NCBI RefSeq assembly: GCF_019599185.1
Contig: NZ_JAIEUL010000002.1
Location: 1 to 64,000 of the forward strand
DNA: 64,000 nucleotides
Direction: 5' to 3'
DNA from: Cryobacterium inferilacus
Lineage (GTDB): Bacteria; Actinomycetota; Actinomycetes; Actinomycetales; Microbacteriaceae
A model generated the notes under the pieces. It had not been told where the DNA came from, made no database searches, and saw only the letters and a list, made by a program, of their open reading frames with translations. The stretch's first letter is position 1; each line of letters begins with the position of its first letter. Both the position numbers and the translations under genes were made by a program. Of the stretch, positions 1-64,000 are shown in pieces.

Positions 1-696
1 CAGAGCGCCCGCCCGGTCGTTCCCACCAAGCGCGGAGCGCGAACGCCCCGGGACACTCCGGTGCTGATCGCGACCGGCCCGGGCCAGGTGTGGTCGTGGG
101 ACATCACCGACCTGCGCTGCCCGTGGCGGGGCAAAGCATTCAAGGCGTACTCGATCATCGACATTTACTCCCGCAAGATCATGGGCTCCCGCGTCGAGGA
201 CCGCGAGAGTGACGACTTCGCGGTGGACATGTTCAAGACCGCATTCGAACTCCACGGCAGGCCTGAGTTCGTCCACGCGGACAACGGATCCGCGATGCGC
301 TCCAACAAACTCGCCGATCTCCTCGTGGCACATAAGGTCGCCAAGACCCACAACCGGCCCTACGTCTCTAACGACAACCCGTTCTCCGAGTCCGAGTTCC
401 GCACCATGAAGTACCGGCCCAACTACCCCGGCACCTTCGAGACACTCGAAGCCGCACGCGAGCACCTCGCCGACTACGTGCCCTGGTACAACACGAACCA
501 CCGGCACTCCGGCATCGCGTTGTTCTCACCCCAGCAAGTCCACGACGGCACCTGGCGCCACACGCACCGCATCCGCGACCGCGCCCTGCAGCGCTATCAC
601 CGCAAGCACCCTGAACGATTCCGCGCCCGACCGACAACACCCGCACCCGCCGGCACAGTCGGCATCAACATCCCCAAAGAAACCGTCAATATCTAA
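1..696 (+). CDS. IS3-family transposase, integrase-core part (5' end outside window)
   Basis: This is the C-terminal, catalytic part of a DDE transposase of the IS3 (rve integrase core) type. The reading frame is open to the left edge, so the N-terminus lies outside the window and the first ATG or GTG seen is not necessarily the start. The three acidic positions are visible: Asp in WSWDIT, Asp in HADNGS and Glu in the SESEFRTMKY context. The C-terminal WYNTNHRHSGI segment is typical of the family. A short basic, proline-rich tail ends at the TAA. An upstream orfA with programmed frameshifting would be expected but cannot be seen. Confidence 0.9.
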   Translation, partial: QSARPVVPTKRGARTPRDTPVLIATGPGQVWSWDITDLRCPWRGKAFKAYSIIDIYSRKIMGSRVEDRESDDFAVDMFKTAFELHGRPEFVHADNGSAMRSNKLADLLVAHKVAKTHNRPYVSNDNPFSESEFRTMKYRPNYPGTFETLEAAREHLADYVPWYNTNHRHSGIALFSPQQVHDGTWRHTHRIRDRALQRYHRKHPERFRARPTTPAPAGTVGINIPKETVNI

Positions 697-722
697 CCCA
701 AGTGACTCCACTCAGCTTGACA
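1..722 (+). mobile_element. Right part of an IS3-type insertion sequence
   Basis: The transposase is followed by 26 bp ending in CTTGACA at about 722. Read in reverse this gives an end starting TGTCAAGC, which has the TG...CA terminal form of IS3-family elements. Directly beyond it the sequence switches to a truncated copy of the 66-bp palindromic repeat found intact at 4212 and 57184, so the element probably inserted into or beside that repeat. The left end is outside the window, so the terminal inverted repeat and target duplication could not be checked. Confidence 0.6.
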
Positions 723-726
723 TCGC

Positions 727-742
727 CCGTTCGGGAACAGTT
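727..742. repeat. Truncated copy of the 66-bp palindromic repeat
   Basis: About 14 bp (GTTCGGGAACAGTT) match exactly the outer arm of the palindromic element at 4212-4277 read on the other strand, and the CCGGCTCGG that follows also resembles that copy's flank. The rest of the element is missing at the IS end. Confidence 0.55.
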
Positions 743-766
743 CCGGCTCGGGTCTGGCCGGGCGGG

Positions 767-1702
767 TCAGGCGACCCGGGTGAGCGCCGTGAAGGACATC
801 GTGGCCGACTGGCCGTTCTGGCAGGTCTGGTAGAGCAGGTCGTGCCCGCGGGGCACATCGGCGGTGCTGTGCCTGGACGCGCTGAGCATGGCCACGATGC
901 CGTCCACCCGGTAGGTGCCGGCGTGCACCCCGGTGAGGGTGATCAGGGTGCCGGCCTCATCGGGAAAGTCCTTGCCGCCGCACGACCAGTGTTCGGCGAT
1001 GGTGGGCACCTCGTCGTAGTGCGCGGTCACGTCCACCGAGCCGATGCACTGGTCGAGTTCGGGGTTCCACCCGATCGCGTGCACATTGTTGGTGTACCGC
1101 TCGGCCAGGATGCGGTCCTGCTGGGCCTGCCACTCGGCCATCGCCCGCGTCACGGCCGCCACCGGTTCGGCCAGCTCGGCGGCGACACCGTCGACACCGG
1201 CCGAGACGTCGAAGCTGACCGTGGACAGCGCCAGGGCGTTCTCGCGTACGCCGGTGCCCAGCTGCAGGAGCGTGCCGGTGTCGGCGGTCGAATCGGCGGT
1301 GCTTTCGGCCGCCGTGAGCTCCTGAGCGGCGGCGCTCAGCCGGGCGGTGGCCGAGCTGATGGCATCCGCCAGGTCGGTGCGCGGCTGCTCGCTGAGCACC
1401 TTGCCCGCGCTGTCGGCGAGCGTGGCGACGGCGGCGTCGAGGGCGCTCTCGCCGGCGGTGACGGTCTGTACGGCGGCGGACTGCTGCGTGCGGAAGGCCG
1501 CGGCGGCCGCGTTGTAGTCGCCGCGCGCCGCCGACAGCGTGGCGACGTGCACTCCGAGCGCGCCGACCAGAACCAGGCCCACGACGCTCGCGCCGGCGAT
1601 CATGCGGGTGCGTGCGGGCCGTGCAGCCCGGTCGGGCCGCGCAGGGCGGATGCGGGCACGACGGATGCGGGCTCGCCCCGCTCGCCCGACGTCCTCGGTC
1701 AT
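767..1702 (-). CDS. Membrane-anchored hypothetical protein
   Basis: The 311-residue protein has a very basic Arg/Pro-rich N-terminus of about 33 residues and one hydrophobic segment at roughly residues 34-56. An Ala-rich, probably helical extracytoplasmic region follows (residues about 60-200), then a C-terminal domain with three to four cysteines (in QCIGSV, SCGGKD and QTCQNG) that could be disulfide-bonded outside the cell. The ATG at 1702 has a purine-rich AGGGGG stretch upstream. Met34 is an alternative start that would leave a simple signal anchor. No family is recognised. It is divergently transcribed from the DUF72 gene. Confidence 0.7.
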   Translation of the reverse strand: MTEDVGRAGRARIRRARIRPARPDRAARPARTRMIAGASVVGLVLVGALGVHVATLSAARGDYNAAAAAFRTQQSAAVQTVTAGESALDAAVATLADSAGKVLSEQPRTDLADAISSATARLSAAAQELTAAESTADSTADTGTLLQLGTGVRENALALSTVSFDVSAGVDGVAAELAEPVAAVTRAMAEWQAQQDRILAERYTNNVHAIGWNPELDQCIGSVDVTAHYDEVPTIAEHWSCGGKDFPDEAGTLITLTGVHAGTYRVDGIVAMLSASRHSTADVPRGHDLLYQTCQNGQSATMSFTALTRVA

Positions 1703-1851
1703 CCGTGCCCCCTGCCCTGCCCGCCCGGAGTGGCCCGCGCGTTTCCCAGAATCCTACCGACCCCGTGTTTCGGGCAGGCAAACTGTGGGGTATCGGCGGG
1801 GCCGGCGGAGCATCTGGACGGATTCGTTCGGCGTGGGCCACACTGACCAGC

Positions 1852-2604
1852 ATGAGCACTCCGACCCACCCCGACCCGCCGGTGCACATCGGGACGTCGG
1901 GCTGGAGCTACGACCACTGGGAGAACGTGCTCTATCCGGCCGGGCTGCCGGCCGCGAAGAGGCTGGCGCGCTACGTGGAGGCCTTCGACACCGTGGAACT
2001 GAACGCCAGCTTCTACCGCTGGCCCCGACCGGCCACCTTCGCCGGCTGGCACCGACGACTGCCGCCGGGGTTCCTGCTCTCGGCGAAGGCCCCGCGCGGA
2101 CTCACCCACGCCAAGAGGCTCTACGCCCCCGAGGTGTGGGCCGACCGGATCAGCGCCGGCTGGCACGAGCTCGGCGACCGCCGGGCCATCCTGTTGGTGC
2201 AACTACACCCCGGCCACGAACGCGACGATGCCCGGCTGGACTACTTCCTCGGCGCGCTGCCACCGTGGATCAGGGTGGCGGTGGAGTTCCGCCACCCCAG
2301 CTGGCACGTCGACGACGTGCTCGCCATCCTCGAGCGCCACGGCGCCGGGTACTGCGTGCTCAGCGGCGCCGGGCTGCCCTGCCTGCTGCGGGCCACCGCA
2401 CCGTTCGTCTACCTGCGGCTGCACGGCCCCGACCACGATCACCTCTACGGCGGGTCGTATTCCGATGCCGACCTGCGTTGGTGGGCGGACCGCATCCGCG
2501 AATGGCAGGCGCAGGGCCTGGCGGTGTTCGCCTACTTCAACAACGACGGCGGTGGTTTCGCCGTGCGGAACGCGTGGACCCTGCGCGCCGAGCTCGGGGT
2601 GTGA
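1852..2604 (+). CDS. DUF72 family protein (YecE-like)
   Basis: The 250-residue protein starts VHIGTSGWSYDHWENVLYP and contains ELNASFYRWP and AVEFRHPSW. These are the hallmark strands of the DUF72 TIM-barrel-like fold. The biochemical role of the family is not established. The reading frame is open further upstream to 1612, but that stretch overlaps the divergent gene and looks non-coding, and ATG 1852 starts at the conserved N-terminus. The residues HGPDHDHLYGGSYSDADLRWWADRI near the end match the family pattern. It appears monocistronic. Confidence 0.9.
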   Translation: MSTPTHPDPPVHIGTSGWSYDHWENVLYPAGLPAAKRLARYVEAFDTVELNASFYRWPRPATFAGWHRRLPPGFLLSAKAPRGLTHAKRLYAPEVWADRISAGWHELGDRRAILLVQLHPGHERDDARLDYFLGALPPWIRVAVEFRHPSWHVDDVLAILERHGAGYCVLSGAGLPCLLRATAPFVYLRLHGPDHDHLYGGSYSDADLRWWADRIREWQAQGLAVFAYFNNDGGGFAVRNAWTLRAELGV

Positions 2605-2809
2605 GAATGCCCGCACAATGCCCCTAGCGCCGACGCGGGCAGTGGGATATGTAAACGGTGAATCGAACCGGCCAAATGCCCCGCAACCTGGGTAACGGCA
2701 CCGATCGCCCCCGTACCCGGTGCATAGAATTGTGGCCCCGGACGCCGTTCGACGAGTCGCACGCGTCGTGCCCGCACCCCCAGGGGGCGCATCTCCAGCA
2801 GAGGTAATC

Positions 2810-4198
2810 ATGACCGAGACCCACGTCGCGTCCACAGTTCTCACCGAGTTGGCCGCCGTGCTCTCCGACGCCCAGATCGCCACCGGCGTGCGGGCCGACG
2901 GCAACCGTCGGGACCAATCCGAGGGCACCCTGAGCGGCGTGCCGCTGGCCGTGGTCTTTCCGGCCAGCACCGCCGAGGTCGCCGCCGTGGTCACCATCGC
3001 GGCCGCCCACCGCATCCCGATCGTTCCGCAGGGCGCCCGCACCGGACTGGCCGGCGGCGCGAACGCCATCGACGGGGCCATCGTGCTGAGCACCACCCGG
3101 CTCAAGAAGATCCTCGCGATCGACACCGCGAACCAGACCGCCACCGTGCAGGCCGGCGTGCGCACGATCGCCCTGGCCCGCGCCGCCGAGGCCGTCGACC
3201 TGTTCTACCCGCCGGACCCCGGTTCCTGGCGGGCGTCCACCATCGGCGGCAACGTGGCCACCAACGCCGGCGGGATGCTCTGTGTGAAGTACGGCGTCAC
3301 CGGCAACTTCGTGCGTCAGCTCACGGTGGTGCTCGCCGACGGGTCGATCGTGCGCACCGGTCAGCGCACCATCAAGGGCGTCGCCGGTTACAACCTCACC
3401 GCGCTGTTGGTGGGTTCGGAGGGCACCCTGGGCATCATCACCGAGATCACGGTGGGGCTGCTGCCCAAGCCCGGTAGTCCGTCCGGCGTCGCGGCCACCT
3501 TCGACACGGTGGCGGATGCCCTCGACGCGGCCAATACGATCGTCGCCGGCGCGCAGCGGCCCAGCGTGCTCGAATTCCTCGACGGTGCCTGCATCGCGGC
3601 GATCAACGCGTTCGACCCGACCTCGATGCTGCCGGCGGGCGCCGGCGCGCTGCTCCTGGTGCAGTCCGATGAGATCGGCCGGGCGCACGACGATGTCGAA
3701 GCGTACGCCGCGGTGCTCCGGGCCGGGGGAGCAGGCGACGTCACGATCGCGCACGACGCCGAGTCGCTCGCTCGGCTGATGAGCGCCAGACGCCTGCTGC
3801 ACCCGGCGGTGCAGGCGGTGCGTGGGGGTGCGCTGAACGAGGACGTCACGGTGCCGCGTTCCCAGCTGCCCGCGCTGCTGCTCGGCCTGGCCGAGATCGC
3901 CCTGGAACTGGACGTTCCGATCAGTACCGGCGGCCACATCGGCGACGGCAACCTGCACCCGGTGATCGGTTACGACCCGGCGGTGCCGGCCGAGATCGAT
4001 GCCGCCCACGCCGCCTTCGCCCGGGTCATCGACCTGGCGATCTCACTGGACGGCTCTGCCTCGGGGGAGCACGGCATCGGCGTGCTCAAGCGGGCGCACC
4101 TCGACGACGAACTCGGCCCGGTCCTGCGCGACCTGCAGCGCAGGGTCAAGCTGGCCTTCGACCCGCACACCCTGCTCAACCCCGGCAAGAAGCTCTAG
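2810..4198 (+). CDS. glcD: FAD-linked oxidase, glycolate/D-lactate dehydrogenase type
   Basis: The 462-residue flavoprotein has an N-terminal FAD-binding PCMH domain (about residues 45-220, with VPQGARTGLAGGAN and STIGGNVATNAGGM binding the FAD) and a C-terminal FAD-oxidase domain with STGGHIGDGNLHP and SGEHGIG. These are the signatures of GlcD, D-lactate dehydrogenase and related 2-hydroxyacid dehydrogenases. It oxidises a 2-hydroxyacid to a 2-oxoacid at the membrane or via an electron carrier. ATG 2810 is chosen because GAGG lies six bases upstream and the conserved region begins soon after; an in-frame ATG at 2720 has no such site. No glcE, glcF or cytochrome partner is adjacent, so the exact substrate is open. 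Confidence 0.88.
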   Translation: MTETHVASTVLTELAAVLSDAQIATGVRADGNRRDQSEGTLSGVPLAVVFPASTAEVAAVVTIAAAHRIPIVPQGARTGLAGGANAIDGAIVLSTTRLKKILAIDTANQTATVQAGVRTIALARAAEAVDLFYPPDPGSWRASTIGGNVATNAGGMLCVKYGVTGNFVRQLTVVLADGSIVRTGQRTIKGVAGYNLTALLVGSEGTLGIITEITVGLLPKPGSPSGVAATFDTVADALDAANTIVAGAQRPSVLEFLDGACIAAINAFDPTSMLPAGAGALLLVQSDEIGRAHDDVEAYAAVLRAGGAGDVTIAHDAESLARLMSARRLLHPAVQAVRGGALNEDVTVPRSQLPALLLGLAEIALELDVPISTGGHIGDGNLHPVIGYDPAVPAEIDAAHAAFARVIDLAISLDGSASGEHGIGVLKRAHLDDELGPVLRDLQRRVKLAFDPHTLLNPGKKL

Positions 4199-4211
4199 GG
4201 TTTCGCCGCCC

Positions 4212-4277
4212 AACTGTTCCCGAACCGGACAAATGGTCCCGGTACACCGGACGCAATTGTCCGCAGCGGTAACAGTT
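4212..4277. repeat. 66-bp palindromic intergenic repeat, copy A
   Basis: A 66-bp element begins AACTGT and ends ACAGTT. It has a second pair of arms (GGACAA / TTGTCC) and a CCGG-rich centre, so it can fold as a long three-tier hairpin or cruciform. The reverse complement of 57184-57249 matches it at 57 of 66 positions by my alignment. Partial copies lie at 727 and 41310. It sits between glcD and the repeat-peptide operon and may act as a REP-like element or terminator. Confidence 0.8.
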
Positions 4278-4333
4278 GTTCCGGCTCGGCGGCGCTCAAC
4301 GCCGGGTGACCGGGGTGTTCACCCCCGACGGCA

Positions 4334-4362
4334 CTGACTTTTCGGCCGGGGCCACGTACTAT
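4334..4362 (+). promoter_or_regulatory. Putative sigma-A-type promoter of the repeat-peptide operon
   Basis: CTGACT (4334-4339) and TACTAT (4357-4362) are separated by 17 bp and lie about 50 bp before the GTG start at 4411. The match to TTGACA-N17-TATAAT is reasonable but found by eye only. Confidence 0.45.
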
Positions 4363-4410
4363 CGCCAGTAGGCGCCAGCCGACGCCTGAGAACGGCTACG
4401 GAGGTACGAA

Positions 4411-4665
4411 GTGGGCATCAACGACGACGACATCACGACAGACGCGCAGGTTCCCGGCGAGGGTACCGCTGACGGCGGGGCCAACCCCGACGGACACGAC
4501 GGCGGTGCCGACGGCGCCGCCGACGCCGGTGAAGGCACCGCAGACGGGGGCGCCAACCCCGAGGGCCACGACGGCGGAGCAGACGGCTCGGCGTCGGAGG
4601 AGGGCGTCGCCGACGGCGGCGCGAACGCCGACGGGCACGACGGCGGCGCCGACGGATCGGCCTGA
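4411..4665 (+). CDS. Asp/Gly-rich triple-repeat peptide, candidate modified-peptide precursor
   Basis: The 84-residue acidic peptide has a short 16-residue leader-like N-terminus (MGINDDDITTDAQVPG) followed by three near-identical repeats at residues 17-40, 41-63 and 64-84. Each repeat contains ADGGAN, one or two variable residues and then GHDGGADG. Each has one His and many Asp and Gly, with no Cys, no aromatic and almost no hydrophobic residue. GTG 4411 is preceded by GGAGG (4400-4404). The stop TGA shares a base with the ATG of the JmjC gene, so translation is coupled. The architecture (short leader, repeated core, downstream oxygenase) suggests a substrate for post-translational hydroxylation. 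That is inference. It could instead be a metal-binding or structural peptide. Confidence 0.75.
   Translation: MGINDDDITTDAQVPGEGTADGGANPDGHDGGADGAADAGEGTADGGANPEGHDGGADGSASEEGVADGGANADGHDGGADGSA
4459..4662 (+). repeat. Three in-frame tandem repeats of 21-24 codons
   Basis: The repeats encode EG(T or V)ADGGAN followed by GHDGGADG and a short spacer. Synonymous differences between copies are frequent while the peptide is nearly constant, which argues that the peptide sequence itself is under selection. Confidence 0.85.
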
Positions 4666-5903
4666 TGCCGGGCGACGAGCGCGGGTCGGCTGACCGACCC
4701 GCGCTCGCGCGCCTGCTCGCCGGTTCGCCGCAGGACTTCGCCACCGAGAACTGGGCGAACAGCGCCCTGTTCGCCAGGGCGGCCGAGCTGCCAGGCGGAT
4801 TCACCGACCTGTTCACCGCCGACGCCGTCGACGAGCTCGTCACCCGGCGCGGCCTGCGCACCCCGTTCGTGCGGATGGCCAACGAGGGCTCGGTGCTGAA
4901 CGCCGCCAGGTACACCGCCCCCGGTGGTTTCGGCGCCGAGATCGGCGACCAGGTGAGCGCGGACAAGGTGCTCGACGAATTCGCCGCTGGGGCCACCCTG
5001 GTGCTGCAGGGCCTGCACCGCACCTGGACCCCGCTGGCCGAATTCACCCGGCAACTGGTGGCCGACCTGGGCCACCCGGTGCAGGTGAACGCATACATCA
5101 CCCCGGCGTCAGCGCGCGGCTTCGACCCGCACTACGACGTGCACGACGTCTTCGTGATCCAGATCGCCGGCCAGAAACGCTGGCGCATCCACCCGCCCGT
5201 GCACACCGACCCGCTCCGCAGCCAACCCTGGGACGACCACCGCGCCGAGGTCGCCCTGGCCGCCGAGCAGCGCCCGCAGATCGAGGAGACCTTCAGCCCG
5301 GGTGACGTGCTCTACCTGCCGCGCGGCTGGATCCACTCGGCAACCGCTCTCGGTGGCACCTCGATCCACCTCACCATCGGCGTCGCCGCGCTCACCCGCC
5401 ACGACGTGTTGCGCGAGGTGTTGGCGCGGGCAGAGACCGCCGACACCCTGCGCACCGCTCTGCCGCTCGGCATCGACCTGGCCGATCCCACCGTCGTCGC
5501 CGCTCTGGTCGCCGAGGCCGTGAACGATCTGGCGGAGTTCAGTCGGTCAGACCCCGGACAGGCCACGACTGTCGCGGCCCGGCTGGCCAGCCGGGTGCGT
5601 GACTCGACCCGCCCGGAGCCGATCGCGCCCCTGGCCACCGTCAACAGCGCCGCCGCGCTGCACGAGGCGACCACCCTGAGCCTGCGCCACGGGCTCTCCG
5701 CCCGGCTGGTCGACGACGGCTCCCGAGTGCGGCTGATGCTGCCGGGCAAGACGGTCGAGCTGCCCGCCGAAGCGCGAGACGCCCTGACCGCCGTGCTCAC
5801 CGGCGACACCGTGCGGGCCGGGGACCTGCCCGGCCTCGATCCCGCCTCCGCCCTCGTCGTGGCTCGGCGCCTGGTGCGCGAGGGCGTACTGGTCGTGCGG
5901 TGA
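4665..5903 (+). CDS. JmjC/cupin-4 family Fe(II)/2-oxoglutarate-dependent oxygenase
   Basis: The 412-residue protein carries a JmjC-like double-stranded beta-helix. The metal triad is visible as H156-Y-D158 (in DPHYDVHD) and the distal H224 in LPRGWIHSA. The QIAGQKRW strand at 167-173 is typical of the cupin-4/ROX group that hydroxylates Arg or His in ribosomal proteins. A C-terminal region (about 330-412) resembles the winged-helix domain of those enzymes. It starts one base inside the stop of the repeat peptide and overlaps the next gene by four bases, so all three genes are translationally coupled. The natural inference is that the upstream repeat peptide is its substrate. A ribosomal protein substrate is the main alternative. 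Confidence 0.88.
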   Translation: MPGDERGSADRPALARLLAGSPQDFATENWANSALFARAAELPGGFTDLFTADAVDELVTRRGLRTPFVRMANEGSVLNAARYTAPGGFGAEIGDQVSADKVLDEFAAGATLVLQGLHRTWTPLAEFTRQLVADLGHPVQVNAYITPASARGFDPHYDVHDVFVIQIAGQKRWRIHPPVHTDPLRSQPWDDHRAEVALAAEQRPQIEETFSPGDVLYLPRGWIHSATALGGTSIHLTIGVAALTRHDVLREVLARAETADTLRTALPLGIDLADPTVVAALVAEAVNDLAEFSRSDPGQATTVAARLASRVRDSTRPEPIAPLATVNSAAALHEATTLSLRHGLSARLVDDGSRVRLMLPGKTVELPAEARDALTAVLTGDTVRAGDLPGLDPASALVVARRLVREGVLVVR

Positions 5904-6826
5904 CCGGCGCGCACCCGCCAGACGGCCCGGCCCCGGGGTGGCTGCCGTGCAGCGACCGCTCGGTCGAGCGCGACGATCCCCTCGAGGGCACCGCCGGCTA
6001 CGGCGAACGCTGGTTCCTCGTCGAGATCGACGGGGCCTGGGGCGCCCACGCCTTCCTGCAGTCCCAGCTCGATCCGGCACTCGGACGCCGACTGGTCCGG
6101 CGCATCGAGGGTGCGGGCATCCGCCCGTTGGCGATTCGCCGTACCGGACGCACGGCAGACCAGCGGCGTAATCAATCGACCTGGCGGTGGGCGGCCGTGG
6201 ACGCCAGGCCGGGGCACGAGTCCGTGCACTGGGGATCGGTCGATGACCCCGCCGACCTGATGACGGTGCCGCTGGACGGATCCACCGGCGAGTTGTCGAC
6301 CGAGCCGGTGATCTGCGTCTGCACCCACGCCCGCCATGATCAGTGTTGCGCCGTGAAGGGGCGCCCGGTGGTCACCGCGCTCGCTCGGGAGCATCGACGC
6401 GCCACCTGGGAGTGCTCGCATCTGGGCGGCGACCGGTTCGCCGCCACCCTGATCCTGTTCCCGCACGGCCTGTACTACGGCAGGGTGACCGGGGCGGATG
6501 CGCCAGGTCTCGTCGACGCCTACCGTCACGGTCTCATCGAGCCGCGCTGGTTCAGGGGCCGCAGCGCCCTGCCCAATGTGGTGCAGGCGGCCGAGGCATT
6601 CGCCAGGGCCGACCGCGGTGACAACCAGCTGCACGCCTTCCAGTTCGCCTCCTGGACCGAGTCAGGGTCGGTGCACACCGTGCTCTTCACCCACGGCGGC
6701 GAACCCGTCGCGGTTCGCTTGGCGGAGACCCTCTCCCCGCCGTTACTCAGCACCTGCGCGGCCACCACGGCGCGGCCGGTGCGGCAGTTCGAGATGCTCT
6801 CGATCGAGCCGGGTGGGCGGCCCTGA
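5900..6826 (+). CDS. Sucrase/ferredoxin-like protein (Suc_Fer, thioredoxin-like [2Fe-2S])
   Basis: The 308-residue protein contains the Suc_Fer thioredoxin-like ferredoxin core. VCTHARHDQCC at residues 140-150 and WECSHLGGDRFA at 170-181 place Cys139, 141, 149, 150 and 172 and His174 where an iron-sulfur cluster or redox centre would sit. The family has no firm biochemical function. GTG 5900 overlaps the preceding TGA. A role as electron donor that keeps the JmjC iron reduced, or reduces the peptide product, fits the coupling but is inference. The C-terminal 80 residues are less conserved-looking and may form a separate domain. Confidence 0.85.
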   Translation: MTGAHPPDGPAPGWLPCSDRSVERDDPLEGTAGYGERWFLVEIDGAWGAHAFLQSQLDPALGRRLVRRIEGAGIRPLAIRRTGRTADQRRNQSTWRWAAVDARPGHESVHWGSVDDPADLMTVPLDGSTGELSTEPVICVCTHARHDQCCAVKGRPVVTALAREHRRATWECSHLGGDRFAATLILFPHGLYYGRVTGADAPGLVDAYRHGLIEPRWFRGRSALPNVVQAAEAFARADRGDNQLHAFQFASWTESGSVHTVLFTHGGEPVAVRLAETLSPPLLSTCAATTARPVRQFEMLSIEPGGRP

Positions 6827-6861
6827 TCAGGCCGAGAAAACGGCCCATGCCCGCGGGGGAA

Positions 6862-6881
6862 TACGGGACTTTGGTCCCGGT
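6862..6881. promoter_or_regulatory. DosR/DevR-type box upstream of pflB
   Basis: GGGACTTTGGTCCC at 6864-6877 fits the core of the mycobacterial DosR motif (TTSGGGACTWWAGTCCCSAA), and 16 of the 20 positions of the wider box agree. A -10-like TAGTGT lies at 6901-6906, which puts the box at or just above the -35 region, a usual place for DosR-type activators. No dosR gene is in the window. Confidence 0.65.
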
Positions 6882-7039
6882 TTTCCGGCTTAGCCCGAGA
6901 GTAGTGTTCAGAACAGAGGGCGAGCCACCGGTTCCGTCGCACCACCCGGGACCCCGTGGATCTGCTCTCGTGGCCCGACTGCTGGGTGATACACCCAGAT
7001 CAGCGGGAAAGCCTCGATCCTAAAAGGAGAGCGAACCAT

Positions 7040-9307
7040 ATGACCGTCACAGATGGCATCAGAAGCGACCAGCGTGGACCCGCAGAAAGCGGCCCCGCCG
7101 AATTCGTCAGCGGCCCGTGGCAGGACTCGATCAACCTGCGCGACTTCATCCAGCGCAACTACACCCCGTACCTGGGCGACGCGAGCTTCCTCGCCGGCGC
7201 CACCGAGCGCACCACCGGCGTCTGGGCCAAGCTGTCCGCGATGTTCCCCGTGGAGCGCGAGAAGGGTGTCTACGACATCGACGCGACGACCCCGTCGTCC
7301 ATCACCGCGCACAAGCCCGGCTACATCGACAAGGACAACGAGGTCATCGTCGGCCTCCAGACCGACGCGCCGCTCAAGCGCGCGATCATGCCCTTCGGCG
7401 GCTGGCGCATGGTCGCCACCTCCCTCGAGACCTACGGCTACCCCGTGTCGCCCGAACTCGAAACGATCTTCACCGACTACCGCAAGACCCACAACACCGC
7501 GGTCTTCGACGTCTACCCTCCCGGCGTGCGCCGTGCGCGCAGCAGCCACCTGATCACCGGCCTGCCGGATGCCTACGGCCGTGGCCGCATCATCGGTGAC
7601 TACCGTCGTGTTGCCCTCTACGGCATCGACGCCCTGATTGCCGGCAAGAAGAACGACCGCGCCGAGCTGGACATGGAGCCCTCGACCGAGGACATCATCC
7701 GTGCCCGCGAGGAGAACTCGGAGCAGATCCGGGCCCTCAAGGAACTCGCTCAGATGGCCGCCAGCTACGGCTTCGACATCTCCAAGCCGGCCAACACGGC
7801 CAAGGAAGCCATCCAGTGGCTGTACTTCGCCTACCTCGGTGCGGTCAAGGAGCAGAACGGTGCGGCAATGTCGTTCGGCCGCAACGCGGCCTTCCTCGAC
7901 GCCTACATCGAGCGCGACCTCGCCGCAGGCACCCTGACGGAAGAGGGCGCCCAGGAGCTCATCGACGACCTGGTCATCAAGCTGCGCATCGTGCGGTTCC
8001 TCCGCACCCCGGAGTACGACGAGATCTTCGCCGGAGACCCCACCTGGGTCACCGAGTCGCTCGCCGGCATCGGTGAAGACGGTCGCCCGCTCGTCACCAA
8101 GACCGCGTTCCGCTTCCTGCAGACCCTGTACAACGTGGGCCCCGCACCCGAGCCGAACCTGACCGTGCTGTGGAGCGACAAGCTCCCCGAGGGCTTCAAG
8201 CGTTTCTGCGCCCAGGTCTCGATCGACACGTCCGCCATCCAGTACGAGTCCGACGAGCTCATCCGCAACGAGATGGGTGACGACGCCGCCATCGCGTGCT
8301 GCGTCTCCCCGATGCGGGTCGGCAAGCAGATGCAGTTCTTCGGAGCCCGCGTCAACGCCGTCAAGGCGCTGCTGTACTCGATCAACGGCGGTAAGGACGA
8401 GGTGTCCGGTAAGCAGATCGCGCCGGCCACCGCGCCGAACACCGACGAGATCCTCGACTACGAGACCGTCTTCCCGGCCTACCTCGAGACCCTCGAGTGG
8501 CTTGCAGAGACCTACGTCACCGCACTGAACTGCATTCACTACATGCACGACAAGTACGCGTACGAGCGTCTCGAGATGGCACTGCACGACAAGGAAATCA
8601 TCCGCACCCTCGCCTGCGGCATCGCCGGCCTGAGCGTGGTTGCCGACTCGCTGTCCGCCATCAAGTACGCCAAGGTGCGCCCGGTTCGCGACGAGACCGG
8701 CCTGGTCGTCGACTACACCGTCGAAGGCGAATTCCCCACCTTCGGTAACGACGACGACAAGGTCGACGCCATCGCGGTCGACGTCATGGAACGCTTCATG
8801 ACGATGATTCGCAAGCACCCGACCTACCGTGACGCCATCCACACCCAGTCGATCCTGACGATCACGTCCAACGTGGTCTACGGCAAGGCCACCGGCAACA
8901 CGCCCGATGGTCGCCGCAAGGGTGAGCCGTTCGCACCGGGTGCCAACCCGATGAACGGCCGCGACACGCACGGCATGCTCGCGTCGGCACTCAGTGTCGC
9001 CAAGCTTCCGTACAGCGAAGCGCAGGACGGCATCTCGCTGACCAACACGGTTGTTCCGAGCGGCCTGGGCCACACCAAGGACGAGCAGATCACCAGCCTG
9101 GTCGGCCTGCTCGACGCGTTCACGTCGGCCACCGGTTACCACCTGAACGTCAACGTGCTCAATAAAGAGACGCTCGAAGACGCGATGCTGCACCCGGAGA
9201 ACTACCCGCAGCTGACCATCCGAGTTTCCGGCTACGCCGTGAACTTCGTTCGCCTCACCCGCGAGCAGCAGATGGATGTCATCAGCCGCACGTTCCACTC
9301 GCACTAA
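7040..9307 (+). CDS. pflB: Formate C-acetyltransferase (pyruvate formate-lyase)
   Basis: The 755-residue glycyl radical enzyme converts pyruvate and CoA to acetyl-CoA and formate under anoxic conditions in the cytoplasm. The thiyl pair is Cys420-Cys421 in [10 protein letters not shown] and the radical glycine is Gly731 in RVSGYAVNF, at the same places as in the Escherichia coli enzyme and with nearly the same total length. ATG 7040 has a strong AAAGGAGA site; the in-frame upstream extension to 6956 has none. The activase gene follows after 45 bases. The DosR-type box and a 200-base leader imply oxygen- or redox-dependent control. An unusual enzyme for organisms usually described as aerobic. 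Confidence 0.97.
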
Positions 9308-9328
9308 AGAAACACCCCACACATGACC

Positions 9329-9388
9329 GGCAACGCTAGGTAGGACGAGACCATGACCGCGATCAACCTCGGCTTCCCTAGCGTTGCC
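9329..9388 (+). promoter_or_regulatory. Inverted repeat enclosing the pflA ribosome-binding site and start
   Basis: GGCAACGCTAGG (9329-9340) is perfectly complementary to CCTAGCGTTGCC (9377-9388). The 36-base loop contains the AGGACGAG ribosome-binding site and the ATG of pflA. In the mRNA this would form a 12-bp stem around the translation start, so it may modulate pflA translation relative to pflB or mark a processing site. Confidence 0.6.
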
Positions 9389-10246
9389 TGTCCTGTAGTA
9401 GAACTTTCCGGAGAGCACGTCGACCTGTCGGCGCCCGTCTCCGATGACGTCAGCGCCCTCACCGACGCCGACCGCAAGGCCGAGCTGCACACGCTGGAAA
9501 TGAAGGCGATCCGCGAGGGCACCGTCGCCAGTGTGCACTCCTGGGAGCTCGTGACGGCCGTGGACGGCCCCGGCACCCGCATGACCCTGTTCCTCTCCGG
9601 CTGCCTGCTGCGCTGCCAGTACTGCCACAACCCGGACACCTGGAAGATGCGTGACGGTCTCGTCACGCCCATCGACGAACTGGTCGCCAGGATGACCCGC
9701 TACCTCGGCGTCTTCAAGGCCACCAACGGCGGCCTCACCATCTCCGGCGGAGAGCCGCTGATGCAGCCCGCGTTTGTCAAGCGGATGTTCAAGGAGGCGC
9801 ATGCCCTCGGCGTGCACACCACCCTGGACACCTCCGGCTACCTCGGTAAGAGCGCCTCGGACGAGATGCTCGACAACATCGACCTCGTGCTGCTCGACGT
9901 GAAGTCCGGCCTGCCGGAGACCTACAAGAAGGTCACCGGCCGGGAACTCGCGCCGACGATCGCGTTCGGTGATCGCCTCGCCGAGCGCAACATCCCGGTC
10001 TGGGTTCGCTTCGTGCTCGTTCCCGGACTCACCGACGCCGTCGACAACGTCGAGGCCGTCGTGGACATCGTCAAGAGCTGGCCCAACGTGCAGCGCGTCG
10101 AGGTGCTGCCCTTCCACCAGATGGGCGAAGACAAATGGGATCGCCTGAGCATCCCGTACCCGCTGCACGGCGTGCACCCGCCGGAGAACGACCTGCTCGC
10201 GCGTGTGAAGGGTCAGTTCGAGGCCAGGGGACTGACCGTTTTCTAG
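9353..10246 (+). CDS. pflA: Pyruvate formate-lyase 1-activating enzyme (radical SAM)
   Basis: The 297-residue protein has the radical SAM triad C84-x3-C88-x2-C91 in SGCLLRCQYCHNP, preceded by VDGPGTRMTLFL. This is the activase signature. It installs the glycyl radical on PflB using S-adenosylmethionine and a [4Fe-4S] cluster. The N-terminus is about 48 residues longer than in Escherichia coli PflA. Met50 (9500) would give the standard length but lacks a good ribosome-binding site, and the extension from about 9410 has the high third-position GC of coding DNA. The first 50 bases are poorer in GC at codon position three and overlap the inverted repeat, so the exact start is uncertain. Confidence 0.93.
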   Translation: MTAINLGFPSVACPVVELSGEHVDLSAPVSDDVSALTDADRKAELHTLEMKAIREGTVASVHSWELVTAVDGPGTRMTLFLSGCLLRCQYCHNPDTWKMRDGLVTPIDELVARMTRYLGVFKATNGGLTISGGEPLMQPAFVKRMFKEAHALGVHTTLDTSGYLGKSASDEMLDNIDLVLLDVKSGLPETYKKVTGRELAPTIAFGDRLAERNIPVWVRFVLVPGLTDAVDNVEAVVDIVKSWPNVQRVEVLPFHQMGEDKWDRLSIPYPLHGVHPPENDLLARVKGQFEARGLTVF

Positions 10247-10337
10247 CCCGCACCGAAAATATCGGCCTTTCGCATAGAAATTTGCCGGACTTAATTATGC
10301 TTCTGACCAGCTTTTTAAGTGTTACGACTTCGAAGCA

Positions 10338-10357
10338 CCGGGACTTTGTGCCCTGAC
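10338..10357. promoter_or_regulatory. Second, weaker DosR-type box
   Basis: GGGACTTTGTGCCC at 10340-10353 matches 11 of 14 core positions of the DosR motif. It lies about 65 bases before the GTG of the downstream membrane-protein gene, in the AT-richest intergenic stretch of the region (10247-10418). Confidence 0.4.
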
Positions 10358-10418
10358 CGGGAAAATCGCAAGCTGCCAGACTGTGAATATCTTCAGAATC
10401 ACAACGAAAGGCAACACC

Positions 10419-10886
10419 GTGTCAACAGCAACCGTTCCGGCCACCACCCTCGGCGCCACCAAGGTCAAGGTCCTCAAGCTCATCGGTTGGGCCGGAATCC
10501 TCGGCGCCGTCGTCATGATCATCGGCGGTGGAGTGGTCTGGGGCGTCGTCAGCTCGCAGCTTGCCGCCGAAAAGATCACCGTCGCCGAGGACGCCTCGTT
10601 CCTCGCCGGCGCCCCCGTTGTCGGCCCGTTCTCCGCACTGGCGCAGGCCGACATCATCAACCACCACGCAACCGACATGGCCGGTGGCAACACCTACGCC
10701 GAGTTGGACAAGGAAGACCCGCTGCGTGCGACGGTCATGAACGCCTCGTTCCTGCGCACCTCGCTCTTCACCTCGGTCGTCTCGTTCGGCGTCTCGGCCT
10801 TCGCCATCGGCATGGGCATCCTGTCCGGCCTCTTCGGCTACGCCATCCTGACCCTCGCTCCGGCCTGGCCCAAGAAGAACGCGTAA
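10419..10886 (+). CDS. Small two-TM actinobacterial membrane protein (often mislabelled LigA)
   Basis: The 155-residue protein has two hydrophobic segments, at about residues 18-42 and 116-145. The extracytoplasmic loop between them contains AQADIINHHA and YAELDKEDP. This pattern belongs to a conserved actinobacterial family often annotated as aromatic ring-opening dioxygenase LigA, although nothing in it resembles a dioxygenase. GTG 10419 is chosen because AAAGG lies just upstream; an in-frame ATG at 10383 has no such site. It follows pflBA behind its own probable promoter and a DosR-like box, and ends in a strong terminator. A role in the anaerobic or dormancy response is inferred from position only. 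Confidence 0.8.
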   Translation: MSTATVPATTLGATKVKVLKLIGWAGILGAVVMIIGGGVVWGVVSSQLAAEKITVAEDASFLAGAPVVGPFSALAQADIINHHATDMAGGNTYAELDKEDPLRATVMNASFLRTSLFTSVVSFGVSAFAIGMGILSGLFGYAILTLAPAWPKKNA

Positions 10887-10902
10887 GCGCTCCGCATCAC
10901 CT

Positions 10903-10946
10903 CGAACGCCCCGTCCAGCCTCGCTGGACGGGGCGTTCGGTGTTTC
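10903..10946 (+). terminator. Strong intrinsic terminator after the pfl locus
   Basis: A perfect 16-bp stem (CGAACGCCCCGTCCAG at 10903-10918 pairing with 10924-10939) closes a five-base loop and is followed by GTGTTT. It lies 17 bases after the stop of the small membrane protein. Confidence 0.9.
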
Positions 10947-11094
10947 CGGCCGGTAACGAAGTCGGCCGAATCGTGCACGCGGCGCGCGCAGCACCTACTC
11001 TGAGCGAGAGCCCTCGTTCGGGGGCCGACCTACTCTGCGGTGCATCCGCGGATGCCGCGCTCGAACGCGGCGGATTTTTCACCCTGGGGGACAC

Positions 11095-12720
11095 ATGAGC
11101 GCGCACCGCTTTCGCACCCGTCGTGCCGCGCTGGCGCTGGCGCTGGCCGCCCTGCTCTGCAGTAGCGCGGCAGCCGTGCCAGCAGCAGCCCAGCCCGCCG
11201 CCGTGCCCGCTGCAGCGGCACCTGCTCTGCCCGGGTGGCTGCACACCTCGGGCGGCAGCATCGTGACCGCCGCCGGTGCGCCATACCTGGTCAAGGGAGT
11301 GTCCTGGTTCGGCCTGGAAACCAGTAACTGCGCACCCCACGGCCTCTGGACCATCTCCCTGGCCGCCGGGCTGGCCAAGATCAGGTCGATGGGCTTCACC
11401 ACCGTGCGCGTGCCGTTCTCCAACGAGTGCCTGGCCGCGACATCGACAAGTTCGATCAACTACGCGGTCAATCCCGACCTGGCCGGCAAGACGCCGCAGC
11501 AGGTGCTCGACGCCGTCGTCACGAAGGCCGCCGCTGCCGGGCTCACGGTCATTCTCGACCGGCACCGGCCCGGCTCTGCCGCGCAGTCCGAGCTCTGGTA
11601 CACCGCCGAGTACAGCGAGAAACGCTGGATCGCCGACTGGACGGCGCTGGCCGGCCGGTACAAGAACAACCCGACCGTGATCGGTGTCGACCTGCACAAC
11701 GAACCGCACGGACCGGCCTGTTGGGGCTGCGGCGACCCCGCCACCGACTGGCACGCGGCCGCGACCCGCGCCGGCAATGCCGTGCTGGCCGTCAACCCCA
11801 AGCTGCTGATCCTGGTCGAGGGCGTGGAAACCCAACCCGGCGGCAGCACCACCTGGTGGGGTGGCGGGCTGAGCGGAGTCGCGAAGAAGCCCGTGAAACT
11901 GGCCGTGGCGAACCGCGTGGTCTACTCGCCACACGACTATCCGGCATCCGTCTACCCGCAGAAGTGGTTCAGTGCCGCCACCTACCCGGCCAACCTCACC
12001 GCGGTGTGGGATGCGAACTGGGGCTACATCAGCAAGCGCGGCATCGCCCCCGTACTGTTGGGCGAGTTCGGCAGCAAGCTCGAAACCCGCTCGGATGCCC
12101 AGTGGCTGGGGGCACTGGTGCGGTACCTCGGCGCCAACAAAATGAGCTTCGCGTACTGGTCGTTCAACCCCAACAGCGGGGACACCGGCGGAATCGTCGC
12201 CGACGACTGGGTGACCCCGCAGGCGGCGAAGCTGACCGCGATCAGACCGCTGCTGGCCGGCACGGTGCCGCCGGCGGCGACGCCCAAGCCCAGCACGCCC
12301 AAACCCACGCCGAAGGCGACGGTCGCACCGAAGCCGACGCCGAAACCCACGCCGAAGGCGACGGCCGCACCGAAGCCGACGCCGAAGCCGAGCACACCCA
12401 AGCCCACGCCGGTCAGCGGTCGGGGCGCCACCGCCATCTGGAACCTGCAGAGCTCCTGGGGTGCGGGCTACGTCGCCGAGGTGCTCGTCACCGGCACCAC
12501 CGGGGTCAAGGGGTGGAGCGCCACCTGGCCGGACACGACGGCCACCGGCATCGTCAACGCCTGGGGGATGACCTGCACGGTGAAGGTGAAGACCTCGGTC
12601 AGCTGCACCGGAACGGGTTGGGCCGGCCCTGTCGCTGCCGGCCAGACCGTGCGCGCCGGAGTGCAGGTGTCGGGCAGCGGAGCCCCGTCGGCTCCCCGCC
12701 TCGGGTTCAGCACAAAATAG
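11095..12720 (+). CDS. Secreted GH5 endoglucanase with C-terminal CBM2
   Basis: The 541-residue protein has a signal peptide (basic MSAHRFRTRR, hydrophobic Ala/Leu core, cleavage likely near residue 33) and a GH5 catalytic domain (about 45-400). The acid/base is Glu203 in LHNEPHG and the nucleophile Glu324 in LLGEFGSK. A Pro/Thr/Lys-rich linker of repeated PTPK units follows (about 403-440), then a family 2 cellulose-binding module with paired cysteines in GMTCTVK and VSCTG. It would hydrolyse cellulose or related beta-1,4-glucans outside the cell. ATG 11095 has GGGGGA upstream. A duplicated ACCTACTCTG (10993 and 11028) in the leader may be regulatory. Confidence 0.93.
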   Translation: MSAHRFRTRRAALALALAALLCSSAAAVPAAAQPAAVPAAAAPALPGWLHTSGGSIVTAAGAPYLVKGVSWFGLETSNCAPHGLWTISLAAGLAKIRSMGFTTVRVPFSNECLAATSTSSINYAVNPDLAGKTPQQVLDAVVTKAAAAGLTVILDRHRPGSAAQSELWYTAEYSEKRWIADWTALAGRYKNNPTVIGVDLHNEPHGPACWGCGDPATDWHAAATRAGNAVLAVNPKLLILVEGVETQPGGSTTWWGGGLSGVAKKPVKLAVANRVVYSPHDYPASVYPQKWFSAATYPANLTAVWDANWGYISKRGIAPVLLGEFGSKLETRSDAQWLGALVRYLGANKMSFAYWSFNPNSGDTGGIVADDWVTPQAAKLTAIRPLLAGTVPPAATPKPSTPKPTPKATVAPKPTPKPTPKATAAPKPTPKPSTPKPTPVSGRGATAIWNLQSSWGAGYVAEVLVTGTTGVKGWSATWPDTTATGIVNAWGMTCTVKVKTSVSCTGTGWAGPVAAGQTVRAGVQVSGSGAPSAPRLGFSTK

Positions 12721-12738
12721 CCCAGCGGGGGCGTCGCG

Positions 12739-12834
12739 CGTTGACGGCTCAGTATGTCAACGGCCCAGTGTGTCAACGGCCCAGTGTGTCAACGGCCCAG
12801 TACGTCAACGGCCCAGCATGTCGACTTCTCAGTA
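12739..12834. repeat. Tandem 16-bp repeat (about six units)
   Basis: Six units of the type TGTCAACGGCCCAGTG run head to tail. Four are nearly perfect (12755-12818) and the outer ones degenerate. The array fills the gap between the converging cellulase and hypothetical genes and covers the last codons of the latter. It looks like a variable-number tandem repeat. Confidence 0.85.
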
Positions 12835-13383
12835 CTCGGTGGCGCCCTCGGCGTCGTCGCCCCAGCTGATGATGCGCGGCGGCAGCGGGTATTCGTGGCT
12901 GCCGTTCTCGGCCAGCACCTCCACAGCCACGAGCCGCGGCGCAGCCGAACCGGCCTGGCTCACGAACCAGCCGCCCACGAGCACCACGTCACCGACGGTG
13001 GAGGCGACACTCACCCCGGTCACCGTGAACGGACCGTAGGCCGAGTCGACGAACCGTGCCGACACCAGGTCGCCGTGCTGCACCCGCGGCATCATTGCAG
13101 CCGACCCGTCCTCGCCGGTGGCGGGATCGTGCGGAGCGGCGTCCAGGTTCAGGGCCTGCAGTGACTTGTGCGGCTTGAGGTTCTGTTCGATGGAGCGGCC
13201 GCCAACGGTGAGGGTCTTGACCGACTCCGAGATGAACGCCGTACCCGCGATGGTGAAGGCCCCGTAACGCTTGGTGAGGAACACCGCGCTCACGCTGCTG
13301 CCGGACTCGAGCGACGCAATCGCGTCGGTCAGAACCTTGACGTTGCGCCTGGTGGGCACATTGGGCATTGCCGGACCGGCCAT
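12829..13383 (-). CDS. Conserved hypothetical protein
   Basis: The 184-residue protein begins MAGPAMPNVPTRRNVKVLTDAI and has no signal peptide or membrane segment. Two segments repeat a similar pattern, RYGAFTIAGTAFIS and AYGPFTVTGVSVAS, which suggests an internal duplication of a beta-rich domain. The C-terminus ends in PRIISWGDDAEGATEY. ATG 13383 is chosen because AGGAGG lies eight bases upstream; an in-frame start at 13407 lacks a site. Its 3' end runs into the 16-bp tandem repeat. I do not recognise the family. Confidence 0.8.
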   Translation of the reverse strand: MAGPAMPNVPTRRNVKVLTDAIASLESGSSVSAVFLTKRYGAFTIAGTAFISESVKTLTVGGRSIEQNLKPHKSLQALNLDAAPHDPATGEDGSAAMMPRVQHGDLVSARFVDSAYGPFTVTGVSVASTVGDVVLVGGWFVSQAGSAAPRLVAVEVLAENGSHEYPLPPRIISWGDDAEGATEY

Positions 13384-13619
13384 CTTTTCCTCCTGAGAAC
13401 GTGACACGCCACTCTAACCTCTGCCCTCCCATCGGCTCCGGCGATGCACTCTCTGTGGCTCCAGCGTGGCGCCGGCCGCGGCGGGATGTTCCCCCCATTC
13501 GAGGGCTTCGGCAAGCCCCTAGCGACAACCGTGCCTGCGGCATTGAGTGGAGATCTCTGCAGGTGGGGGGAAGGGCGAGTTCAGAGCGATGGTAGGCAGT
13601 CGATGATGGTGGGCAGTCA

Positions 13620-15878
<2,259 letters not shown>

Positions 15879-16129
15879 CGCCCCATCGCGCACCGCGCAG
15901 TGGCGTGGCACCCGCTGGGCGGCGTGGCACCCGCTGGGCGGCGCGGCACCCGCGCAGCGCGCCGCGCGGGTCGTGCGCCGATTCGCGGGTGGCGTGCCAC
16001 CCGCGATGTGGCGCCGTGCCCGCGCACCGTTCGCTGGTCGCCGGTGCGAGGGCGCCTCGCCCGCGCGGTGGCGCGGCACCCGGCGCATCGTCGCGCCTCT
16101 GCCCGCGCAGTGCGCGAGAGCAGCTCCGG
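15879..16129. repeat. GC-rich spacer with degenerate 19-bp repeats
   Basis: The spacer between the converging PBP and dnaE2 genes begins with two exact copies of GGCGTGGCACCCGCTGGGC (15902-15920 and 15921-15939) and a third diverged copy (15940-15958). Shorter GGCACCCG fragments continue to about 16085. No convincing gene or clean terminator hairpin is seen. Confidence 0.6.
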
Positions 16130-19100
16130 TCAGGCGCTCCTGGTGGACCAGAGATCGAATGCCGCCGTTCCGGAAGCGACCTGCCGGCGGGGATGCGGCC
16201 CGGTGGCAGTCGCCGGATCCGCGCGCGAGTCCCGGCCGGCCACGACTGTTCCTGGCACGCCATCGCCTGTCGCACCCTGAACGGCTGCGCCCTGAGCGGC
16301 CGCCTCCTGCTCTGTGGCCTCCTGGTCGAGCAGGGCGGCCGCCCTGGCAGCTTTGGCCGCTCGGGCTCGCGCCTTCGCGCGCTCCTTGGCCACTGCCACC
16401 AGATCCCACATGTCCTCACCGGTGACCGAGACCCCACGGGCACCGGAGCGACGGGTGCGGCCGCGCACGAGCATCAGGTCGGTCTGGAAGATCCCGCCGC
16501 CGATGCGCTCCTGAGCGTCGTGGAAGAAGACCACATTGGAGACCGGGCCGGTGCCGTCGTCGAGGCTCACGAACACCACGCGCCGGCCGCCGCGCATCGG
16601 CGGGGTGTTCGTGGCACGGCGCACACCCGCCAGCAGCACCTCGGTGCCGCCGGGCAGGGTGGCCAGCTCCGACGCCGGGGTAACTCCGAGGTCGGCGAAC
16701 AGCGGGTAGTACTTGCGCATCCGATGGCCGGACACGGCCAGGCCGGTGTCGAGAAGCTCGAGATCCGATTGGGTGCGGCCCCGCAACTGCAGCGAGGTGA
16801 CGGCCGTGAACCGTGCGCCCGAGTAGTCGAGCACGGGCAGCGGCACCTCGAAGGCGAGCTGGTCGTCGTTGATCACCACTGCGGTGCCACGCAGCGACTG
16901 GATGTGGGCGAGGAGTTCGTGCCGGCGGGTGCGGTCGTGGCCGATGAAGCTGTCCAGCGCCCCCACCCGGGCCAGCGCCTCGAAGGTACGCCCGCGCGGA
17001 TGCACCCGGTCGCGAAAATCCTGCAGCGAACTGAACGGCTGGTGCCGCACGATCCGGGCGCGTTCGGCGTCACTGGAACCGCTCAGCTCGAGCAGGGGCA
17101 TCCGGATGCCCTGGCCGGTCTCGCCGACGGCCTCCACCCGGTAATCCAGGCCGCTCTTCTGCACGTCGAGGCCGAGCACGGGCACGCCGAGCACCCTGGC
17201 CTCGGCCACGAGCAGGTCCTTGGGCCACATCCCGGGGTCGTGCGTGAGCAGCCCGGCGAGGAACGGCGCCGGATGGTGGGTCTTGAGCCAGGCGGACTGA
17301 TAGGTGGGCAGGGCGAACGCCGCACCGTGGGCCTTGGCGAAACCGAAGCTGCCGAACCCGGCCAGGACCGTCCAGATGCGGTCGACGGTGCCCGCGACGA
17401 AGCCGCGCAGGGCCGCGTGCTCGCGCACATACGCTTCGATGACGGGCAGCTGGGCCGGCTTGCCCAGGTGCCGGCGCAGCACGTCGGCGTAACCGAGGCC
17501 ACAGCCGGTGAGTTCGTCGAAGAGGCGCATGACCTGTTCGTGGAAGATCACCACCCCCTTGGTCTCGCGCAGAATCGACTCGAAGCGGGGGTGGATGTAG
17601 TCCGGCGCGACCTCACCGTGCCGTGCCCGCAGATAGGTGAGCGGCATGTTGTTCTGCATCGGGCCCGGCCGAAAGAGCGAGATCTCCACGGTGAGGTCGT
17701 TGAACACCTCGGGCTGCAGCTTGCCCACCAGTTCCATCTGGCCGGGGGACTCGAGCTGGAAGATGCCCAGGGTGCGGGTGGACCGGATCAGCTCGTAGGT
17801 CGCCGGGTCGTCGAGCGGCACCCGGTCGAGGTCGATCTGCTCGCCGGTGAGCCGATGGTGTTCCTCGAGAGCGTGCGCCATCGCCGACTGCATCCGCACG
17901 CCCAGGATGTCGAGTTTGATCAGGCCCATCGGGTCCATGTCGTGTTTGTCGAACTGCGACATCGGCAGGCCCATCCCTGACGCCTGCACGGGGGTGCGGT
18001 CGAGCAGGGAGGCGTCGGAGAGGATGACCCCGCAGGGGTGCACCGAGATGTGCCTGGGCAGCCTGTCCAACCGGGCCGTGAGGTCCACGAGTTGCCCGAG
18101 CTGGGCTGAGCCGGCCACCTCAGCGGCCAGATCGGCGAGCTCGGGCTTGTCCGCCAGGGCGGCGCGGAAATCACGGGCATTGAAACGCCACATCTGCTTG
18201 GCGATCGTGGACACCTGCGTGTCCGGCAGGCCGAGGGCCAGGCCGGCATCGCGCACGGCGCCGCGACCGCGATAGGCGTTGGTCATCGACATCAGCGACA
18301 CCCGGTCGCCGCCGAAGGTGTCGAAGATGGTGCGGTAAATGTCGTGCCGTCTGGCGGATTCGACGTCGAGGTCGATGTCGGGCAGGGTCTGCCGTTCGGG
18401 GGAGAGGAAGCGTTCCCAGAGCAGCCCGTTGGAGATCGGTTCGACAGAGGAGGTGTGCAGGGCGTAGTTGAGCACCGAACCCACACCGGATCCGCGGGCC
18501 TGGATGCGGATGCCCATGCCGCGCACGATGTCGGCCACCCTGGCCACGGTGAGGAAGTACGAGGCGAATCCGAGCGACTCGACGGTGGCCATCTCGTGGG
18601 CGAGCCGTTCGTGCGCCGCGTGCACGGCCGATGCGCCCACCCGGGTGTAACGGTCGTCGACGCCGTGCCTGGCGCGGGCCCAGAGCTCGGTGAGCGGGTC
18701 GCCGATGATCCCGATCACGCCGGCCTCCGGCATCCGTGGGCGGCCGAGCCCGATGTCGGTGGCCGGGTCGAGCGCGCACCGGTCGGCCAGATCCTGGGTG
18801 TCGCGCAGCAGGAGGGCCAGGGCGCCGTCGCTGTGCTGCCCGGCATCGACGACCATGCGGGCCACCTGCCGCATCGCGGCGGCCGGTTTGAGCCAGGCCT
18901 GGCCGTTCACCTGCAGGTGCATGGCCTGCAGTCGGGTGGCCTGCAGGTGCTCCAGCTGAGCGAGCGGCGTGAGGTGCCTGGCCGCGTCGGCCAGGTCGGC
19001 GGTGACGGCCTCGCCCGGCGTGCCGTAGCGCACGGCGTTGCTGAGCACCGCGGGAAGCTGCGCGTGCTCGGCCAGCGCGAGCATGCGGGTGGCCGGCGCG

Positions 19101-19660
19101 ACACTGCCGGGGGTGCCGGGTTGGGCGAGGTGGCAGACGATCTCGAGGGCAACGGACTGCTCTGGCATCAGCCGCAGCCAGTCGGCCAGGTGCGCCCGCG
19201 CCGCAGTGTTGTCGCGGCGTTCGATGGCCATGCCCACGTCGGATGCCGGTCCAAGCAGGACCGTCAGCGAGCTCAAGCCGGCCAGCTGGGCGAGGCGTGA
19301 GCGCGGGATGCTCGGCGCCCGCCCTGGCACCCGCACCGTGGTCTCGTGGGCGCTGGAGACGGCCCGGCACAGGGCCGCGTAACCGCGCCCGGCGGTGCCG
19401 CCGTGCGCCAGCACGACCACCCGTCCCAGGGAGGCCAGGTCGTCATCGTCGTGCACCTCGAGATCGGCGCCGAGACCGGCGGCGATGCCCTCGGCCACGC
19501 AGGCCCGCACGTGCTTGACGGCCCCGTAGAGGCCGTCCCTGTCGGTGATCGCCAGGAAGGTCGCACCGTCGGCGGCCGCCTGCGCGGCGAGGGCCTCCGG
19601 CATGCTCACACCGAAGTGGGTGGAGTATGCGCTGGCGACGTGCAGGTGCGGGAAACTCAT
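16130..19660 (-). CDS. dnaE2: Error-prone DNA polymerase III alpha subunit
   Basis: The 1176-residue C-family polymerase copies damaged DNA during the SOS response. It has an N-terminal PHP domain (HLHVASAYSTHFGVS, with AITDRDGLYG), the polymerase core with GSGVGSVLNYA and the catalytic PDIDLDVE, a helix-hairpin-helix region and a C-terminal OB fold. ATG 19660 matches the conserved family N-terminus; the frame stays open to 20038, but that stretch is the DUF6504 gene in another frame. It starts seven bases after the DUF6504 stop and shares the SOS-controlled transcript. The imuA' and imuB genes that usually accompany dnaE2 are not in the window. An Ala-rich tail follows the OB fold. Confidence 0.95.
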   Translation of the reverse strand: MSFPHLHVASAYSTHFGVSMPEALAAQAAADGATFLAITDRDGLYGAVKHVRACVAEGIAAGLGADLEVHDDDDLASLGRVVVLAHGGTAGRGYAALCRAVSSAHETTVRVPGRAPSIPRSRLAQLAGLSSLTVLLGPASDVGMAIERRDNTAARAHLADWLRLMPEQSVALEIVCHLAQPGTPGSVAPATRMLALAEHAQLPAVLSNAVRYGTPGEAVTADLADAARHLTPLAQLEHLQATRLQAMHLQVNGQAWLKPAAAMRQVARMVVDAGQHSDGALALLLRDTQDLADRCALDPATDIGLGRPRMPEAGVIGIIGDPLTELWARARHGVDDRYTRVGASAVHAAHERLAHEMATVESLGFASYFLTVARVADIVRGMGIRIQARGSGVGSVLNYALHTSSVEPISNGLLWERFLSPERQTLPDIDLDVESARRHDIYRTIFDTFGGDRVSLMSMTNAYRGRGAVRDAGLALGLPDTQVSTIAKQMWRFNARDFRAALADKPELADLAAEVAGSAQLGQLVDLTARLDRLPRHISVHPCGVILSDASLLDRTPVQASGMGLPMSQFDKHDMDPMGLIKLDILGVRMQSAMAHALEEHHRLTGEQIDLDRVPLDDPATYELIRSTRTLGIFQLESPGQMELVGKLQPEVFNDLTVEISLFRPGPMQNNMPLTYLRARHGEVAPDYIHPRFESILRETKGVVIFHEQVMRLFDELTGCGLGYADVLRRHLGKPAQLPVIEAYVREHAALRGFVAGTVDRIWTVLAGFGSFGFAKAHGAAFALPTYQSAWLKTHHPAPFLAGLLTHDPGMWPKDLLVAEARVLGVPVLGLDVQKSGLDYRVEAVGETGQGIRMPLLELSGSSDAERARIVRHQPFSSLQDFRDRVHPRGRTFEALARVGALDSFIGHDRTRRHELLAHIQSLRGTAVVINDDQLAFEVPLPVLDYSGARFTAVTSLQLRGRTQSDLELLDTGLAVSGHRMRKYYPLFADLGVTPASELATLPGGTEVLLAGVRRATNTPPMRGGRRVVFVSLDDGTGPVSNVVFFHDAQERIGGGIFQTDLMLVRGRTRRSGARGVSVTGEDMWDLVAVAKERAKARARAAKAARAAALLDQEATEQEAAAQGAAVQGATGDGVPGTVVAGRDSRADPATATGPHPRRQVASGTAAFDLWSTRSA

Positions 19661-19667
19661 GGCGGGC

Positions 19668-19940
19668 TCAGCCCCAATCGAGCGAGAGCACCCAGGTGCC
19701 GTCGGCATCGTGGCGCAGGTCGTACCGGTGCTGTTCCTCGGTGCCGCGCGCGGCATCCACCCGCCAGAGTTCGGTGTCGATGCGGGTGGGCGTGCCGTCA
19801 TCCTCCCACCAGCGGGTGCGGGTGAAGACGGCCTGGGGCTGACCGATGACGGTGTGCTCGAATCGGTCCCAGACGAATGCCAGCGGGTCTCCGTCTGCGG
19901 AGAGTTCGACCTGCACCGCGGTGTCGATGATCTGGGGCAT
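19668..19940 (-). CDS. DUF6504 family protein
   Basis: The 90-residue protein (MPQIIDTAVQVEL start, FVWDRFEHTVI and TRTRWWEDD inside) matches the small DUF6504 proteins found just upstream of dnaE2 in many actinobacteria. No catalytic residues are evident. It is the first gene of the SOS-controlled transcript, 23 bases after the SOS box, which suggests a role in or beside translesion synthesis. ATG 19940 is used because the upstream frame crosses the operator. Confidence 0.85.
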   Translation of the reverse strand: MPQIIDTAVQVELSADGDPLAFVWDRFEHTVIGQPQAVFTRTRWWEDDGTPTRIDTELWRVDAARGTEEQHRYDLRHDADGTWVLSLDWG

Positions 19941-19963
19941 GGAGCGCCTTTCGAACGAGGGGA

Positions 19964-19979
19964 TCGAACAAATGTTCGA
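19964..19979. promoter_or_regulatory. SOS box (LexA operator)
   Basis: TCGAACAAATGTTCGA is a perfect palindrome matching the actinobacterial LexA consensus CGAAC-N4-GTTCG. It lies 24 bases before the DUF6504 start, so DNA damage should induce DUF6504-dnaE2. Confidence 0.92.
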
Positions 19980-20107
19980 TATTCGAAAGTGTAGGTCACT
20001 CCTCCGACAGGCGCCAGCGGGAGGGCCCGCTTTTCCAATCTCGGCCGGGCGAGCGTAGCATTTCAGTGGGACGTCAGGCACGACTGCGCCGGCCCCTGGA
20101 GGTACAC

Positions 20108-20920
20108 ATGTCACTCAAAGTGGAGGCTCAGCCCGCGCGTTCGGCGGAACCGGACACCTCTCCCGTCGACTCCACGGTGGAGACACCGCCGGCTCCGGTT
20201 GCGCTGGTCACCGGGGCCGGATCGATCATCGGTCGCGCCGTGGTCGCCAGGCTCCTGGCCAACGGTTACGCGGTGGCCGGCGTGGATGTACAGGAGACCG
20301 AGCCCCTGAGTGAGAAACACCTCGTGCTGGTGGGCGATGTCGGCGTCGAAGCGGACTCCAACCACGCGGTGACGCAGGCCCTGGACACCTTCGGCCGGCT
20401 GGACTCCGCCGTGCTGCACGCCGACATCGGTGCATCCCGTTCGTTGCGGGTTCCCGGCAGCGTCGCAGAGGGCGAGCGCCTGCTCGCGCGCAATCTCAAC
20501 AGCATCGCGCTGGGCATCCAGTCTGCGGTGAACGGACTCTCGCTCGACGGTCACCGCAGCATCGTCGCCACGGCCTCCGTGGCCGGCCTGCTCGCCGACC
20601 CGGGCAACTGGGCCTACCACGCGTCGAAGATCGCCATGATCGACCTGGTGCGCTCGTCTGCGCTCACCTACGCGGCGAGGGGGATCCGGGTGAACAACGT
20701 GGCCTCGGGGCTGGTGCGCGCCGACGCGGGCGACCCCAACCCGGCCGACCAGTCCTTCGGGCGGGATTTCTCCCGCCGCATCCCGCTCTGCCGGTTGGCC
20801 GAGCCCGCCGAGATCGCCGAGGTGATCGCCTTCCTGCTCTCTCCGGCGGCCTCCTACGTCACCGGGATCACCGTCGCGGCCGACGGCGGGCTGACGGCAT
20901 CCGCGGGCCTGGTCTTCTGA
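20108..20920 (+). CDS. Short-chain dehydrogenase/reductase
   Basis: The 270-residue protein has a Rossmann fold with VTGAGSIIGRAV for NAD(P) binding (about residues 42-55) and the YHASK active site, with Ser in TASVAG at the expected spacing. The NNAG motif is replaced by LHADIG. The first 35 residues are a Pro/Thr-rich extension before the fold. ATG 20108 follows CTGGAGG, while the in-frame ATG at 20066 has no site. The substrate cannot be inferred and the gene stands alone, divergent from the SOS transcript. Confidence 0.88.
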   Translation: MSLKVEAQPARSAEPDTSPVDSTVETPPAPVALVTGAGSIIGRAVVARLLANGYAVAGVDVQETEPLSEKHLVLVGDVGVEADSNHAVTQALDTFGRLDSAVLHADIGASRSLRVPGSVAEGERLLARNLNSIALGIQSAVNGLSLDGHRSIVATASVAGLLADPGNWAYHASKIAMIDLVRSSALTYAARGIRVNNVASGLVRADAGDPNPADQSFGRDFSRRIPLCRLAEPAEIAEVIAFLLSPAASYVTGITVAADGGLTASAGLVF

Positions 20921-21179
20921 CCGGGCGATCGCAGCTGAATCGGGCAACCTGCCAATGCCCTGACCAAACCGCGACCATTCCGAGCCGGACCGATCGAGGT
21001 GGCAGAATGTCGCTTCGGGGCAAACCGTTCACCGGGTTGCTCCGAACGACTAACGGAGACCCGTGGCTGGCAGCGTTGCTGGCCGGGGTGTCACACCGGC
21101 GAGGAGCGCTTGTGCGCGGCTGCGTCGCGGGATCGTGTTGCGGAATGATGGCGGATGCATCCGCCGAGAGGGAGGCATC

Positions 21180-23324
21180 GTGGGGACCCACACAACGCTG
21201 GATGCGATCAGGGACGCCGACGGCATCCTGGCCGGCATCCGCTACGCAGACGATCTGACCATCGCCGCGAGCCGGGACGGCGGCAACCGGGCCGTGCGCC
21301 TGCTCGCCCAGGCCGCGCTCGATCCCACCGACCAGGTCACCGCCATCGCCGCAGTGCACGCCCTGGCGCAGGTTTTCGACGAGTCAGCCGATGACGTCCT
21401 GGCCACGCTGCTCGAACACGAATCCGGCTTCCTCCGCGAGCACGCCGCGTGGGCCTTCGGCACCAGGCTGCCTCGATTCGACGCCATCGCCGGGCTGTTC
21501 CGCATGGTCGTCGACGGCGGCTTCGCCGGCATGATCGCCCAGCGCACCCTCGAAACCTGGGCATCATCCGTTCCCGAACACGTGGCCCTGGCCGCAGAGG
21601 GGGCCATGCTCGGTGTCGCCGATCCGGCCGCCCGTGCCCGACTCGTCGAGACCATCGGCCTCATCACCGGTCGTATCCCACAGCGGATGCTGGCCCGCAT
21701 CGCGGCCGACCCGGCGGAAGGGCTCGACGCGCGAGCGGCCGCTGTCGCCGCCCTGGGCGACCGGCCGGCGACAGACGCCGCCATCACGCTCGTCAGCGAT
21801 CTGGCCCGCGGCGACGACGACCTGGCCGAGGTGGCCAGGCTCGCCCTGCTCGACCTCACCGTGCCCGCCTACCCGCGGGCGCCGTGGAGTCAGGGCCAGA
21901 CCGTGGCCCAGCTCTTCCTACACGCCGACATCGATGGTGCACTCAGCCAGGTCGGCTCCGGCGACAACGGCGGCATCGCCACCCTGCTGGTGCGCCTGGG
22001 TGACGCCCTCGTCGCCGGTGAGTCGCCGGCCGTCGACCGGGTGCTCACCCTCTCCAGGGGTGGCCCCGCGGATGCCCTGGCCTGCCTGCCCGAGGTGAGC
22101 TCCACCCTGTCCGGCCACGCCTTCGCGACGGTGCCCTTCCTCGGCGCACCCATTTCCTCCGCCGACTCCTGGCCGAGACGGGTGGCCGTGCAGCGCGGCA
22201 TCCGCCGTATTCTGCGCGCCGCAGGCACCGTCGACGTCGTGCACCTGCGGATGGCCGACGTCGGCACCCTGGCGGCCTCGACCGTCGCCCGCGAACTGGA
22301 GATCCCGGTGGTCTTCACGGTCGCTCCAGACCCGCACAGCGTCATCAACGCCATGGACGCGGCCGGTTCGCTCACCCGCGCCAACTTCGGCGCCGTCGAC
22401 GAGGTCGAGCACTTCTGGTTCCGCGCCCGGCTGGTGCAACGGATGGCCGCCGACGCCGCCCACACCGTGCTCTTCCCCCGCCCCGAGCTGGAGCGGGACA
22501 TGCGCACCCTGGTCGGAATCGACATCACCGCGCACCCCGAGCGCCACTCGGTCGTGGCCGAGGGCATCGATCTCAGCGTGATCGACCGGTCGGTGGCCGC
22601 CGCGGTCGCGGAGGACTCGAGCGAGTTCGCCGACCTGGACACCCTGCTGCAGACCCTGCCGGCCGAGCGCCGTCACCTGCCGCTGGCCGTGACCGTGGGT
22701 CGGCTGCACCGGGTGAAGGGCATGGCCACCCTGGTGCACGCCTGGGCCGATGACGCCGCACTACGCGAGCGCTGCAACCTGCTCATCGTCGGAGGAGACC
22801 TCGCCCACCCGACGCAGGACGAACGCGGCCAGCTCGACCTGATCGGCACGGCGATTCCCCTGGACACCGCGGCCGAGCACGGCCTGCTGCTGGCCGGCCA
22901 CCGGGCCAACGATTCGGTCGCCCGCTGGCTGGCCGCCGCCCGGTACGGCCGACCTGGCCTGGCCGCCCCGAACGGTGTGTACGTCTGCGCGAGCATGAAG
23001 GAAGAATTCGGCATCGCCCTGCTCGAGGCCATGGCCACCGGCCTCACCGTCGTGGCCCCGAACGCCGGCGGACCGGCCACCTATGTCGAGGACGGCACTA
23101 CCGGATTCCTGGTCAACACCGCGGATGCCGACCGTCTTGCCGGCGGGATCACCGACGCCCTCGACCTGGCCGGCGGCCCGTTCGGTGCGGAGTTCGCCCA
23201 GCGCGCCGCGGACATGGTCGCGGGCACCTTCGCGATCCAGGCCATGGCCGGCACCCTCGCCGAGGTCTACAGCTCGGTCGCCGAAGCCCAGGCCGCCCTC
23301 AACTTTGCGTTGAGCGCCTCATGA
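21180..23324 (+). CDS. HEAT-repeat/GT4 glycosyltransferase fusion
   Basis: The 714-residue protein has an N-terminal half of Ala-rich helical repeats of HEAT type (about 1-260, for example LEHESGFLREHAAWAFG) and a C-terminal GT4 glycosyltransferase. Nucleotide-sugar binding is marked by VTVGRLHRVKGM and CASMKEEFGIALLEAMATGL, with the E-x7-E pattern. GTG 21180 follows GAGGGAGG; an in-frame GTG at 21063 is possible but weaker. It overlaps the next glycosyltransferase gene by four bases, so the two enzymes are probably made together. The HEAT part could bind a partner or acceptor. The product is unknown. Confidence 0.85.
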   Translation: MGTHTTLDAIRDADGILAGIRYADDLTIAASRDGGNRAVRLLAQAALDPTDQVTAIAAVHALAQVFDESADDVLATLLEHESGFLREHAAWAFGTRLPRFDAIAGLFRMVVDGGFAGMIAQRTLETWASSVPEHVALAAEGAMLGVADPAARARLVETIGLITGRIPQRMLARIAADPAEGLDARAAAVAALGDRPATDAAITLVSDLARGDDDLAEVARLALLDLTVPAYPRAPWSQGQTVAQLFLHADIDGALSQVGSGDNGGIATLLVRLGDALVAGESPAVDRVLTLSRGGPADALACLPEVSSTLSGHAFATVPFLGAPISSADSWPRRVAVQRGIRRILRAAGTVDVVHLRMADVGTLAASTVARELEIPVVFTVAPDPHSVINAMDAAGSLTRANFGAVDEVEHFWFRARLVQRMAADAAHTVLFPRPELERDMRTLVGIDITAHPERHSVVAEGIDLSVIDRSVAAAVAEDSSEFADLDTLLQTLPAERRHLPLAVTVGRLHRVKGMATLVHAWADDAALRERCNLLIVGGDLAHPTQDERGQLDLIGTAIPLDTAAEHGLLLAGHRANDSVARWLAAARYGRPGLAAPNGVYVCASMKEEFGIALLEAMATGLTVVAPNAGGPATYVEDGTTGFLVNTADADRLAGGITDALDLAGGPFGAEFAQRAADMVAGTFAIQAMAGTLAEVYSSVAEAQAALNFALSAS

Positions 23325-24649
23325 CCCTCCTCATCATCAGCCCGGACTACGCGTCCCACCTGTTCCCGCTCGCGACCCTCGGTACCGCCTGGCAGGCGGC
23401 CGGTGAGCGTGTGGTGGTGGCCAGCGGACCCGCCACGGCCCAGATCGTCGCCGACTTCGGTTTTGAACGCGTGAATCTGCAGCTCGGCCGCGGGTCCAAC
23501 CCCGGCACGATCCGCGCCGAAGACCAGCCCACCGGAGAGGACGACGCCCTGCGCGGTTTCTTCGACGCCACCCGGGTCGGCCTCGTCGAGACGCTCAGGT
23601 TCCAGGCAGAGGCCCGCAGCAGCGACCTGCTCTGGAACCCCGTCGTGGTGGCCCGCGAGGTGCAGCGCATCATCGCCGAGGTGAAGCCGGACCAGGTGAT
23701 CGTGGATCACCTCGCCTTCAGCGCACGGCTGGCCCTGATCAGCGCAGGGGTGCGGCACGCCGACGTCGTGCTCGGGCATCCGACCGCCCTGCCCGTTGGT
23801 GACGAGGTGTACGGCTCGCCGGTACAGTGGCCCGTCGCATTCACCCCGGATGCCGACGAACTCACCCAGCTGCGGCTGCTCTGCGAGCGGGTGCGCGACG
23901 ACTTCACCCTGCAGTGGAACGACGCCCTCCTGCAGCTGGACCCGGCCGCGCCGCCCAGCGGTGACGCGTTCACCGAGACCGGTGACGTTCTGCTGCTGAA
24001 CTACCCGGCCGAGCTGCACGATCCCGCGCGCACGGCGCTGCTGCCCGAGCACGCCTTCCTCGGCTCCGCGGTGCGCACAGAGGCCGATGACCCAGCGGTC
24101 ATCCGCTGGCTGGCCGAGGTCGATGACCGTCCCCTCGTCTACGTCAGCTTCGGCAGCTTCCTGTCGGTGCGCGGTGACGTGCTCGCCCGGGTGGCCCAGG
24201 CCCTACGCGGCCTCGACGTGAACGTGGCCATCGCCGTCGGTTCCACCGAGGCGAGCGAGCTCGGCCCCATTCCCGAGTCCTGGCTGGTGCGATCGTTCCT
24301 GCCCCAGGTGGCGCTGCTGGGCCGGTCCGCGTTGGCCGTCACCCACGGCGGCAACAACTCCGTCACCGAGGCCATGACCGCCGGGGTGCCGCTGCTGGTG
24401 CTGCCGTTCTCCACCGACCAGTTCGCCGGTGCCGCCGCGCTCGACGACTGCGGTTTCGGGCTGTCCCTCGACCCGAACACCGCCACCCCGGATGAGCTGC
24501 GGCAGGCGGCTGCGGCGCTGCTCGAGCTCGGCGGCGAACCCCGGGCGCGGCTGACCGCCCTCAGCGCGTCGCTGGCGAACGATGCCGGCCCGCGCCGGGC
24601 CTACGCGGCGCTGCAGGAGCTGCCGAACACGGCCAGGCCGGCGGCCTAA
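23321..24649 (+). CDS. GT1 (MGT/UGT-like) glycosyltransferase
   Basis: The 442-residue GT-B enzyme shows the UGT-like C-terminal signature VYVSFGSFLS followed by FLPQVALLGRSALAVTHGGNNSVTEAM and PFSTDQFAGAA. Such enzymes move a sugar from a nucleotide donor to small molecules or lipids. The N-terminal half starts LLIISPDYASHLFPLATLG, consistent with an acceptor domain. It is translationally coupled to the HEAT/GT4 gene through ATGA, and its stop lies inside a hairpin shared with the convergent DUF2017 gene. Confidence 0.87.
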   Translation: MTLLIISPDYASHLFPLATLGTAWQAAGERVVVASGPATAQIVADFGFERVNLQLGRGSNPGTIRAEDQPTGEDDALRGFFDATRVGLVETLRFQAEARSSDLLWNPVVVAREVQRIIAEVKPDQVIVDHLAFSARLALISAGVRHADVVLGHPTALPVGDEVYGSPVQWPVAFTPDADELTQLRLLCERVRDDFTLQWNDALLQLDPAAPPSGDAFTETGDVLLLNYPAELHDPARTALLPEHAFLGSAVRTEADDPAVIRWLAEVDDRPLVYVSFGSFLSVRGDVLARVAQALRGLDVNVAIAVGSTEASELGPIPESWLVRSFLPQVALLGRSALAVTHGGNNSVTEAMTAGVPLLVLPFSTDQFAGAAALDDCGFGLSLDPNTATPDELRQAAAALLELGGEPRARLTALSASLANDAGPRRAYAALQELPNTARPAA

Positions 24650-24687
24650 GCGCCTGGCCGCCCCTCAGTTAGGCCGGGGCGGGCGCT
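24649..24687. terminator. Putative bidirectional terminator
   Basis: AGCGCC...CGCCCC on the left pairs with GGGGCGGGCGCT on the right, with a four-base bulge and an 11-base loop. It sits between two converging genes and covers both stop codons. There is no long T tract. Confidence 0.4.
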
Positions 24688-25258
24688 AGGCGTCGATCGC
24701 GTAGACGAGGGACTCCTGCACCATGCCCAGCCAGTTGTAGATGTCGTTCACCACTCGGGAGTCCTCGTCGTCCAGGCCCGGGGTGCCAGAAGAGTCGATC
24801 TGCAGGCGATCCGCCACCACGAGGCGCAGGTCGGTGAGAGTACGCAGCCAGGATTGCACCTGCGGTTCATCGAGCACGATCGGCACCGGCAGCGGGTCGT
24901 GCACCGGCAATCCGGAGTCACCCGTGCCGGTATCGGTCGAGGCATCCGCCGGGTCGGATGCCGCGAACGGTTCGTCGTCACCCAGCGCGGCGAGCAGAGC
25001 GCCGGCGTTGGCGAGCTTGCCCTCGATCAGCCCGTCGGCCGTGAACCGGCGGAACTCGGCGGCGGCCTCCGGATCGTCCGGGTAGGCGGCCGGCAGCAGC
25101 CGGTGGATCGCCGGCTGGGCGAGCATGGCCGCATCCTCGGTGTCGACGGAGGCCAGCAGCTGCAGAAGCTGGGAGGTGACATGGCGCAACAGGTCGACCT
25201 CGACGGGTTCGAACATCGCCGAGACCGTGCCGGAGTCGTCCCGGCGGAATTCCATCAT
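24686..25258 (-). CDS. DUF2017 family protein
   Basis: The 190-residue, mostly helical protein matches the actinobacterial DUF2017 family (ATG in MMEFRRDDSG, then LLRHVTSQLLQLL and RLLPAAYPDDPEAAAEFRR). It follows clpS by 54 bases on the same strand. That pairing is conserved in actinobacteria and suggests a link to ClpS-dependent proteolysis. No biochemical function is established. A Pro/Thr/Asp-rich loop is inserted around residues 98-118. Confidence 0.88.
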   Translation of the reverse strand: MMEFRRDDSGTVSAMFEPVEVDLLRHVTSQLLQLLASVDTEDAAMLAQPAIHRLLPAAYPDDPEAAAEFRRFTADGLIEGKLANAGALLAALGDDEPFAASDPADASTDTGTGDSGLPVHDPLPVPIVLDEPQVQSWLRTLTDLRLVVADRLQIDSSGTPGLDDEDSRVVNDIYNWLGMVQESLVYAIDA

Positions 25259-25312
25259 GCTGCCCCGCTCAACGGTTGAACCTCATTGGATGAAGATCAC
25301 TCTCCTGCACTG

Positions 25313-25597
25313 TCATTCTTCGGCCCTGTCCAGGGTGGCCCAGAGGCCGTAGCCGTGCATGGCCTCGACGTGGCGTTCCATCGATTCCCGGTCGCCAGTG
25401 GCCACGATGGCCCGCCCATTGTTGTGCACCTGCAGCATGAGTCGTTCGGCCTCGGCAGCGGTCACGCCGAAGTAGCTGCGGAAGACGTAGGCCACGTAGG
25501 ACATCAGGTTGACCGGGTCGTCCCACACCACGGTCACCCAGGGGCGATCGAGGGAGATCGCCTCTCGGACACGGGTGGATTCATCGATCTGGGGCAC
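25313..25597 (-). CDS. clpS: ATP-dependent Clp protease adaptor ClpS
   Basis: The 94-residue adaptor delivers N-degron substrates to the ClpA/ClpC-ClpP protease. The family signature [17 protein letters not shown] and the [12 protein letters not shown] strand are present, with the Asp and Asn of the N-degron pocket in WDDPVN. The start is a GTG at 25597. It is followed by the DUF2017 gene and divergent from the HNH nuclease gene. Confidence 0.95.
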
Positions 25598-25664
25598 CGG
25601 TTAAGCCTCACACGCCCGCGCCGATCCTGCCACCACCGGGTGGCATCGGGTGGCACCTCGGGGC

Positions 25665-26564
25665 ATGGCAGGATGGGGAGATCGTGAGAAACCCGCACCG
25701 TCAGACACCAGCGTGAGTCGCCGCAGCACCACCCGTTCCTCCCGTTCCAGGCGACGCGGACTCCACGGTCAGAGCCCCCGTCTGCTGCTCAGCCTGTTCC
25801 TGGTGGCATTCGTCGTGGCCGGCGTCACCTCCCTCACGAACGGCCAGGCCGGCCAGCTCGCTCCACAGCAGGACACAGCGCAGGGCACAGCGCCGGTCAC
25901 CCCGGTTCCGGTGCCCCAGTCAGCGCTCACCAGCACCGAGGCCCTCGCGCTGGTCGCCGCATTGCCGGATGCCGTCTACACCGACAACGGCAGCTACGCG
26001 GGCAACCGCGAGGAGCTGTTCGGGGATGCCTGGTCCTTCGACTTCGACCAGAACGGTTGCGACACCCGCAACGACATCCTCGCCCGTGACCTCGTTGCCA
26101 CCGACATCGACCCCGCCACCTGCCGGGTGTACACGGGCATCCTCACCGACCCGTACACGGGTGAGACCATCGATTTCGTGCGCGGCCAGGACACCTCGGC
26201 CGACGTGCAGATCGATCACCTGCTGCCGTTGAAGGCCGTCTACGCCACCGGGGGAGAGGCCTGGCCGGCCGAGAAGCGCGAGGCGCTGGCCAACGACCCG
26301 GTCAACCTGCTCGCCGTCAAGGGCACCGAGAACTCGTCGAAATCCGATTCGCTGCCGAGCGAATGGCTGCCCGGCTTCTACCCAGACATCTCCGACCGGC
26401 ACGACCTGGGCCAGCGCGTGGTGTGGGACGACCTGCCGGCCGATACCAGTCTGCAGTGCTGGTATATCGACAAGCTGGTACCGGTCTTCGTTGCCTACGA
26501 GCTGGGTGTCACCCCTGAGGACAGGGCCGCCATGTCGGCCGTGCTGGAGTCCTGCCCCGCTTGA
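25665..26564 (+). CDS. Membrane-anchored HNH endonuclease family protein (DUF1524-like)
   Basis: The protein has a basic, Ser/Arg-rich N-terminus, one membrane segment (LLLSLFLVAFVVAGVTSL) and an extracytoplasmic nuclease-like domain. The HNH core is DVQIDHLLPLK, followed by ANDPVNLLAV and NSSKSDSLPSEWLP. These are the His, Asn and Lys landmarks of secreted GmrSD/DUF1524-type nucleases. Cys pairs (GCD and TCR) may be bridged. The start is uncertain: ATG 25665, GTG 25650 and GTG 25713 are all possible, and the last gives a normal signal anchor. A role in extracellular DNA breakdown is inferred from the family. Confidence 0.85.
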   Translation: MAGWGDREKPAPSDTSVSRRSTTRSSRSRRRGLHGQSPRLLLSLFLVAFVVAGVTSLTNGQAGQLAPQQDTAQGTAPVTPVPVPQSALTSTEALALVAALPDAVYTDNGSYAGNREELFGDAWSFDFDQNGCDTRNDILARDLVATDIDPATCRVYTGILTDPYTGETIDFVRGQDTSADVQIDHLLPLKAVYATGGEAWPAEKREALANDPVNLLAVKGTENSSKSDSLPSEWLPGFYPDISDRHDLGQRVVWDDLPADTSLQCWYIDKLVPVFVAYELGVTPEDRAAMSAVLESCPA

Positions 26565-26567
26565 TGC

Positions 26568-26602
26568 TTGACAGTCTCACTACTTAGAGAGACTATGTAG
26601 TC
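26568..26602 (+). promoter_or_regulatory. Promoter and operator of a probably leaderless padR operon
   Basis: TTGACA (26568-26573) and GACTAT (26591-26596) are 17 bp apart, which places the transcription start at about the ATG at 26603. The -10 lies in GACTA-TG-TAGTC (26591-26602), a short palindrome, and GTCTC/GAGAC arms lie just upstream. These suit autoregulation by PadR. Confidence 0.55.
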
Positions 26603-26965
26603 ATGACCGACACGAGTTCCGACTGGCCAAGTGACTGGCTGCGGGCGACGCTGGGCTTCCTGGCCCTGCGAGCCCTGGCGGCCGGACCCTCCTACGGCTA
26701 CGCCATCATCGGTGACCTCGAGACGCACGGGTTCGGCACGATCAAGGGCGGAACGCTGTATCCGCTCCTCACCCGCTACGAGACCGCCGGGCTCGTAGTC
26801 ACCGAATGGCGGGCGGGGGACGGCGGCCCCGGACGCAAGTACTTCGCCCTCACCGACCACGGCCGCGAGGAACTCGCGCGCCTCAGCGAACACTGGCAGA
26901 GCTTCGCCGACACCAGCATCCGCTATCTCGACCCCGAACGGCCCTCGAAGGAGACGCAGACATGA
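26603..26965 (+). CDS. PadR family transcriptional regulator
   Basis: The 120-residue regulator has a PadR winged helix: FLALRALAAGPSYGYAII, GTIKGGTLYPLLTRYETAGLV and the wing GPGRKYFALTDHGREEL. No long C-terminal helix domain is present, as in short PadR proteins. ATG 26603 sits at the predicted transcription start, so the mRNA may be leaderless. It overlaps the next membrane-protein gene by four bases, a common pairing in which PadR controls its membrane-protein partner. Confidence 0.93.
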   Translation: MTDTSSDWPSDWLRATLGFLALRALAAGPSYGYAIIGDLETHGFGTIKGGTLYPLLTRYETAGLVVTEWRAGDGGPGRKYFALTDHGREELARLSEHWQSFADTSIRYLDPERPSKETQT

Positions 26966-27678
26966 TCAGCACCGGCACCGACAAAAAATGGTTCGACGAG
27001 TTCGTGCTCGAGCTTCGCCTGCAGCAGGTGTACGGCAGCGCGATCGGCGACGCCGTCGCCAGCGCCAGGGAGCTGCTCGCGGACACCGGGCAGAGCGCCC
27101 AGGAGGCGTTCGGCTCGGCGCGTGACTACGCCGCCTCGCTCGACCTGCCCCGTGCGCCCCGGTTCGAGTGGGTGCGCCAGGCGCTCTGGCCCACGATGGT
27201 CAGCCTGCTCGCGCTCCTGCTGTTCACTCAGGCCGCCGCCGCCTGGACCCAGTCCGAACCGTTCCTGGTCTCACCGGCCCAGCTGATCCTGCTCGCCGCT
27301 CCGGTGTTCATCGTGGCCGCCCTGCCGCTCTACCTGGCCGCTCTCGTGCGCCACGTCTGGGTCGTCGTGGTGCTCGTCGTGGCCTGTGGCCTGTCCGGGT
27401 TGCTCAGTTCGATCGTCGCGCCGACCACCGCGGCGGATGCCTGGTTGGCGCTGGACCCGCTGCCGTGGTTGATCGGCTGCTCGGTGGTCATGGTGGCGCT
27501 GGCGATCGTGCAGACCGTGCGATCTCGCCGCCCCGGCAGCAACGACGAGATCATCAACCCGCTCGGGGATCCGACCGTCGACAGCGGCCGCGGTGCTCGG
27601 TTGGCCCTGGTGCTCACCAACTGGATCTTCCCGGTGCTGGCCCTGGTCATGCTCGGCTTCGTGTCGCTGTTCCGCTAG
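26962..27678 (+). CDS. Membrane protein co-transcribed with PadR
   Basis: The 238-residue protein has a cytoplasmic helical N-terminus (about 1-75, KWFDEFVLELRLQQVYGSAIGDAVASAR, HAAS-like) and about five hydrophobic segments (near 82-100, 110-128, 132-150, 164-182 and 215-235). ATG 26962 overlaps the padR stop. The arrangement of PadR plus a protein with such an N-terminal helical domain is frequent in Gram-positive bacteria and usually relates to envelope stress. The specific function is unknown. Confidence 0.8.
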   Translation: MISTGTDKKWFDEFVLELRLQQVYGSAIGDAVASARELLADTGQSAQEAFGSARDYAASLDLPRAPRFEWVRQALWPTMVSLLALLLFTQAAAAWTQSEPFLVSPAQLILLAAPVFIVAALPLYLAALVRHVWVVVVLVVACGLSGLLSSIVAPTTAADAWLALDPLPWLIGCSVVMVALAIVQTVRSRRPGSNDEIINPLGDPTVDSGRGARLALVLTNWIFPVLALVMLGFVSLFR

Positions 27679-27719
27679 TCGTTCTCCGGCACCGTCCCCA
27701 CCTCCTACAGTCCACGCGA

Positions 27720-27800
27720 GCATAACTCCTGCAATTTTTGCCGGACCGGCCCCGAGAGGCCGGTTTCCGGCGGGTTGCGGGAATCTAGCAGGAGTTATGC
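27720..27800. repeat. 81-bp palindromic element, probably a bidirectional terminator
   Basis: Perfect 13-bp outer arms (GCATAACTCCTGC and its complement) enclose an inner stem GCCGGACCGGCC / GGCCGGTTTCCGGC with a CCGAGA loop. It lies between converging genes and contains the stop codon of the DUF1275 gene. The outer arms suggest an element end rather than a plain terminator. No second copy is in the window. Confidence 0.75.
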
Positions 27801-28517
27801 AACGGGAACGGGAACGGGGGCGTGGTGCGGGCGGCCGGCCGCGTGGCCGATGGCAGTGACGACCAGGGTGATCGCGGCGGTGAGGGCGATGCCCCAGCCG
27901 ATGTGCACCATGAGCAGCAGGGCGCCGACGCCGGCACCGGCGAGAATCAGCACGATCGCGGCGAAGCGGCGGAACCAGGGCTGGTTCTTGGCGCCGCCGA
28001 AACGGGAGTCCGCGGCGAAGCCGGTGATGGTGGAGGTGACCACGACGGTGGTGACATCCTTCACGGCGATGTGCCGGGCCACGGCGGCCTGCAGGCCCAT
28101 CACGGCGGCCAACAGGCCGGTCACGATCAGGTCGAACGGGGCCGGTGGCACACCGTCCACCGCGAACAGGAAGATCGCCAGCACGGCCATGACCACGCCG
28201 ACCGCCCCGAACAGGGCCGTCGATTCGGTGGTCCAGCCGACCTTGACGCGGCGAAGCACCCGGCCGCCGATCGCGGCGCCGACCATGAAGGTGAACAGGG
28301 CGATGAGCGGGCCCACCACCGGCAGGTCATCGGCGCCGGCGATGGCCATACCCAGGATGACGACGTTGCCGGTCATGTTGCCGGTGAACACCTTGTCCAG
28401 GCCCAGGTAACCCACCGCATCCGCCACACCGGTGGAGAAGGTGAGGGCCAGCATCAGGCCGAGGTGCAGGTGGTCCGGCTTGCTGCGCAGACGGTGGATG
28501 ACGGGGGTGGAGGGCAC
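27795..28517 (-). CDS. DUF1275 (YoaK-like) membrane protein
   Basis: The protein has about six membrane segments and the family signature TFSTGVADAVGYLGLDKVFTGNMTGNVV, with GLQAAVARHIAVKDVTTVVVTSTI later. The family is conserved but functionally unassigned. GTG 28517 gives 240 residues and follows GATAGGA; longer starts at 28547 (GTG) and 28574 (TTG) lack a ribosome-binding site. The C-terminus is PVPVPVA, formed by a GGAACG triple repeat at the edge of the 81-bp palindrome. Confidence 0.87.
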   Translation of the reverse strand: MPSTPVIHRLRSKPDHLHLGLMLALTFSTGVADAVGYLGLDKVFTGNMTGNVVILGMAIAGADDLPVVGPLIALFTFMVGAAIGGRVLRRVKVGWTTESTALFGAVGVVMAVLAIFLFAVDGVPPAPFDLIVTGLLAAVMGLQAAVARHIAVKDVTTVVVTSTITGFAADSRFGGAKNQPWFRRFAAIVLILAGAGVGALLLMVHIGWGIALTAAITLVVTAIGHAAGRPHHAPVPVPVA

Positions 28518-28664
28518 TGGCGGTCCTATCGGCTCGGGAATTGTCACGGTAGCGGCTGGTCGTGTCGGTCGCAAAACTGGCGCTACTCTCGACCAACGGG
28601 GATGCGCCGGCCGCCAAGCCGGCGACGATCCGGTTCACGCCCCACGATCCGAAAAGGCGCAGCC

Positions 28665-29777
28665 ATGCCATTCGACGTCCTGCCATTCGACATCCTGCAG
28701 CCCGGCCGCGGGCCCATCCGCGCCGCGCAGTACCTGCCAGCCACCCCGGCCACCGTGCTCTGGGGGCGTTTGCCCTGTGCCACGGATGCGCCGGCGCTCG
28801 TCATCGACGCCGGCACCGCGGTCACGATCGACACGATCAGCCACGAGGGCGTGCTCGAAGACCAGGGCCGCGACCCGGTGGCCTTCTTCGCCGGCCACGG
28901 CATCGACCGGGCCGGGGTGCTCGACGACGCCGTGCTGCTGGCCGCGTCGAACAGCACCCGCGATCCGCAGGTGGACGGGCCGCACCTGGTCACCGGCCCG
29001 ATCCACGTGCGCGGGGCGAAGCCGGGCGACCTGCTCAAGATGACCGTTCTCGAGGCGACCCCTCGGGTGCCGTACGGCGTGATCTCCAACCGGCACGGCC
29101 GCGGCGCCCTGCCAGGCGAGTACCCGCTCGGCGAGGGCAACGTCAGCGTCTTCGCCGCGCTCGAAGAGACAGTGCCCGGAGACAGCGCCGCCGGCCGGGT
29201 CGGCACCCTCCCGCTCGTGCCTGGCGGCCCCCGCAGCGTGCGCTTCCCGCTCCGACCGTTCCTGGGCATCATGGGCGTCGCCGTCGCCGGCGAGGTGCGC
29301 CCGCACTCCGTGCCGCCCGGATCGCACGGCGGCAACATCGACATCAACCTGCTCACCGTGGGCTCTGCGCTCTACCTGCCGGTGCAGGTCGACGGCGCCC
29401 TGGCCTACGTGGGCGACCCGCACTTCGCCCAGGGTGACGGCGAGGTGGCGCTCACGGCCATGGAGGCGTCGCTGCGGGTGACGATCCGCTTCGACGTGGT
29501 CAGCCAGGCCGACGCGATCGCCGCGTTCGGCGAACTGGTCGGGCCGCTGGCCGAGACGAGCGAGTTCCTCGTGCCCACCGGCATGGACGCCGACCTCGAC
29601 GAGGCCGTGCGCAAGTGTGTGCGGGCCGCCATCGATCTGCTCGCCGCGCGCTACGGCATGGACCGCACCCTCGCCTACGCCTACCTGAGTGCCGCCACCG
29701 ACTTCAACATCTCCCAGGTGGTCGACCTCGTCGCCGGCGTGCACGCCCGCATCCGGGTGGCGGACTTCGATGCCTGA
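28665..29777 (+). CDS. Acetamidase/formamidase family protein
   Basis: The 370-residue protein resembles the FmdA/AmdA acetamidase-formamidase fold, with HLVTGPIHVRGAKPGDLLKM, FLGIMGVA, GSHGGNIDINLLTVGSALYLPV and the GDPHFAQGDGEVALTAMEAS strand that is almost invariant in the family. It would hydrolyse a small amide to ammonia. ATG 28665 has GAAAAGG upstream. The start of the next gene lies inside its last codons, and ureide genes follow, so the substrate is probably an amide produced during purine breakdown. That is inference. Confidence 0.9.
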   Translation: MPFDVLPFDILQPGRGPIRAAQYLPATPATVLWGRLPCATDAPALVIDAGTAVTIDTISHEGVLEDQGRDPVAFFAGHGIDRAGVLDDAVLLAASNSTRDPQVDGPHLVTGPIHVRGAKPGDLLKMTVLEATPRVPYGVISNRHGRGALPGEYPLGEGNVSVFAALEETVPGDSAAGRVGTLPLVPGGPRSVRFPLRPFLGIMGVAVAGEVRPHSVPPGSHGGNIDINLLTVGSALYLPVQVDGALAYVGDPHFAQGDGEVALTAMEASLRVTIRFDVVSQADAIAAFGELVGPLAETSEFLVPTGMDADLDEAVRKCVRAAIDLLAARYGMDRTLAYAYLSAATDFNISQVVDLVAGVHARIRVADFDA

Positions 29778-31491
29778 GCCGCTGGCTGTGCCGACCCCCA
29801 CCACGCTCACCGGTGAGCTGCCCGATGGCCTGCTCGCGGCCTTCGCCGGCTACGAGAACGCGCTGGGCGCCAATGACCTGGCCGCGCTCGACGCCTACTT
29901 CGCACCGGGCGAGCACACCCTGCGCGGCGACGCGACCGGCCTCCTGGTGGGCCACGACGCGATCAGCGGCTTCCGCGGCGCCAGAGCCGGCACGGTGGCC
30001 AGGGGCATCCGTTCACTGCACGTGCGCGTGATCGACCCCGGGCACGCCGTGATCGTGTCGGTGAACACCCCGGATGCCGGTGGCGCCGGCCTGGTCACCC
30101 AGCTCTGGGCGTTGTCGGCGGCGGGGGACTGGCAGGTGGAGGTGGCCCAGGTGGCCGCACCATCGGCCGCGGTCAACCCCACGGTCTGGCGGCTGGTGGG
30201 CACCCCGCTGGTGGCCGCTGCGCCGGTGACGTCCCCGTCGGTGGCGTCCTCGCAGCTGACGTCCCCGCAGCCGGGGTCAGCCGACGACGCCCCGCACGCC
30301 CTGGCCGGCGAGACCATCGCCGTGAAAGACCTCTTCGACATCGCCGGCTTCACCGTGGGTGCCGGCAACCCGGCCTACCTGCGTGAGGCCACCCCCGCCA
30401 CCGTCACCGCCTCGGCCGTCGCGGCCCTGCTCGGCGCCGGCGCCAGCGTGCGCGGCATCGCCCAGACCGACGAATTCGCGTACAGCATCGCCGGCGACAA
30501 CGAGCACTACGGCGCCCCGCCCAACGTGCGGGTGCCCGGTGCTCTGCCCGGCGGGTCGTCCAGTGGGCCGGCTGCCGCCGTGGCGCTCGGCCAGGCCAGC
30601 ATCGGCCTGGCCACCGACACCGCGGGGTCCATCCGGGTGCCCGCGTCGTACCAGGGCCTGTGGGGGCTGCGCAGCACCCACGGCGCCGTCGACCGCACCG
30701 GCCTGCTGCCGCTGGCACCCTCGTTCGACACCGTCGGCTGGCTCACCCGCACTCCGGATGTGCTGCGCGCCGCCGCGGCCGCCTCGCTCGACCCCACCCG
30801 GCAGATCACCGTGCCGCAGCGCAGCACTGCCGACAGCACCGGCACCGACCCGACCGGCACCGACCCGACCGGCACTGACACGACGGCGCCAGCGGATGCC
30901 CGGCCCCGCTTCGCCGTGTCGACCGCCCTCATCTTCGCCTGCGACGACGCCGTGCAGGGCGCCTTCGTGACCGGGCTGGATCGGCTTGCCAGGGCCGGCC
31001 TGTTGCCGGAGCCCGACCTCGTGGACGTGGGCGATCTCGCCGAGGCGCTACGCCTGTTCCGCACCGTGCAGGCCATCGAGGCCTGGCGGGCCAACGGTGA
31101 CTGGGTCACCGCCCACCCCGGCGCCCTCGGTGCCGCGGTGGCGAGCCGGTTCGCCGCGGCCGCGGGAACCGACCCGGCCGCAGAGGCCGAGACCCGCACC
31201 AGCCTGGCCGCGGCCAGGGCCCGGCTGGACGCGGTGCTGGACGGCCGCATCCTGCTGCTGCCGTCGGCGTCGTCGACGGCTCCGTCCCGGCACGCGAACC
31301 CGGCGGAGATCGACGCCACCCGCACCGCGACGCTCACCCTGACCAGCCTGGCCGGCATCGGCGGCTACCCGGCGTTGTCTGTGCCGCTGTTCGAGTCGCA
31401 CGGGGCACCCATCGGGCTCTGCCTGGTCGGCCCGAGACACACCGACCTGGCCCTGGTCGACATCGGCACATCGCTGGCCGCCGGGAGGTGA
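29770..31491 (+). CDS. AtzH-like domain fused to an amidase-signature hydrolase
   Basis: The 573-residue protein has an N-terminal NTF2-like AtzH/HpxZ domain (about 15-145, ENALGANDLAALDAYF and GHDAISGFR) and a C-terminal amidase (about 170-573). The catalytic Lys lies in AVKDLFDIAG and the two serines in GGSSSGPAAAVA and DTAGSIRVPAS. In Klebsiella the separate HpxZ and HpxY proteins act on the oxalurate branch, and in atrazine bacteria AtzE-AtzH relatives act on 1-carboxybiuret. Position beside pucG makes oxalurate or a related ureide the likely substrate. A 15-bp in-frame repeat encodes TGTDP copies near residue 358. It overlaps the upstream amidase gene by eight bases. Confidence 0.85.
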   Translation: MPEPLAVPTPTTLTGELPDGLLAAFAGYENALGANDLAALDAYFAPGEHTLRGDATGLLVGHDAISGFRGARAGTVARGIRSLHVRVIDPGHAVIVSVNTPDAGGAGLVTQLWALSAAGDWQVEVAQVAAPSAAVNPTVWRLVGTPLVAAAPVTSPSVASSQLTSPQPGSADDAPHALAGETIAVKDLFDIAGFTVGAGNPAYLREATPATVTASAVAALLGAGASVRGIAQTDEFAYSIAGDNEHYGAPPNVRVPGALPGGSSSGPAAAVALGQASIGLATDTAGSIRVPASYQGLWGLRSTHGAVDRTGLLPLAPSFDTVGWLTRTPDVLRAAAAASLDPTRQITVPQRSTADSTGTDPTGTDPTGTDTTAPADARPRFAVSTALIFACDDAVQGAFVTGLDRLARAGLLPEPDLVDVGDLAEALRLFRTVQAIEAWRANGDWVTAHPGALGAAVASRFAAAAGTDPAAEAETRTSLAAARARLDAVLDGRILLLPSASSTAPSRHANPAEIDATRTATLTLTSLAGIGGYPALSVPLFESHGAPIGLCLVGPRHTDLALVDIGTSLAAGR

Positions 31492-31507
31492 CCGCTGGAA
31501 ACACGAC

Positions 31508-31552
31508 TGAAACACCTGTTGCGTACACTGGGCATCTGAAACACATGGTTCA
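31508..31552. promoter_or_regulatory. Paired TGAAACA operator-like sites before pucG
   Basis: TGAAACA-CA-TGGTTCA (31537-31552) is an inverted repeat with one mismatch. A second TGAAACA half-site with a poorer partner begins at 31508. Both lie in the 64-base gap before pucG. A similar inverted repeat precedes allantoinase (45259-45276). The RpiR regulator three genes downstream is a candidate binder. Confidence 0.45.
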
Positions 31553-31555
31553 GAT

Positions 31556-32806
31556 ATGCCGAAGGGTGAAACAGTCATTTCCAGCCTGCCGATCAATCCG
31601 CCGTCCCGCCTGCTGATGGGCCCCGGCCCGGTCAACGCCGACCCGAGGGTGCTGCGGGCCATGTCCGCCCAGCTCGTGGGCCAGTACGACCCGTCCATGA
31701 CGGCGTACATGAACGAGACCATGGAGCTCTACCGCGGTGTCTTCGAGACCGCGAACGAGCAGACCGTGCTCATCGACGGCACCTCCAGGGCCGGCATCGA
31801 GGCGGCGCTGGTCTCGTTGATCAGCCCCGGCGACCGGGTGCTTGTGCCCATCTTCGGCCGCTTCGGCCACCTGCTGCGCGAGATCGCCGAGCGGGCGGGA
31901 GCCGAGGTGCACGTGCGCGAGATCGAGTGGGGCACCGTGTTCACCCCCGCGCAGATCGAACAGGCCATCCGCGAGACCAAGCCGGCCCTGCTGGCGATCG
32001 TGCACGGCGACACCTCCACCACCGTGGCGCAGCCGCTCGACGAGCTCGGCGAGATCTGCGCCAGGCACGGCGTGCTGTTCTACACCGACGTCACCGCGTC
32101 GCTGGCCGGCAACACCTTTCAGGCGGATGCCTGGGGCCTGGATGCCGTGACCGCCGGGCTGCAGAAGTGCCTGGGCGGCCCCTCCGGCTCTGCTCCGGCC
32201 ACCTTCTCGCCCCGCGCCGTCGAGGTGATCAATGCCCGCAAGAGCATCGAAGCGGGCATCCGCGAGGCCGGTGACGCCGTGAACGCGCACCCGATCCGTT
32301 CCAACTACTTCGACCTGTCGATGATCTTCGATTACTGGGGCCCGAAGCGCCTCAACCACCACACCGAGGCCACCACCATGCTCTACGGGGCCCGCGAGTG
32401 CGCCCGGCTGCTTGTCGACGAGGGCATGGACGTGGCCGTCGAACGGCACCGGCTGCACGGCGCCGCCATGCTCGCCGGGGTGCAGGGTCTGGGCCTGAGC
32501 GTTTTCGGTGACCTCGACCACCGGATGAACAACGTCGTCGCCGTGCGCATCCCCGACGGTGTCACCGGCGACGCGGTGCGCGGAGAGCTGCTGAACGACT
32601 TCGGCATCGAGATCGGCACCTCCTTCGGTCCGCTGCACGGCAAGGTCTGGCGCATCGGCACCATGGGCTACAACGCCCGTAAGGACACCGTGCTCACCAC
32701 CCTGGCTGCGCTCGAGGCCGTGCTGCGTCGGGCCGGCGCGAGGGTGACCGGCGGGGGCGGCGTCGGTGCCGCCTACGAGATCTATCAGGATGCCGCGGGC
32801 GCATGA
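31556..32806 (+). CDS. pucG: (S)-Ureidoglycine--glyoxylate aminotransferase
   Basis: The 416-residue PLP enzyme of the class V family transfers the amino group of ureidoglycine to glyoxylate, giving oxalurate and glycine. Near the start it has RLLMGPGPVNADPRVLRAMS, then IDGTSRAGIEAALVSL, and the PLP-binding Lys in GLQKCLGGPSG. The C-terminal MGYNARKDTVLTTLAALE matches PucG. ATG 31556 follows the operator region without an obvious ribosome-binding site. It overlaps allC by four bases, which supports the ureide assignment over serine-glyoxylate or alanine-glyoxylate transaminase. Confidence 0.9.
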   Translation: MPKGETVISSLPINPPSRLLMGPGPVNADPRVLRAMSAQLVGQYDPSMTAYMNETMELYRGVFETANEQTVLIDGTSRAGIEAALVSLISPGDRVLVPIFGRFGHLLREIAERAGAEVHVREIEWGTVFTPAQIEQAIRETKPALLAIVHGDTSTTVAQPLDELGEICARHGVLFYTDVTASLAGNTFQADAWGLDAVTAGLQKCLGGPSGSAPATFSPRAVEVINARKSIEAGIREAGDAVNAHPIRSNYFDLSMIFDYWGPKRLNHHTEATTMLYGARECARLLVDEGMDVAVERHRLHGAAMLAGVQGLGLSVFGDLDHRMNNVVAVRIPDGVTGDAVRGELLNDFGIEIGTSFGPLHGKVWRIGTMGYNARKDTVLTTLAALEAVLRRAGARVTGGGGVGAAYEIYQDAAGA

Positions 32807-34152
32807 CGCTGCCAGCTGAGACGACCGGGAGCGGCCGCACCACGGCATCCGCCGTGCTCGACCGGTGCGACGAGCTCGCCACCCACAGCAGCGCGCCCGA
32901 CGGCCTGATCGAACGGGTCTACCTGTCACCGGAGCACGCGGCGGTGAACGCCCTCGCCGCCGGTTGGATGCGGGACGCCGGCATGACCACCTGGCAGGAT
33001 GCCGCGGGCAACCAGTGCGGCCGGCTCGAGGGCGCCACCCCCGGCCTGCCCGCCCTGCTGCTCGGCTCGCACCTGGACACCGTGCCGTCGGCCGGCCGGT
33101 ACGACGGCATCCTCGGGGTGCTCAGTGCCATCGCCGTCGTGGAGCGCATCGCCGCCGGCGGTTGCTCGTTGCCGTTCGCACTGGAGGTCGTCGCCTTCGG
33201 TGACGAGGAAGGCACCAGGTTCGGCACCGCACTGCTGGGCAGCCGGGCGCTGGCCGGCACCTGGCTGGATGCCTGGTGGGAACTGACCGATGACGCCGGC
33301 ACCACCCTGCACGACGCGTTCACCGACTTCGGTCTCGACCCGGCCGCGATCACGGCAGCGGCCCGCAGCTCCAACGACTTCGTCGGTTACCTCGAGGTGC
33401 ACATCGAGCAGGGACCCGTGCTCGAGGAGCGCGACCTGCCGCTCGGCGTCGTCTCCTCGATCGCCGGCGCCCGGCGTTTCCAGATCACCATCACGGGCAA
33501 GGCCGGCCACTCCGGTACCCCGTGGAGCCATCGCCGCGACGCCCTCGCCGGCGCCAGCGAGGCCATCGTGGCCATCGAGCGACTCGCCCGCGACGCCGAC
33601 CTGATCGCCACGGTCGGGCACCTCGAGGTCTTCCCCGATGCCGTGAACGTGATCGCCGGCCGGGCCGAGTTCAGCCTCGACCTGCGCGGCCGTTTTGATG
33701 CCGACCGTGACGCCGTGTGGCAGCAGATCGAGGCCATGCTCGAGGAGATCTGCGCCGCGCGCGGCCTGCACGTGGCGGTGCACCAGACCCACGCCGCCCC
33801 GGCGGCACACTGCAGCGACCGGCTGCGGGGCGTGATCGCGGCGGGCATCGAGGTGGCCGGTCTGGAGGCTGCGAGCATCCGTGCCGCCGAAGACGACGAG
33901 CCCGACCCCGCGCCAGAGCCGGTGGAGCTGCTCTCGATGGCCGGCCACGACGCCATGGCCGTGGCGCACCTCACCGAGATCGGCATGCTCTTCGTGCGCT
34001 GCGCCGGGGGAGTGAGCCACCACCCAGACGAGTCCGTCACTGAGGCCGATGTGGCCCAGGCGCTGGATGCGTTCGAGGCCGCGGTGCTCGCCCTGGCAGC
34101 AGGCAGCGCAGCAGGCAGCGCGGCAGACCGTGCAGCAGAGGACTCGGCGTGA
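32803..34152 (+). CDS. allC: Allantoate amidohydrolase (M20 family)
   Basis: The 449-residue metalloenzyme hydrolyses allantoate to ureidoglycine, carbon dioxide and ammonia. The metal ligands are visible in LLGSHLDTVPSAGRYDG (His and Asp), in FGDEEGTRFG (Glu pair) and in EVHIEQGPVLEE. The dimer-domain GKAGHSGTPWSHRRDA and C-terminal SMAGHDAMAVAH also match the AllC/ureidopropionase group. Ureidopropionase or carbamoylase activity is the alternative, but the flanking pucG and the downstream regulator favour allantoate. The C-terminus is an Ala-rich tail. It overlaps both neighbours by four bases. Confidence 0.9.
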   Translation: MTLPAETTGSGRTTASAVLDRCDELATHSSAPDGLIERVYLSPEHAAVNALAAGWMRDAGMTTWQDAAGNQCGRLEGATPGLPALLLGSHLDTVPSAGRYDGILGVLSAIAVVERIAAGGCSLPFALEVVAFGDEEGTRFGTALLGSRALAGTWLDAWWELTDDAGTTLHDAFTDFGLDPAAITAAARSSNDFVGYLEVHIEQGPVLEERDLPLGVVSSIAGARRFQITITGKAGHSGTPWSHRRDALAGASEAIVAIERLARDADLIATVGHLEVFPDAVNVIAGRAEFSLDLRGRFDADRDAVWQQIEAMLEEICAARGLHVAVHQTHAAPAAHCSDRLRGVIAAGIEVAGLEAASIRAAEDDEPDPAPEPVELLSMAGHDAMAVAHLTEIGMLFVRCAGGVSHHPDESVTEADVAQALDAFEAAVLALAAGSAAGSAADRAAEDSA

Positions 34153-34994
34153 CCCTGAACATCGGCCAGCGCATCGACGGCCGCTACGGCGAGCTGTCGC
34201 CGCAGGAACAGCGCGCGGCCGACTTCATCCTCGACCACATGAGCGACCTCGCCGTCTACAACGCGTCCGAGCTCGCCCGGCTCAGCGGGGTGTCCAAGGC
34301 CACGGTGTCCCGGTTGTTCCGTCGGCTCGGTTTCCAGGACTCCGCGGAGGTGCGCGAGCACGCCAGGGCCCTTCGCAGCCTGGGTGCACCGCTCGGCGGG
34401 CCGGGAGCATCCGCCGGCACCCCGTCGCGGCTAGCCGCGCACGCCGAGGCCGAACAGGAGAACCTGCGCCGCCTGCTGGTCACCCTGGAGGACGGCCGGC
34501 TGGATGTCGCGGCACGGCTGGTGCAGTCGGCCCAGAACGTGGTGATCGTGGGGCTGCGCAACAGCTACCCGCTGGCACTGCACCTGCGTCAACAGCTGGT
34601 GCAGGCGCGCGGCAACGTGCGCCTGGCCCCGCTGCCTGGCCAGTCGCTCGGCGAGGAGCTGGCCGGTCTCGGTCCGCGGGACGTGGTGGTGCTGATGGGC
34701 TTCCGCCGCCGGGTATCCGGCTTCGGTGACATCGTCGCGGCCATCCGGCGCCGCGAGATCCCGTTGGTGCTCATCGCCGATTCCTCGGCCCGCAAATACT
34801 CCGACCAGGCCACCAACTGGCTGGAATGCCCGGTGGACTCGGTGTCGGCCTTCGACAGCTACGCCACCGCCATGAGCCTGGTCAATCTGCTCGCCACCGG
34901 GGCGATGGGCGCGCAGGTGCGCGAGAGCCGCACCCGGATCGCGGCCATCACCAGCGTGTACGAAGACCTCGACGAGCTCGAAGCGCCCTGGTGA
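34149..34994 (+). CDS. MurR/RpiR family transcriptional regulator
   Basis: The 281-residue protein has an N-terminal HTH (about 1-80, LSPQEQRAADFILDHM and LARLSGVSKATVSRLFRRLGF) and a C-terminal SIS domain (about 120-265, VVIVGLRNSYPLALHLRQQL and IPLVLIADSSA) that in this family binds a phosphosugar or other small ligand. Being the last gene of the ureide operon, it probably senses an intermediate of the pathway. GTG 34149 overlaps the allC stop. The TGAAACA sites before pucG and allantoinase are the most plausible targets, by inference. Confidence 0.92.
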   Translation: MTLNIGQRIDGRYGELSPQEQRAADFILDHMSDLAVYNASELARLSGVSKATVSRLFRRLGFQDSAEVREHARALRSLGAPLGGPGASAGTPSRLAAHAEAEQENLRRLLVTLEDGRLDVAARLVQSAQNVVIVGLRNSYPLALHLRQQLVQARGNVRLAPLPGQSLGEELAGLGPRDVVVLMGFRRRVSGFGDIVAAIRRREIPLVLIADSSARKYSDQATNWLECPVDSVSAFDSYATAMSLVNLLATGAMGAQVRESRTRIAAITSVYEDLDELEAPW

Positions 34995-35049
34995 GCGGCT
35001 CCGTGAGCGGCCAGGTGAGCGGCACGGTTCGGGCTGCGGCCGGCGCGGG

Positions 35050-35757
35050 TCACTCCGCCGTCGGCCGGTCGACCTGCCCGTCGACGTCCAGATCGGCGTC
35101 CCCGTCGACATCCACCTCGGCGTCCCTGTCGACATCCAGCCCGGTGCCCAGATCGTCACAGGCCACCGGCACCACCCGGTGCGCCAGCAGGTACGGGCGA
35201 GCCCCGGTGTCCCCGGTCAGACCGGCCCGCAGCGGCGCCCAGTGCGCGCGGCCGATGACCACCGGATGCCCGGGCCGGCCGTCGAAGTGTGCCTGCCGGA
35301 GCGAGTCCACGGTTGCGTCGGCGATGACCCGTCGCACGGCGGCGGCGGTGAGGTCGGGCACATCCACCGGAACCACGGCCACGGCGGCGAGGTTGTCGCC
35401 GAACGCCGGGTCGGCCTGCAACCGGGTCAGACCCGCGTCCAGCGACGCCGACAGCCCAGTGGCCCAGTCGTCGGCATGCACCACGCACAGCCGATCCGGC
35501 CGCTCGAACCGGTCGGTCGCCGCGCGCAGCAGCGTCTCGGCCTGGGCCGCGCCGGCACCGAGCACCAGCAGCACCGGATCGCATCCGGCGGCCTCCAGAG
35601 CCAGGACCGCGCGCACCAGCCACGGTTCGCCGGCGGCGTCCACGACGGTTGCCTTCGGCCTGCCATACCGGCTCCCCGCACCGGCCGCCAGAACCAGCCC
35701 GGCCACCCGGGGCGAGGCTACCGGCGTGGCGACGTCGTCGGAGTGCATGCCAGCCAT
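35050..35757 (-). CDS. MocA-like molybdenum cofactor cytidylyltransferase / NTP transferase
   Basis: The 235-residue protein has the nucleotidyltransferase signature VLAAGAGSRYGRPKA near its start, then VVPVDVPDLT (metal-binding Asp residues) and GRPGHPVVIG. In this context, with xdhC and xanthine dehydrogenase genes nearby, it would make the cytidine dinucleotide form of the molybdenum cofactor. The C-terminus is an Asp/Val repeat (DVD and VDGDAD), unusual for the family. ATG 35757 or 35748 are both possible. It is divergent from uraD and convergent with the RpiR gene. Confidence 0.85.
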   Translation of the reverse strand: MAGMHSDDVATPVASPRVAGLVLAAGAGSRYGRPKATVVDAAGEPWLVRAVLALEAAGCDPVLLVLGAGAAQAETLLRAATDRFERPDRLCVVHADDWATGLSASLDAGLTRLQADPAFGDNLAAVAVVPVDVPDLTAAAVRRVIADATVDSLRQAHFDGRPGHPVVIGRAHWAPLRAGLTGDTGARPYLLAHRVVPVACDDLGTGLDVDRDAEVDVDGDADLDVDGQVDRPTAE

Positions 35758-35826
35758 CGTACGGGCAGCTGCCCCACTCGCTTCCGCCCACCCGCCCACA
35801 TCGTCGATAGCCACCCGGAGGACCCC

Positions 35827-36378
35827 ATGACCACCATTCCCGTCGGTGACGACCTCCGCACCGCGCTGCTGGCCTGCCTGGCCGTGCCGCGCTGGGCCGA
35901 CGAGGTGGTCGCCCTGGCACCATTCGCTTCGGCGGAGTCCCTCATCGACGCCGCCCGTGCCGCCGCCACGCCGCTGCCGCGGGCCGAGATCGATGCGGCC
36001 ATGGCCGAGCATCCGCGGATCGGCGACAGGCCCACCGGCGCCTCGCAGGCCGCGACCTTCTCCCGCTCGGAGCAGAACTCGGTCGACGCCGATGATGCCG
36101 ACCTGGCTGTGGCCCTGGCCGAGGGTAACCGGGTTTACGAAGCCCGCTTCGACCGGGTGTTCCTCATCCGTGCCGCCGGCCGCAGTCGCCGCGAGATCCT
36201 CGCCGAACTGCAGCGTCGGCTCGCCCTCGACGATGACACCGAGGCAGCGATCGTCGGCTCGGAGCTACGGGACATCACGCTGCTGCGTTTGGGAGTTCTG
36301 GCTCGGCAGTGGCAGGATGACCCGGTGCACGATTCCCCCGACCCCGACTCCACCGCAGCGCAGGACACCCGGCGATGA
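35827..36378 (+). CDS. uraD: OHCU decarboxylase
   Basis: The 183-residue enzyme decarboxylates 2-oxo-4-hydroxy-4-carboxy-5-ureidoimidazoline to (S)-allantoin. The catalytic His is in AEHPRIG, with the SRSEQNSV segment and the REILAELQRRLA helix following. ATG 35827 has AGGA upstream (in CGGAGGACCCC). It overlaps uraH by four bases, and the two act in consecutive steps after uricase. The last 15 residues are a Pro/Asp-rich tail. Confidence 0.93.
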   Translation: MTTIPVGDDLRTALLACLAVPRWADEVVALAPFASAESLIDAARAAATPLPRAEIDAAMAEHPRIGDRPTGASQAATFSRSEQNSVDADDADLAVALAEGNRVYEARFDRVFLIRAAGRSRREILAELQRRLALDDDTEAAIVGSELRDITLLRLGVLARQWQDDPVHDSPDPDSTAAQDTRR

Positions 36379-36719
36379 GCGCGCGCAGTCACATCACCAC
36401 GCACGTGCTCGATGCGGTGACCGGCCGCCCCGCAGCCCTCATCGGCGTGGTGCTCGAACACCACATCCACGGCAGCTGGCGCGAGATCGCGACCGCCCGC
36501 ACGGATGCCGACGGGCGAGTGAGCGATCTCGGCCCCGAGGCCGTGCCGGCCGGCCGCTACCGCATCACCTTCGATACCGGCACCTACTTCGCCGCCCGCA
36601 GCCAAGCGACCTTCTACCCGCACGTCACCATCGTCTTCGAGCTGGACGACGAGTCTGCCCACTACCACGTGCCGCTGCTGCTCAGCCCGTACGCGTACTC
36701 CACCTACCGCGGCAGCTGA
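36375..36719 (+). CDS. uraH: 5-Hydroxyisourate hydrolase (transthyretin-like)
   Basis: The 114-residue protein opens the ring of 5-hydroxyisourate. The family landmarks are ITTHVLDAVTGRPA at the N-terminus, the internal RTDADGR and FYPHVTIVF, and the C-terminal tetrapeptide YRGS that contributes to the active site. It is a homotetramer in other bacteria. It is coupled to uraD through ATGA and is the last gene of the pair. Confidence 0.96.
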   Translation: MSARSHITTHVLDAVTGRPAALIGVVLEHHIHGSWREIATARTDADGRVSDLGPEAVPAGRYRITFDTGTYFAARSQATFYPHVTIVFELDDESAHYHVPLLLSPYAYSTYRGS

Positions 36720-36874
36720 CCGAGCCGGTTCCGCGTCGGCTGACCGGCGGGCTCGCGCGCTGGCCGTGACTCGAGCGTCGTCATCAGCACTGACTCGACA
36801 GCGGGGCGAGCCCGAGCGAACGTCGCCGGATGTGCCGACCTCACGGTCTGCGTCTTGGTCGGTCCGGCATCGGG

Positions 36875-36920
36875 CATCAACTTTTGTTGACGGCGGTGCG
36901 GCCATCAACTAAAGTTGATG
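36875..36920. promoter_or_regulatory. Twin palindromic operators before the HTH/Clp-N locus
   Basis: CATCAAC-TTTT-GTTGACG (36875-36892) and the perfect CATCAAC-TAAA-GTTGATG (36903-36920) lie 28 bp apart centre to centre. The second ends one base before the ATG. TTGACG (36886) and TAAAGT (36910) may be the -35 and -10 of a leaderless promoter, so a bound regulator would block it. Confidence 0.75.
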
Positions 36921-36921
36921 C

Positions 36922-37140
36922 ATGTTCGAGCCCACCGAGATCCCGACACCGGACCATCCTGAGGAGGCCTTCGCGGCCGTCGTCGCACTGCGCCGCTTGT
37001 CGGCTCGGTTGGAGCGGTCCGCGGTGGACCATGCGCTGGAGCAGGGCTGGACCTGGAGCCAGATCGGTCAGGCGTTGGGCATGACGGCCCAGGCCGCGCA
37101 CAAGCGACTCGCGCCGCACCGTCGCGGGCTGCTCGACTAG
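36922..37140 (+). CDS. Small HTH protein
   Basis: The 72-residue protein is almost entirely a helix-turn-helix: a helix LRRLSARLERSAVDHALEQ followed by TWSQIGQALGMTAQAAHKRL, a typical recognition pair. It lacks a sensor domain. Its start lies one base after the twin palindromes, which suggests autoregulation. The Clp-N gene follows on the same strand after a repeat-rich 124-base gap; such HTH plus Clp-N pairs are common in actinobacteria. Confidence 0.82.
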   Translation: MFEPTEIPTPDHPEEAFAAVVALRRLSARLERSAVDHALEQGWTWSQIGQALGMTAQAAHKRLAPHRRGLLD

Positions 37141-37194
37141 CACCACCAGCACCACCAGCACCACCAGCACCAGCACCACCAGCACCACCAGCAC
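37141..37194. repeat. CACCACCAG 9-bp microsatellite-like array
   Basis: Five copies of CACCACCAG plus one shortened CACCAG unit lie between the HTH and Clp-N genes, starting at the base after the HTH stop codon. The array lies in the leader before the next ribosome-binding site (GAAGGAC at about 37252). Confidence 0.85.
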
Positions 37195-37264
37195 CGCGAG
37201 CTCCGCCCACCGCACCGTAGAACCTCCCGACGCGCACCACCGACAACGACGAAGGACAACTGAC

Positions 37265-37792
37265 ATGGGAATTCGACAGGCGATCACAGACATCCGCATG
37301 ATGAACTCGCTGTTCACCACGGCCGAGGCGCAGGCCGCGGAGCTCGGCGACGAGCTGCCGGGCGCCGAGCACCTGCTGCTGGCCGTGCTGGCCGGGCCGG
37401 ATGACTCCGGGCGACGCGCGTTCGCCACGTTCGGGGTGACGGCGGCACAGGTTCGGACGGCCATCGCTGACACGCACACGCTGGCCCTCCAGTCGGTGGG
37501 AATCGATCCCACCCTGGCGGATCGCGCTGGGGCAGATCGTACCGGGGCGGCGGCAGCGCCGACCGGACCCTACCGGAGCACCGGGGGATTGCAGGAGGTC
37601 TTCCAACGCGCCGTCGCCCTGTCGAAGGAAGGCGGGAGCCGGGGGCACACACTCCGCGCGGCCCACGTGGTCCGGGCGGTGTCGGAGGTCGAGCACGGCA
37701 CGGTGAGCCTGGCGTTCAGGCGGTTGGGTCTCGACCGGTTGGAGCTGCAGGAGGCGGCTCGCCGGGCGATCTCATCCCCTGCCGCCGACTGA
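37265..37792 (+). CDS. Clp N-terminal-domain protein
   Basis: The 175-residue protein consists of two Clp-N repeats of the type found in ClpA/ClpC, without the ATPase. The first covers about 8-72 (FTTAEAQAAELGDELPGAEHLLLAVL) and the second about 100-170 (LQEVFQRAVALSKEGGSRGHTLRAAHVV). Such stand-alone proteins may bind substrates or adaptors. ATG 37265 is preceded by GAAGGAC. Its pairing with a small HTH protein suggests stress-dependent expression. Confidence 0.87.
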   Translation: MGIRQAITDIRMMNSLFTTAEAQAAELGDELPGAEHLLLAVLAGPDDSGRRAFATFGVTAAQVRTAIADTHTLALQSVGIDPTLADRAGADRTGAAAAPTGPYRSTGGLQEVFQRAVALSKEGGSRGHTLRAAHVVRAVSEVEHGTVSLAFRRLGLDRLELQEAARRAISSPAAD

Positions 37793-37874
37793 CCGCGCAC
37801 GGCTGTGCAGTCCCGCTCCCCGTATCCGGCTCCCTGCATCCCGGACGCCGCCACGCCCCGATAGCGGGCGGCTC

Positions 37875-39365
37875 TCAGAAGGGTGGGTCTTCGGGCAGGT
37901 CGCTCGGCCGTGGGACGGCCGGGGCCGGGGCTGATTCCGGCTCTGGTGCCTGGGTGACAGGTGGGCCGAGAGCGGTTTCCGGGTAGGTGCGGTGGACCAG
38001 CCCGGCCGGGGAGGTCCAGACCAGGATGCCGCCGGGTTCCTGCACGACCGCCCAGTGCGATTGGTGTTTCAATCGGTGGTGGGCGGCGCAGAGGTGCGCG
38101 AGATTGTCGTAGTCCGTCGGTCCGCCGTCTTCCCAGGGCCGGGTGTGGTCGATATCGCTGCGGGAGGCGGGCCGGTTACAACCGGGGAACCGGCAGGTGC
38201 CGTCCCGCAACCGCAGCCACCGGCGGAGGTCGGCGGGGACTTTGTACTGCTCGCTGCCGACGGAAAGCACCACCCCGGTCTCGGGATTGGTCAGTAACCG
38301 GGTGAAGCTCGGCGCCCCCGCGGCGATCTCCCGGGCCGCTGCGGCCGGGATCGGCCCGTACCCCTCCAGAAAGCCGGGGGCGTCGCTTGCTCCCATGGCG
38401 GTGAGCACCGGAACGGTGACCATCACGCTGCCGCGGATGCCGCCGCCGGTGCCGGTCGGGGTGACCCCGTCCAGCAGCAGGTCGGCGATCGCATCGGCGC
38501 AGATCTGACCGATCGTGCGCCGCTGCTCCTCCGGGATCGACTCGACCTGGTACTCGCGGCTGCGGGTGGCTTCGGCGATGCTGGTCAACCGGTCATGGGC
38601 GGCCTGCGTCTGTTGCGCGGTGCCGTACCAGGTCAGGGTGCCCATCCCGTCCGGGCGGCCCTCCCACCACACGCCGCGTTCCTTCACCGCCTCGGTGGCG
38701 CGCTTGGTGATGGTTTTCGGGTGCGCCCGCTCCCGGATCCGGCGGGCCTTTGCCGCGAGTTTGCCGACGGTGAGGTCCTTCGCGACCGGCAGCAGCTGGG
38801 TTTCCAGGTCCGCGACCTCCTCCAACGGCAGGAAGCTGAGTTGCTCCATCAGTACCTGGCCGTGCCGGTAGCTGATCTCGCCACGACTCATCGCCGTCAA
38901 CGTGGCTGTCATTGGCCCGGCGAACATGGCCGCCTCCCCGATCAGGCCCTCCGCGGTGCGCTCCGCCAGTCGCAGGGTGCAGGCGACCTCGCTGATGACG
39001 GTGCGCCGGGCGATCTCCTGGTCCTCCCACGCCGCCACCTTCCGTGGGCTCGCGTCGGCATCCGTCAGCACCGGCCCGGCCGCGCCACCGCCGTCGTCGC
39101 CGGCGTAGGCCGGGCTGAGCAGTTTCGCCGTCACCGGGTCCGAGCTCCACTCCCGTAGGTCGTCGAGGTCCCGGGCACGTTGCGCGGTCGCTCTCGCGAT
39201 CTTCCGATGCGACTTCGCCACCCTGGCCATCTTTTTCGCCAGAGTGGCCCGCGCCTGTTCCTGCAGCGACCGCCGCCGCCTGTGTACCTGCTCCCGGGCG
39301 GACGCGTTCGGGTCGCCGGGCTGGTCGTCCGGGTCTTCTGAGAACTGCTCTGCGGGGCTGCTCAT
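37875..39365 (-). CDS. DUF222/HNH endonuclease (13E12-type)
   Basis: The 496-residue protein has an N-terminal DUF222 helical domain (about 60-330, LRLAERTAEGLIGEAAMF and SYRHGQVLMEQL) and a C-terminal HNH nuclease. The latter shows CRFPGCNRPASRSDIDHTRPWEDGGPT and LCAAHHRLKHQ with two Cys, two His and Asn landmarks. These proteins occur in many copies in actinobacteria, often near mobile DNA, and their roles are unclear. The C-terminal 30 residues are Pro-rich. ATG 39365 starts a polar N-terminus. The gene stands alone. Confidence 0.93.
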   Translation of the reverse strand: MSSPAEQFSEDPDDQPGDPNASAREQVHRRRRSLQEQARATLAKKMARVAKSHRKIARATAQRARDLDDLREWSSDPVTAKLLSPAYAGDDGGGAAGPVLTDADASPRKVAAWEDQEIARRTVISEVACTLRLAERTAEGLIGEAAMFAGPMTATLTAMSRGEISYRHGQVLMEQLSFLPLEEVADLETQLLPVAKDLTVGKLAAKARRIRERAHPKTITKRATEAVKERGVWWEGRPDGMGTLTWYGTAQQTQAAHDRLTSIAEATRSREYQVESIPEEQRRTIGQICADAIADLLLDGVTPTGTGGGIRGSVMVTVPVLTAMGASDAPGFLEGYGPIPAAAAREIAAGAPSFTRLLTNPETGVVLSVGSEQYKVPADLRRWLRLRDGTCRFPGCNRPASRSDIDHTRPWEDGGPTDYDNLAHLCAAHHRLKHQSHWAVVQEPGGILVWTSPAGLVHRTYPETALGPPVTQAPEPESAPAPAVPRPSDLPEDPPF

Positions 39366-39481
39366 ACCCTCATAGTCGCACCCACCACCGACACTCCAGG
39401 CCCGGAAAAGTCAGGTGTGGAAAGGACCGTGCGCAGCCTGATTGTGGAGGAGTGCTCCGGGCCGAATCGGTCGCGCGGCGG

Positions 39482-40207
39482 CTACCCCGTGACCGGCTCG
39501 ATCAGGGTCGCATCCTGCGGGTCGATCGCCCGCACGCTGTTCACCCTGCGGTCCACCAGACGGGTGCGCATGGTGGCCGCCACGGCCGTCGACGTGCCAT
39601 CCAGCAGGTCGATCATGTCGCGGCGGTTTCGGGCTGACACCGTCGGGTCGTCGGTGGTGATGGACTGCGGGTTCAGCCAGGTGGCCCAGGTGTCTGGTTC
39701 GAGGAAGGCCGGCATCCGGTCGTGTACCTCGCCGGATGCATCCTTGGCCTCCCTGGTGATGACGGCGAAGACCCGCGACCACTCGCCGTCGTCATCCTTC
39801 GACGCCCAGCTGACCCCGGCGGCCGCGAGCAGGCCGTCGCCGTGGATGAAGTGCGGCTGCTTCGCGCCCTTCTCGCCGGTCCACTCGTAGTAGCCGAGCA
39901 TGGGCACGATGCAGCGGGCGTTGGAGAACGCGCCCACCCAAAAGCGCTGGTCGAGCTTCTCCAGCCTGGCGTTGATGATCGGCCCGCGCCGCGGCGTCCC
40001 GGCCGGTTGCGGCCAGTCCCAGCGGGCCAGCGTCACCTCCCGGGTGGGGGAGTCGGCTCCCTCCGGCCGCCATTCGCGCACGATGGGCGCCGGGTCCGTG
40101 GGCGCGATGCTGTAGCTGGGCCGCCAGTCGCCTGGCCGGCCGCCGGCCGCGACGAACTCCTGGATCAGGTCGTCGACATCTTCGTTCATCGCAAATCTCC
40201 CGCACAT
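39482..40207 (-). CDS. SRAP domain protein (HMCES/YedK-like)
   Basis: The 241-residue protein begins MCGRFAMN. Cys2 is the nucleophile that forms a thiazolidine link to abasic sites in single-stranded DNA, protecting them. The other landmarks NARLE, GYYEW and HDRMP(A) are present with the catalytic Asn, Glu and His. ATG 40207 is fixed because Cys2 must follow the initiator Met. It is not adjacent to the SOS-controlled dnaE2 gene, and no SOS box is seen in front of it. Confidence 0.95.
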   Translation of the reverse strand: MCGRFAMNEDVDDLIQEFVAAGGRPGDWRPSYSIAPTDPAPIVREWRPEGADSPTREVTLARWDWPQPAGTPRRGPIINARLEKLDQRFWVGAFSNARCIVPMLGYYEWTGEKGAKQPHFIHGDGLLAAAGVSWASKDDDGEWSRVFAVITREAKDASGEVHDRMPAFLEPDTWATWLNPQSITTDDPTVSARNRRDMIDLLDGTSTAVAATMRTRLVDRRVNSVRAIDPQDATLIEPVTG

Positions 40208-40256
40208 GAGGGCGACAGTACTCCGCGCGTGCGACAGAGTCACGCGGATGCCGGGT

Positions 40257-40736
40257 TCAGTCCTCGGCGCCCACCCGCGACGAGAACCGTACGAGATACC
40301 CATCCGGGTCCTGCACCAGGAACTGGGCGACCCCGGCCCGCGTCTCACCGGTGGTGTACCACTTGGTTTCGGCGGGCATGAAGAGTGGCCACTCGGCGGC
40401 AGCCAGTCGCCCGAGCAGCGGCGCGATGTCGGGCAGCATGATCTGAAAGTTGATGCCGCGACCCAGCGGCCGCTCCAGGGCGGCGGGGATCCAGTTGCGG
40501 CCGATGCCGACCTGTTCGAGCATCAGATGCGCGGTGCCGCTCCGCAGGTACGCGAAGCCGTCGTCCGGCCGGTCGTAGAGCACCTCGAAGTCGCAGAGTC
40601 CCACCCAGAAGGCGAGGCTGGCGGCGAGATCTTCAACCAGGAGCTCGGGTACGAGATCCGGGAAGAACACCGGCTCCGGTCGTACCGATGGCTCGTCGCG
40701 TACCCCGCTACCGCCATCCGGTGCCACTGCAGTCAT
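40257..40736 (-). CDS. VOC family protein (bleomycin-resistance-like)
   Basis: The 159-residue protein has the paired beta-alpha-beta-beta-beta layout of the vicinal oxygen chelate fold. It starts DLVPELLVEDLAASLAFWVG and ends FLVQDPDGYLVRFSSRVG, and the HLMLEQVG and EWPLFMPAETKWY strands resemble bleomycin-binding proteins. It could sequester a drug or act on a small molecule. ATG 40736 is used because the longer frame runs into the divergent GNAT promoter. Confidence 0.82.
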   Translation of the reverse strand: MTAVAPDGGSGVRDEPSVRPEPVFFPDLVPELLVEDLAASLAFWVGLCDFEVLYDRPDDGFAYLRSGTAHLMLEQVGIGRNWIPAALERPLGRGINFQIMLPDIAPLLGRLAAAEWPLFMPAETKWYTTGETRAGVAQFLVQDPDGYLVRFSSRVGAED

Positions 40737-40806
40737 GCGTCCCAGTATGACCGCCACAGCCGCGTCGCCCGCACCCTGACCAGACCGGGTGCAGCACAAT
40801 CGACTC

Positions 40807-41286
40807 ATGACCGCCGAATCGGACCGCCCCATCCACATCCGTCACCTCGAACCGGCAGACCTGCTGGCGGTGGCAGAACTCCGCTGGCAGTGGGTGCTGG
40901 AGAACGACGGCACCCCCTCGGTCGGCCACGCCGAGTTCCTGGCGATCTTCGCCGACTGGGCTGCTGCCCACGACACGTCACACCACTGCACCGTGGTGAC
41001 CCGCGGTGAGACCGTGATCGGCATGGCCTGGCTAGCCACCGTGCCCCGGGTGCCGAGTTCACGCGCCCCCGTACGGGCCTCCGGCGACCTGCAGTGTGTC
41101 TACGTCGTTCCCACTGAGCGAGACTCCGGCATCGGCGGGCGGATGATCGCCGCGGTGCTGGCGCACGCGTTCGAGGCCGGCCTCGAACGGGTGACCGTGC
41201 AGTCCACCCCCGGCGCGGTCACCGCGTACGAGCGGGCCGGCTTCGCCGCCTCCGCCCGGCTGCTGCAGGCCACCCGCCCTGCCTGA
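40807..41286 (+). CDS. GNAT family N-acetyltransferase
   Basis: The 159-residue protein has the GNAT core: HIRHLEPADLLAVAELRWQW at the N-terminus, the LQCVYVVPTERDSGIGGRMI acetyl-CoA-binding motif (R-x-x-G-x-G) and VTAYERAGFA at the end. The acceptor is unknown. It is divergent from the VOC gene across 70 bases and its 3' end is followed by a partial copy of the 66-bp palindromic repeat. Confidence 0.9.
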   Translation: MTAESDRPIHIRHLEPADLLAVAELRWQWVLENDGTPSVGHAEFLAIFADWAAAHDTSHHCTVVTRGETVIGMAWLATVPRVPSSRAPVRASGDLQCVYVVPTERDSGIGGRMIAAVLAHAFEAGLERVTVQSTPGAVTAYERAGFAASARLLQATRPA

Positions 41287-41309
41287 CCGCCCGCGCCGCA
41301 AGCGCCCGC

Positions 41310-41334
41310 AACTGTGTCCGCACGGGGAACAGTT
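41310..41334. repeat. Partial copy of the 66-bp palindromic repeat
   Basis: AACTGT...AACAGTT encloses GTCCGCACGGGG. Read on the other strand it matches one arm of the copy at 57184 almost base for base (CCCCGTGCGGACA is shared). The centre of the full element is missing. It lies between the converging GNAT and guanine deaminase genes. Confidence 0.6.
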
Positions 41335-41355
41335 CGGGCCGACGATCGCGGGTGG

Positions 41356-42801
41356 CTAGGGAGCGGTGACCCGGCGTCCGCGCACGAAGACGCCGGTGAT
41401 CGCCGGCTGACGCAGGGCCATCAGCAGGGCGAACAGGGTCTGGTCGGTGGCCATGGCCTCGTCGTCGGCACGGATGCCGTTGGCCAGCACCGCCGCGAGC
41501 GGCTCCCACTTGTCTGGCTCGATCAGCAGGAAGTCGGCGTCCTTGCCCACGTCGAGATTGCCGTAGCGCTCCTCCATGTCCAGGGCCCTGGCACCGGCCA
41601 GGGTCGCCGTGAAGAGCAGCTCGGCCGGGCTGATCGACAGGCCGGCGTCGCCCGGCTCTGACAGGTGCACCTTGAAGCAGTCGTTGAGCACCCGGCTCAT
41701 CAGCCACTCGTCGCCCGCACCGATGTCGGAGCCGAGCGACACGTTCGCGCCGAAACCGGTCGTGCGGGTCCACGGCATGGTGCCGGAGCCGAGGAACTGC
41801 TGCGAGGTGGGGCAGTGCGCGATCGACGACCCGGTCTCGGCCAGGCGAGCCAGCTCACCATCCTCACAGTGCACGGCGTGCGCCAGGATGCTGCGCCGGC
41901 CGAGCAGACTCGACCCGCCGACGGCCGAGCCAGGCAGGAACTTGCCGTCGTAGGTGTCGAGGTAGTTCTCGACCTGGTAGATCGACTTGACCACGTCGAT
42001 CTCGCCGGTCTCCGGGCGGTTGTTCTCGTTGAGGTGACTGTGGAAGTAGACCCCGTCGCCGCGCACCCCGTCGTAGAGTTCGCCGAGCGCGGCGAGACTG
42101 TGCGGCGTCACCGACAGGCTGAACCGGGGCACGACCGCCACCTGCAGCAGCGCCGTGCGCGAGTCCCCGGTGTCGCGGGCGTGCCAGCGGGAGATCTCGT
42201 CGCTGACCAGCTCCAGCGCCACGGCCTCCGAGGTGACCAGGGCCCTGGCCGAGTCCGGGCCGACGGTCTGGATGCCGCGCCCGCTGACCAGGCGCAGCCC
42301 GGCCCGTTCCGACTCCGCGAACAGCGCGTCCTGGGCGTGCGGGAAGGCCGAGCCGAACACCAGGGCGCTCGTGGTGCCGGCCATGCTGCGCCGCCGGGTG
42401 AAGTCGCGGGCGATGTTCGCGGCGAACTCGTCGTCCTGCAGCCGGGTCTCGGCCGGGAACACGCAGTTGTCCAACCATTCGAGCAGCTGGCCGCCGCCGT
42501 ACGCATCCGTGGAGTAGGTCTGCGGAAAGTGCACGTGGGTATCGACGAAGCCGGGCAGGATGAACCCGCCCCCGGTGTCGGTGACCGGCAGGGAGGAGTA
42601 CCCGGCGGGCAGGTCGACCGCGCGGCCGACCCAGGCGATGGTGCCGTCGCCGGCGGTGACCAGCGCGCCCTGCGGCAGCGACACCAGGTGAGCCGGCGCC
42701 TCGGCCAGGGCGGGGGATCCGGCCACGTGGAAGACGTGGCCGAGGTAGACCCCGGCCAGGCCGGAACTGCCGGGTGAGCCGGCGGGCGGGGTGCTCGTCA
42801 C
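41356..42801 (-). CDS. guaD: Guanine deaminase
   Basis: The 481-residue amidohydrolase converts guanine to xanthine. Metal ligands and family motifs are visible in order: FVDTHVHFPQ, ENNRPETGEI following SHLNEN, the LAHAVHC histidine, AHCPTSQ and SLGSDIGAGD. GTG 42801 begins two bases after the uricase stop, so allB, uricase and guaD form one minus-strand operon. Its product feeds xanthine dehydrogenase encoded further downstream. Confidence 0.93.
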   Translation of the reverse strand: MTSTPPAGSPGSSGLAGVYLGHVFHVAGSPALAEAPAHLVSLPQGALVTAGDGTIAWVGRAVDLPAGYSSLPVTDTGGGFILPGFVDTHVHFPQTYSTDAYGGGQLLEWLDNCVFPAETRLQDDEFAANIARDFTRRRSMAGTTSALVFGSAFPHAQDALFAESERAGLRLVSGRGIQTVGPDSARALVTSEAVALELVSDEISRWHARDTGDSRTALLQVAVVPRFSLSVTPHSLAALGELYDGVRGDGVYFHSHLNENNRPETGEIDVVKSIYQVENYLDTYDGKFLPGSAVGGSSLLGRRSILAHAVHCEDGELARLAETGSSIAHCPTSQQFLGSGTMPWTRTTGFGANVSLGSDIGAGDEWLMSRVLNDCFKVHLSEPGDAGLSISPAELLFTATLAGARALDMEERYGNLDVGKDADFLLIEPDKWEPLAAVLANGIRADDEAMATDQTLFALLMALRQPAITGVFVRGRRVTAP

Positions 42802-42803
42802 CC

Positions 42804-43712
42804 TCAGACCAGCCCGGTGTACGAATCCCAGGCGGGCCCGGCATCCGTGGCGTCATCGTGCATCACGGTGGCCTGGATGAGCCCGTATGGGCGGTCGGCG
42901 GCGTGATAGACCTCGTTGTTGTTCTCCACACCGAATGGTGACAGGTCATAGAGGAAGTGGTGCTTGTTGGGTGCGGAGAGCCGGATTTCGGCGATGTTCG
43001 GGTAGGCCTCGAGCACGGCCTCGCCCATCTTGTACAGGGTCTGCTGCAGCGCGAGCGAGTGCACGACGGCGAACTGGGTCTTGAGGATCGCGGCGATGCC
43101 GGCGTAGCTGGCCTCCCAGTCCACGTCGGTGTGGTCGGTGAAGCGCCAGCCCGCCGTCAGCGAGGTGGCCATCACCCGGTCGTGGGTGGGCTGCAGCAGC
43201 GTGTACGGGTCCTGCATGAAACCGGAGAACTCCGACCCGGTGGACTTGAGCAGGATCAGATCCTTGAGACCGCCGACCACCCAGACCTGCTGGTTCTCGC
43301 CGGTGCCCTCCACCGAGATCGCCGCGGTGCGCACCTCCTGGCCGCGCCGCACCCAGGTGTGGTCGTGCTCCGTGCCGTCCACGACGACCCGCTCCCAGGC
43401 GAACTCCTCGATCTCCACCCTGGCACCGGCCACCGAGTTGATGTGGTCGACGAAGTGGCGAGCCAGGTCGAGACCGTAGCTCTCGATCGAGAGCAGGCCC
43501 TTTTCCTTGGCGAAGGAGTACGCGGTCTGCTTCTGGGTATCGGTGGGCAACACCTGCAGTTGGTCGCCGGCGAGGTGGGCCTGAGCGAAGTCGCCGTGCA
43601 GGGCGGTGGAGACGCTGATGTCGTGGATTTCGTGGCGAGGCGTGTCGCGGTAGATGCGCACGATGCGGTTCTCCGCCTTGCCGTAGCGGTTGGGTCCGAG
43701 AACGATCGACAT
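42804..43712 (-). CDS. pucL: Urate oxidase (factor-independent urate hydroxylase)
   Basis: The 302-residue cofactor-free enzyme oxidises urate to 5-hydroxyisourate. The tandem T-fold is marked by YGKAENRIVRIYRDTPRHEI, YSFAKEKG and the C-terminal LSAPNKHHFLYDLSPFG. ATG 43712 is preceded by AAGGAG; an in-frame ATG at 43736 is further out and lacks a site. No decarboxylase domain is fused, since UraD is encoded separately at 35827. Middle gene of the allB-uricase-guaD operon. Confidence 0.95.
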   Translation of the reverse strand: MSIVLGPNRYGKAENRIVRIYRDTPRHEIHDISVSTALHGDFAQAHLAGDQLQVLPTDTQKQTAYSFAKEKGLLSIESYGLDLARHFVDHINSVAGARVEIEEFAWERVVVDGTEHDHTWVRRGQEVRTAAISVEGTGENQQVWVVGGLKDLILLKSTGSEFSGFMQDPYTLLQPTHDRVMATSLTAGWRFTDHTDVDWEASYAGIAAILKTQFAVVHSLALQQTLYKMGEAVLEAYPNIAEIRLSAPNKHHFLYDLSPFGVENNNEVYHAADRPYGLIQATVMHDDATDAGPAWDSYTGLV

Positions 43713-43756
43713 GGGGTGCTCCTTCTGGTTAGGCATGATGCTGTGCTCGTCGAGGG

Positions 43757-45130
43757 TCAGCGGGCGCTGAGAAGGCGCCCTGCGGGTTGCCGGGCGGATG
43801 CGCCGGGCGCGCCGGCCGCGTCATCACCGGCCGCGTACACCACGACGCCGGCCAGCCAGGTGGTGTGCACCCGGCCGAACAGGGTGCTGCCGTCGAAGGC
43901 GCTCACCCGGTTCTTGTGCCGCAGCGCGTCGACCGTGACGGTGAAGTGCTCTTCGGGGGCGAAGGCCACCAGATCGGCCTCGGCGCCGACCGTGATGGCG
44001 CCGGCGGGCAGACCGACGAAGCCGGCCGTGGCGCGGGCCATCCAGTGCAGCACCTGCGCGAGGTTGATGCCACGGTCCCTGGCGGCGGTCCAGACCGCGG
44101 GCAGGCTCAGCTGCAGGCCGGAAATACCGCCCCAGGCCAGGCCGAAGTCGCCGCCGTGACCGAGCTTGAGTTCGCGGGTGGCGGGGGAGTGGTCGGAGGC
44201 GATCAGGTCGATCACGCCGTCGACCAGGCCCTGCCAGAGCAGGTCGCGGTTGTCCTCACCGCGGATCGGCGGGCAGCACTTGAACGCCGTGGCGCCGTCG
44301 GCGATGCTCTCGGCGGCGAAGCTCAGGTAGTGCGGGCAGGTCTCCACCGTGATCGGCAGCCCCTCGGCACGGGCGGCCGCCAGCCGGGGCAGCACCTGCG
44401 CCGAGGAGAGGTGCAGGATATGCGCGCGCACCCCGGTGCGTCGCACCACGTCGATCACCCTGGCGATCGCGGCGTCCTCCGCGGCATCAGGGCGGCTGGC
44501 CACGAAGTCCAGGTAGTCGGTGCCGCCGGCGTTCTGTGAGCGCTCGAGCACCGCCGGGTCCTCGGCGTGCACCACGAGCAGCCCGCCGAAGCCGGCGATC
44601 TCGGCGGCAGCGGCCTCGAGCTGTTCCGGGGTCAGGTGCGGGAACTCGTCCACCCCTGAGGGGGAGAGGAAGGCCTTGAAACCGAACGCACCCGCGTCGT
44701 GCAGCGGCTGGAGCGCACCGAGGTTGGCCGGGATCGCCCCGCCCCAGAACCCCACGTTCACGCTGGCCTGGGGACCTGCGGCGGCCCGCTTCAGCTCGAG
44801 TGCGGCCGCCGTGGTGGTGGGCGGGATGCTGTTCAACGGCATGTCGATGATCGTCGTGACCCCGCCGGCGGCGGCGGCGCGGGTGGCGCTGGCAAAGCCC
44901 TCCCAGTCGGTGCGGCCTGGTTCGTTCACGTGCACGTGCGTGTCGACGATGCCCGGCTGCAGCACCTGGTCGGCCGGCAGGGTGAGGTCGAGCGTGGCCT
45001 CGAGCGCAGCATCCAGCGGCTCGATCGCCCGGATGACACCGGCGGTGATCGCGACCGCTGCGGGTGCGAAGCCGGGCGTCGCACCGTGCTCGATGAGCAC
45101 TCGGGACGAGCGGATGACCAGGTCGTACAT
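43757..45130 (-). CDS. allB: Allantoinase
   Basis: The 457-residue cyclic amidohydrolase opens allantoin to allantoate. DTHVHVNEPGRTDWEGF carries the first metal ligands, FKAFLSPSG the expected Lys position, and HILHLSSA, ETCPHYL and LIASDHSPA the rest of the site. This order fits allantoinase more closely than dihydropyrimidinase. ATG 45130 follows GAGGAGGAG; a longer frame runs to 45421 through the promoter. The TGAAACA inverted repeat at 45259 lies in its leader. Confidence 0.92.
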   Translation of the reverse strand: MYDLVIRSSRVLIEHGATPGFAPAAVAITAGVIRAIEPLDAALEATLDLTLPADQVLQPGIVDTHVHVNEPGRTDWEGFASATRAAAAGGVTTIIDMPLNSIPPTTTAAALELKRAAAGPQASVNVGFWGGAIPANLGALQPLHDAGAFGFKAFLSPSGVDEFPHLTPEQLEAAAAEIAGFGGLLVVHAEDPAVLERSQNAGGTDYLDFVASRPDAAEDAAIARVIDVVRRTGVRAHILHLSSAQVLPRLAAARAEGLPITVETCPHYLSFAAESIADGATAFKCCPPIRGEDNRDLLWQGLVDGVIDLIASDHSPATRELKLGHGGDFGLAWGGISGLQLSLPAVWTAARDRGINLAQVLHWMARATAGFVGLPAGAITVGAEADLVAFAPEEHFTVTVDALRHKNRVSAFDGSTLFGRVHTTWLAGVVVYAAGDDAAGAPGASARQPAGRLLSAR

Positions 45131-45258
45131 CGGGATCTCCTCCTCGGTTCCGGCGGCTCGAGCGGCCTCGTATGGTGACATATCTGTCACCCTAGTGAAG
45201 TCATTCGCGCCCTGTTCCGGGGTTCTGAAATCTGCCCGACACACGAAACCTGCCGTGA

Positions 45259-45276
45259 TGAAACACGGATGTGTCA
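45259..45276. promoter_or_regulatory. TGAAACA inverted repeat before allantoinase
   Basis: TGAAACA-CGGA-TGTGTCA has one mismatch between its half-sites. It lies about 130 bases before the allB start. The half-site is the same as before pucG, although the spacing there is two bases instead of four. Confidence 0.4.
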
Positions 45277-45405
45277 CCCCGCCGGTCTCGATGGGCCGAC
45301 GGATCTTGACAGTCCACCGGTGGCGTTGCACTGTATCGGTGTTCGTCGATCGGTCTCGGACGCGCTGCACAGCGCGCACCCGTTGCCGTCCACGATGTCG
45401 CCTGA

Positions 45406-46023
45406 CACCGAGCCGCTCCAACAGAGAAAGGAACGAGTGTCATCGCCAGCGTCGACGGACCGATCGTTCTCGCCGGTCACTCCTACGGCGGCAGTGTGCT
45501 GAGCGAGGCGGCCGACGGCGCCGACCAGGTGCGGGCTCTGGTCTACATCGCCAGCTTCCTCCTCGAGGTGGGGGAGAGCACGGCCGAGCTCGCCGGGAAG
45601 TACCCGGGTGGAGAACTCGGCCCCGCTCTCAACCCGGTGCCGTTCTCCACCGGTGCCGCCAGCGGAACCGACCTGTACATCCGGCAGGACATGTTCCGGG
45701 CGGTCTTCGCCGCCGACGTCCCTGCCGCGACGACCGAACTCATGGCCGCGACACAGCGACCCATCACCGCCAGCGCACTGGACGACCGCGCGGAGAAGGC
45801 CGCGTGGACATCGATCCCGTCGTGGACACTGATCACCACGCAGGACCTCAATATCCCGGCGGAGTCGATGAGGTTCATGGCCGCCCGCGCGAACTCGACC
45901 ACCGTTGAGATCGATGCCTCCCACGCCGTCGCCGTGTCCAGGCCGGATGCCGTGGCCGACCTCATCCGTCAGGCCGCCAGGGAAACCTCGAGGGAGGCCG
46001 TCGGCGCCCGGAGCACCGAGTAG
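45406..46023 (+). pseudogene. 5'-truncated alpha/beta hydrolase
   Basis: The reading frame encodes an alpha/beta hydrolase from the IVLAGHSYGGSVLSEA nucleophile elbow to the end, including the catalytic-loop ITTQDLNIP and the SHAVAVSRPDAV histidine region. About 70 N-terminal residues (first strands and oxyanion hole) are missing. In this frame a TGA lies at 45403-45405 and no ATG, GTG or TTG occurs before the elbow. A ribosome-binding site and GTG at 45437 are in another frame and lead to a stop after 22 codons. This looks like an internal deletion that joined an old start region to the middle of the gene. Adjacent intact purine genes suggest it is only a passenger. Confidence 0.75.
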
Positions 46024-46026
46024 CCG

Positions 46027-47058
46027 CTATTCGGACGCGAACCCGGCGACGTAGGCGTCGATGGCGTCCAGCTGAGCCTGCTTCTCGGCATCCGGCAGCC
46101 AGGAGGCCGTGAACGAGTTCTTGGCCAGCAGCACCAGCTCGTCGGCGTCGAGGCCGGCCTTCTCCGCCAGCGCCAGGTAGTTGTCGGCCACGTAGGCGCC
46201 GAAATAGGCCGGGTCGTCGGAGTTGACCGTGACCAGCACACCGAAGTTCATCAGAGCCACCATCTCGACGGCCTTCATGTCCGCGGTCACAAAACTGTTC
46301 GACACCGGGCAGCAGGTCAGGCCCAGACCGCGCTCGCGCACCAGCGTGACCAGTTCGGGGTTCTCCACGATGTTGGTGCCGTGGTCGATCCGGTCCACCT
46401 GAATGTCTTCGAGCACCTGACGGATGTTCTCGATGCTGCCGACCTGATCGATGTCGCAGTGCATGGTGAGCTTGAGCCCGTTCGCCCGAGCCAGCGCGAA
46501 GACCTCGGCGAACTTCGCCGGCGGGTTCTCCCGCTCGTCGGAGTCCAGGCCCACCCCGATGAACCGGTCGCGATACGGCAGAGCGGCGGTGAGGGTCTCC
46601 AGCGCGCTCTCCGCCGAGAAATCGCGCAAAAAGCAGAGGATCAGTTCGGCGGAGATGCCCAGCTCGGCCGCGTCCACCGCGGCCCGGTGATACCCCACGA
46701 TGACGGTCTCGATCGGAACACCGCGGGAGGTGTGCGCCTGCGGATCGAAGAACGCCTCCACCCTGCGCACCCCGTCGGCGGCGGCGCGACGGAAATAGGC
46801 GCTGGCCAGGTCGTAGAAGTCCGCCTCTGTGACCAGAACGTCCATCGCCGGGTAGTACACGGCGAGAAAACTGGCGAGCGAGTCGAAGGCGTAGGTGGCG
46901 CGCACCTCGTCCACGGTGTCCTGGCCGATGTCCACGCCGTTGCGCCTGGCCAGCTCGAGCTTGAGCTCGGGCTCGAGGGTTCCTTCGAGGTGCAGGTGCA
47001 GTTCTGCCTTCGGCAGTCCGCTGACGAACGCGGCGGTGGGTACGATAGCGGAAGACAT
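46027..47058 (-). CDS. add: Adenosine deaminase
   Basis: The 343-residue zinc enzyme deaminates adenosine to inosine (adenine is a possible alternative substrate for close relatives). The motifs are KAELHLHLEGT near residue 17, LTMHCDIDQVGSIENI (a variation on the common HAGE), RIDHGTNIVENPEL, CPVSNSFV and VTVNSDDPAYF. The HAGE Glu position reads CDID, so the usual acid-base Glu is not obvious, and adenine or another substrate should be considered. ATG 47058 follows AAAGGAA. It is divergent from the ABC transporter operon. Confidence 0.85.
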   Translation of the reverse strand: MSSAIVPTAAFVSGLPKAELHLHLEGTLEPELKLELARRNGVDIGQDTVDEVRATYAFDSLASFLAVYYPAMDVLVTEADFYDLASAYFRRAAADGVRRVEAFFDPQAHTSRGVPIETVIVGYHRAAVDAAELGISAELILCFLRDFSAESALETLTAALPYRDRFIGVGLDSDERENPPAKFAEVFALARANGLKLTMHCDIDQVGSIENIRQVLEDIQVDRIDHGTNIVENPELVTLVRERGLGLTCCPVSNSFVTADMKAVEMVALMNFGVLVTVNSDDPAYFGAYVADNYLALAEKAGLDADELVLLAKNSFTASWLPDAEKQAQLDAIDAYVAGFASE

Positions 47059-47380
47059 TGGGGTTCCTTTCTGAGTGGACCCCGTGACGCTATCACGCCA
47101 GGGTTCCGGGTCCGCCGGGGAGGAATCCCGCGTTTCAGCCGCGCTGTGCGGGTCGTAATGAGCCGGAAATGTTTCGGTCTTCGGGGCGTCACACAGAGCA
47201 CCTAGTGTTCGAGAGATCGAACATTCGTTGCAGCGGATGCGACGTGTTGAAACACCGCAATCACCCAGCAGCACAGCACCCAGCAGTACAGCACGTTTTC
47301 GATCAGCAATCCGGCAATCCGCCCCAGCACGCCGTTGAGTTCCACGGCAACCCCCGAGCACCATCGAGAGGACCAGCGTC
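47059..47380. other. Divergent intergenic region between add and the ABC operon
   Basis: This 322-base gap holds both promoters. It contains an 18-bp palindrome at 47206-47223, a TGAAACAC half-site at 47248 within GTGTTGAAACAC, and a CTGAAACG on the add side near 47132 (minus strand). No ORF of credible coding character and no riboswitch-like structure was recognised. Confidence 0.6.
47206..47223. promoter_or_regulatory. Perfect 18-bp palindrome (operator-like)
   Basis: TGTTCGA-GAGA-TCGAACA is a perfect inverted repeat about 160 bases before the substrate-binding protein gene and 150 before add. The half-sites are in the opposite order to an SOS box, so LexA is unlikely; a TetR-like or GntR-like regulator would fit the form. 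Confidence 0.55.
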
Positions 47381-48469
47381 ATGACGCAGACCCCACTTTC
47401 CCCGTTCAGCCGCCGATCGGTGAAGAGGATCGGTACCGGCGTCGCCGTGGCCGCCGCCCTCACCCTGGTGCTGTCCTCCTGCGCCGGCGACGCCGGCTCC
47501 TCCGACTCAGGCTCCGGCGAGGACGCCTCGTTCGGCGACGCGAGCATCCAGCTCTCCTGGATCAAGAACGCCGAGTTCATGGGCGAGTTCGTCGCCGATG
47601 ACGCCGGCTACTTCACCGAGGCCGGCTTCGACTCCGTCGACCTCATCCCCGGTCCCGCATCGGCAGAGGCCGGCGTGCTCTCCGGCAACGTCGACCTGGG
47701 CATCGGCAACGCCATCTCCACCGGCACCGTCATCGCCGAGGAGGGCGCCCCGCTGAAGATCATCGGCGCGACCTACCAGAAGAACCCGTTCACCATCCTC
47801 TCGCTGGCCGGCGTCGGCAACATCGCCACCCTCGACGACCTCGCGGGCAAGACCATCGGTGTGCAGGCCAGCAACCAGAGCCTGTGGGAGGCGTTCCTCG
47901 CCGTCAACGAGATCGACCCCGCCAGCCTCACCGTCGTTCCCGTCGAGTACGACCCGACCCCGCTCTTCAACGGCGAGGTCGACGGCTGGTTCGCCTACCT
48001 CACCAACGAGTCGATCGACGCCGAACTGGCCAGCCTCGACCCGGTCAACCTGCCGCTGGCCGACAACGGCCTGCCGTTCGTCGCCGAGACCTTCACCGCC
48101 TCTGACGAAGCCATCGCGAACGACCGCGAGATGCTCAAGGCCCTCCTGGTCGCCGAGATCAAGGGCTGGTCGGATGCGATCAACGATCCCGCCGCCGCCG
48201 CCACCCTCACCGTCGACACCTACGGCAGCGAGCTCGGCCTGACCATGGAGAAGGAGACCCGCCAGGCGGAGATCCAGGCCACCGACCTCGTCGTCAGCTC
48301 CGACACCGAGGAAAACGGCCTCTTCACCATCAGCGACGAACTGCAGGAACAGTCCATCGAGACCCTGGCCGCTGCCGGTGTCGAGATCGACGCGGAGACC
48401 CTGTTCGACATGAGCCTGCTGGCCGAGGTCTACGAAGAGAACCCGGACCTCGTCGCCTACGGCGAGTAA
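47381..48469 (+). CDS. ABC transporter substrate-binding lipoprotein (NMT1/THI5 type)
   Basis: The 362-residue lipoprotein has a signal peptide with the lipobox LSSC at about residue 30, then a Ser/Gly-rich linker. The NMT1/THI5-like fold begins IQLSWIKNAEFMGEFVADDAGYFTEAGF and continues with AEAGVLSGNVDLGIGNAIS and KTIGVQASNQSLWEAF. Such proteins bind pyrimidines, nitrate, taurine or similar compounds. The flanking purine genes suggest a nucleobase or ureide ligand. It is the first and probably most abundantly expressed gene of the operon, as a hairpin follows it. Confidence 0.88.
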   Translation: MTQTPLSPFSRRSVKRIGTGVAVAAALTLVLSSCAGDAGSSDSGSGEDASFGDASIQLSWIKNAEFMGEFVADDAGYFTEAGFDSVDLIPGPASAEAGVLSGNVDLGIGNAISTGTVIAEEGAPLKIIGATYQKNPFTILSLAGVGNIATLDDLAGKTIGVQASNQSLWEAFLAVNEIDPASLTVVPVEYDPTPLFNGEVDGWFAYLTNESIDAELASLDPVNLPLADNGLPFVAETFTASDEAIANDREMLKALLVAEIKGWSDAINDPAAAATLTVDTYGSELGLTMEKETRQAEIQATDLVVSSDTEENGLFTISDELQEQSIETLAAAGVEIDAETLFDMSLLAEVYEENPDLVAYGE

Positions 48470-48509
48470 CCCACTACCTCATCACCCGCACGTCGCTCCA
48501 CCCATCGGC

Positions 48510-48552
48510 ATCGCCGCGGCACCCGTCTGAACAGGCGGGTGCCGTCGGCGAT
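48510..48552 (+). terminator. Stable hairpin between substrate-binding and ATPase genes
   Basis: ATCGCCG-C-GGCACCCG pairs with CGGGTGCC-G-T-CGGCGAT around a ten-base loop, giving about 15 pairs with one mismatch. No T tract follows, so it is more likely an attenuator or RNA-stability element that raises the level of the binding-protein message over the rest of the operon. Confidence 0.5.
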
Positions 48553-48595
48553 ACTGGACCAGGTACCCGACGACGCCCAGTAAGGAATGTACGAC

Positions 48596-49417
48596 GTGAG
48601 CACGATCGACACCGCTGTACCCGCCACCAGCTCGGGGACCGGCCTGCACATCTCAGAGCTGCACAAGACCTTCACGGTGGGCCGCAAGGAGGTCGTCGCC
48701 CTCGACAACGCGAACCTGCACACCGACAAGGGCAGCTTCCTCTCCCTGCTCGGCCCCTCCGGCTGCGGCAAGTCCACCATCCTGCGCATCCTCGCCGGCC
48801 TCGAGAACCCCACCAGCGGTACCACCCGGGTGGACGGCAAGAGCCCCACGGAGCTGCGCAGCGGCCACGAACTCGGCATCGCCTTCCAGGACTCGGCCCT
48901 GCTGCCGTGGCGGAGCGTGCGCAGCAACATCAAGTTGCCCTTCGAGGTCGCCAGGCTGCCCGTCGACGAGGACTACGTCACCGAACTCATCCAGCTCGTC
49001 GGCCTCACCGGTTTTGAGAAGGCCAAGCCCGCGCAGCTGTCCGGTGGCATGCGCCAACGCGTATCGATCGCCCGTTCCCTCGTGCTCAAGCCGTCGGTCC
49101 TGCTGCTCGACGAACCGTTCGGCGCGCTCGACGACATGACCAGGCAGCGCCTCAACATCGAACTGCTGCGCATCTGGACCGAGAAGCCCGCGACCACCCT
49201 GATGGTCACGCACGGCATCTCCGAGGCCATCTTCCTCAGCGACCAGGTGGCCGTGATGAGCCCCAGGCCCGGCCGCGTCAAGGAGGTCATCGAGATCGAC
49301 CTGCCCCGACCGCGCCTGCCCGAGATGATGCGCACCCCGGAGTTCCACGCCCTGCACGACCGCGCCTCCGAACTGCTCTTCGGCAGCGACACCCCGGCCG
49401 CGGCCGGCGCACACTGA
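48596..49417 (+). CDS. ABC transporter ATP-binding protein (NMT1/SsuB type)
   Basis: The 273-residue ATPase has Walker [11 protein letters not shown]-loop [12 protein letters not shown], signature LSGGMRQR and Walker [13 protein letters not shown], with the H-loop His in [12 protein letters not shown] 48596 is preceded by AAGGA at a nine-base spacing; the ATG at 48587 would be immediately after the AAGGA and is unlikely. It energises the two permeases that follow and is linked to the first by a one-base overlap. Confidence 0.93.
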
Positions 49418-50220
49418 TGCCGGTCACCAGGGGCCTGCCCGGCTGGGCGACCGGCCTGATCGGCATCGTCGTCGTGGTCGCGCTCTGGTGGGTGAGCGCG
49501 TTGACCATCTTCCAGAATTCCGGGTCAGTGCCAGGCGGCGCCATTCCGACCCCGGCCGAAGTCGTCGGTCAATTCGTCAACGACGGTGTGGGCTTCTACT
49601 GGCCGCACATCACCATGACCCTCAGCGAGGCCGCGATTGGCTTCCTCTGGGGCAACGGCCTCGCCCTGCTGCTGGCCGGTCTCGTCCTGGTCGTGCCCCG
49701 TATCGAGAAGATCGCCCTGCAGATCGCCGTGATCACCTACTGCGTGCCGATCGTGGCCATCGGCCCGATCGCCTACATCGTGATCGGCCCGCCGCGCGGC
49801 GACCCCTCCGGCACCGCGGTCTTCCTGGCCGCCCTGTCGGTGTTCTTCACCACCGTGGTCGGCTCCCTGGTCGGCCTCAAGGCCGCCGATGCCGCCAGCC
49901 TCGACCTCGTCACCGTCTACGGCGGCAGCAAGTTCACTCAACTGCGCAAGGTCCGGCTCATCGCAGGCATGCCCAGCGTGCTCAACGCCCTGCAGATCGC
50001 GGCCCCGGCCGCCCTGCTCGGCGCCATCCTCGGCGAGTACCTCGGCGGCGCCGAGCGCGGCCTCGGCCTGGCCATGCTCGCCGCGGGCAACGCCGCGAAC
50101 GTGGAACGGGTGTGGAGCCTGGCCCTGGTGGCCGGCCTCCTCGCCGGCCTGGGCTACCTGCTGTTCGCCATGATCTCCCGCTTCGCCACCCCCTGGACCA
50201 CCGGACGGAGCACCTCGTGA
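49417..50220 (+). CDS. ABC transporter permease 1
   Basis: The 267-residue membrane protein has about six hydrophobic segments and the EAA-type loop (AADAASLDLVTVYGGSKFTQLRKVRLIAGMPSVL) that contacts the ATPase. It is a binding-protein-dependent permease of the NMT1/SsuC type. It differs clearly from the second permease downstream, so the importer is probably a heterodimer rather than the usual homodimer. Starts within the ATPase stop and overlaps the next gene by four bases. Confidence 0.9.
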   Translation: MPVTRGLPGWATGLIGIVVVVALWWVSALTIFQNSGSVPGGAIPTPAEVVGQFVNDGVGFYWPHITMTLSEAAIGFLWGNGLALLLAGLVLVVPRIEKIALQIAVITYCVPIVAIGPIAYIVIGPPRGDPSGTAVFLAALSVFFTTVVGSLVGLKAADAASLDLVTVYGGSKFTQLRKVRLIAGMPSVLNALQIAAPAALLGAILGEYLGGAERGLGLAMLAAGNAANVERVWSLALVAGLLAGLGYLLFAMISRFATPWTTGRSTS

Positions 50221-51077
50221 GCGCCCCAACAGTAGTTGTGCACACCGGAGTGAGCACCAAGAGCACCGGTGCGCAGGTGCGCGGCCTCGGCGGCTACGTC
50301 GGCCGGGCGGTGACGACGGGTCTGCTGACCCTGGTGATCGTGCTCCTGGCCTGGCAGGGCCTGATCCTGGCGCTCGGTGTCTCCCCGTTCATCGCCAAGG
50401 GTCCGCTGGACGTCTTCAACTGGCTCTTCACGGTTCCGGCGGCCGCCGAGAACCGGGCGCTGATCCTCACCAACCTCGGCATCACCCTCACCGACGCTTT
50501 CCTCGGCTTCGTCGCCGGTATGGTGCTCGCCCTGGTCCTGGCCACCCTGTTCACGCTCTCCAAGGGCATCGAGCACGCCCTGATGCCCATCGCCCTGCTG
50601 CTGCGCAGCGTGCCGCTGGTGGCATTCGTACCGGTACTGATCCTCATCACCGGTCGCGGCCCCAGCATCGCCGTGGTCACCGGAGCCATCGTGGTGCTCT
50701 TCCCGGCGCTGGTGAACATCGCCTTCGGGCTGCGGTCGGCGTCCCCCCAGGTGAGCGACGTCATCGCGGTCTACGGCGGCACCCCGTTCACGGCGCTCCG
50801 CAAGGTGGCGCTGCCCAGCTCGCTGCCGTCGTTCTTCGCAGCCATCAAGATCTCCATCCCGGGCGCCATCACCGGTGCCCTGCTGGCCGAGTGGCTCGCC
50901 ACCGGCCAGGGTCTCGGCTACGGCATCGTCGTTGCCGTCGCCCAGGTGAAGAACTTCGAGGTGTGGTCGTCCGTGGTCGTCATCACGATCGTCTCCATGG
51001 TGCTCTACGGTGTGGCGCAGTTCGCCGAGAACCTGGTGCTGCGACGGATGGGCATGGGCCAGAGCGCGGGCAGCTGA
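50217..51077 (+). CDS. ABC transporter permease 2
   Basis: The 286-residue permease has six membrane segments and a corresponding coupling loop (SDVIAVYGGTPFTALRKVALPSSLPSFF). GTG 50217 overlaps the previous stop. The frame is open far upstream over permease 1 but that part is a shadow. The xdhC gene begins two bases after its stop, so transporter and xanthine dehydrogenase maturation are probably co-transcribed, which supports a purine or ureide substrate. Confidence 0.9.
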   Translation: MSAPTVVVHTGVSTKSTGAQVRGLGGYVGRAVTTGLLTLVIVLLAWQGLILALGVSPFIAKGPLDVFNWLFTVPAAAENRALILTNLGITLTDAFLGFVAGMVLALVLATLFTLSKGIEHALMPIALLLRSVPLVAFVPVLILITGRGPSIAVVTGAIVVLFPALVNIAFGLRSASPQVSDVIAVYGGTPFTALRKVALPSSLPSFFAAIKISIPGAITGALLAEWLATGQGLGYGIVVAVAQVKNFEVWSSVVVITIVSMVLYGVAQFAENLVLRRMGMGQSAGS

Positions 51078-51079
51078 CC

Positions 51080-52306
51080 GTGCTCGAAATCGCCGGGTCG
51101 CTGCTCGATGCCCTCGACCGGGGGCATCGGCTGGCGGTCGCGACGGTCACCCGGGTGCTGGGCAGCGCGCCGCGCACCCTGGGCACCTCGATGGCCGTGA
51201 CCGACACCGGCACCGTGATCGGGAGCATCTCCGGCGGCTGTGTGGAGGGCGCCCTGTACGAGGCCGCCACGGAGGTCCTCGCCGACGGGCGGCGTCAGGT
51301 GACCGAATTCGGCGTGACCGACGACGACGCCTTCGCGGCGGGGCTCAGCTGTGGCGGAAGCATCGAGGTCTACCTCACCGAACTGGCCCCGGCGGGCGCC
51401 CGCAATGCCGTGCCGGAGCCGGTCCTGCGGCAGTTGCGCGCCGCCGTCGCCGGTAAGGCCGCCGGCCTCGCGGTGATCGTCGCCGGACCCGGCGCCGGTC
51501 TGGTCGTCGGCCCGCACGACGACGTCGACGGGGTGCTCGACGCTGTGCACGGGCTCGACGCTGTGCACGGGCTCGACGCTGTGCACGGGCTCGACGCTGT
51601 GCAGGGGCTCGACCCAGACAGCGTGCGGCGCATCCGTTCCGAGCTGCGCGCCCGCATGAGTGCCGGCCAGACCGCGCTGGGCACCGTGGCTTGCGCCGGC
51701 GGCGCCGTCGACCCGGCTGCCGCCGAGGCCAGGGTGCTCTTCCTCGTCGCCGCCCCGCCGCCGCGGTTCATCATCTTCGGCGCCGTCGACTTCGCCGCCG
51801 CGCTCTCGGCGGCCGCGAGCCTGCTCGGCTACCGCGTCACCGTCTGCGACGCCCGCGCCGTGTTCGCCACGGCCGAGCGGTTCCCCACCGCCGCAGAGGT
51901 CGTGGTGGCCTGGCCGAGCGACTATCTGGCCGACACCGCGACGGATGCGCGCACCGTGCTCTGCGTCCTCACCCACGACGAGAAGTTCGACATTCCGTTG
52001 CTGACCACCGCGCTCGCCCTGCCGGTCGCCTACGTGGGCGCCATGGGATCCCGGCGCACCCACGAGCGTCGCCTGCCCCGGTTGCGGGATGCCGGTCTCA
52101 GCGCGGCCCAGCTCGACCGCCTGCACTCGCCGATCGGCCTGGACCTGGGCGCGAGCACCCCGGAGGAAACCGCGGTGTCGATCCTCGCCGAGGTGCTGGC
52201 CACCCGCACGGGCTCCTCCGCTGCCGAACTGCGTCAGGGCACCGGGCCGATCCACCACCCTTCCTCACCCGATTCGGGCGACGAAACGGTGCCCACCCAG
52301 CAGTAG
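51080..52306 (+). CDS. xdhC: XdhC/CoxI family protein
   Basis: The 408-residue protein has an XdhC N-terminal domain (GHRLAVATVTRVLGSAPRTLGTSM and SGGCVEGAL, with the conserved Cys in LSCGGSIEV) and a C-terminal Rossmann-like domain (FIIFGAVDFAAALSAAASLLGY, then AYVGAMGSRRTHERR). XdhC binds and sulfurates the molybdenum cofactor and inserts it into xanthine dehydrogenase. GTG 51080 follows the permease stop by two bases. A run of LDAVHG repeats lies at about residues 153-176 in the inter-domain loop. The tail is Pro/Ser/Gln-rich. Confidence 0.9.
   Translation: MLEIAGSLLDALDRGHRLAVATVTRVLGSAPRTLGTSMAVTDTGTVIGSISGGCVEGALYEAATEVLADGRRQVTEFGVTDDDAFAAGLSCGGSIEVYLTELAPAGARNAVPEPVLRQLRAAVAGKAAGLAVIVAGPGAGLVVGPHDDVDGVLDAVHGLDAVHGLDAVHGLDAVQGLDPDSVRRIRSELRARMSAGQTALGTVACAGGAVDPAAAEARVLFLVAAPPPRFIIFGAVDFAAALSAAASLLGYRVTVCDARAVFATAERFPTAAEVVVAWPSDYLADTATDARTVLCVLTHDEKFDIPLLTTALALPVAYVGAMGSRRTHERRLPRLRDAGLSAAQLDRLHSPIGLDLGASTPEETAVSILAEVLATRTGSSAAELRQGTGPIHHPSSPDSGDETVPTQQ
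51536..51607 (+). repeat. Four 18-bp in-frame repeats in xdhC
   Basis: CTCGACGCTGTGCACGGG is repeated four times without indels (last copy one base different) and encodes LDAVHG. The near identity, including third positions, indicates recent slippage or recombination. Confidence 0.9.
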
Positions 52307-52350
52307 CGTTCCTGTCGAGACCATCTCATGGATCGAATGGAGGAACCATC

Positions 52351-52851
52351 ATGACCGCCACACAAGGTTCGTCTCGCACCCAATCCGGGACCACCACGAT
52401 GCCGAGCAGAGGGTCACAGTACTCGGGCTACGACGAACCCTCCGGCTGGACGGGCTGGATTGTCTTCGCCGGCGTGATGATGCTGATGATGGGCGCGTTC
52501 CACGCCATCCAAGGCCTCGTCGCCCTGTTCCAGGACACCTACTACCTCGTCGCGGAAGAGGGACTCGTCGTGCAGGTCGACTACACCACCTGGGGCTGGG
52601 TACACCTGGTCCTCGGCACCGTCGTCGTGCTCGCCGGTGTCGCCCTCCTCGCCGGGCAGATGTGGGCACGCGTGATCGCGGTGATCCTCGCCTTCGGCAG
52701 CGCGCTCGTGAACATCGCCTTCCTCGGGGCCTACCCGCTCTGGTCGTTGATGATGATCGCGATCGACGTGCTGGTGATCTGGGCGGTCACCGTACACGGC
52801 AAGGAGATGAAGCCGATGACGGCGTCGCGAGCTACTACTGTCGAGGAATGA
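52351..52851 (+). CDS. Four-TM conserved membrane protein (DUF7144-like)
   Basis: The 166-residue protein has a polar N-terminus and four hydrophobic segments: IVFAGVMMLMMGAFHAIQGLVALF, LVLGTVVVLAGVALL, VIAVILAFGSALVNIAFLG and LWSLMMIAIDVLVIWAVTVHG. The motif TTWGWVHLVLG resembles a common actinobacterial family of unknown role. ATG 52351 follows ATGGAGGA. Its last codons overlap the next gene by four bases. Confidence 0.83.
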   Translation: MTATQGSSRTQSGTTTMPSRGSQYSGYDEPSGWTGWIVFAGVMMLMMGAFHAIQGLVALFQDTYYLVAEEGLVVQVDYTTWGWVHLVLGTVVVLAGVALLAGQMWARVIAVILAFGSALVNIAFLGAYPLWSLMMIAIDVLVIWAVTVHGKEMKPMTASRATTVEE

Positions 52852-53258
52852 CGAACCGGCTGCCCGACGACGCAGCGGCAGAGCCGCTCTCGGCGGGCGG
52901 CCTCACCGCCTTCCTCCTCGACCTCAACGGGGCCGAAGAGAGCTATCCCTTCGGCCCTGAGGCCCGGGTGTTCAAGGTGGCCGGCAAGGTGTTCGCCATC
53001 GACAACACCCCGGTGCACCGGTCGCTGACCGAACCGACAGCGTCGATCACCGTCAAGGCGCTACCCGAAGACGTACCCAGGCTCATCCGGAGCGTCGTCG
53101 GCATCGACCCCGGCTACCACATGAGCAAAAAACACTGGGTGACGGTGCGCCTGGACGGCACCGTGCCCGGCGGCCACGTGCGTGAACTGATCGCGGACTC
53201 GCACGCCATCGTGGTGTCCGCTCTGCCCAGGCCGCTACGGCTGAGCCTGGGCGGCTAA
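52848..53258 (+). CDS. MmcQ/YjbR family protein
   Basis: The 136-residue protein is of the MmcQ/YjbR type, with SYPFGPEARVFKVAGKVFAI near the start and HMSKKHWVTVRLDG and ELIADSHAIVVSALPRP later, a fold with DNA-binding-like topology but unknown function. It is coupled to the membrane-protein gene through ATGA. Its 3' end overlaps the converging xanthine dehydrogenase gene by 24 bases. Confidence 0.88.
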   Translation: MTNRLPDDAAAEPLSAGGLTAFLLDLNGAEESYPFGPEARVFKVAGKVFAIDNTPVHRSLTEPTASITVKALPEDVPRLIRSVVGIDPGYHMSKKHWVTVRLDGTVPGGHVRELIADSHAIVVSALPRPLRLSLGG

Positions 53259-56111
53259 CTCGGGTACCGCGGGGGGCGTGCCCTGGGGGTGTCCCGGAGC
53301 AGCGTTGGCCAGCCGCCACAGCCGGTCACGCGACATCGGCAGCTCATACGAGCGGATGCCCAGGGCTGCGCGCACCGCGTTGGCCAGCGCCGGTGCGACC
53401 GGGTTGTACGGCGACTCGCTCATCGACTTGGCCCCGTACGGGCCCAGGTCGTCTGCGGTGTCGGCGAAGTAGACCTCGGTCACCGGCAGGTCCGCCAACT
53501 GGGGGATGTGATAGTTGCGCAGTACCCGGGTCTGCACCGTACCGGCACCGTCGAGGATCAGCTCCTCGTAGAGCGCGGTGCCGATGGCCTGCGCCACACC
53601 ACCCTCGATCTGGCCGCGGCACTGCTCGGGGTTCATCACGAAACCGGCATCCGCCGACTGGATCGATTGCAGCATCCGCACCTCACCGGTGGCGGTGTTC
53701 ACCGCCACCCTGAAGGCGTGCACGTTGAAGGCCAGGGAGCGGCGGGACCCGTCCTGGCGGCCGGTGCCGGTCAGGCCCGCCTGGCCGACCAGCTCGGCCA
53801 GCGGCAGGAAGAGCTCGCCGGCGCGGAGCCCTGCGGACTCCAGCGTGAAGTCCGCCGCCGGCAGGCCGGAGCGCCGGGCGGCCGCCTCGCGCAGCTGAGT
53901 GGCCAGGTCGAGTGCCGCGCCGTGCACGGCCTTGCCGGCCACCACCACGCCGGCCGAGCCGAACGCGCCGGTGTCGTAGGCGGCCGCGTCGGTGTCCGAC
54001 TGCCGGATCTCGATGTTGGCCGGGCTGGTGTTCAGCGCCGTCGCGGCGATCTGGGTGTGCACGGTGGTGGTGCCGTTGCCGAATTCGGCGGTGCCCACCC
54101 GCACCAGGTAGCGCCCGTCGCCGTGCACGGTGATGGTCGCCTGCGAGAAGTGACCGCGCGGCGGGATCGTGGCGATCATGGCCGACGCCATGCCCTCGCC
54201 CACCCGCCACTCGTCGCCCACCGGTGCGTGCACGCCGTTGCCCCTGGCCAGGGCGTCCTGGGCCAGGTCGAGGCACTGGTCAAGGCCGTAGCTGGCGAAG
54301 CCGATGTCATCGCCCTCCTCGTGGGTCACCACGAGCGGGTCTCCGGGGCGCACCGAGTTGATCCGGCGAATGTCGAACGGGTTCAGGCCCAGCTCGTGCG
54401 CGAGTTCATCGAGGGCGCACTCGATGCCGTAGATGACCTGCCCCAGACCGTACCCGCGGAAGGCACCGGAGGGCGGGTTGTTCGTGTACACGGCCTGCGC
54501 ATCCACCCGCTTGTTGGGCACGTTGTACAGGGCCACGGACTCGCTGGTGCCGTGGAACATGACGCCGGGGGCGTGGTTGCCGTACGAGCCGGTGTCGGAG
54601 AGCACGTCGACGGCCAGGGCGGTGAGCCGGCCGTCGGCGGTGGCGCCCACGGTGACGCCCACCCGCATCGGATGCCGGGCGGGGGAGGCGGCGAGCTCGT
54701 CGGTGCGGGTGAACTCGTACTGCACCGGCCGCCCGGTTCTGAGCACGGCGAGGGTGACGACGTCCTCGGTGAGGATCTCCTGCTTGCCGCCGAAGCCGCC
54801 GCCGACCCTGGCGGTGAAGACGCGCACCGCGTCGAGATCGAGATCGAAGATGCGGCTGATCTCCCGCTGCACCAGGAACGGCACCTGCGAGCTGGTGCGC
54901 AGCACGAGCCGCTCGTCCTCGAGCCAGCCGATGGTGGCGTGGGTCTCCAACTGGGTGTGCGCCACCCGCTGGGTCTGCCAGCTGCCGGTGACCACGGTGT
55001 CCGCGGCCGCGAGGCCCGCGGTCACGTCGCCGTACTCGCCGTGCAGCTCGGCGACCAGGTTACGGCCGGGGTCGGCCAGGCGGCTCGCGGCCGCATCCTT
55101 GTCGCCGTGCACGAGGGGCGCGCCGGGCTTGAGAGCCTCGGCCGGGTCGAACACGGCGGGCAGCAGCTCGTACTGCACCTCGAGCAGCCGGCAGGCGTGC
55201 TCGGCGATGGCGACGGAATCGGCGACCACGGCCGCGACCCGCTGGCCGCGGTGCCGCAGCACGGTGTCGAAGACCAGGCTGTCGTCCGGGTCGTCGAGCC
55301 GGCTCTCGTGCCTGGCCGAGGAGAACAGGGTGCCGGGGGAGTCGAGGTGGCTGAGCACGGCGTGCACCCCGGGCAAGGCCAGGGCGGCGCTGTCGTCGAT
55401 GGCCGTGATGCGGGCGTGCGCGTGCGGGCTGCGGAGCACCGACAGGTGCAGCAGACCCGGCACCGCCACGTCGAGCGTGTACGGCTCCTGGCCGCTCACC
55501 ACCCTGGCGGCCGCTGGCGCGCGCAGGGACCCGCCGACGCGGCCGTCGACGGCAGAGGTGCGGGGCGCGCGCGGCCGGGTGGGTCGCACCGGGCCCAGGC
55601 CGGAGACCGGTGCCGGCGCATCCGCAGCCCCGACCGTCTGGTCGGGATTGTGGTCATGGTCGTGCCCGCAGCCTTCGGCCGGGGTGTGCCGGTCGCGGAT
55701 GGCGTCGTCGATGGCCCGGTAGCCCGTGCATCGGCAGAGGTTGCCCTTGAGCAGGCGGGGCAGGTCGTGCAGCTGGTGCTCCTGGATGGTCGACGCCGTC
55801 ACGATCATGCCGGGCGTACAGAAACCGCACTGGAACCCGGCGGCATCGATGAAGCGTTGCTGGATCGGGGCCAGGTTCGCAGGGGAGCCGATGCCGGTCG
55901 CCGTGGTGACCTCGCGATCCGCGGCCCGGTACGCCGGGTAGATGCAGGAGTGCACAGGGGTGCCGTCCACGAGCACCGAGCAGGCCCCGCAGTCGCCGGT
56001 GTCGCAGCCCTTCTTCACCTCGAAGTGCTCCTGCTCGCGCAGATAGGTACGCAGGGCCTGGCCGGCCGCGGCGGGCGCGTCGACCTGGCTGCCGTTCACG
56101 GTGAGTCTCAT
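53235..56111 (-). CDS. Xanthine dehydrogenase, fused [2Fe-2S] and molybdopterin subunit
   Basis: The 958-residue protein combines an N-terminal iron-sulfur domain with the molybdopterin domain. The first has C36, C41, C44 and C56 for one cluster and C95, C98, C126 and C128 for the second. A His/Asp-rich linker (CGHDHDHNPD) follows at about 148-157. The Mo domain includes RVGGGFGGKQEI, GAFRGYG and the C-terminal GAKSMSESP Glu. The FAD subunit is encoded separately just upstream. The protein oxidises hypoxanthine and xanthine to urate, feeding the uricase above. Most bacterial enzymes are one, two or three subunits in a different split, so this arrangement is unusual. Confidence 0.9.
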   Translation of the reverse strand: MRLTVNGSQVDAPAAAGQALRTYLREQEHFEVKKGCDTGDCGACSVLVDGTPVHSCIYPAYRAADREVTTATGIGSPANLAPIQQRFIDAAGFQCGFCTPGMIVTASTIQEHQLHDLPRLLKGNLCRCTGYRAIDDAIRDRHTPAEGCGHDHDHNPDQTVGAADAPAPVSGLGPVRPTRPRAPRTSAVDGRVGGSLRAPAAARVVSGQEPYTLDVAVPGLLHLSVLRSPHAHARITAIDDSAALALPGVHAVLSHLDSPGTLFSSARHESRLDDPDDSLVFDTVLRHRGQRVAAVVADSVAIAEHACRLLEVQYELLPAVFDPAEALKPGAPLVHGDKDAAASRLADPGRNLVAELHGEYGDVTAGLAAADTVVTGSWQTQRVAHTQLETHATIGWLEDERLVLRTSSQVPFLVQREISRIFDLDLDAVRVFTARVGGGFGGKQEILTEDVVTLAVLRTGRPVQYEFTRTDELAASPARHPMRVGVTVGATADGRLTALAVDVLSDTGSYGNHAPGVMFHGTSESVALYNVPNKRVDAQAVYTNNPPSGAFRGYGLGQVIYGIECALDELAHELGLNPFDIRRINSVRPGDPLVVTHEEGDDIGFASYGLDQCLDLAQDALARGNGVHAPVGDEWRVGEGMASAMIATIPPRGHFSQATITVHGDGRYLVRVGTAEFGNGTTTVHTQIAATALNTSPANIEIRQSDTDAAAYDTGAFGSAGVVVAGKAVHGAALDLATQLREAAARRSGLPAADFTLESAGLRAGELFLPLAELVGQAGLTGTGRQDGSRRSLAFNVHAFRVAVNTATGEVRMLQSIQSADAGFVMNPEQCRGQIEGGVAQAIGTALYEELILDGAGTVQTRVLRNYHIPQLADLPVTEVYFADTADDLGPYGAKSMSESPYNPVAPALANAVRAALGIRSYELPMSRDRLWRLANAAPGHPQGTPPAVPELAAQAQP

Positions 56112-56983
56112 GCCCGGCTCCCGTCCTGGGTCGGGTTCGCGGGTCCGTTACCGCTCGAGCCCCGGGGTGGGTCCGCGGGTTCGGCCAGCTCCAGACGGAT
56201 CTCCTCCGCGAGCAGCCCGCTCACCGCGCGGCGCCAATCGGCCGCGCCGTGCGCATCCGTGAACCAGGCGTCGATGGCGTCGATGTCTGCGGCCAGCACG
56301 GCCGCCTCCGGCAGCGCGGGGTACCGCAACTGCACCGGCCGCACGGTACCGCCGGTGACGGTGAGAACGACGGCGCCGTCGGTGTCGAGCCGGCCGATCA
56401 GCACCGCGCCGGAGCGGCCGAGCGGGGACAGAGCGATCTTGCGGTACGCCGTGCGGGCGGCCATCGCCGCGGCGGGTACGTGGATGGAGCGCAGCACGTC
56501 ACCGGGGTGCAGCACCGTGGTGGTGTTGCCGGTGACGAAGTCCACCGCGCGCATGCGCTCATCGGTGCCGTCTGCGCGCCAGATCAGCACCTCGGCGTCG
56601 AGCGCGGCGGTCAGGCAGATCATCGGTCCGGCGGGCAGCGCGGTGCACAGGTTGCCGCCGACCGTGGCGACGTTCCAGATCTTGAACGAGCCGAACAGGG
56701 CCGTGCAGGCCTGGTGGAAGACGGGGTGGGCGACCCAGCCGGGCTCGGCGGGCATCCGGGAGAGCTCGGCGAGGGTGCAGGTCGCGGCGATCTCGAGCCC
56801 GTCGGCCGTGACGGTGAGCGCCGGCCAGCCCATGGTCTGCAGGTCGACGAGCCCGGTGAGGTGCACGCGCGGGTCGGCGAACAGCTCAGAGCCGCCGGCC
56901 AGGGGCTCCACGGTGGCGCCGAGGGCGGCCAGGTCGGCGCGACTGCGGGCCGGGGTGACGGTCAGAACGGTGGTGAGGTCCAT
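56108..56983 (-). CDS. Xanthine dehydrogenase FAD-binding subunit (CoxM-like)
   Basis: The 291-residue protein has the FAD-binding PCMH-type domain (VEPLAGGSELFADPRVHLTG and FKIWNVATVGGNLCTALPAGP) and a CO-dehydrogenase flavoprotein C-terminal part. ATG 56983 follows CAGGAGAC; an in-frame start at 57073 or 57001 is less likely. The next gene begins inside its stop codon, so both xanthine dehydrogenase chains are made together. The C-terminal 20 residues are Pro/Gly-rich. Confidence 0.88.
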   Translation of the reverse strand: MDLTTVLTVTPARSRADLAALGATVEPLAGGSELFADPRVHLTGLVDLQTMGWPALTVTADGLEIAATCTLAELSRMPAEPGWVAHPVFHQACTALFGSFKIWNVATVGGNLCTALPAGPMICLTAALDAEVLIWRADGTDERMRAVDFVTGNTTTVLHPGDVLRSIHVPAAAMAARTAYRKIALSPLGRSGAVLIGRLDTDGAVVLTVTGGTVRPVQLRYPALPEAAVLAADIDAIDAWFTDAHGAADWRRAVSGLLAEEIRLELAEPADPPRGSSGNGPANPTQDGSRA

Positions 56984-57183
56984 CCGGTCTCCTGTGGTCA
57001 TGGATGCGGGGCATCCAGGTGTCGTCGGGCCTGTGGGCTCCGGCGAGGGGCGACCGTTGCCAGCCGCCGACATCCCTAGTCAAGCGCAGCTTTGTGTCGG
57101 CCATGTAAACCGCCCCTCGCGCCCTCAGCCGATCCCCAGTTTCCCTGGCCGTCCGGGTGGCCGCGCCGTCGGTGCTCGGTCGT

Positions 57184-57249
57184 AACTGTGCCCCGTGCGG
57201 ACAATTGCGCCCGGTGCGCCGGGACCATTTGTCCGGTACGGGCACAGTT
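57184..57249. repeat. 66-bp palindromic intergenic repeat, copy B (inverted)
   Basis: The element begins AACTGT and ends ACAGTT, with inner GGACAA / TTGTCC arms. It is the reverse complement of the copy at 4212-4277 at 57 of 66 positions. Paired positions differ together at one place (GTTCCC with TAAC versus GTGCCC with GGGCAC), which is compatible with selection on base pairing. It separates the moaE end from the xanthine dehydrogenase operon start. Confidence 0.8.
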
Positions 57250-57275
57250 CGGCGGCGAACCGGCCGGATGCGGCG

Positions 57276-57797
57276 TCAGCCGAGGGCGGCGACCCACTCC
57301 GTGCTGCCGTCGACGAAGCCCTGTTCCTTCCAGATGGGCACGCGGGCCTTGATCTCGTCGACGAGGGCGGCGCAGGCCGCGAAGGCCTCGGCCCGGTGGG
57401 CGGAGGCGACGGCGCAGGCCAGGGCGACGTCACCGATGCCCAGGTCTCCCACCCGGTGGGCCGCGGCGATCCGGCAGCCCGGGTGCGCCATGGCCACCTC
57501 GCGGGCGACCTCGTCGAGCACACCCTGGGCGCTCGGATGCGCGCTGTAGCGCAACCAGGTCACCCCGCGGTCCTCGTCGTGGTTGCGCACCACACCCGCG
57601 AACGACACGACGGCGCCGGCGGTGGCGGCGGCCACGGCATCCGTGCACTCATCGACCGTGATGGCGGTGTCATCGACCCTCGCGAACAGCACCGGGCTCT
57701 CGCTGGGCGTTGCGGTGGTGTTGGGCTCGGTCGGGGGAGCGGTCTCGGTCTCGGTCTCGGCTTGGGGCGCCGGCTCGGGCGCGGGCTCAGTGGCCAT
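57276..57797 (-). CDS. moaE: Molybdopterin synthase catalytic subunit
   Basis: The 173-residue protein has a Pro/Thr/Glu-rich N-terminal extension of about 35 residues before the MoaE fold. Motifs are AVVSFAGVVRNHDEDRGVTWLRYSAH, CRIAAAHRVGDLGIGDVAL and AHRAEAFAACAALVDEIKARVPIWKEQ, with the active-site Lys in the last. It converts precursor Z to molybdopterin using the MoaD thiocarboxylate. ATG 57797 follows CAGGAGG. It overlaps the mogA/moaB gene by 11 bases. Confidence 0.93.
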   Translation of the reverse strand: MATEPAPEPAPQAETETETAPPTEPNTTATPSESPVLFARVDDTAITVDECTDAVAAATAGAVVSFAGVVRNHDEDRGVTWLRYSAHPSAQGVLDEVAREVAMAHPGCRIAAAHRVGDLGIGDVALACAVASAHRAEAFAACAALVDEIKARVPIWKEQGFVDGSTEWVAALG

Positions 57798-58512
57798 GCT
57801 GCACCTCCTGGTCGGGGCTGGTCTGGTGGGGATCGGTCGGGTGCGTGCCGAGTGCGGTGGGTCCGGCGGTGCTGCGGATGGTGCTGCCGGTGGTGCTGGC
57901 GGTGGCGCTTCCGGCGGTGCTGCCGGTGTGGTCGGCTCCGCGCACCTGATCGACGAGGTGGTCGAGCACGTCGGCCAACATGCCGAGGCCGTCGCGCACT
58001 CCGCCGGGGGAGCCTGGCAGGTTGATCACGACGGTGCGCCCGCGGGCCACACCCGCGTGCCCGCGGGAGAGCACGGCCAGGGGGGTGGATGCCGTGCCGC
58101 GGCGGCGCAGCTCCTCCATGATGCCGGGCAACTCCCGGTCGAGCAGCGGGCGGGTCTGCTCTGGGGTCTGGTCGGTGGGGCTCACCCCGGTGCCGCCGGT
58201 CGTGACGACGAGGTCCAGTCCGGCCTCGATGGCGGCGGCGATCGCGTCGCCCACTGGCTCACCGTCGGCCACGACGGCCCGGTCGAGCACCAGCCAGCCG
58301 TGCTCACGCAGCCAGGTGTCGATGAGGGGTCCGGTGCGGTCGGGGTAAACCCCGGCCGCCGCACGGGTGGAGGCCACGATCACCTGGGCGATGCGGCCCT
58401 CGGCAGGAGCCGTGCGGGGCTGCGCCGGGCCGGTACGCTTCGCCGGCCGGGGCGGCCGGGGCGGCCGGGGCGGCTTGGGCTGCGACGGCTGGTGCTGCGC
58501 GGCCGCGTTCAT
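57787..58512 (-). CDS. MoaB/MogA-type molybdopterin adenylyltransferase
   Basis: The 241-residue protein has a Pro-rich 40-residue N-terminal extension and then the MoaB/Mog fold: [51 protein letters not shown] and [15 protein letters not shown]. It adenylylates molybdopterin before metal insertion. The C-terminal 40 residues are a Ser/Thr/Gly-rich tail. ATG 58512 overlaps the moaC stop by four bases. It is between moaC and moaE on the minus strand. Confidence 0.9.
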
Positions 58513-59057
58513 TCGGCGCTCCAGTCGCCGCTCTTGCCGCCGGACTTGGCCAGCACCCGGATGTCGCCGATGACGGCGTGCTTGTCGACCGCCTTGATCA
58601 TGTCGTACAGGGTGAGCGCCGCCACGGACACGCTGGTCAGCGCCTCCATCTCGACGCCGGTGACCCCGGTGGTCTTCACCGTCGCGGTGATCACGACGTG
58701 ATCCTCGCCTGGCACGAAGTCGATGGTGGCGCCGCTGATCGGCAGCGGGTGACACAGCGGGATCAGCGCGGAGGTTTGCTTGGCGCCCATGATGCCGGCC
58801 ACCCTGGCCACGGCGAGGGCTTCGCCCTTGGGCAGCTGCCCGGTGAGCAGCAGGGCGATCACGTCGGGCCGGGTGCTGAGGGTCGCCGTGGCGGTGGCCC
58901 GCCGCTTGGTGACGGGTTTGTCGCTGACGTCCACCATCAGGGCGGCGCCGTCGGCGCGCACGTGGCTGAGTTGGCCCGGCCCGGCCGTGTGCCCGGTTTC
59001 CTCGACCCGGGGAACAGGAGCGCGGCCGGGTGTGGTCTCTGGTGTCTGGTCAGTCAT
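58509..59057 (-). CDS. moaC: Cyclic pyranopterin monophosphate synthase
   Basis: The 182-residue enzyme completes the first ring-building step of molybdenum cofactor synthesis with MoaA. Motifs are [57 protein letters not shown] and [27 protein letters not shown] 59057 lies eight bases inside the moeA end. No moaA gene is in the window. Confidence 0.95.
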
Positions 59058-60375
59058 CGATACTCCAATAGTCCACGTGGGTGCCGGCCGCGACGGAGCC
59101 GACCCCGACGGGCAGGTGAACCAGCGCCGTCGCGGCGGCGTAGGCGTGCAGCAGATGTGAGCCGGGGCCGCCCACCAGGTCGAGGGCGCCGTCCGGGCGC
59201 AGGATGCCGCGCCGCAGCTGGTGCTTGCCGGCCGGCGATTCAACGGGCTCGGCCAGCGGTGCCCGGCGCAGCTCGCGGTCGGGTCGGGGTAGTCCGGCCA
59301 GCCGACGCAGCACCGGGCGGAGGAACACCTCGAAGGAGATCAGGGCGCTCACCGGATTGCCGGGAAAGCTGACGACGGGCAGGGTCGCCTGGGCCGCGGT
59401 GTCCCGTGCGCCGCCGCTCCGGGCGTTCCCGCCCGCCGTGCTGCCCGGGCGGCCGATCTGGCCGAGGCCCTGCGGGCCACCGGGTTGCATGAGCACGTGC
59501 TGGAAACGCACGCCCAACGGTGCGAGCGCGTCCCGCACCACCTCACGGGCACCGGCACTGACCCCGCCGACCGTGACCAGCAGATCGGTTTCGCCGGCGT
59601 CGGCCAGGATGGCGAGGAGGTCGGCCGCGTCGTCGGAGCGGCAGGGACTGATGGTCACCGTGCAGCCGGCATCCCGCAACGCCTGGCCGAGGATGACGCT
59701 GTTGGAGTCGTAGATCTGACCGGGCGCCAGGGTGTCGCCGGGTTCGCGGATCTCGTGGCCGGTCGCGATCAGCAGCACCCGGATGCGCCGAAGAACGGGG
59801 ACCCGGGTGACGCCGGTGCCGGCGAGAACCCCGAGCTGCGCGGGGCCGAGCAGCGTGCCGGCGGCGAGGAGGTTCTCGCCGGCGCGCACATCGCTGCCGG
59901 TCGGCCGCACGAAGGTGCCGGCGGTCACCGGCGCGACGAAGGTCACGGTGCGCCGCGGCGCGTCGGCGGCGAGGAAGCGCGGCGGATCGGCCTGCTCGAT
60001 CGGAACGACGGCATCCGCCCCGGCCGGGATCGGGGCGCCCGTCATGATCGGGGCCGCCTCTCCGGCCGCCAGCGGGCTGCCGGCATCGCCCGCGTTGATT
60101 CGGCCGGTGACGGTGAGCGACACCGGTGTGTCGGCGGTGGCGGCCGCCAGGTCGACGGCGCGCACGGCGTACCCGTCCATCTGCGAGTTGTCGAATGGCG
60201 GCAGCGAGACCGGTGCGGCGACGTCGGCGGCCAGGACCCGGCCGCCGTAGCGAGACGGGTCGGTGAACAGTTTCGAACCGGAGAGGTGCAGGGTTTCTGC
60301 GGCACGCCCGTGGAACAGCGGCGCCAGCAGCGTCGCCACGGCCTCCCGGTGCTCATCGATCGTGCGCGCGCTCAT
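59050..60375 (-). CDS. moeA: Molybdopterin molybdenumtransferase
   Basis: The 441-residue protein inserts molybdate into adenylylated molybdopterin. Motifs are [71 protein letters not shown] and [20 protein letters not shown] short Gly/Ala-rich insertion lies around residue 320. It is the first gene of the minus-strand moeA-moaC-mogA-moaE operon and is divergent from the HTH-TOBE regulator. Confidence 0.95.
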
Positions 60376-60446
60376 ATCCCCATCTTGCCGCACCGGGTGC
60401 CTGGCGGCGCCAGGAGACGCCGTCGACGGAAGGATCCTCGCCGGTA

Positions 60447-60458
60447 TATCCGTGGATA
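60447..60458. promoter_or_regulatory. Palindrome in the moeA/HTH-TOBE divergent promoter
   Basis: TATCC-GT-GGATA is a perfect short inverted repeat in the 102-base gap between moeA and the HTH-TOBE gene. It sits just upstream of the HTH-TOBE start. It is the best candidate site for that regulator. Confidence 0.5.
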
Positions 60459-60477
60459 CGGTTCTAGAATGTGCTTC

Positions 60478-60882
60478 ATGTCGCAAATACGGATCAAGGA
60501 CGCCGCCGGCTACCTCGGGGTGAGCGATGACACCGTGCGCAGGTGGATCGACCAGGGCACACTCACCGCCGGTGTCGATGCGTCCGGCCGCAAGGTGGTC
60601 GACGGCCTGGCCCTGGCCCAGCTGGCCCAGGCCAACGCCCTGGTGCCCGCCGACCCGTCCGGAGCCGCAAGCTCGGCGCGCAACCGGTTCGTCGGCCTGG
60701 TCACGAGGGTCACGAGCGACACGGTGATGTCGCAGGTGGAGCTGCAGTGCGGCCCCCACCGGGTGGTGTCGTTGATGAGCACCGAAGCCGTGCGCGAACT
60801 CGGGCTGGTGCCGGGGTCGGTGGCGGTGGCCGTGGTCAAGGCCACCACCGTGATCGTCGAGACGCCGCGGGGCCAGTCATGA
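60478..60882 (+). CDS. HTH-TOBE molybdate-responsive protein
   Basis: The 134-residue protein has a MerR-like HTH (about 1-45, RIKDAAGYLGVSDDTVRRWIDQG) and a C-terminal TOBE/Mop domain (about 69-132, ARNRFVGLVTRVTSDTVMSQVELQCG and SVAVAVVKATTVIVE) that binds molybdate. It probably regulates modABC and the moeA operon on its other side. ATG 60478 precedes the conserved HTH. It is followed by modA within four bases overlap. Confidence 0.9.
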   Translation: MSQIRIKDAAGYLGVSDDTVRRWIDQGTLTAGVDASGRKVVDGLALAQLAQANALVPADPSGAASSARNRFVGLVTRVTSDTVMSQVELQCGPHRVVSLMSTEAVRELGLVPGSVAVAVVKATTVIVETPRGQS

Positions 60883-61673
60883 GACGACGCGCCACGACGG
60901 TGCTCACCCTGGCGACGACCGCGCTCGCTCTCACCGGCTGCGCGGCCGGATCCGGCACCGCCGGCGCCGAGGGCACCGGCACGCTCACGGTCTTCGCCGC
61001 TGCCTCCCTCGCCGGCACCTTCACCGAGATCGCCGGGGATTTCGAGGCCGACAACCCCGGCGTGACCGTGCGGCTGACCTTCGGGGGCTCCGCCGATCTG
61101 GTCAGCCAGGTGTCGGAGGGCGCACCGGCCGACGTCATCGCCACGGCGGATGCCGCCACCATGACCAGGCTCACCGAGACGGGTCTCGTGGCCGGCACCG
61201 GCTCGGTCGTCTTCGCCACGAACACCCTCGAGATCGCGGTGCCGGCCGACAACCCGGCCGGCATCCGCTCGTTCGCCGACCTCGCCGCACCCGGTCTGGC
61301 CCTGGTGATCTGTGCCCCGCAGGTGCCGTGCGGCGCCACCACGGCGGCCGTCGCCGCGGCCGCCGGTGTGCGCCTGACCCCGGTGAGCGAGGAGAACTCG
61401 GTCACCGATGTGCTCGGCAAGGTGCAGAGCGGTGAGGCGGATGCCGGCCTCGTCTACGTCACGGATGTCGCGGCCGCAGGCACCGACGTGCTCGGTATCG
61501 AGTTCGCCGAGTCGACCGCCGTGGTGAACGAGTACCCGATCGCGGTGCTGGCCGAGAGCACGCAATCACAGCCCACCCGGTCGGTGGGCTCCCTGGCCGG
61601 TGACTTCACCCGCTTCGTCACCGGCCCGGCCGGCCAGGCGATACTTCGGGAGGCCGGCTTTGGCGCGCCCTGA
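60879..61673 (+). CDS. modA: Molybdate ABC transporter substrate-binding lipoprotein
   Basis: The 264-residue lipoprotein has a signal with lipobox LTGC (Cys at about 21) and a type II periplasmic-binding fold: [52 protein letters not shown] and [12 protein letters not shown]. The two Ser residues (AASL and GGSAD) are the oxyanion ligands. The match to ModA is strong. It overlaps the HTH-TOBE gene by four bases and modB by 14 bases. Confidence 0.95.
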
Positions 61674-62502
61674 CCGCTCCGTGTCCCCGTCCGCTCAGCG
61701 GGCCACCGGCGACCGGGCGGGCCCGGCCATGCTCGGTGTGCCCCGCTGGACCCTGGTCGTGGCCGCCCTCGGTGCGCTGCTGATCGTGCTGCCCCTGGTC
61801 GGCATGCTGCTCACGGTGGACTGGCTGCAGTTGCCCGCGCTGATCAGCTCGCCCTCCGCCGTGGCCGCTCTGGCCCTGAGCCTGCGCACGGCCGCGGCGA
61901 GCACGGCGCTGTGCGTGCTGCTCGGGGTGCCGATGGCGCTGGTCCTGGCCCGCACCCGGTTCCCCGGCCAACGCCTGGTGCGGGCCCTCGTGCTGCTGCC
62001 CCTGGTGTTGCCGCCCGTGGTGGGCGGGCTGGCCCTGCTGGCCACTTTCGGCCGCCGCGGCCTTCTCGGCGAGACCTTCGAGGTGCTCGGGGTGCAGATC
62101 GCGTTCAGCACCACGGCCGTGATTCTCGCGCAGACCTTCGTCGCCCTGCCCTTCCTCGTGCTCAGTGTCGAGGCCACCCTCCGCGCCTCCGGCGCCCGGT
62201 ACGAGGCCGTCGCCGCCACCCTCGGTGCCGCCCCCGGAACGGTCTTCCGCCGGGTGACCGTGCCGCTCGTGCTGCCCGGCCTGCTCTCCGGCGCCGTGCT
62301 GGCCTTCGCCAGGGCGCTGGGCGAGTTCGGGGCGACACTCACCTTCGCCGGCAGCCTGGAGGGCGTCACCCGCACCCTGCCGTTGGAGATCTACCTGCAG
62401 CGCGAGAGCGATCCGGATGCCGCGATCGCCCTGGCCCTCGTGCTGGTCGTCGTCGCCATCGTCGTGATGGTCGGCACCCACCGGCCGGAACGTGCGCGAT
62501 GA
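61660..62502 (+). CDS. modB: Molybdate ABC transporter permease
   Basis: The 280-residue permease has five to six membrane segments and the ModB motifs [46 protein letters not shown] (coupling loop) and [19 protein letters not shown] 61660 is preferred because GGGAGG lies seven bases upstream; GTG 61681 is a shorter alternative. It overlaps modC by four bases. Confidence 0.93.
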
Positions 62503-63218
62503 GCGGCCTGATCTGTCACGCCGTGCTGGCGGGGCGCGGCCTCGACGTGGACTTCGAGGTGGCCGAGGGGGAGACCGTGGCGCTGCTCGGGTCCAACGGA
62601 GCCGGCAAGTCCACCGTGGTGCAGATCCTCGCCGGGCTCCTGCGCCCCGACCACGGCCGCGCCACCCTGGCCGGGCGGGTGCTGTTCGACGACGCCGGCA
62701 CCTGGCTGCCGCCGCACACCCGCGGAACGGCCCTGCTCGCGCAGGAACCGCTCCTGTTCCCGCACCTCTCCGTGCGCGACAACGTGGCCTTCGGGCCCCG
62801 CAGCGCCGGGGCGACCAGGGCCGGCTCCCGGCTCCTCGCCGACGAGTGGCTGGCGCAGGCCGAGGTGGCCGACCTGGCCGATCGGCGCCCGGCCGAGCTG
62901 TCTGGCGGGCAGGCGCAGCGGGTGGCCGTTGCGCGCGCGCTGGCGGCGCATCCGTCGCTGCTGCTGCTCGACGAGCCCATGACGGCCCTCGACGTGGCGG
63001 CCGTGCCCGCCCAACGGATGCTGCTGCACCGCGTGCTGGCGGACCGCACGGTGATCCTCGTCACCCACGACCCGCTCGACGCGCTGGCGCTGGCAGACCG
63101 GGTGGTGGTGCTCGACGGCGGCCGAATCGTGGAGACCGGACCGACCAGGGCCGTGTTCGCCCGGCCGGGCACCGACTTCACCCGCGCCCTCACCTTCGGG
63201 CTCGATCTCGGCCGGTGA
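62499..63218 (+). CDS. modC: Molybdate ABC transporter ATP-binding protein (short, no TOBE domain)
   Basis: The 239-residue ATPase has Walker [32 protein letters not shown], signature [15 protein letters not shown] and Walker B LLLLDEPM. It stops after the ATPase domain, whereas typical ModC proteins are about 350 residues with a molybdate-sensing TOBE domain. The stand-alone HTH-TOBE protein at 60478 may supply the missing sensing function. It is the last gene of the modABC operon. Confidence 0.93.
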
Positions 63219-63293
63219 CGCCGCACCCCCACCTTGAAGGGGCATCCGCCGCGGCGTATCGTGCCTCGCGGGCGACTCACGAAGGGTGGAACG

Positions 63294-63878
63294 ATGGGAA
63301 ATCTGGTGGTGCAGCAGTTCGTCACGGCCGACGGGTTTGCGGCCGACGCCGACAACGAGTTCACCGCATACGAGTTGCTCGAGGGTGGCACCGCGGAATT
63401 GGACCGCAGCCAGGCCGACTGGCTGGACAGCGTCGACGCCATGGTCTTGGGCGCCAGGACCTACCGCATGTTCGTCGGCTACTGGCCGACGCCGGCGGCG
63501 GCGGGCGAGATCATCACCGCTCCGTTGAACGCTCTGCGCCGGCACGTGTTCTCCCGCACCCTGCAGCACGCTCCATGGGGCGAACAGGAAGCCGCGACGG
63601 TCGAGTCCGGCGACGCCGTCGACGCGATCCGCCGCATCAAGGCCGAGACGGACGGTCTGGTGGTGCTGTGGGGCAGTCTGAGCCTGAGTGACACCTTCTT
63701 CGCCGCCGGGGAGGTCGACGAGGTACGACTCGTCATCCTGCCCGTCGTCATCGGTGCCGGTCGAGGTGCTTTCCCCGCCGCGGGTGATCCCCGGATCCTC
63801 GACCTGCAGGCCGCGCGCACCTTCGACCGGGGGCTCGTCGAGCTGCACTACGCCGTGAGACCGGCTCCAGAGTGGTGA
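63294..63878 (+). CDS. Dihydrofolate reductase family protein (RibD C-terminal type)
   Basis: The 194-residue protein has the RibD_C/DHFR-like Rossmann core: LVVQQFVTADGFAADADNEF, VDAMVLGARTYRMFVGYWP, GDAVDAIRRIKAETDGLVVLWG and LVILPVVIGAGRGAF. Such proteins reduce pteridine- or pyrimidine-like substrates but many remain unassigned. ATG 63294 follows GAAGGG. It lies between modC and moaD, and a link to pterin chemistry is tempting but unproven. Confidence 0.87.
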   Translation: MGNLVVQQFVTADGFAADADNEFTAYELLEGGTAELDRSQADWLDSVDAMVLGARTYRMFVGYWPTPAAAGEIITAPLNALRRHVFSRTLQHAPWGEQEAATVESGDAVDAIRRIKAETDGLVVLWGSLSLSDTFFAAGEVDEVRLVILPVVIGAGRGAFPAAGDPRILDLQAARTFDRGLVELHYAVRPAPEW

Positions 63879-63896
63879 GACCCGCTCCCGAATGGT
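63857..63896. repeat. Tandem 20-bp duplication at a gene end
   Basis: GAGACCGGCTCCAGAGTGGT (63857-63876) and GAGACCCGCTCCCGAATGGT (63877-63896) agree at 17 of 20 positions and straddle the stop codon of the DHFR-like gene, so its last six residues derive from the repeat. Confidence 0.7.
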
Positions 63897-63960
63897 GGGA
63901 AGAGACCTAAACTGACGGGGTCGGGCGGCACGCGCCCGCAGCGACGAGAGGACCACCACG

Positions 63961-64000
63961 ATGCAGGTTCAGGTGCGCTACTTCGCCGCCGCCAAGGCGG
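63961..64000 (+). CDS. moaD: Molybdopterin synthase sulfur carrier subunit, start only
   Basis: The last 40 bases encode MQVQVRYFAAAKA, the N-terminal strand and first helix of a MoaD/ThiS-type ubiquitin-like sulfur carrier. GAGGACC lies upstream of ATG 63961. The gene is cut by the window edge. It would be the partner of MoaE encoded at 57276, which supports the assignment. Confidence 0.75.
   Translation, partial: MQVQVRYFAAAKA

What the first reader, a model, noticed from the sequence alone, without database searches (positions are those of the whole stretch)
4411..6826. Candidate undescribed peptide-modification operon: triple-repeat Asp/Gly/His peptide + JmjC oxygenase + thioredoxin-like ferredoxin
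Seen: three genes with stop/start overlaps of one and four bases. The first encodes an 84-residue peptide with a short leader-like start and three copies of an ADGGAN / GHDGGADG repeat. The second has an intact HxD...H iron site. The third has a conserved Cys-rich thioredoxin-like core. Known: cupin-4/JmjC enzymes hydroxylate Arg or His side chains of proteins. Inference: the oxygenase hydroxylates a residue (His, Asp, Asn or Pro) in each repeat and the ferredoxin-like protein supplies electrons or processes the product. Synonymous drift between the repeats with a constant peptide supports selection on the peptide.
Basis: partly seen in the sequence, partly recalled or inferred. Interest (0 to 1): 0.85.

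Follow-up and report, generated by a model that had tools for sequence, protein, structure and literature searches.

The report
Repeat peptide paired with peptide hydroxylase
Many actinobacteria carry a small gene for an aspartate-rich repeat peptide next to an oxygen-using enzyme that probably adds hydroxyl groups to it, a widespread pairing for which I found no description.

Summary
In detail: an 84-aa peptide with three 20-aa repeats, a JmjC_2 oxygenase and a Suc_Fer-like protein, overlapping by 1 and 4 bases. Relatives make the pairing much stronger. Of 168 distinct JmjC proteins compared, all 155 with profile score 190 or more have an Asp-rich peptide directly upstream (153 by script, 2 by eye; rule fires at 1.7-2.2% of control sites); nearly all are repetitive. 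Searching by peptide alone reached a JmjC gene in 39 of 39 loci. The family spans deep Actinomycetota branches. The His suggested by the nearest solved enzymes (His hydroxylases NO66 and MINA53) is absent from 6 of 112 near peptides, in at least three places on the tree, and from 28 of 39 more distant ones; Asp is repeated throughout. Most peptides share a leader motif (window: INDDDITT), and the enzyme's C-terminal domain resembles RiPP recognition elements. Best reading: a minimal RiPP-like system whose enzyme binds the leader and beta-hydroxylates Asp in each repeat. Product, target residue and role are not shown; the Suc_Fer gene is usual but dispensable. Ten literature searches found no description; one relevant 2025 paper could not be read.

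The parts
4400..4404 (+). Shine-Dalgarno-like GGAGG, 6 bases before the GTG start
   Evidence: sequence
4411..4665 (+). Asp/Gly-rich repeat peptide, 84 aa, proposed precursor
   Evidence: purifying selection
4417..4440 (+). leader motif INDDDITT, shared as L/I/V-x-D/E-D/E-D/E-I/M-x-T/S by most of the family
   Evidence: regular expression found in 95 of 115 near and 34 of 39 distant peptides
4459..4518 (+). repeat 1, EGTADGGANPDGHDGGADGA
4531..4590 (+). repeat 2, EGTADGGANPEGHDGGADGS
4600..4659 (+). repeat 3, EGVADGGANADGHDGGADGS
4665..5903 (+). JmjC_2 Fe(II)/2-oxoglutarate oxygenase, 412 aa, fold of ribosomal oxygenase NO66
   Evidence: Pfam; model pLDDT 95; NO66 Z 30.3
5130..5138 (+). H156-x-D158 of the iron site (third ligand H224 at 5334-5336)
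   Evidence: invariant in the 55-row alignment
5589..5900 (+). C-terminal winged-helix domain, RRE-like (residues 309-412)
   Evidence: model
5900..6826 (+). Suc_Fer-like (thioredoxin-like ferredoxin) protein, 308 aa; C17, C141, C149, C150, H174 conserved
   Evidence: Pfam; 120 of 120 rows each

Best explanation
The locus is a minimal RiPP-like unit. The peptide has a short recognition leader (INDDDITT) and a repetitive core. The C-terminal RRE-like domain of the JmjC enzyme binds the leader and feeds the repeats to the Fe(II)/2-oxoglutarate site, which hydroxylates aspartate side chains (beta-hydroxyaspartate) in the repeats. The Suc_Fer-like [2Fe-2S] protein, where present, probably keeps iron reduced or acts on the modified peptide. 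The product is likely an intracellular polyanionic, metal-binding peptide, since no exporter or protease gene is conserved with it and the peptide begins with an acidic, not a signal-like, stretch. Shown: conserved gene pairing, purifying selection, leader motif, intact active-site residues, NO66-like predicted fold, RRE-like predicted C-terminal domain. Inferred: substrate relationship, Asp as target, leader binding, product function.
For: Pairing: 155 of 155 compared enzymes scoring 190 or more (two corrected) against 30 of 1803 random positions and 8 of 366 other gene starts, none of the DGG type; peptide-only search reached a JmjC in 39 of 39 loci from 30 genomes. Distant peptides are Asp repeats, 28 of 39 without any His in the core. 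In 273 HDGG-type units both core Asp are kept in 273 and the His in 251 (units were chosen by resemblance to the consensus). Peptides without HDG (three Kribbella, Actinomycetospora, L035, L063) need at least three changes on the tree. Fe and 2OG residues H156, D158, H224, K171, N142, Y144, H235 are invariant in 55 rows and map on NO66 numbering given in PMC8667043. NO66 Z 30.3 over residues 7-412. C-terminal domain: after the ribosomal oxygenases the list is mostly RREs, with PqqD Z 7.0, TbiB1 with leader 6.8, PbtF RRE 6.4, ThcOx 6.3, TigE 6.1, McbB 6.0, MccB 5.8, lasso B1 5.4. PMC12710340 (section 6 read) reports RRE-like domains fused to JmjC PF08007, with bacterial homologues in RiPP-like contexts.
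Against: No modification has been observed. The nearest characterised relatives hydroxylate His or Arg of ribosomal proteins, and HDG is present in 106 of 112 near peptides, so His could be the target in this branch; 11 of 39 distant peptides also have some His, in L040, L213 and L228 inside the repeats. RRE matches have Z 5 to 7, a range that the tool warns may mean only a common arrangement, and Rv2067c (7.3) and GdmN (6.7) score alike. The leader pattern is not found in 20 of 115 near peptides: two are cut off, one fits by eye, most of the rest form a sub-branch. L191 has an acidic but hardly repetitive peptide. No protease or exporter is conserved nearby. Conservation of Asp could reflect recognition or metal binding rather than hydroxylation.
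Confidence: 0.57

Rival explanations
1. The enzyme hydroxylates the single His of each HDGG repeat, as NO66 and MINA53 hydroxylate ribosomal His; branches without His have changed target.
For: Nearest solved relatives are the His hydroxylases; their known substrates are Gly-rich near the His (PMC8667043 passage); His present in 251 of 273 units; some His in 11 of 39 distant peptides.
Against: HDG is missing in six near peptides, in at least three places on the tree, and 28 of 39 distant cores have no His, although N142 and Y144 are invariant.
Confidence: 0.22
2. The peptide is not a substrate but a partner: an acidic chaperone, metal buffer or regulator of an enzyme whose substrate is elsewhere, for example a ribosomal protein.
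For: Ribosomal oxygenase fold; no conserved protease or exporter; the only JmjC_2 gene of the genome.
Against: Leader-plus-repeat architecture with a varying number of repeats (3 to 20 DGG per near peptide), RRE-like domain, and other short peptides ending GRSDGND or GKGDGND beside more distant Streptomyces JmjC genes.
Confidence: 0.15
3. The enzyme does oxidative chemistry other than simple hydroxylation on the peptide (cross-link, dehydrogenation, backbone cleavage).
For: 2OG enzymes doing macrocyclisation in RiPPs are cited (Xia et al. 2025, title only); Asp-Gly is a reactive dipeptide (general knowledge).
Against: The JmjC/cupin enzymes characterised in the RiPP papers seen are hydroxylases (PbsQ and BipG, predicted or shown on Orn; passages).
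Confidence: 0.06

Closest known systems
NO66 / MINA53 ribosomal histidyl hydroxylases (JmjC_2, PF08007)
   Same: Predicted fold over the whole length (Z 30.3 and 27.9), Fe and 2OG residues, NxYxTP motif, C-terminal winged-helix domain
   Different: 24 and 22% identity; stands beside its own repeat-peptide gene; the residue repeated throughout the family is Asp, not His
YcfD uL16 arginyl hydroxylase
   Same: Same Pfam family and domain order (Z 19.3)
   Different: Weaker match; whether YcfD genes have peptide neighbours was not examined
JmjC/cupin tailoring hydroxylases of biphenomycin-type RiPPs (PbsQ, BipG; passages of PMC12257519 and PMC12707348)
   Same: JmjC-type enzyme hydroxylating a precursor peptide
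   Different: There it is one of several enzymes and acts on Orn; here it is the only recognised modifying enzyme and the core is an Asp repeat
Asp beta-hydroxylation in RiPPs by MNIO, HExxH or other 2OG enzymes (passages of PMC12636437, PMC13060819)
   Same: Proposed product residue, beta-hydroxyaspartate
   Different: Other enzyme families in the cases seen; few Asp residues rather than long repeats
Suc_Fer-like / thioredoxin-like ferredoxins (Apd1, Aim32; recalled)
   Same: Pfam PF06999, conserved Cys and HxGGD motif
   Different: No PDB sequence match at E 1 or better; role in this operon unknown

Membership tests
RiPP biosynthetic system | Ribosomal precursor with leader and core, conserved beside a modifying enzyme | tested here: met
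RiPP biosynthetic system | Post-translational modification of the core shown | not testable with these tools
   needs mass spectrometry
RiPP biosynthetic system | Leader removal or export genes in the cluster (usual, not universal) | tested here: inconclusive
   in 80 loci the only large ORF clusters were the enzyme (74), Suc_Fer (39) and minus-strand ORFs at the Suc_Fer position (14); every other cluster was in 7 loci or fewer (ORF choice by codon GC); proteases elsewhere in the genome are not excluded
JmjC_2 (PF08007) oxygenase | Profile match above the curated cut-off | tested here: met
   99.5 bits against cut-off 22
JmjC_2 (PF08007) oxygenase | HxD...H iron ligands and 2OG-binding Lys | tested here: met
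   H156, D158, H224, K171 invariant in 55 rows
Ribosomal oxygenase (NO66/MINA53 function) | Hydroxylates a ribosomal protein His | not testable with these tools
   fold similarity only
[quoted passage not shown]
   PqqD Z 7.0, rmsd 2.6, 80 aligned; many RREs at Z 5-7, but also some other chains
RiPP recognition element (RRE) | Binds the leader of the precursor | not testable with these tools
   conserved leader motif is compatible
Suc_Fer-like (PF06999) | Profile match above the curated cut-off | tested here: met
   71.9 bits against 34.9
Suc_Fer-like (PF06999) | Conserved cluster-ligand Cys/His | tested here: inconclusive
   C141, C149, C150, H174 in 120 of 120 rows, but which residues bind iron was not tested

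The most novel reading that the evidence does not exclude
An undescribed, phylum-wide class of RiPP-like peptides whose only class-defining enzyme is an RRE-bearing JmjC oxygenase that writes beta-hydroxyaspartate into long Asp repeats, yielding a cytoplasmic poly-hydroxyaspartate peptide that stores or buffers a metal and couples this to oxygen, iron and 2-oxoglutarate; human NO66 and MINA53 would share an origin with such leader-guided peptide oxygenases.
Probability: 0.3. Interest if true: 0.87.

Novelty: new variant of a known kind. Interest (0 to 1): 0.78.

Why it matters
It would give the JmjC_2 family a genetically encoded peptide substrate in bacteria, name a leader motif that makes the class searchable, and suggest that the winged-helix domain of the human ribosomal oxygenases, whose function is called unclear in a review (PMC6182338 passage), is related to a peptide-recognition domain. 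The prediction is simple to test by co-expression and mass spectrometry.

Tried and rejected
His as universal target: considered first because of NO66/MINA53, set aside. Iron regulation: a DmdR1/IdeR-type box (consensus recalled) was not enriched in 142 upstream regions (best 7 of 19 mismatches, in two; shuffled best 8), and no common palindrome or 8-mer stood out. Link to the desJGH locus of PMC12161575: desG is a penicillin amidase-type gene and the paper's text has no cupin or JmjC (abstract and passages). A recalled label 'BatC' for the peptide: no support. Mobile or phage carriage: JmjC not in the phage records nor in viral contigs (15 pattern matches, none confirmed); peptide query without match in plasmids, though low-complexity filtering may hide it; more distant JmjC genes do occur on Streptomyces plasmids. 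A shared fourth gene: none; pyruvate formate-lyase is next door only in five of 80 loci, all Cryobacterium.

Rows dropped and limits: for the tally, 229 loci were considered, 226 had a JmjC profile hit, 217 a near-full-length one, and 168 remained after removing identical proteins (153 clusters at 90% identity: 102, 39 and 12 in the three score bands). The nine dropped for incomplete matches are L022, L175, L206, L214, L221, L222, L224, L225 and L229: L214 has an Asp-repeat peptide, the sequence of L175, L206 and L222 ends before the peptide region, no Asp-repeat was seen before L221, L224, L225 and L229, L022 was not examined on its own strand; L023 and L024 have no profile hit. The tally includes loci found through the peptide (L025-L063). 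Of the 155, L191 is hardly repetitive and L230 is cut off inside the peptide. Below score 190 (13 distinct): 1 Asp-repeat, 6 with a ...DGND peptide (4; L147 and L148), 6 with none seen. L051 was mislabelled as lacking His; one search repeats the count with the right label. Distribution outside Actinomycetota was not examined. Paper searches found no description; Xia et al. 2025 (doi 10.1021/jacs.5c07332) is not held and unread.

Full report
What is there. The three genes are as described: peptide 4411-4665, JmjC 4665-5903, third gene 5900-6826, with overlaps of one and four bases. The second gene matches Pfam JmjC_2 (E 1.4e-28), the third Suc_Fer-like (9.7e-20), and the peptide nothing. The window is Cryobacterium-like: among the named relatives fetched, the nearest enzymes are from a Cryobacterium MAG (85%) and C. 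arcticum (80%). The genome holds one JmjC_2 and one Suc_Fer gene, both here.

The peptide is a real gene product. Codon comparison of the window with five Cryobacterium relatives gives dS 0.43-0.71 and dN 0.08-0.13; between the three repeats dS is 0.95 and dN 0.05. In a sample of 150 genomes of the family, 20 had a JmjC match; the 16 matches with at least 45% identity (own genome included) all have the peptide directly upstream. Of the other four, L021, L023 and L024 showed none, and L022 was not examined on its own strand.

The pairing holds from both sides. With the peptide profile alone, 21 of 297 order genomes and 12 of 396 phylum genomes matched (three genomes are in both), and all 39 fetched loci carry a JmjC gene beside the peptide. 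With the enzyme, 80 of 80 named loci (the best 80 of 567 relatives) have a peptide upstream: 76 by a pattern and four, three Kribbella and one Actinomycetospora, by eye. In the tally of 168 distinct near-full-length enzymes, the script finds an Asp-rich or DGG peptide in 115 of 116 with score 450 or more and 38 of 39 with score 190-450. The two misses are L083, partly masked but visible, and L163, whose repeats are less Asp-rich and were read by eye. Of these 155, L191 is acidic but hardly repetitive and L230 is cut off inside the peptide region. Below score 190, 1 of 13 has one. At 90% identity the two upper bands are 102 and 39 clusters. The same rule fires at 30 of 1803 random positions and 8 of 366 other gene starts, never with the DGG type.

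Which residue. In the branch of the window, 106 of 112 unique peptides have HDG; six do not and four have no His at all. On the tree of 72 enzymes (short search) the six, from three Kribbella, Actinomycetospora, L035 and L063, need at least three changes; the direction of change is not settled. In distant branches the peptides read like DGDATDGTDGDA or DADASDADAAD; 28 of 39 have no His in the core, 11 have some, and in L040 (which is of the HDGG type), L213 and L228 the His lies inside the repeats. In 273 repeat units of the HDGG type the two core Asp are kept in 273, the first Asp in 271, His in 251, Asn in 247, Pro in 226 (units were picked by similarity to the consensus). Asp is therefore the common repeated residue. 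This is an inference from conservation, not a demonstration.

Leader and recognition. An N-terminal motif L/I/V-x-D/E-D/E-D/E-I/M-x-T/S is found by regular expression in 95 of 115 near peptides (three of the strings found are other stretches of the reading frame) and 34 of 39 distant ones; L128, L144 and L170 fit by eye; L081, L125 and L230 are cut off; most of the other misses belong to one part of the tree. The AlphaFold model of the enzyme is confident (pLDDT 95) and matches NO66 over residues 7-412 with Z 30.3, rmsd 4.7, 378 aligned, then MINA53 27.9, YxbC 19.6 and YcfD 19.3. The C-terminal domain modelled alone (pLDDT 90.6) matches MINA53 (Z 12.0) and NO66 (10.2), and then a list of mostly RRE-bearing proteins: PqqD 7.0, TbiB1 with leader 6.8, PbtF 6.4, ThcOx 6.3, TigE 6.1, McbB 6.0, MccB 5.8, lasso B1 5.4, TruD 5.3. 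Rv2067c (7.3) and GdmN (6.7) score alike, and Pfam has no match for this domain that passes its cut-off, so the match alone is not proof. PMC12710340 (abstract, sections 6 and 7 and part of its references read) independently notes RRE-like domains fused to JmjC PF08007 in fish and algae and RiPP-like contexts of bacterial homologues at about 30% identity.

Active site. H156, D158, H224, K171, N142, Y144, G152, H235 and T237 are invariant in 55 aligned relatives. By the profile alignment with NO66 and the residue numbers in PMC8667043 (passages), T146, G152, K171 and H235 correspond to T330, G336, K355 and H417 of NO66. The enzyme should be active.

Third gene. Suc_Fer lies directly downstream in 67 of 80 named loci. 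In the larger tally it is present beside 96 of 116 near enzymes (6 more are cut off, 14 lack it) and 31 of 39 distant ones (1 cut off, 7 lack it). It is thus old and usual but dispensable. C17, C141, C149, C150 and H174 are in 120 of 120 rows, with a GGDR motif. Its electron-transfer role is assumed from the family (recalled).

Wider pattern. More distant Streptomyces JmjC genes have other short peptides directly upstream, ending GRSDGND or GKGDGND, in two cases with an aldo/keto reductase downstream, and S. clavuligerus has one with an LEPDEIEV leader and an IADxDPxDP core. This suggests that more actinobacterial JmjC_2 enzymes modify peptides.

Judgement. Pairing and selection are shown; a substrate relation is likely (about 0.85 in my estimate); Asp as target about 0.57; a metal-binding role is a guess. 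The system works like a minimal RiPP pathway; formal membership awaits a demonstrated modification. None of the ten literature searches found it described, but most subscription papers, among them Xia et al. 2025 on 2OG-enzyme macrocyclisation in RiPPs, were not available.

Noticed in passing
L145 4814-4972, L146 3845-3991, L226, L227, and unannotated ORFs before the JmjC genes of L147 and L148: Streptomyces-type JmjC_2 genes preceded by short peptides that end GRSDGND or GKGDGND, in L145 and L146 followed by an aldo/keto reductase; looks like a second peptide class.
   Followed up: partly
L144 4832-4978: Streptomyces clavuligerus plasmid: 48-aa peptide with LEPDEIEV leader and IADNDP/IADPDP core directly before a cupin (JmjC_2) gene.
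   Followed up: partly
   Followed up: no
L228 upstream of the JmjC gene: Distant precursor with two near-identical copies of PTEDDENLDAPGEHSQDTGDE after an ITDNDIT leader, a simple model substrate.
   Followed up: no
window 7040-10246: Pyruvate formate-lyase (PFL-like and Gly_radical) and a radical SAM gene of activating type directly downstream; the lyase is found at this place only in the five Cryobacterium loci of 80.
   Followed up: partly
window 61-696: Integrase-core (rve) ORF, probably the C-terminal part of an IS3-like transposase, near the window start.
   Followed up: no
L191 upstream of the JmjC gene: An enzyme inside the HDGG clade whose upstream peptide is acidic but hardly repetitive and which lacks Suc_Fer: a possible case of loss or new substrate.
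   Followed up: no
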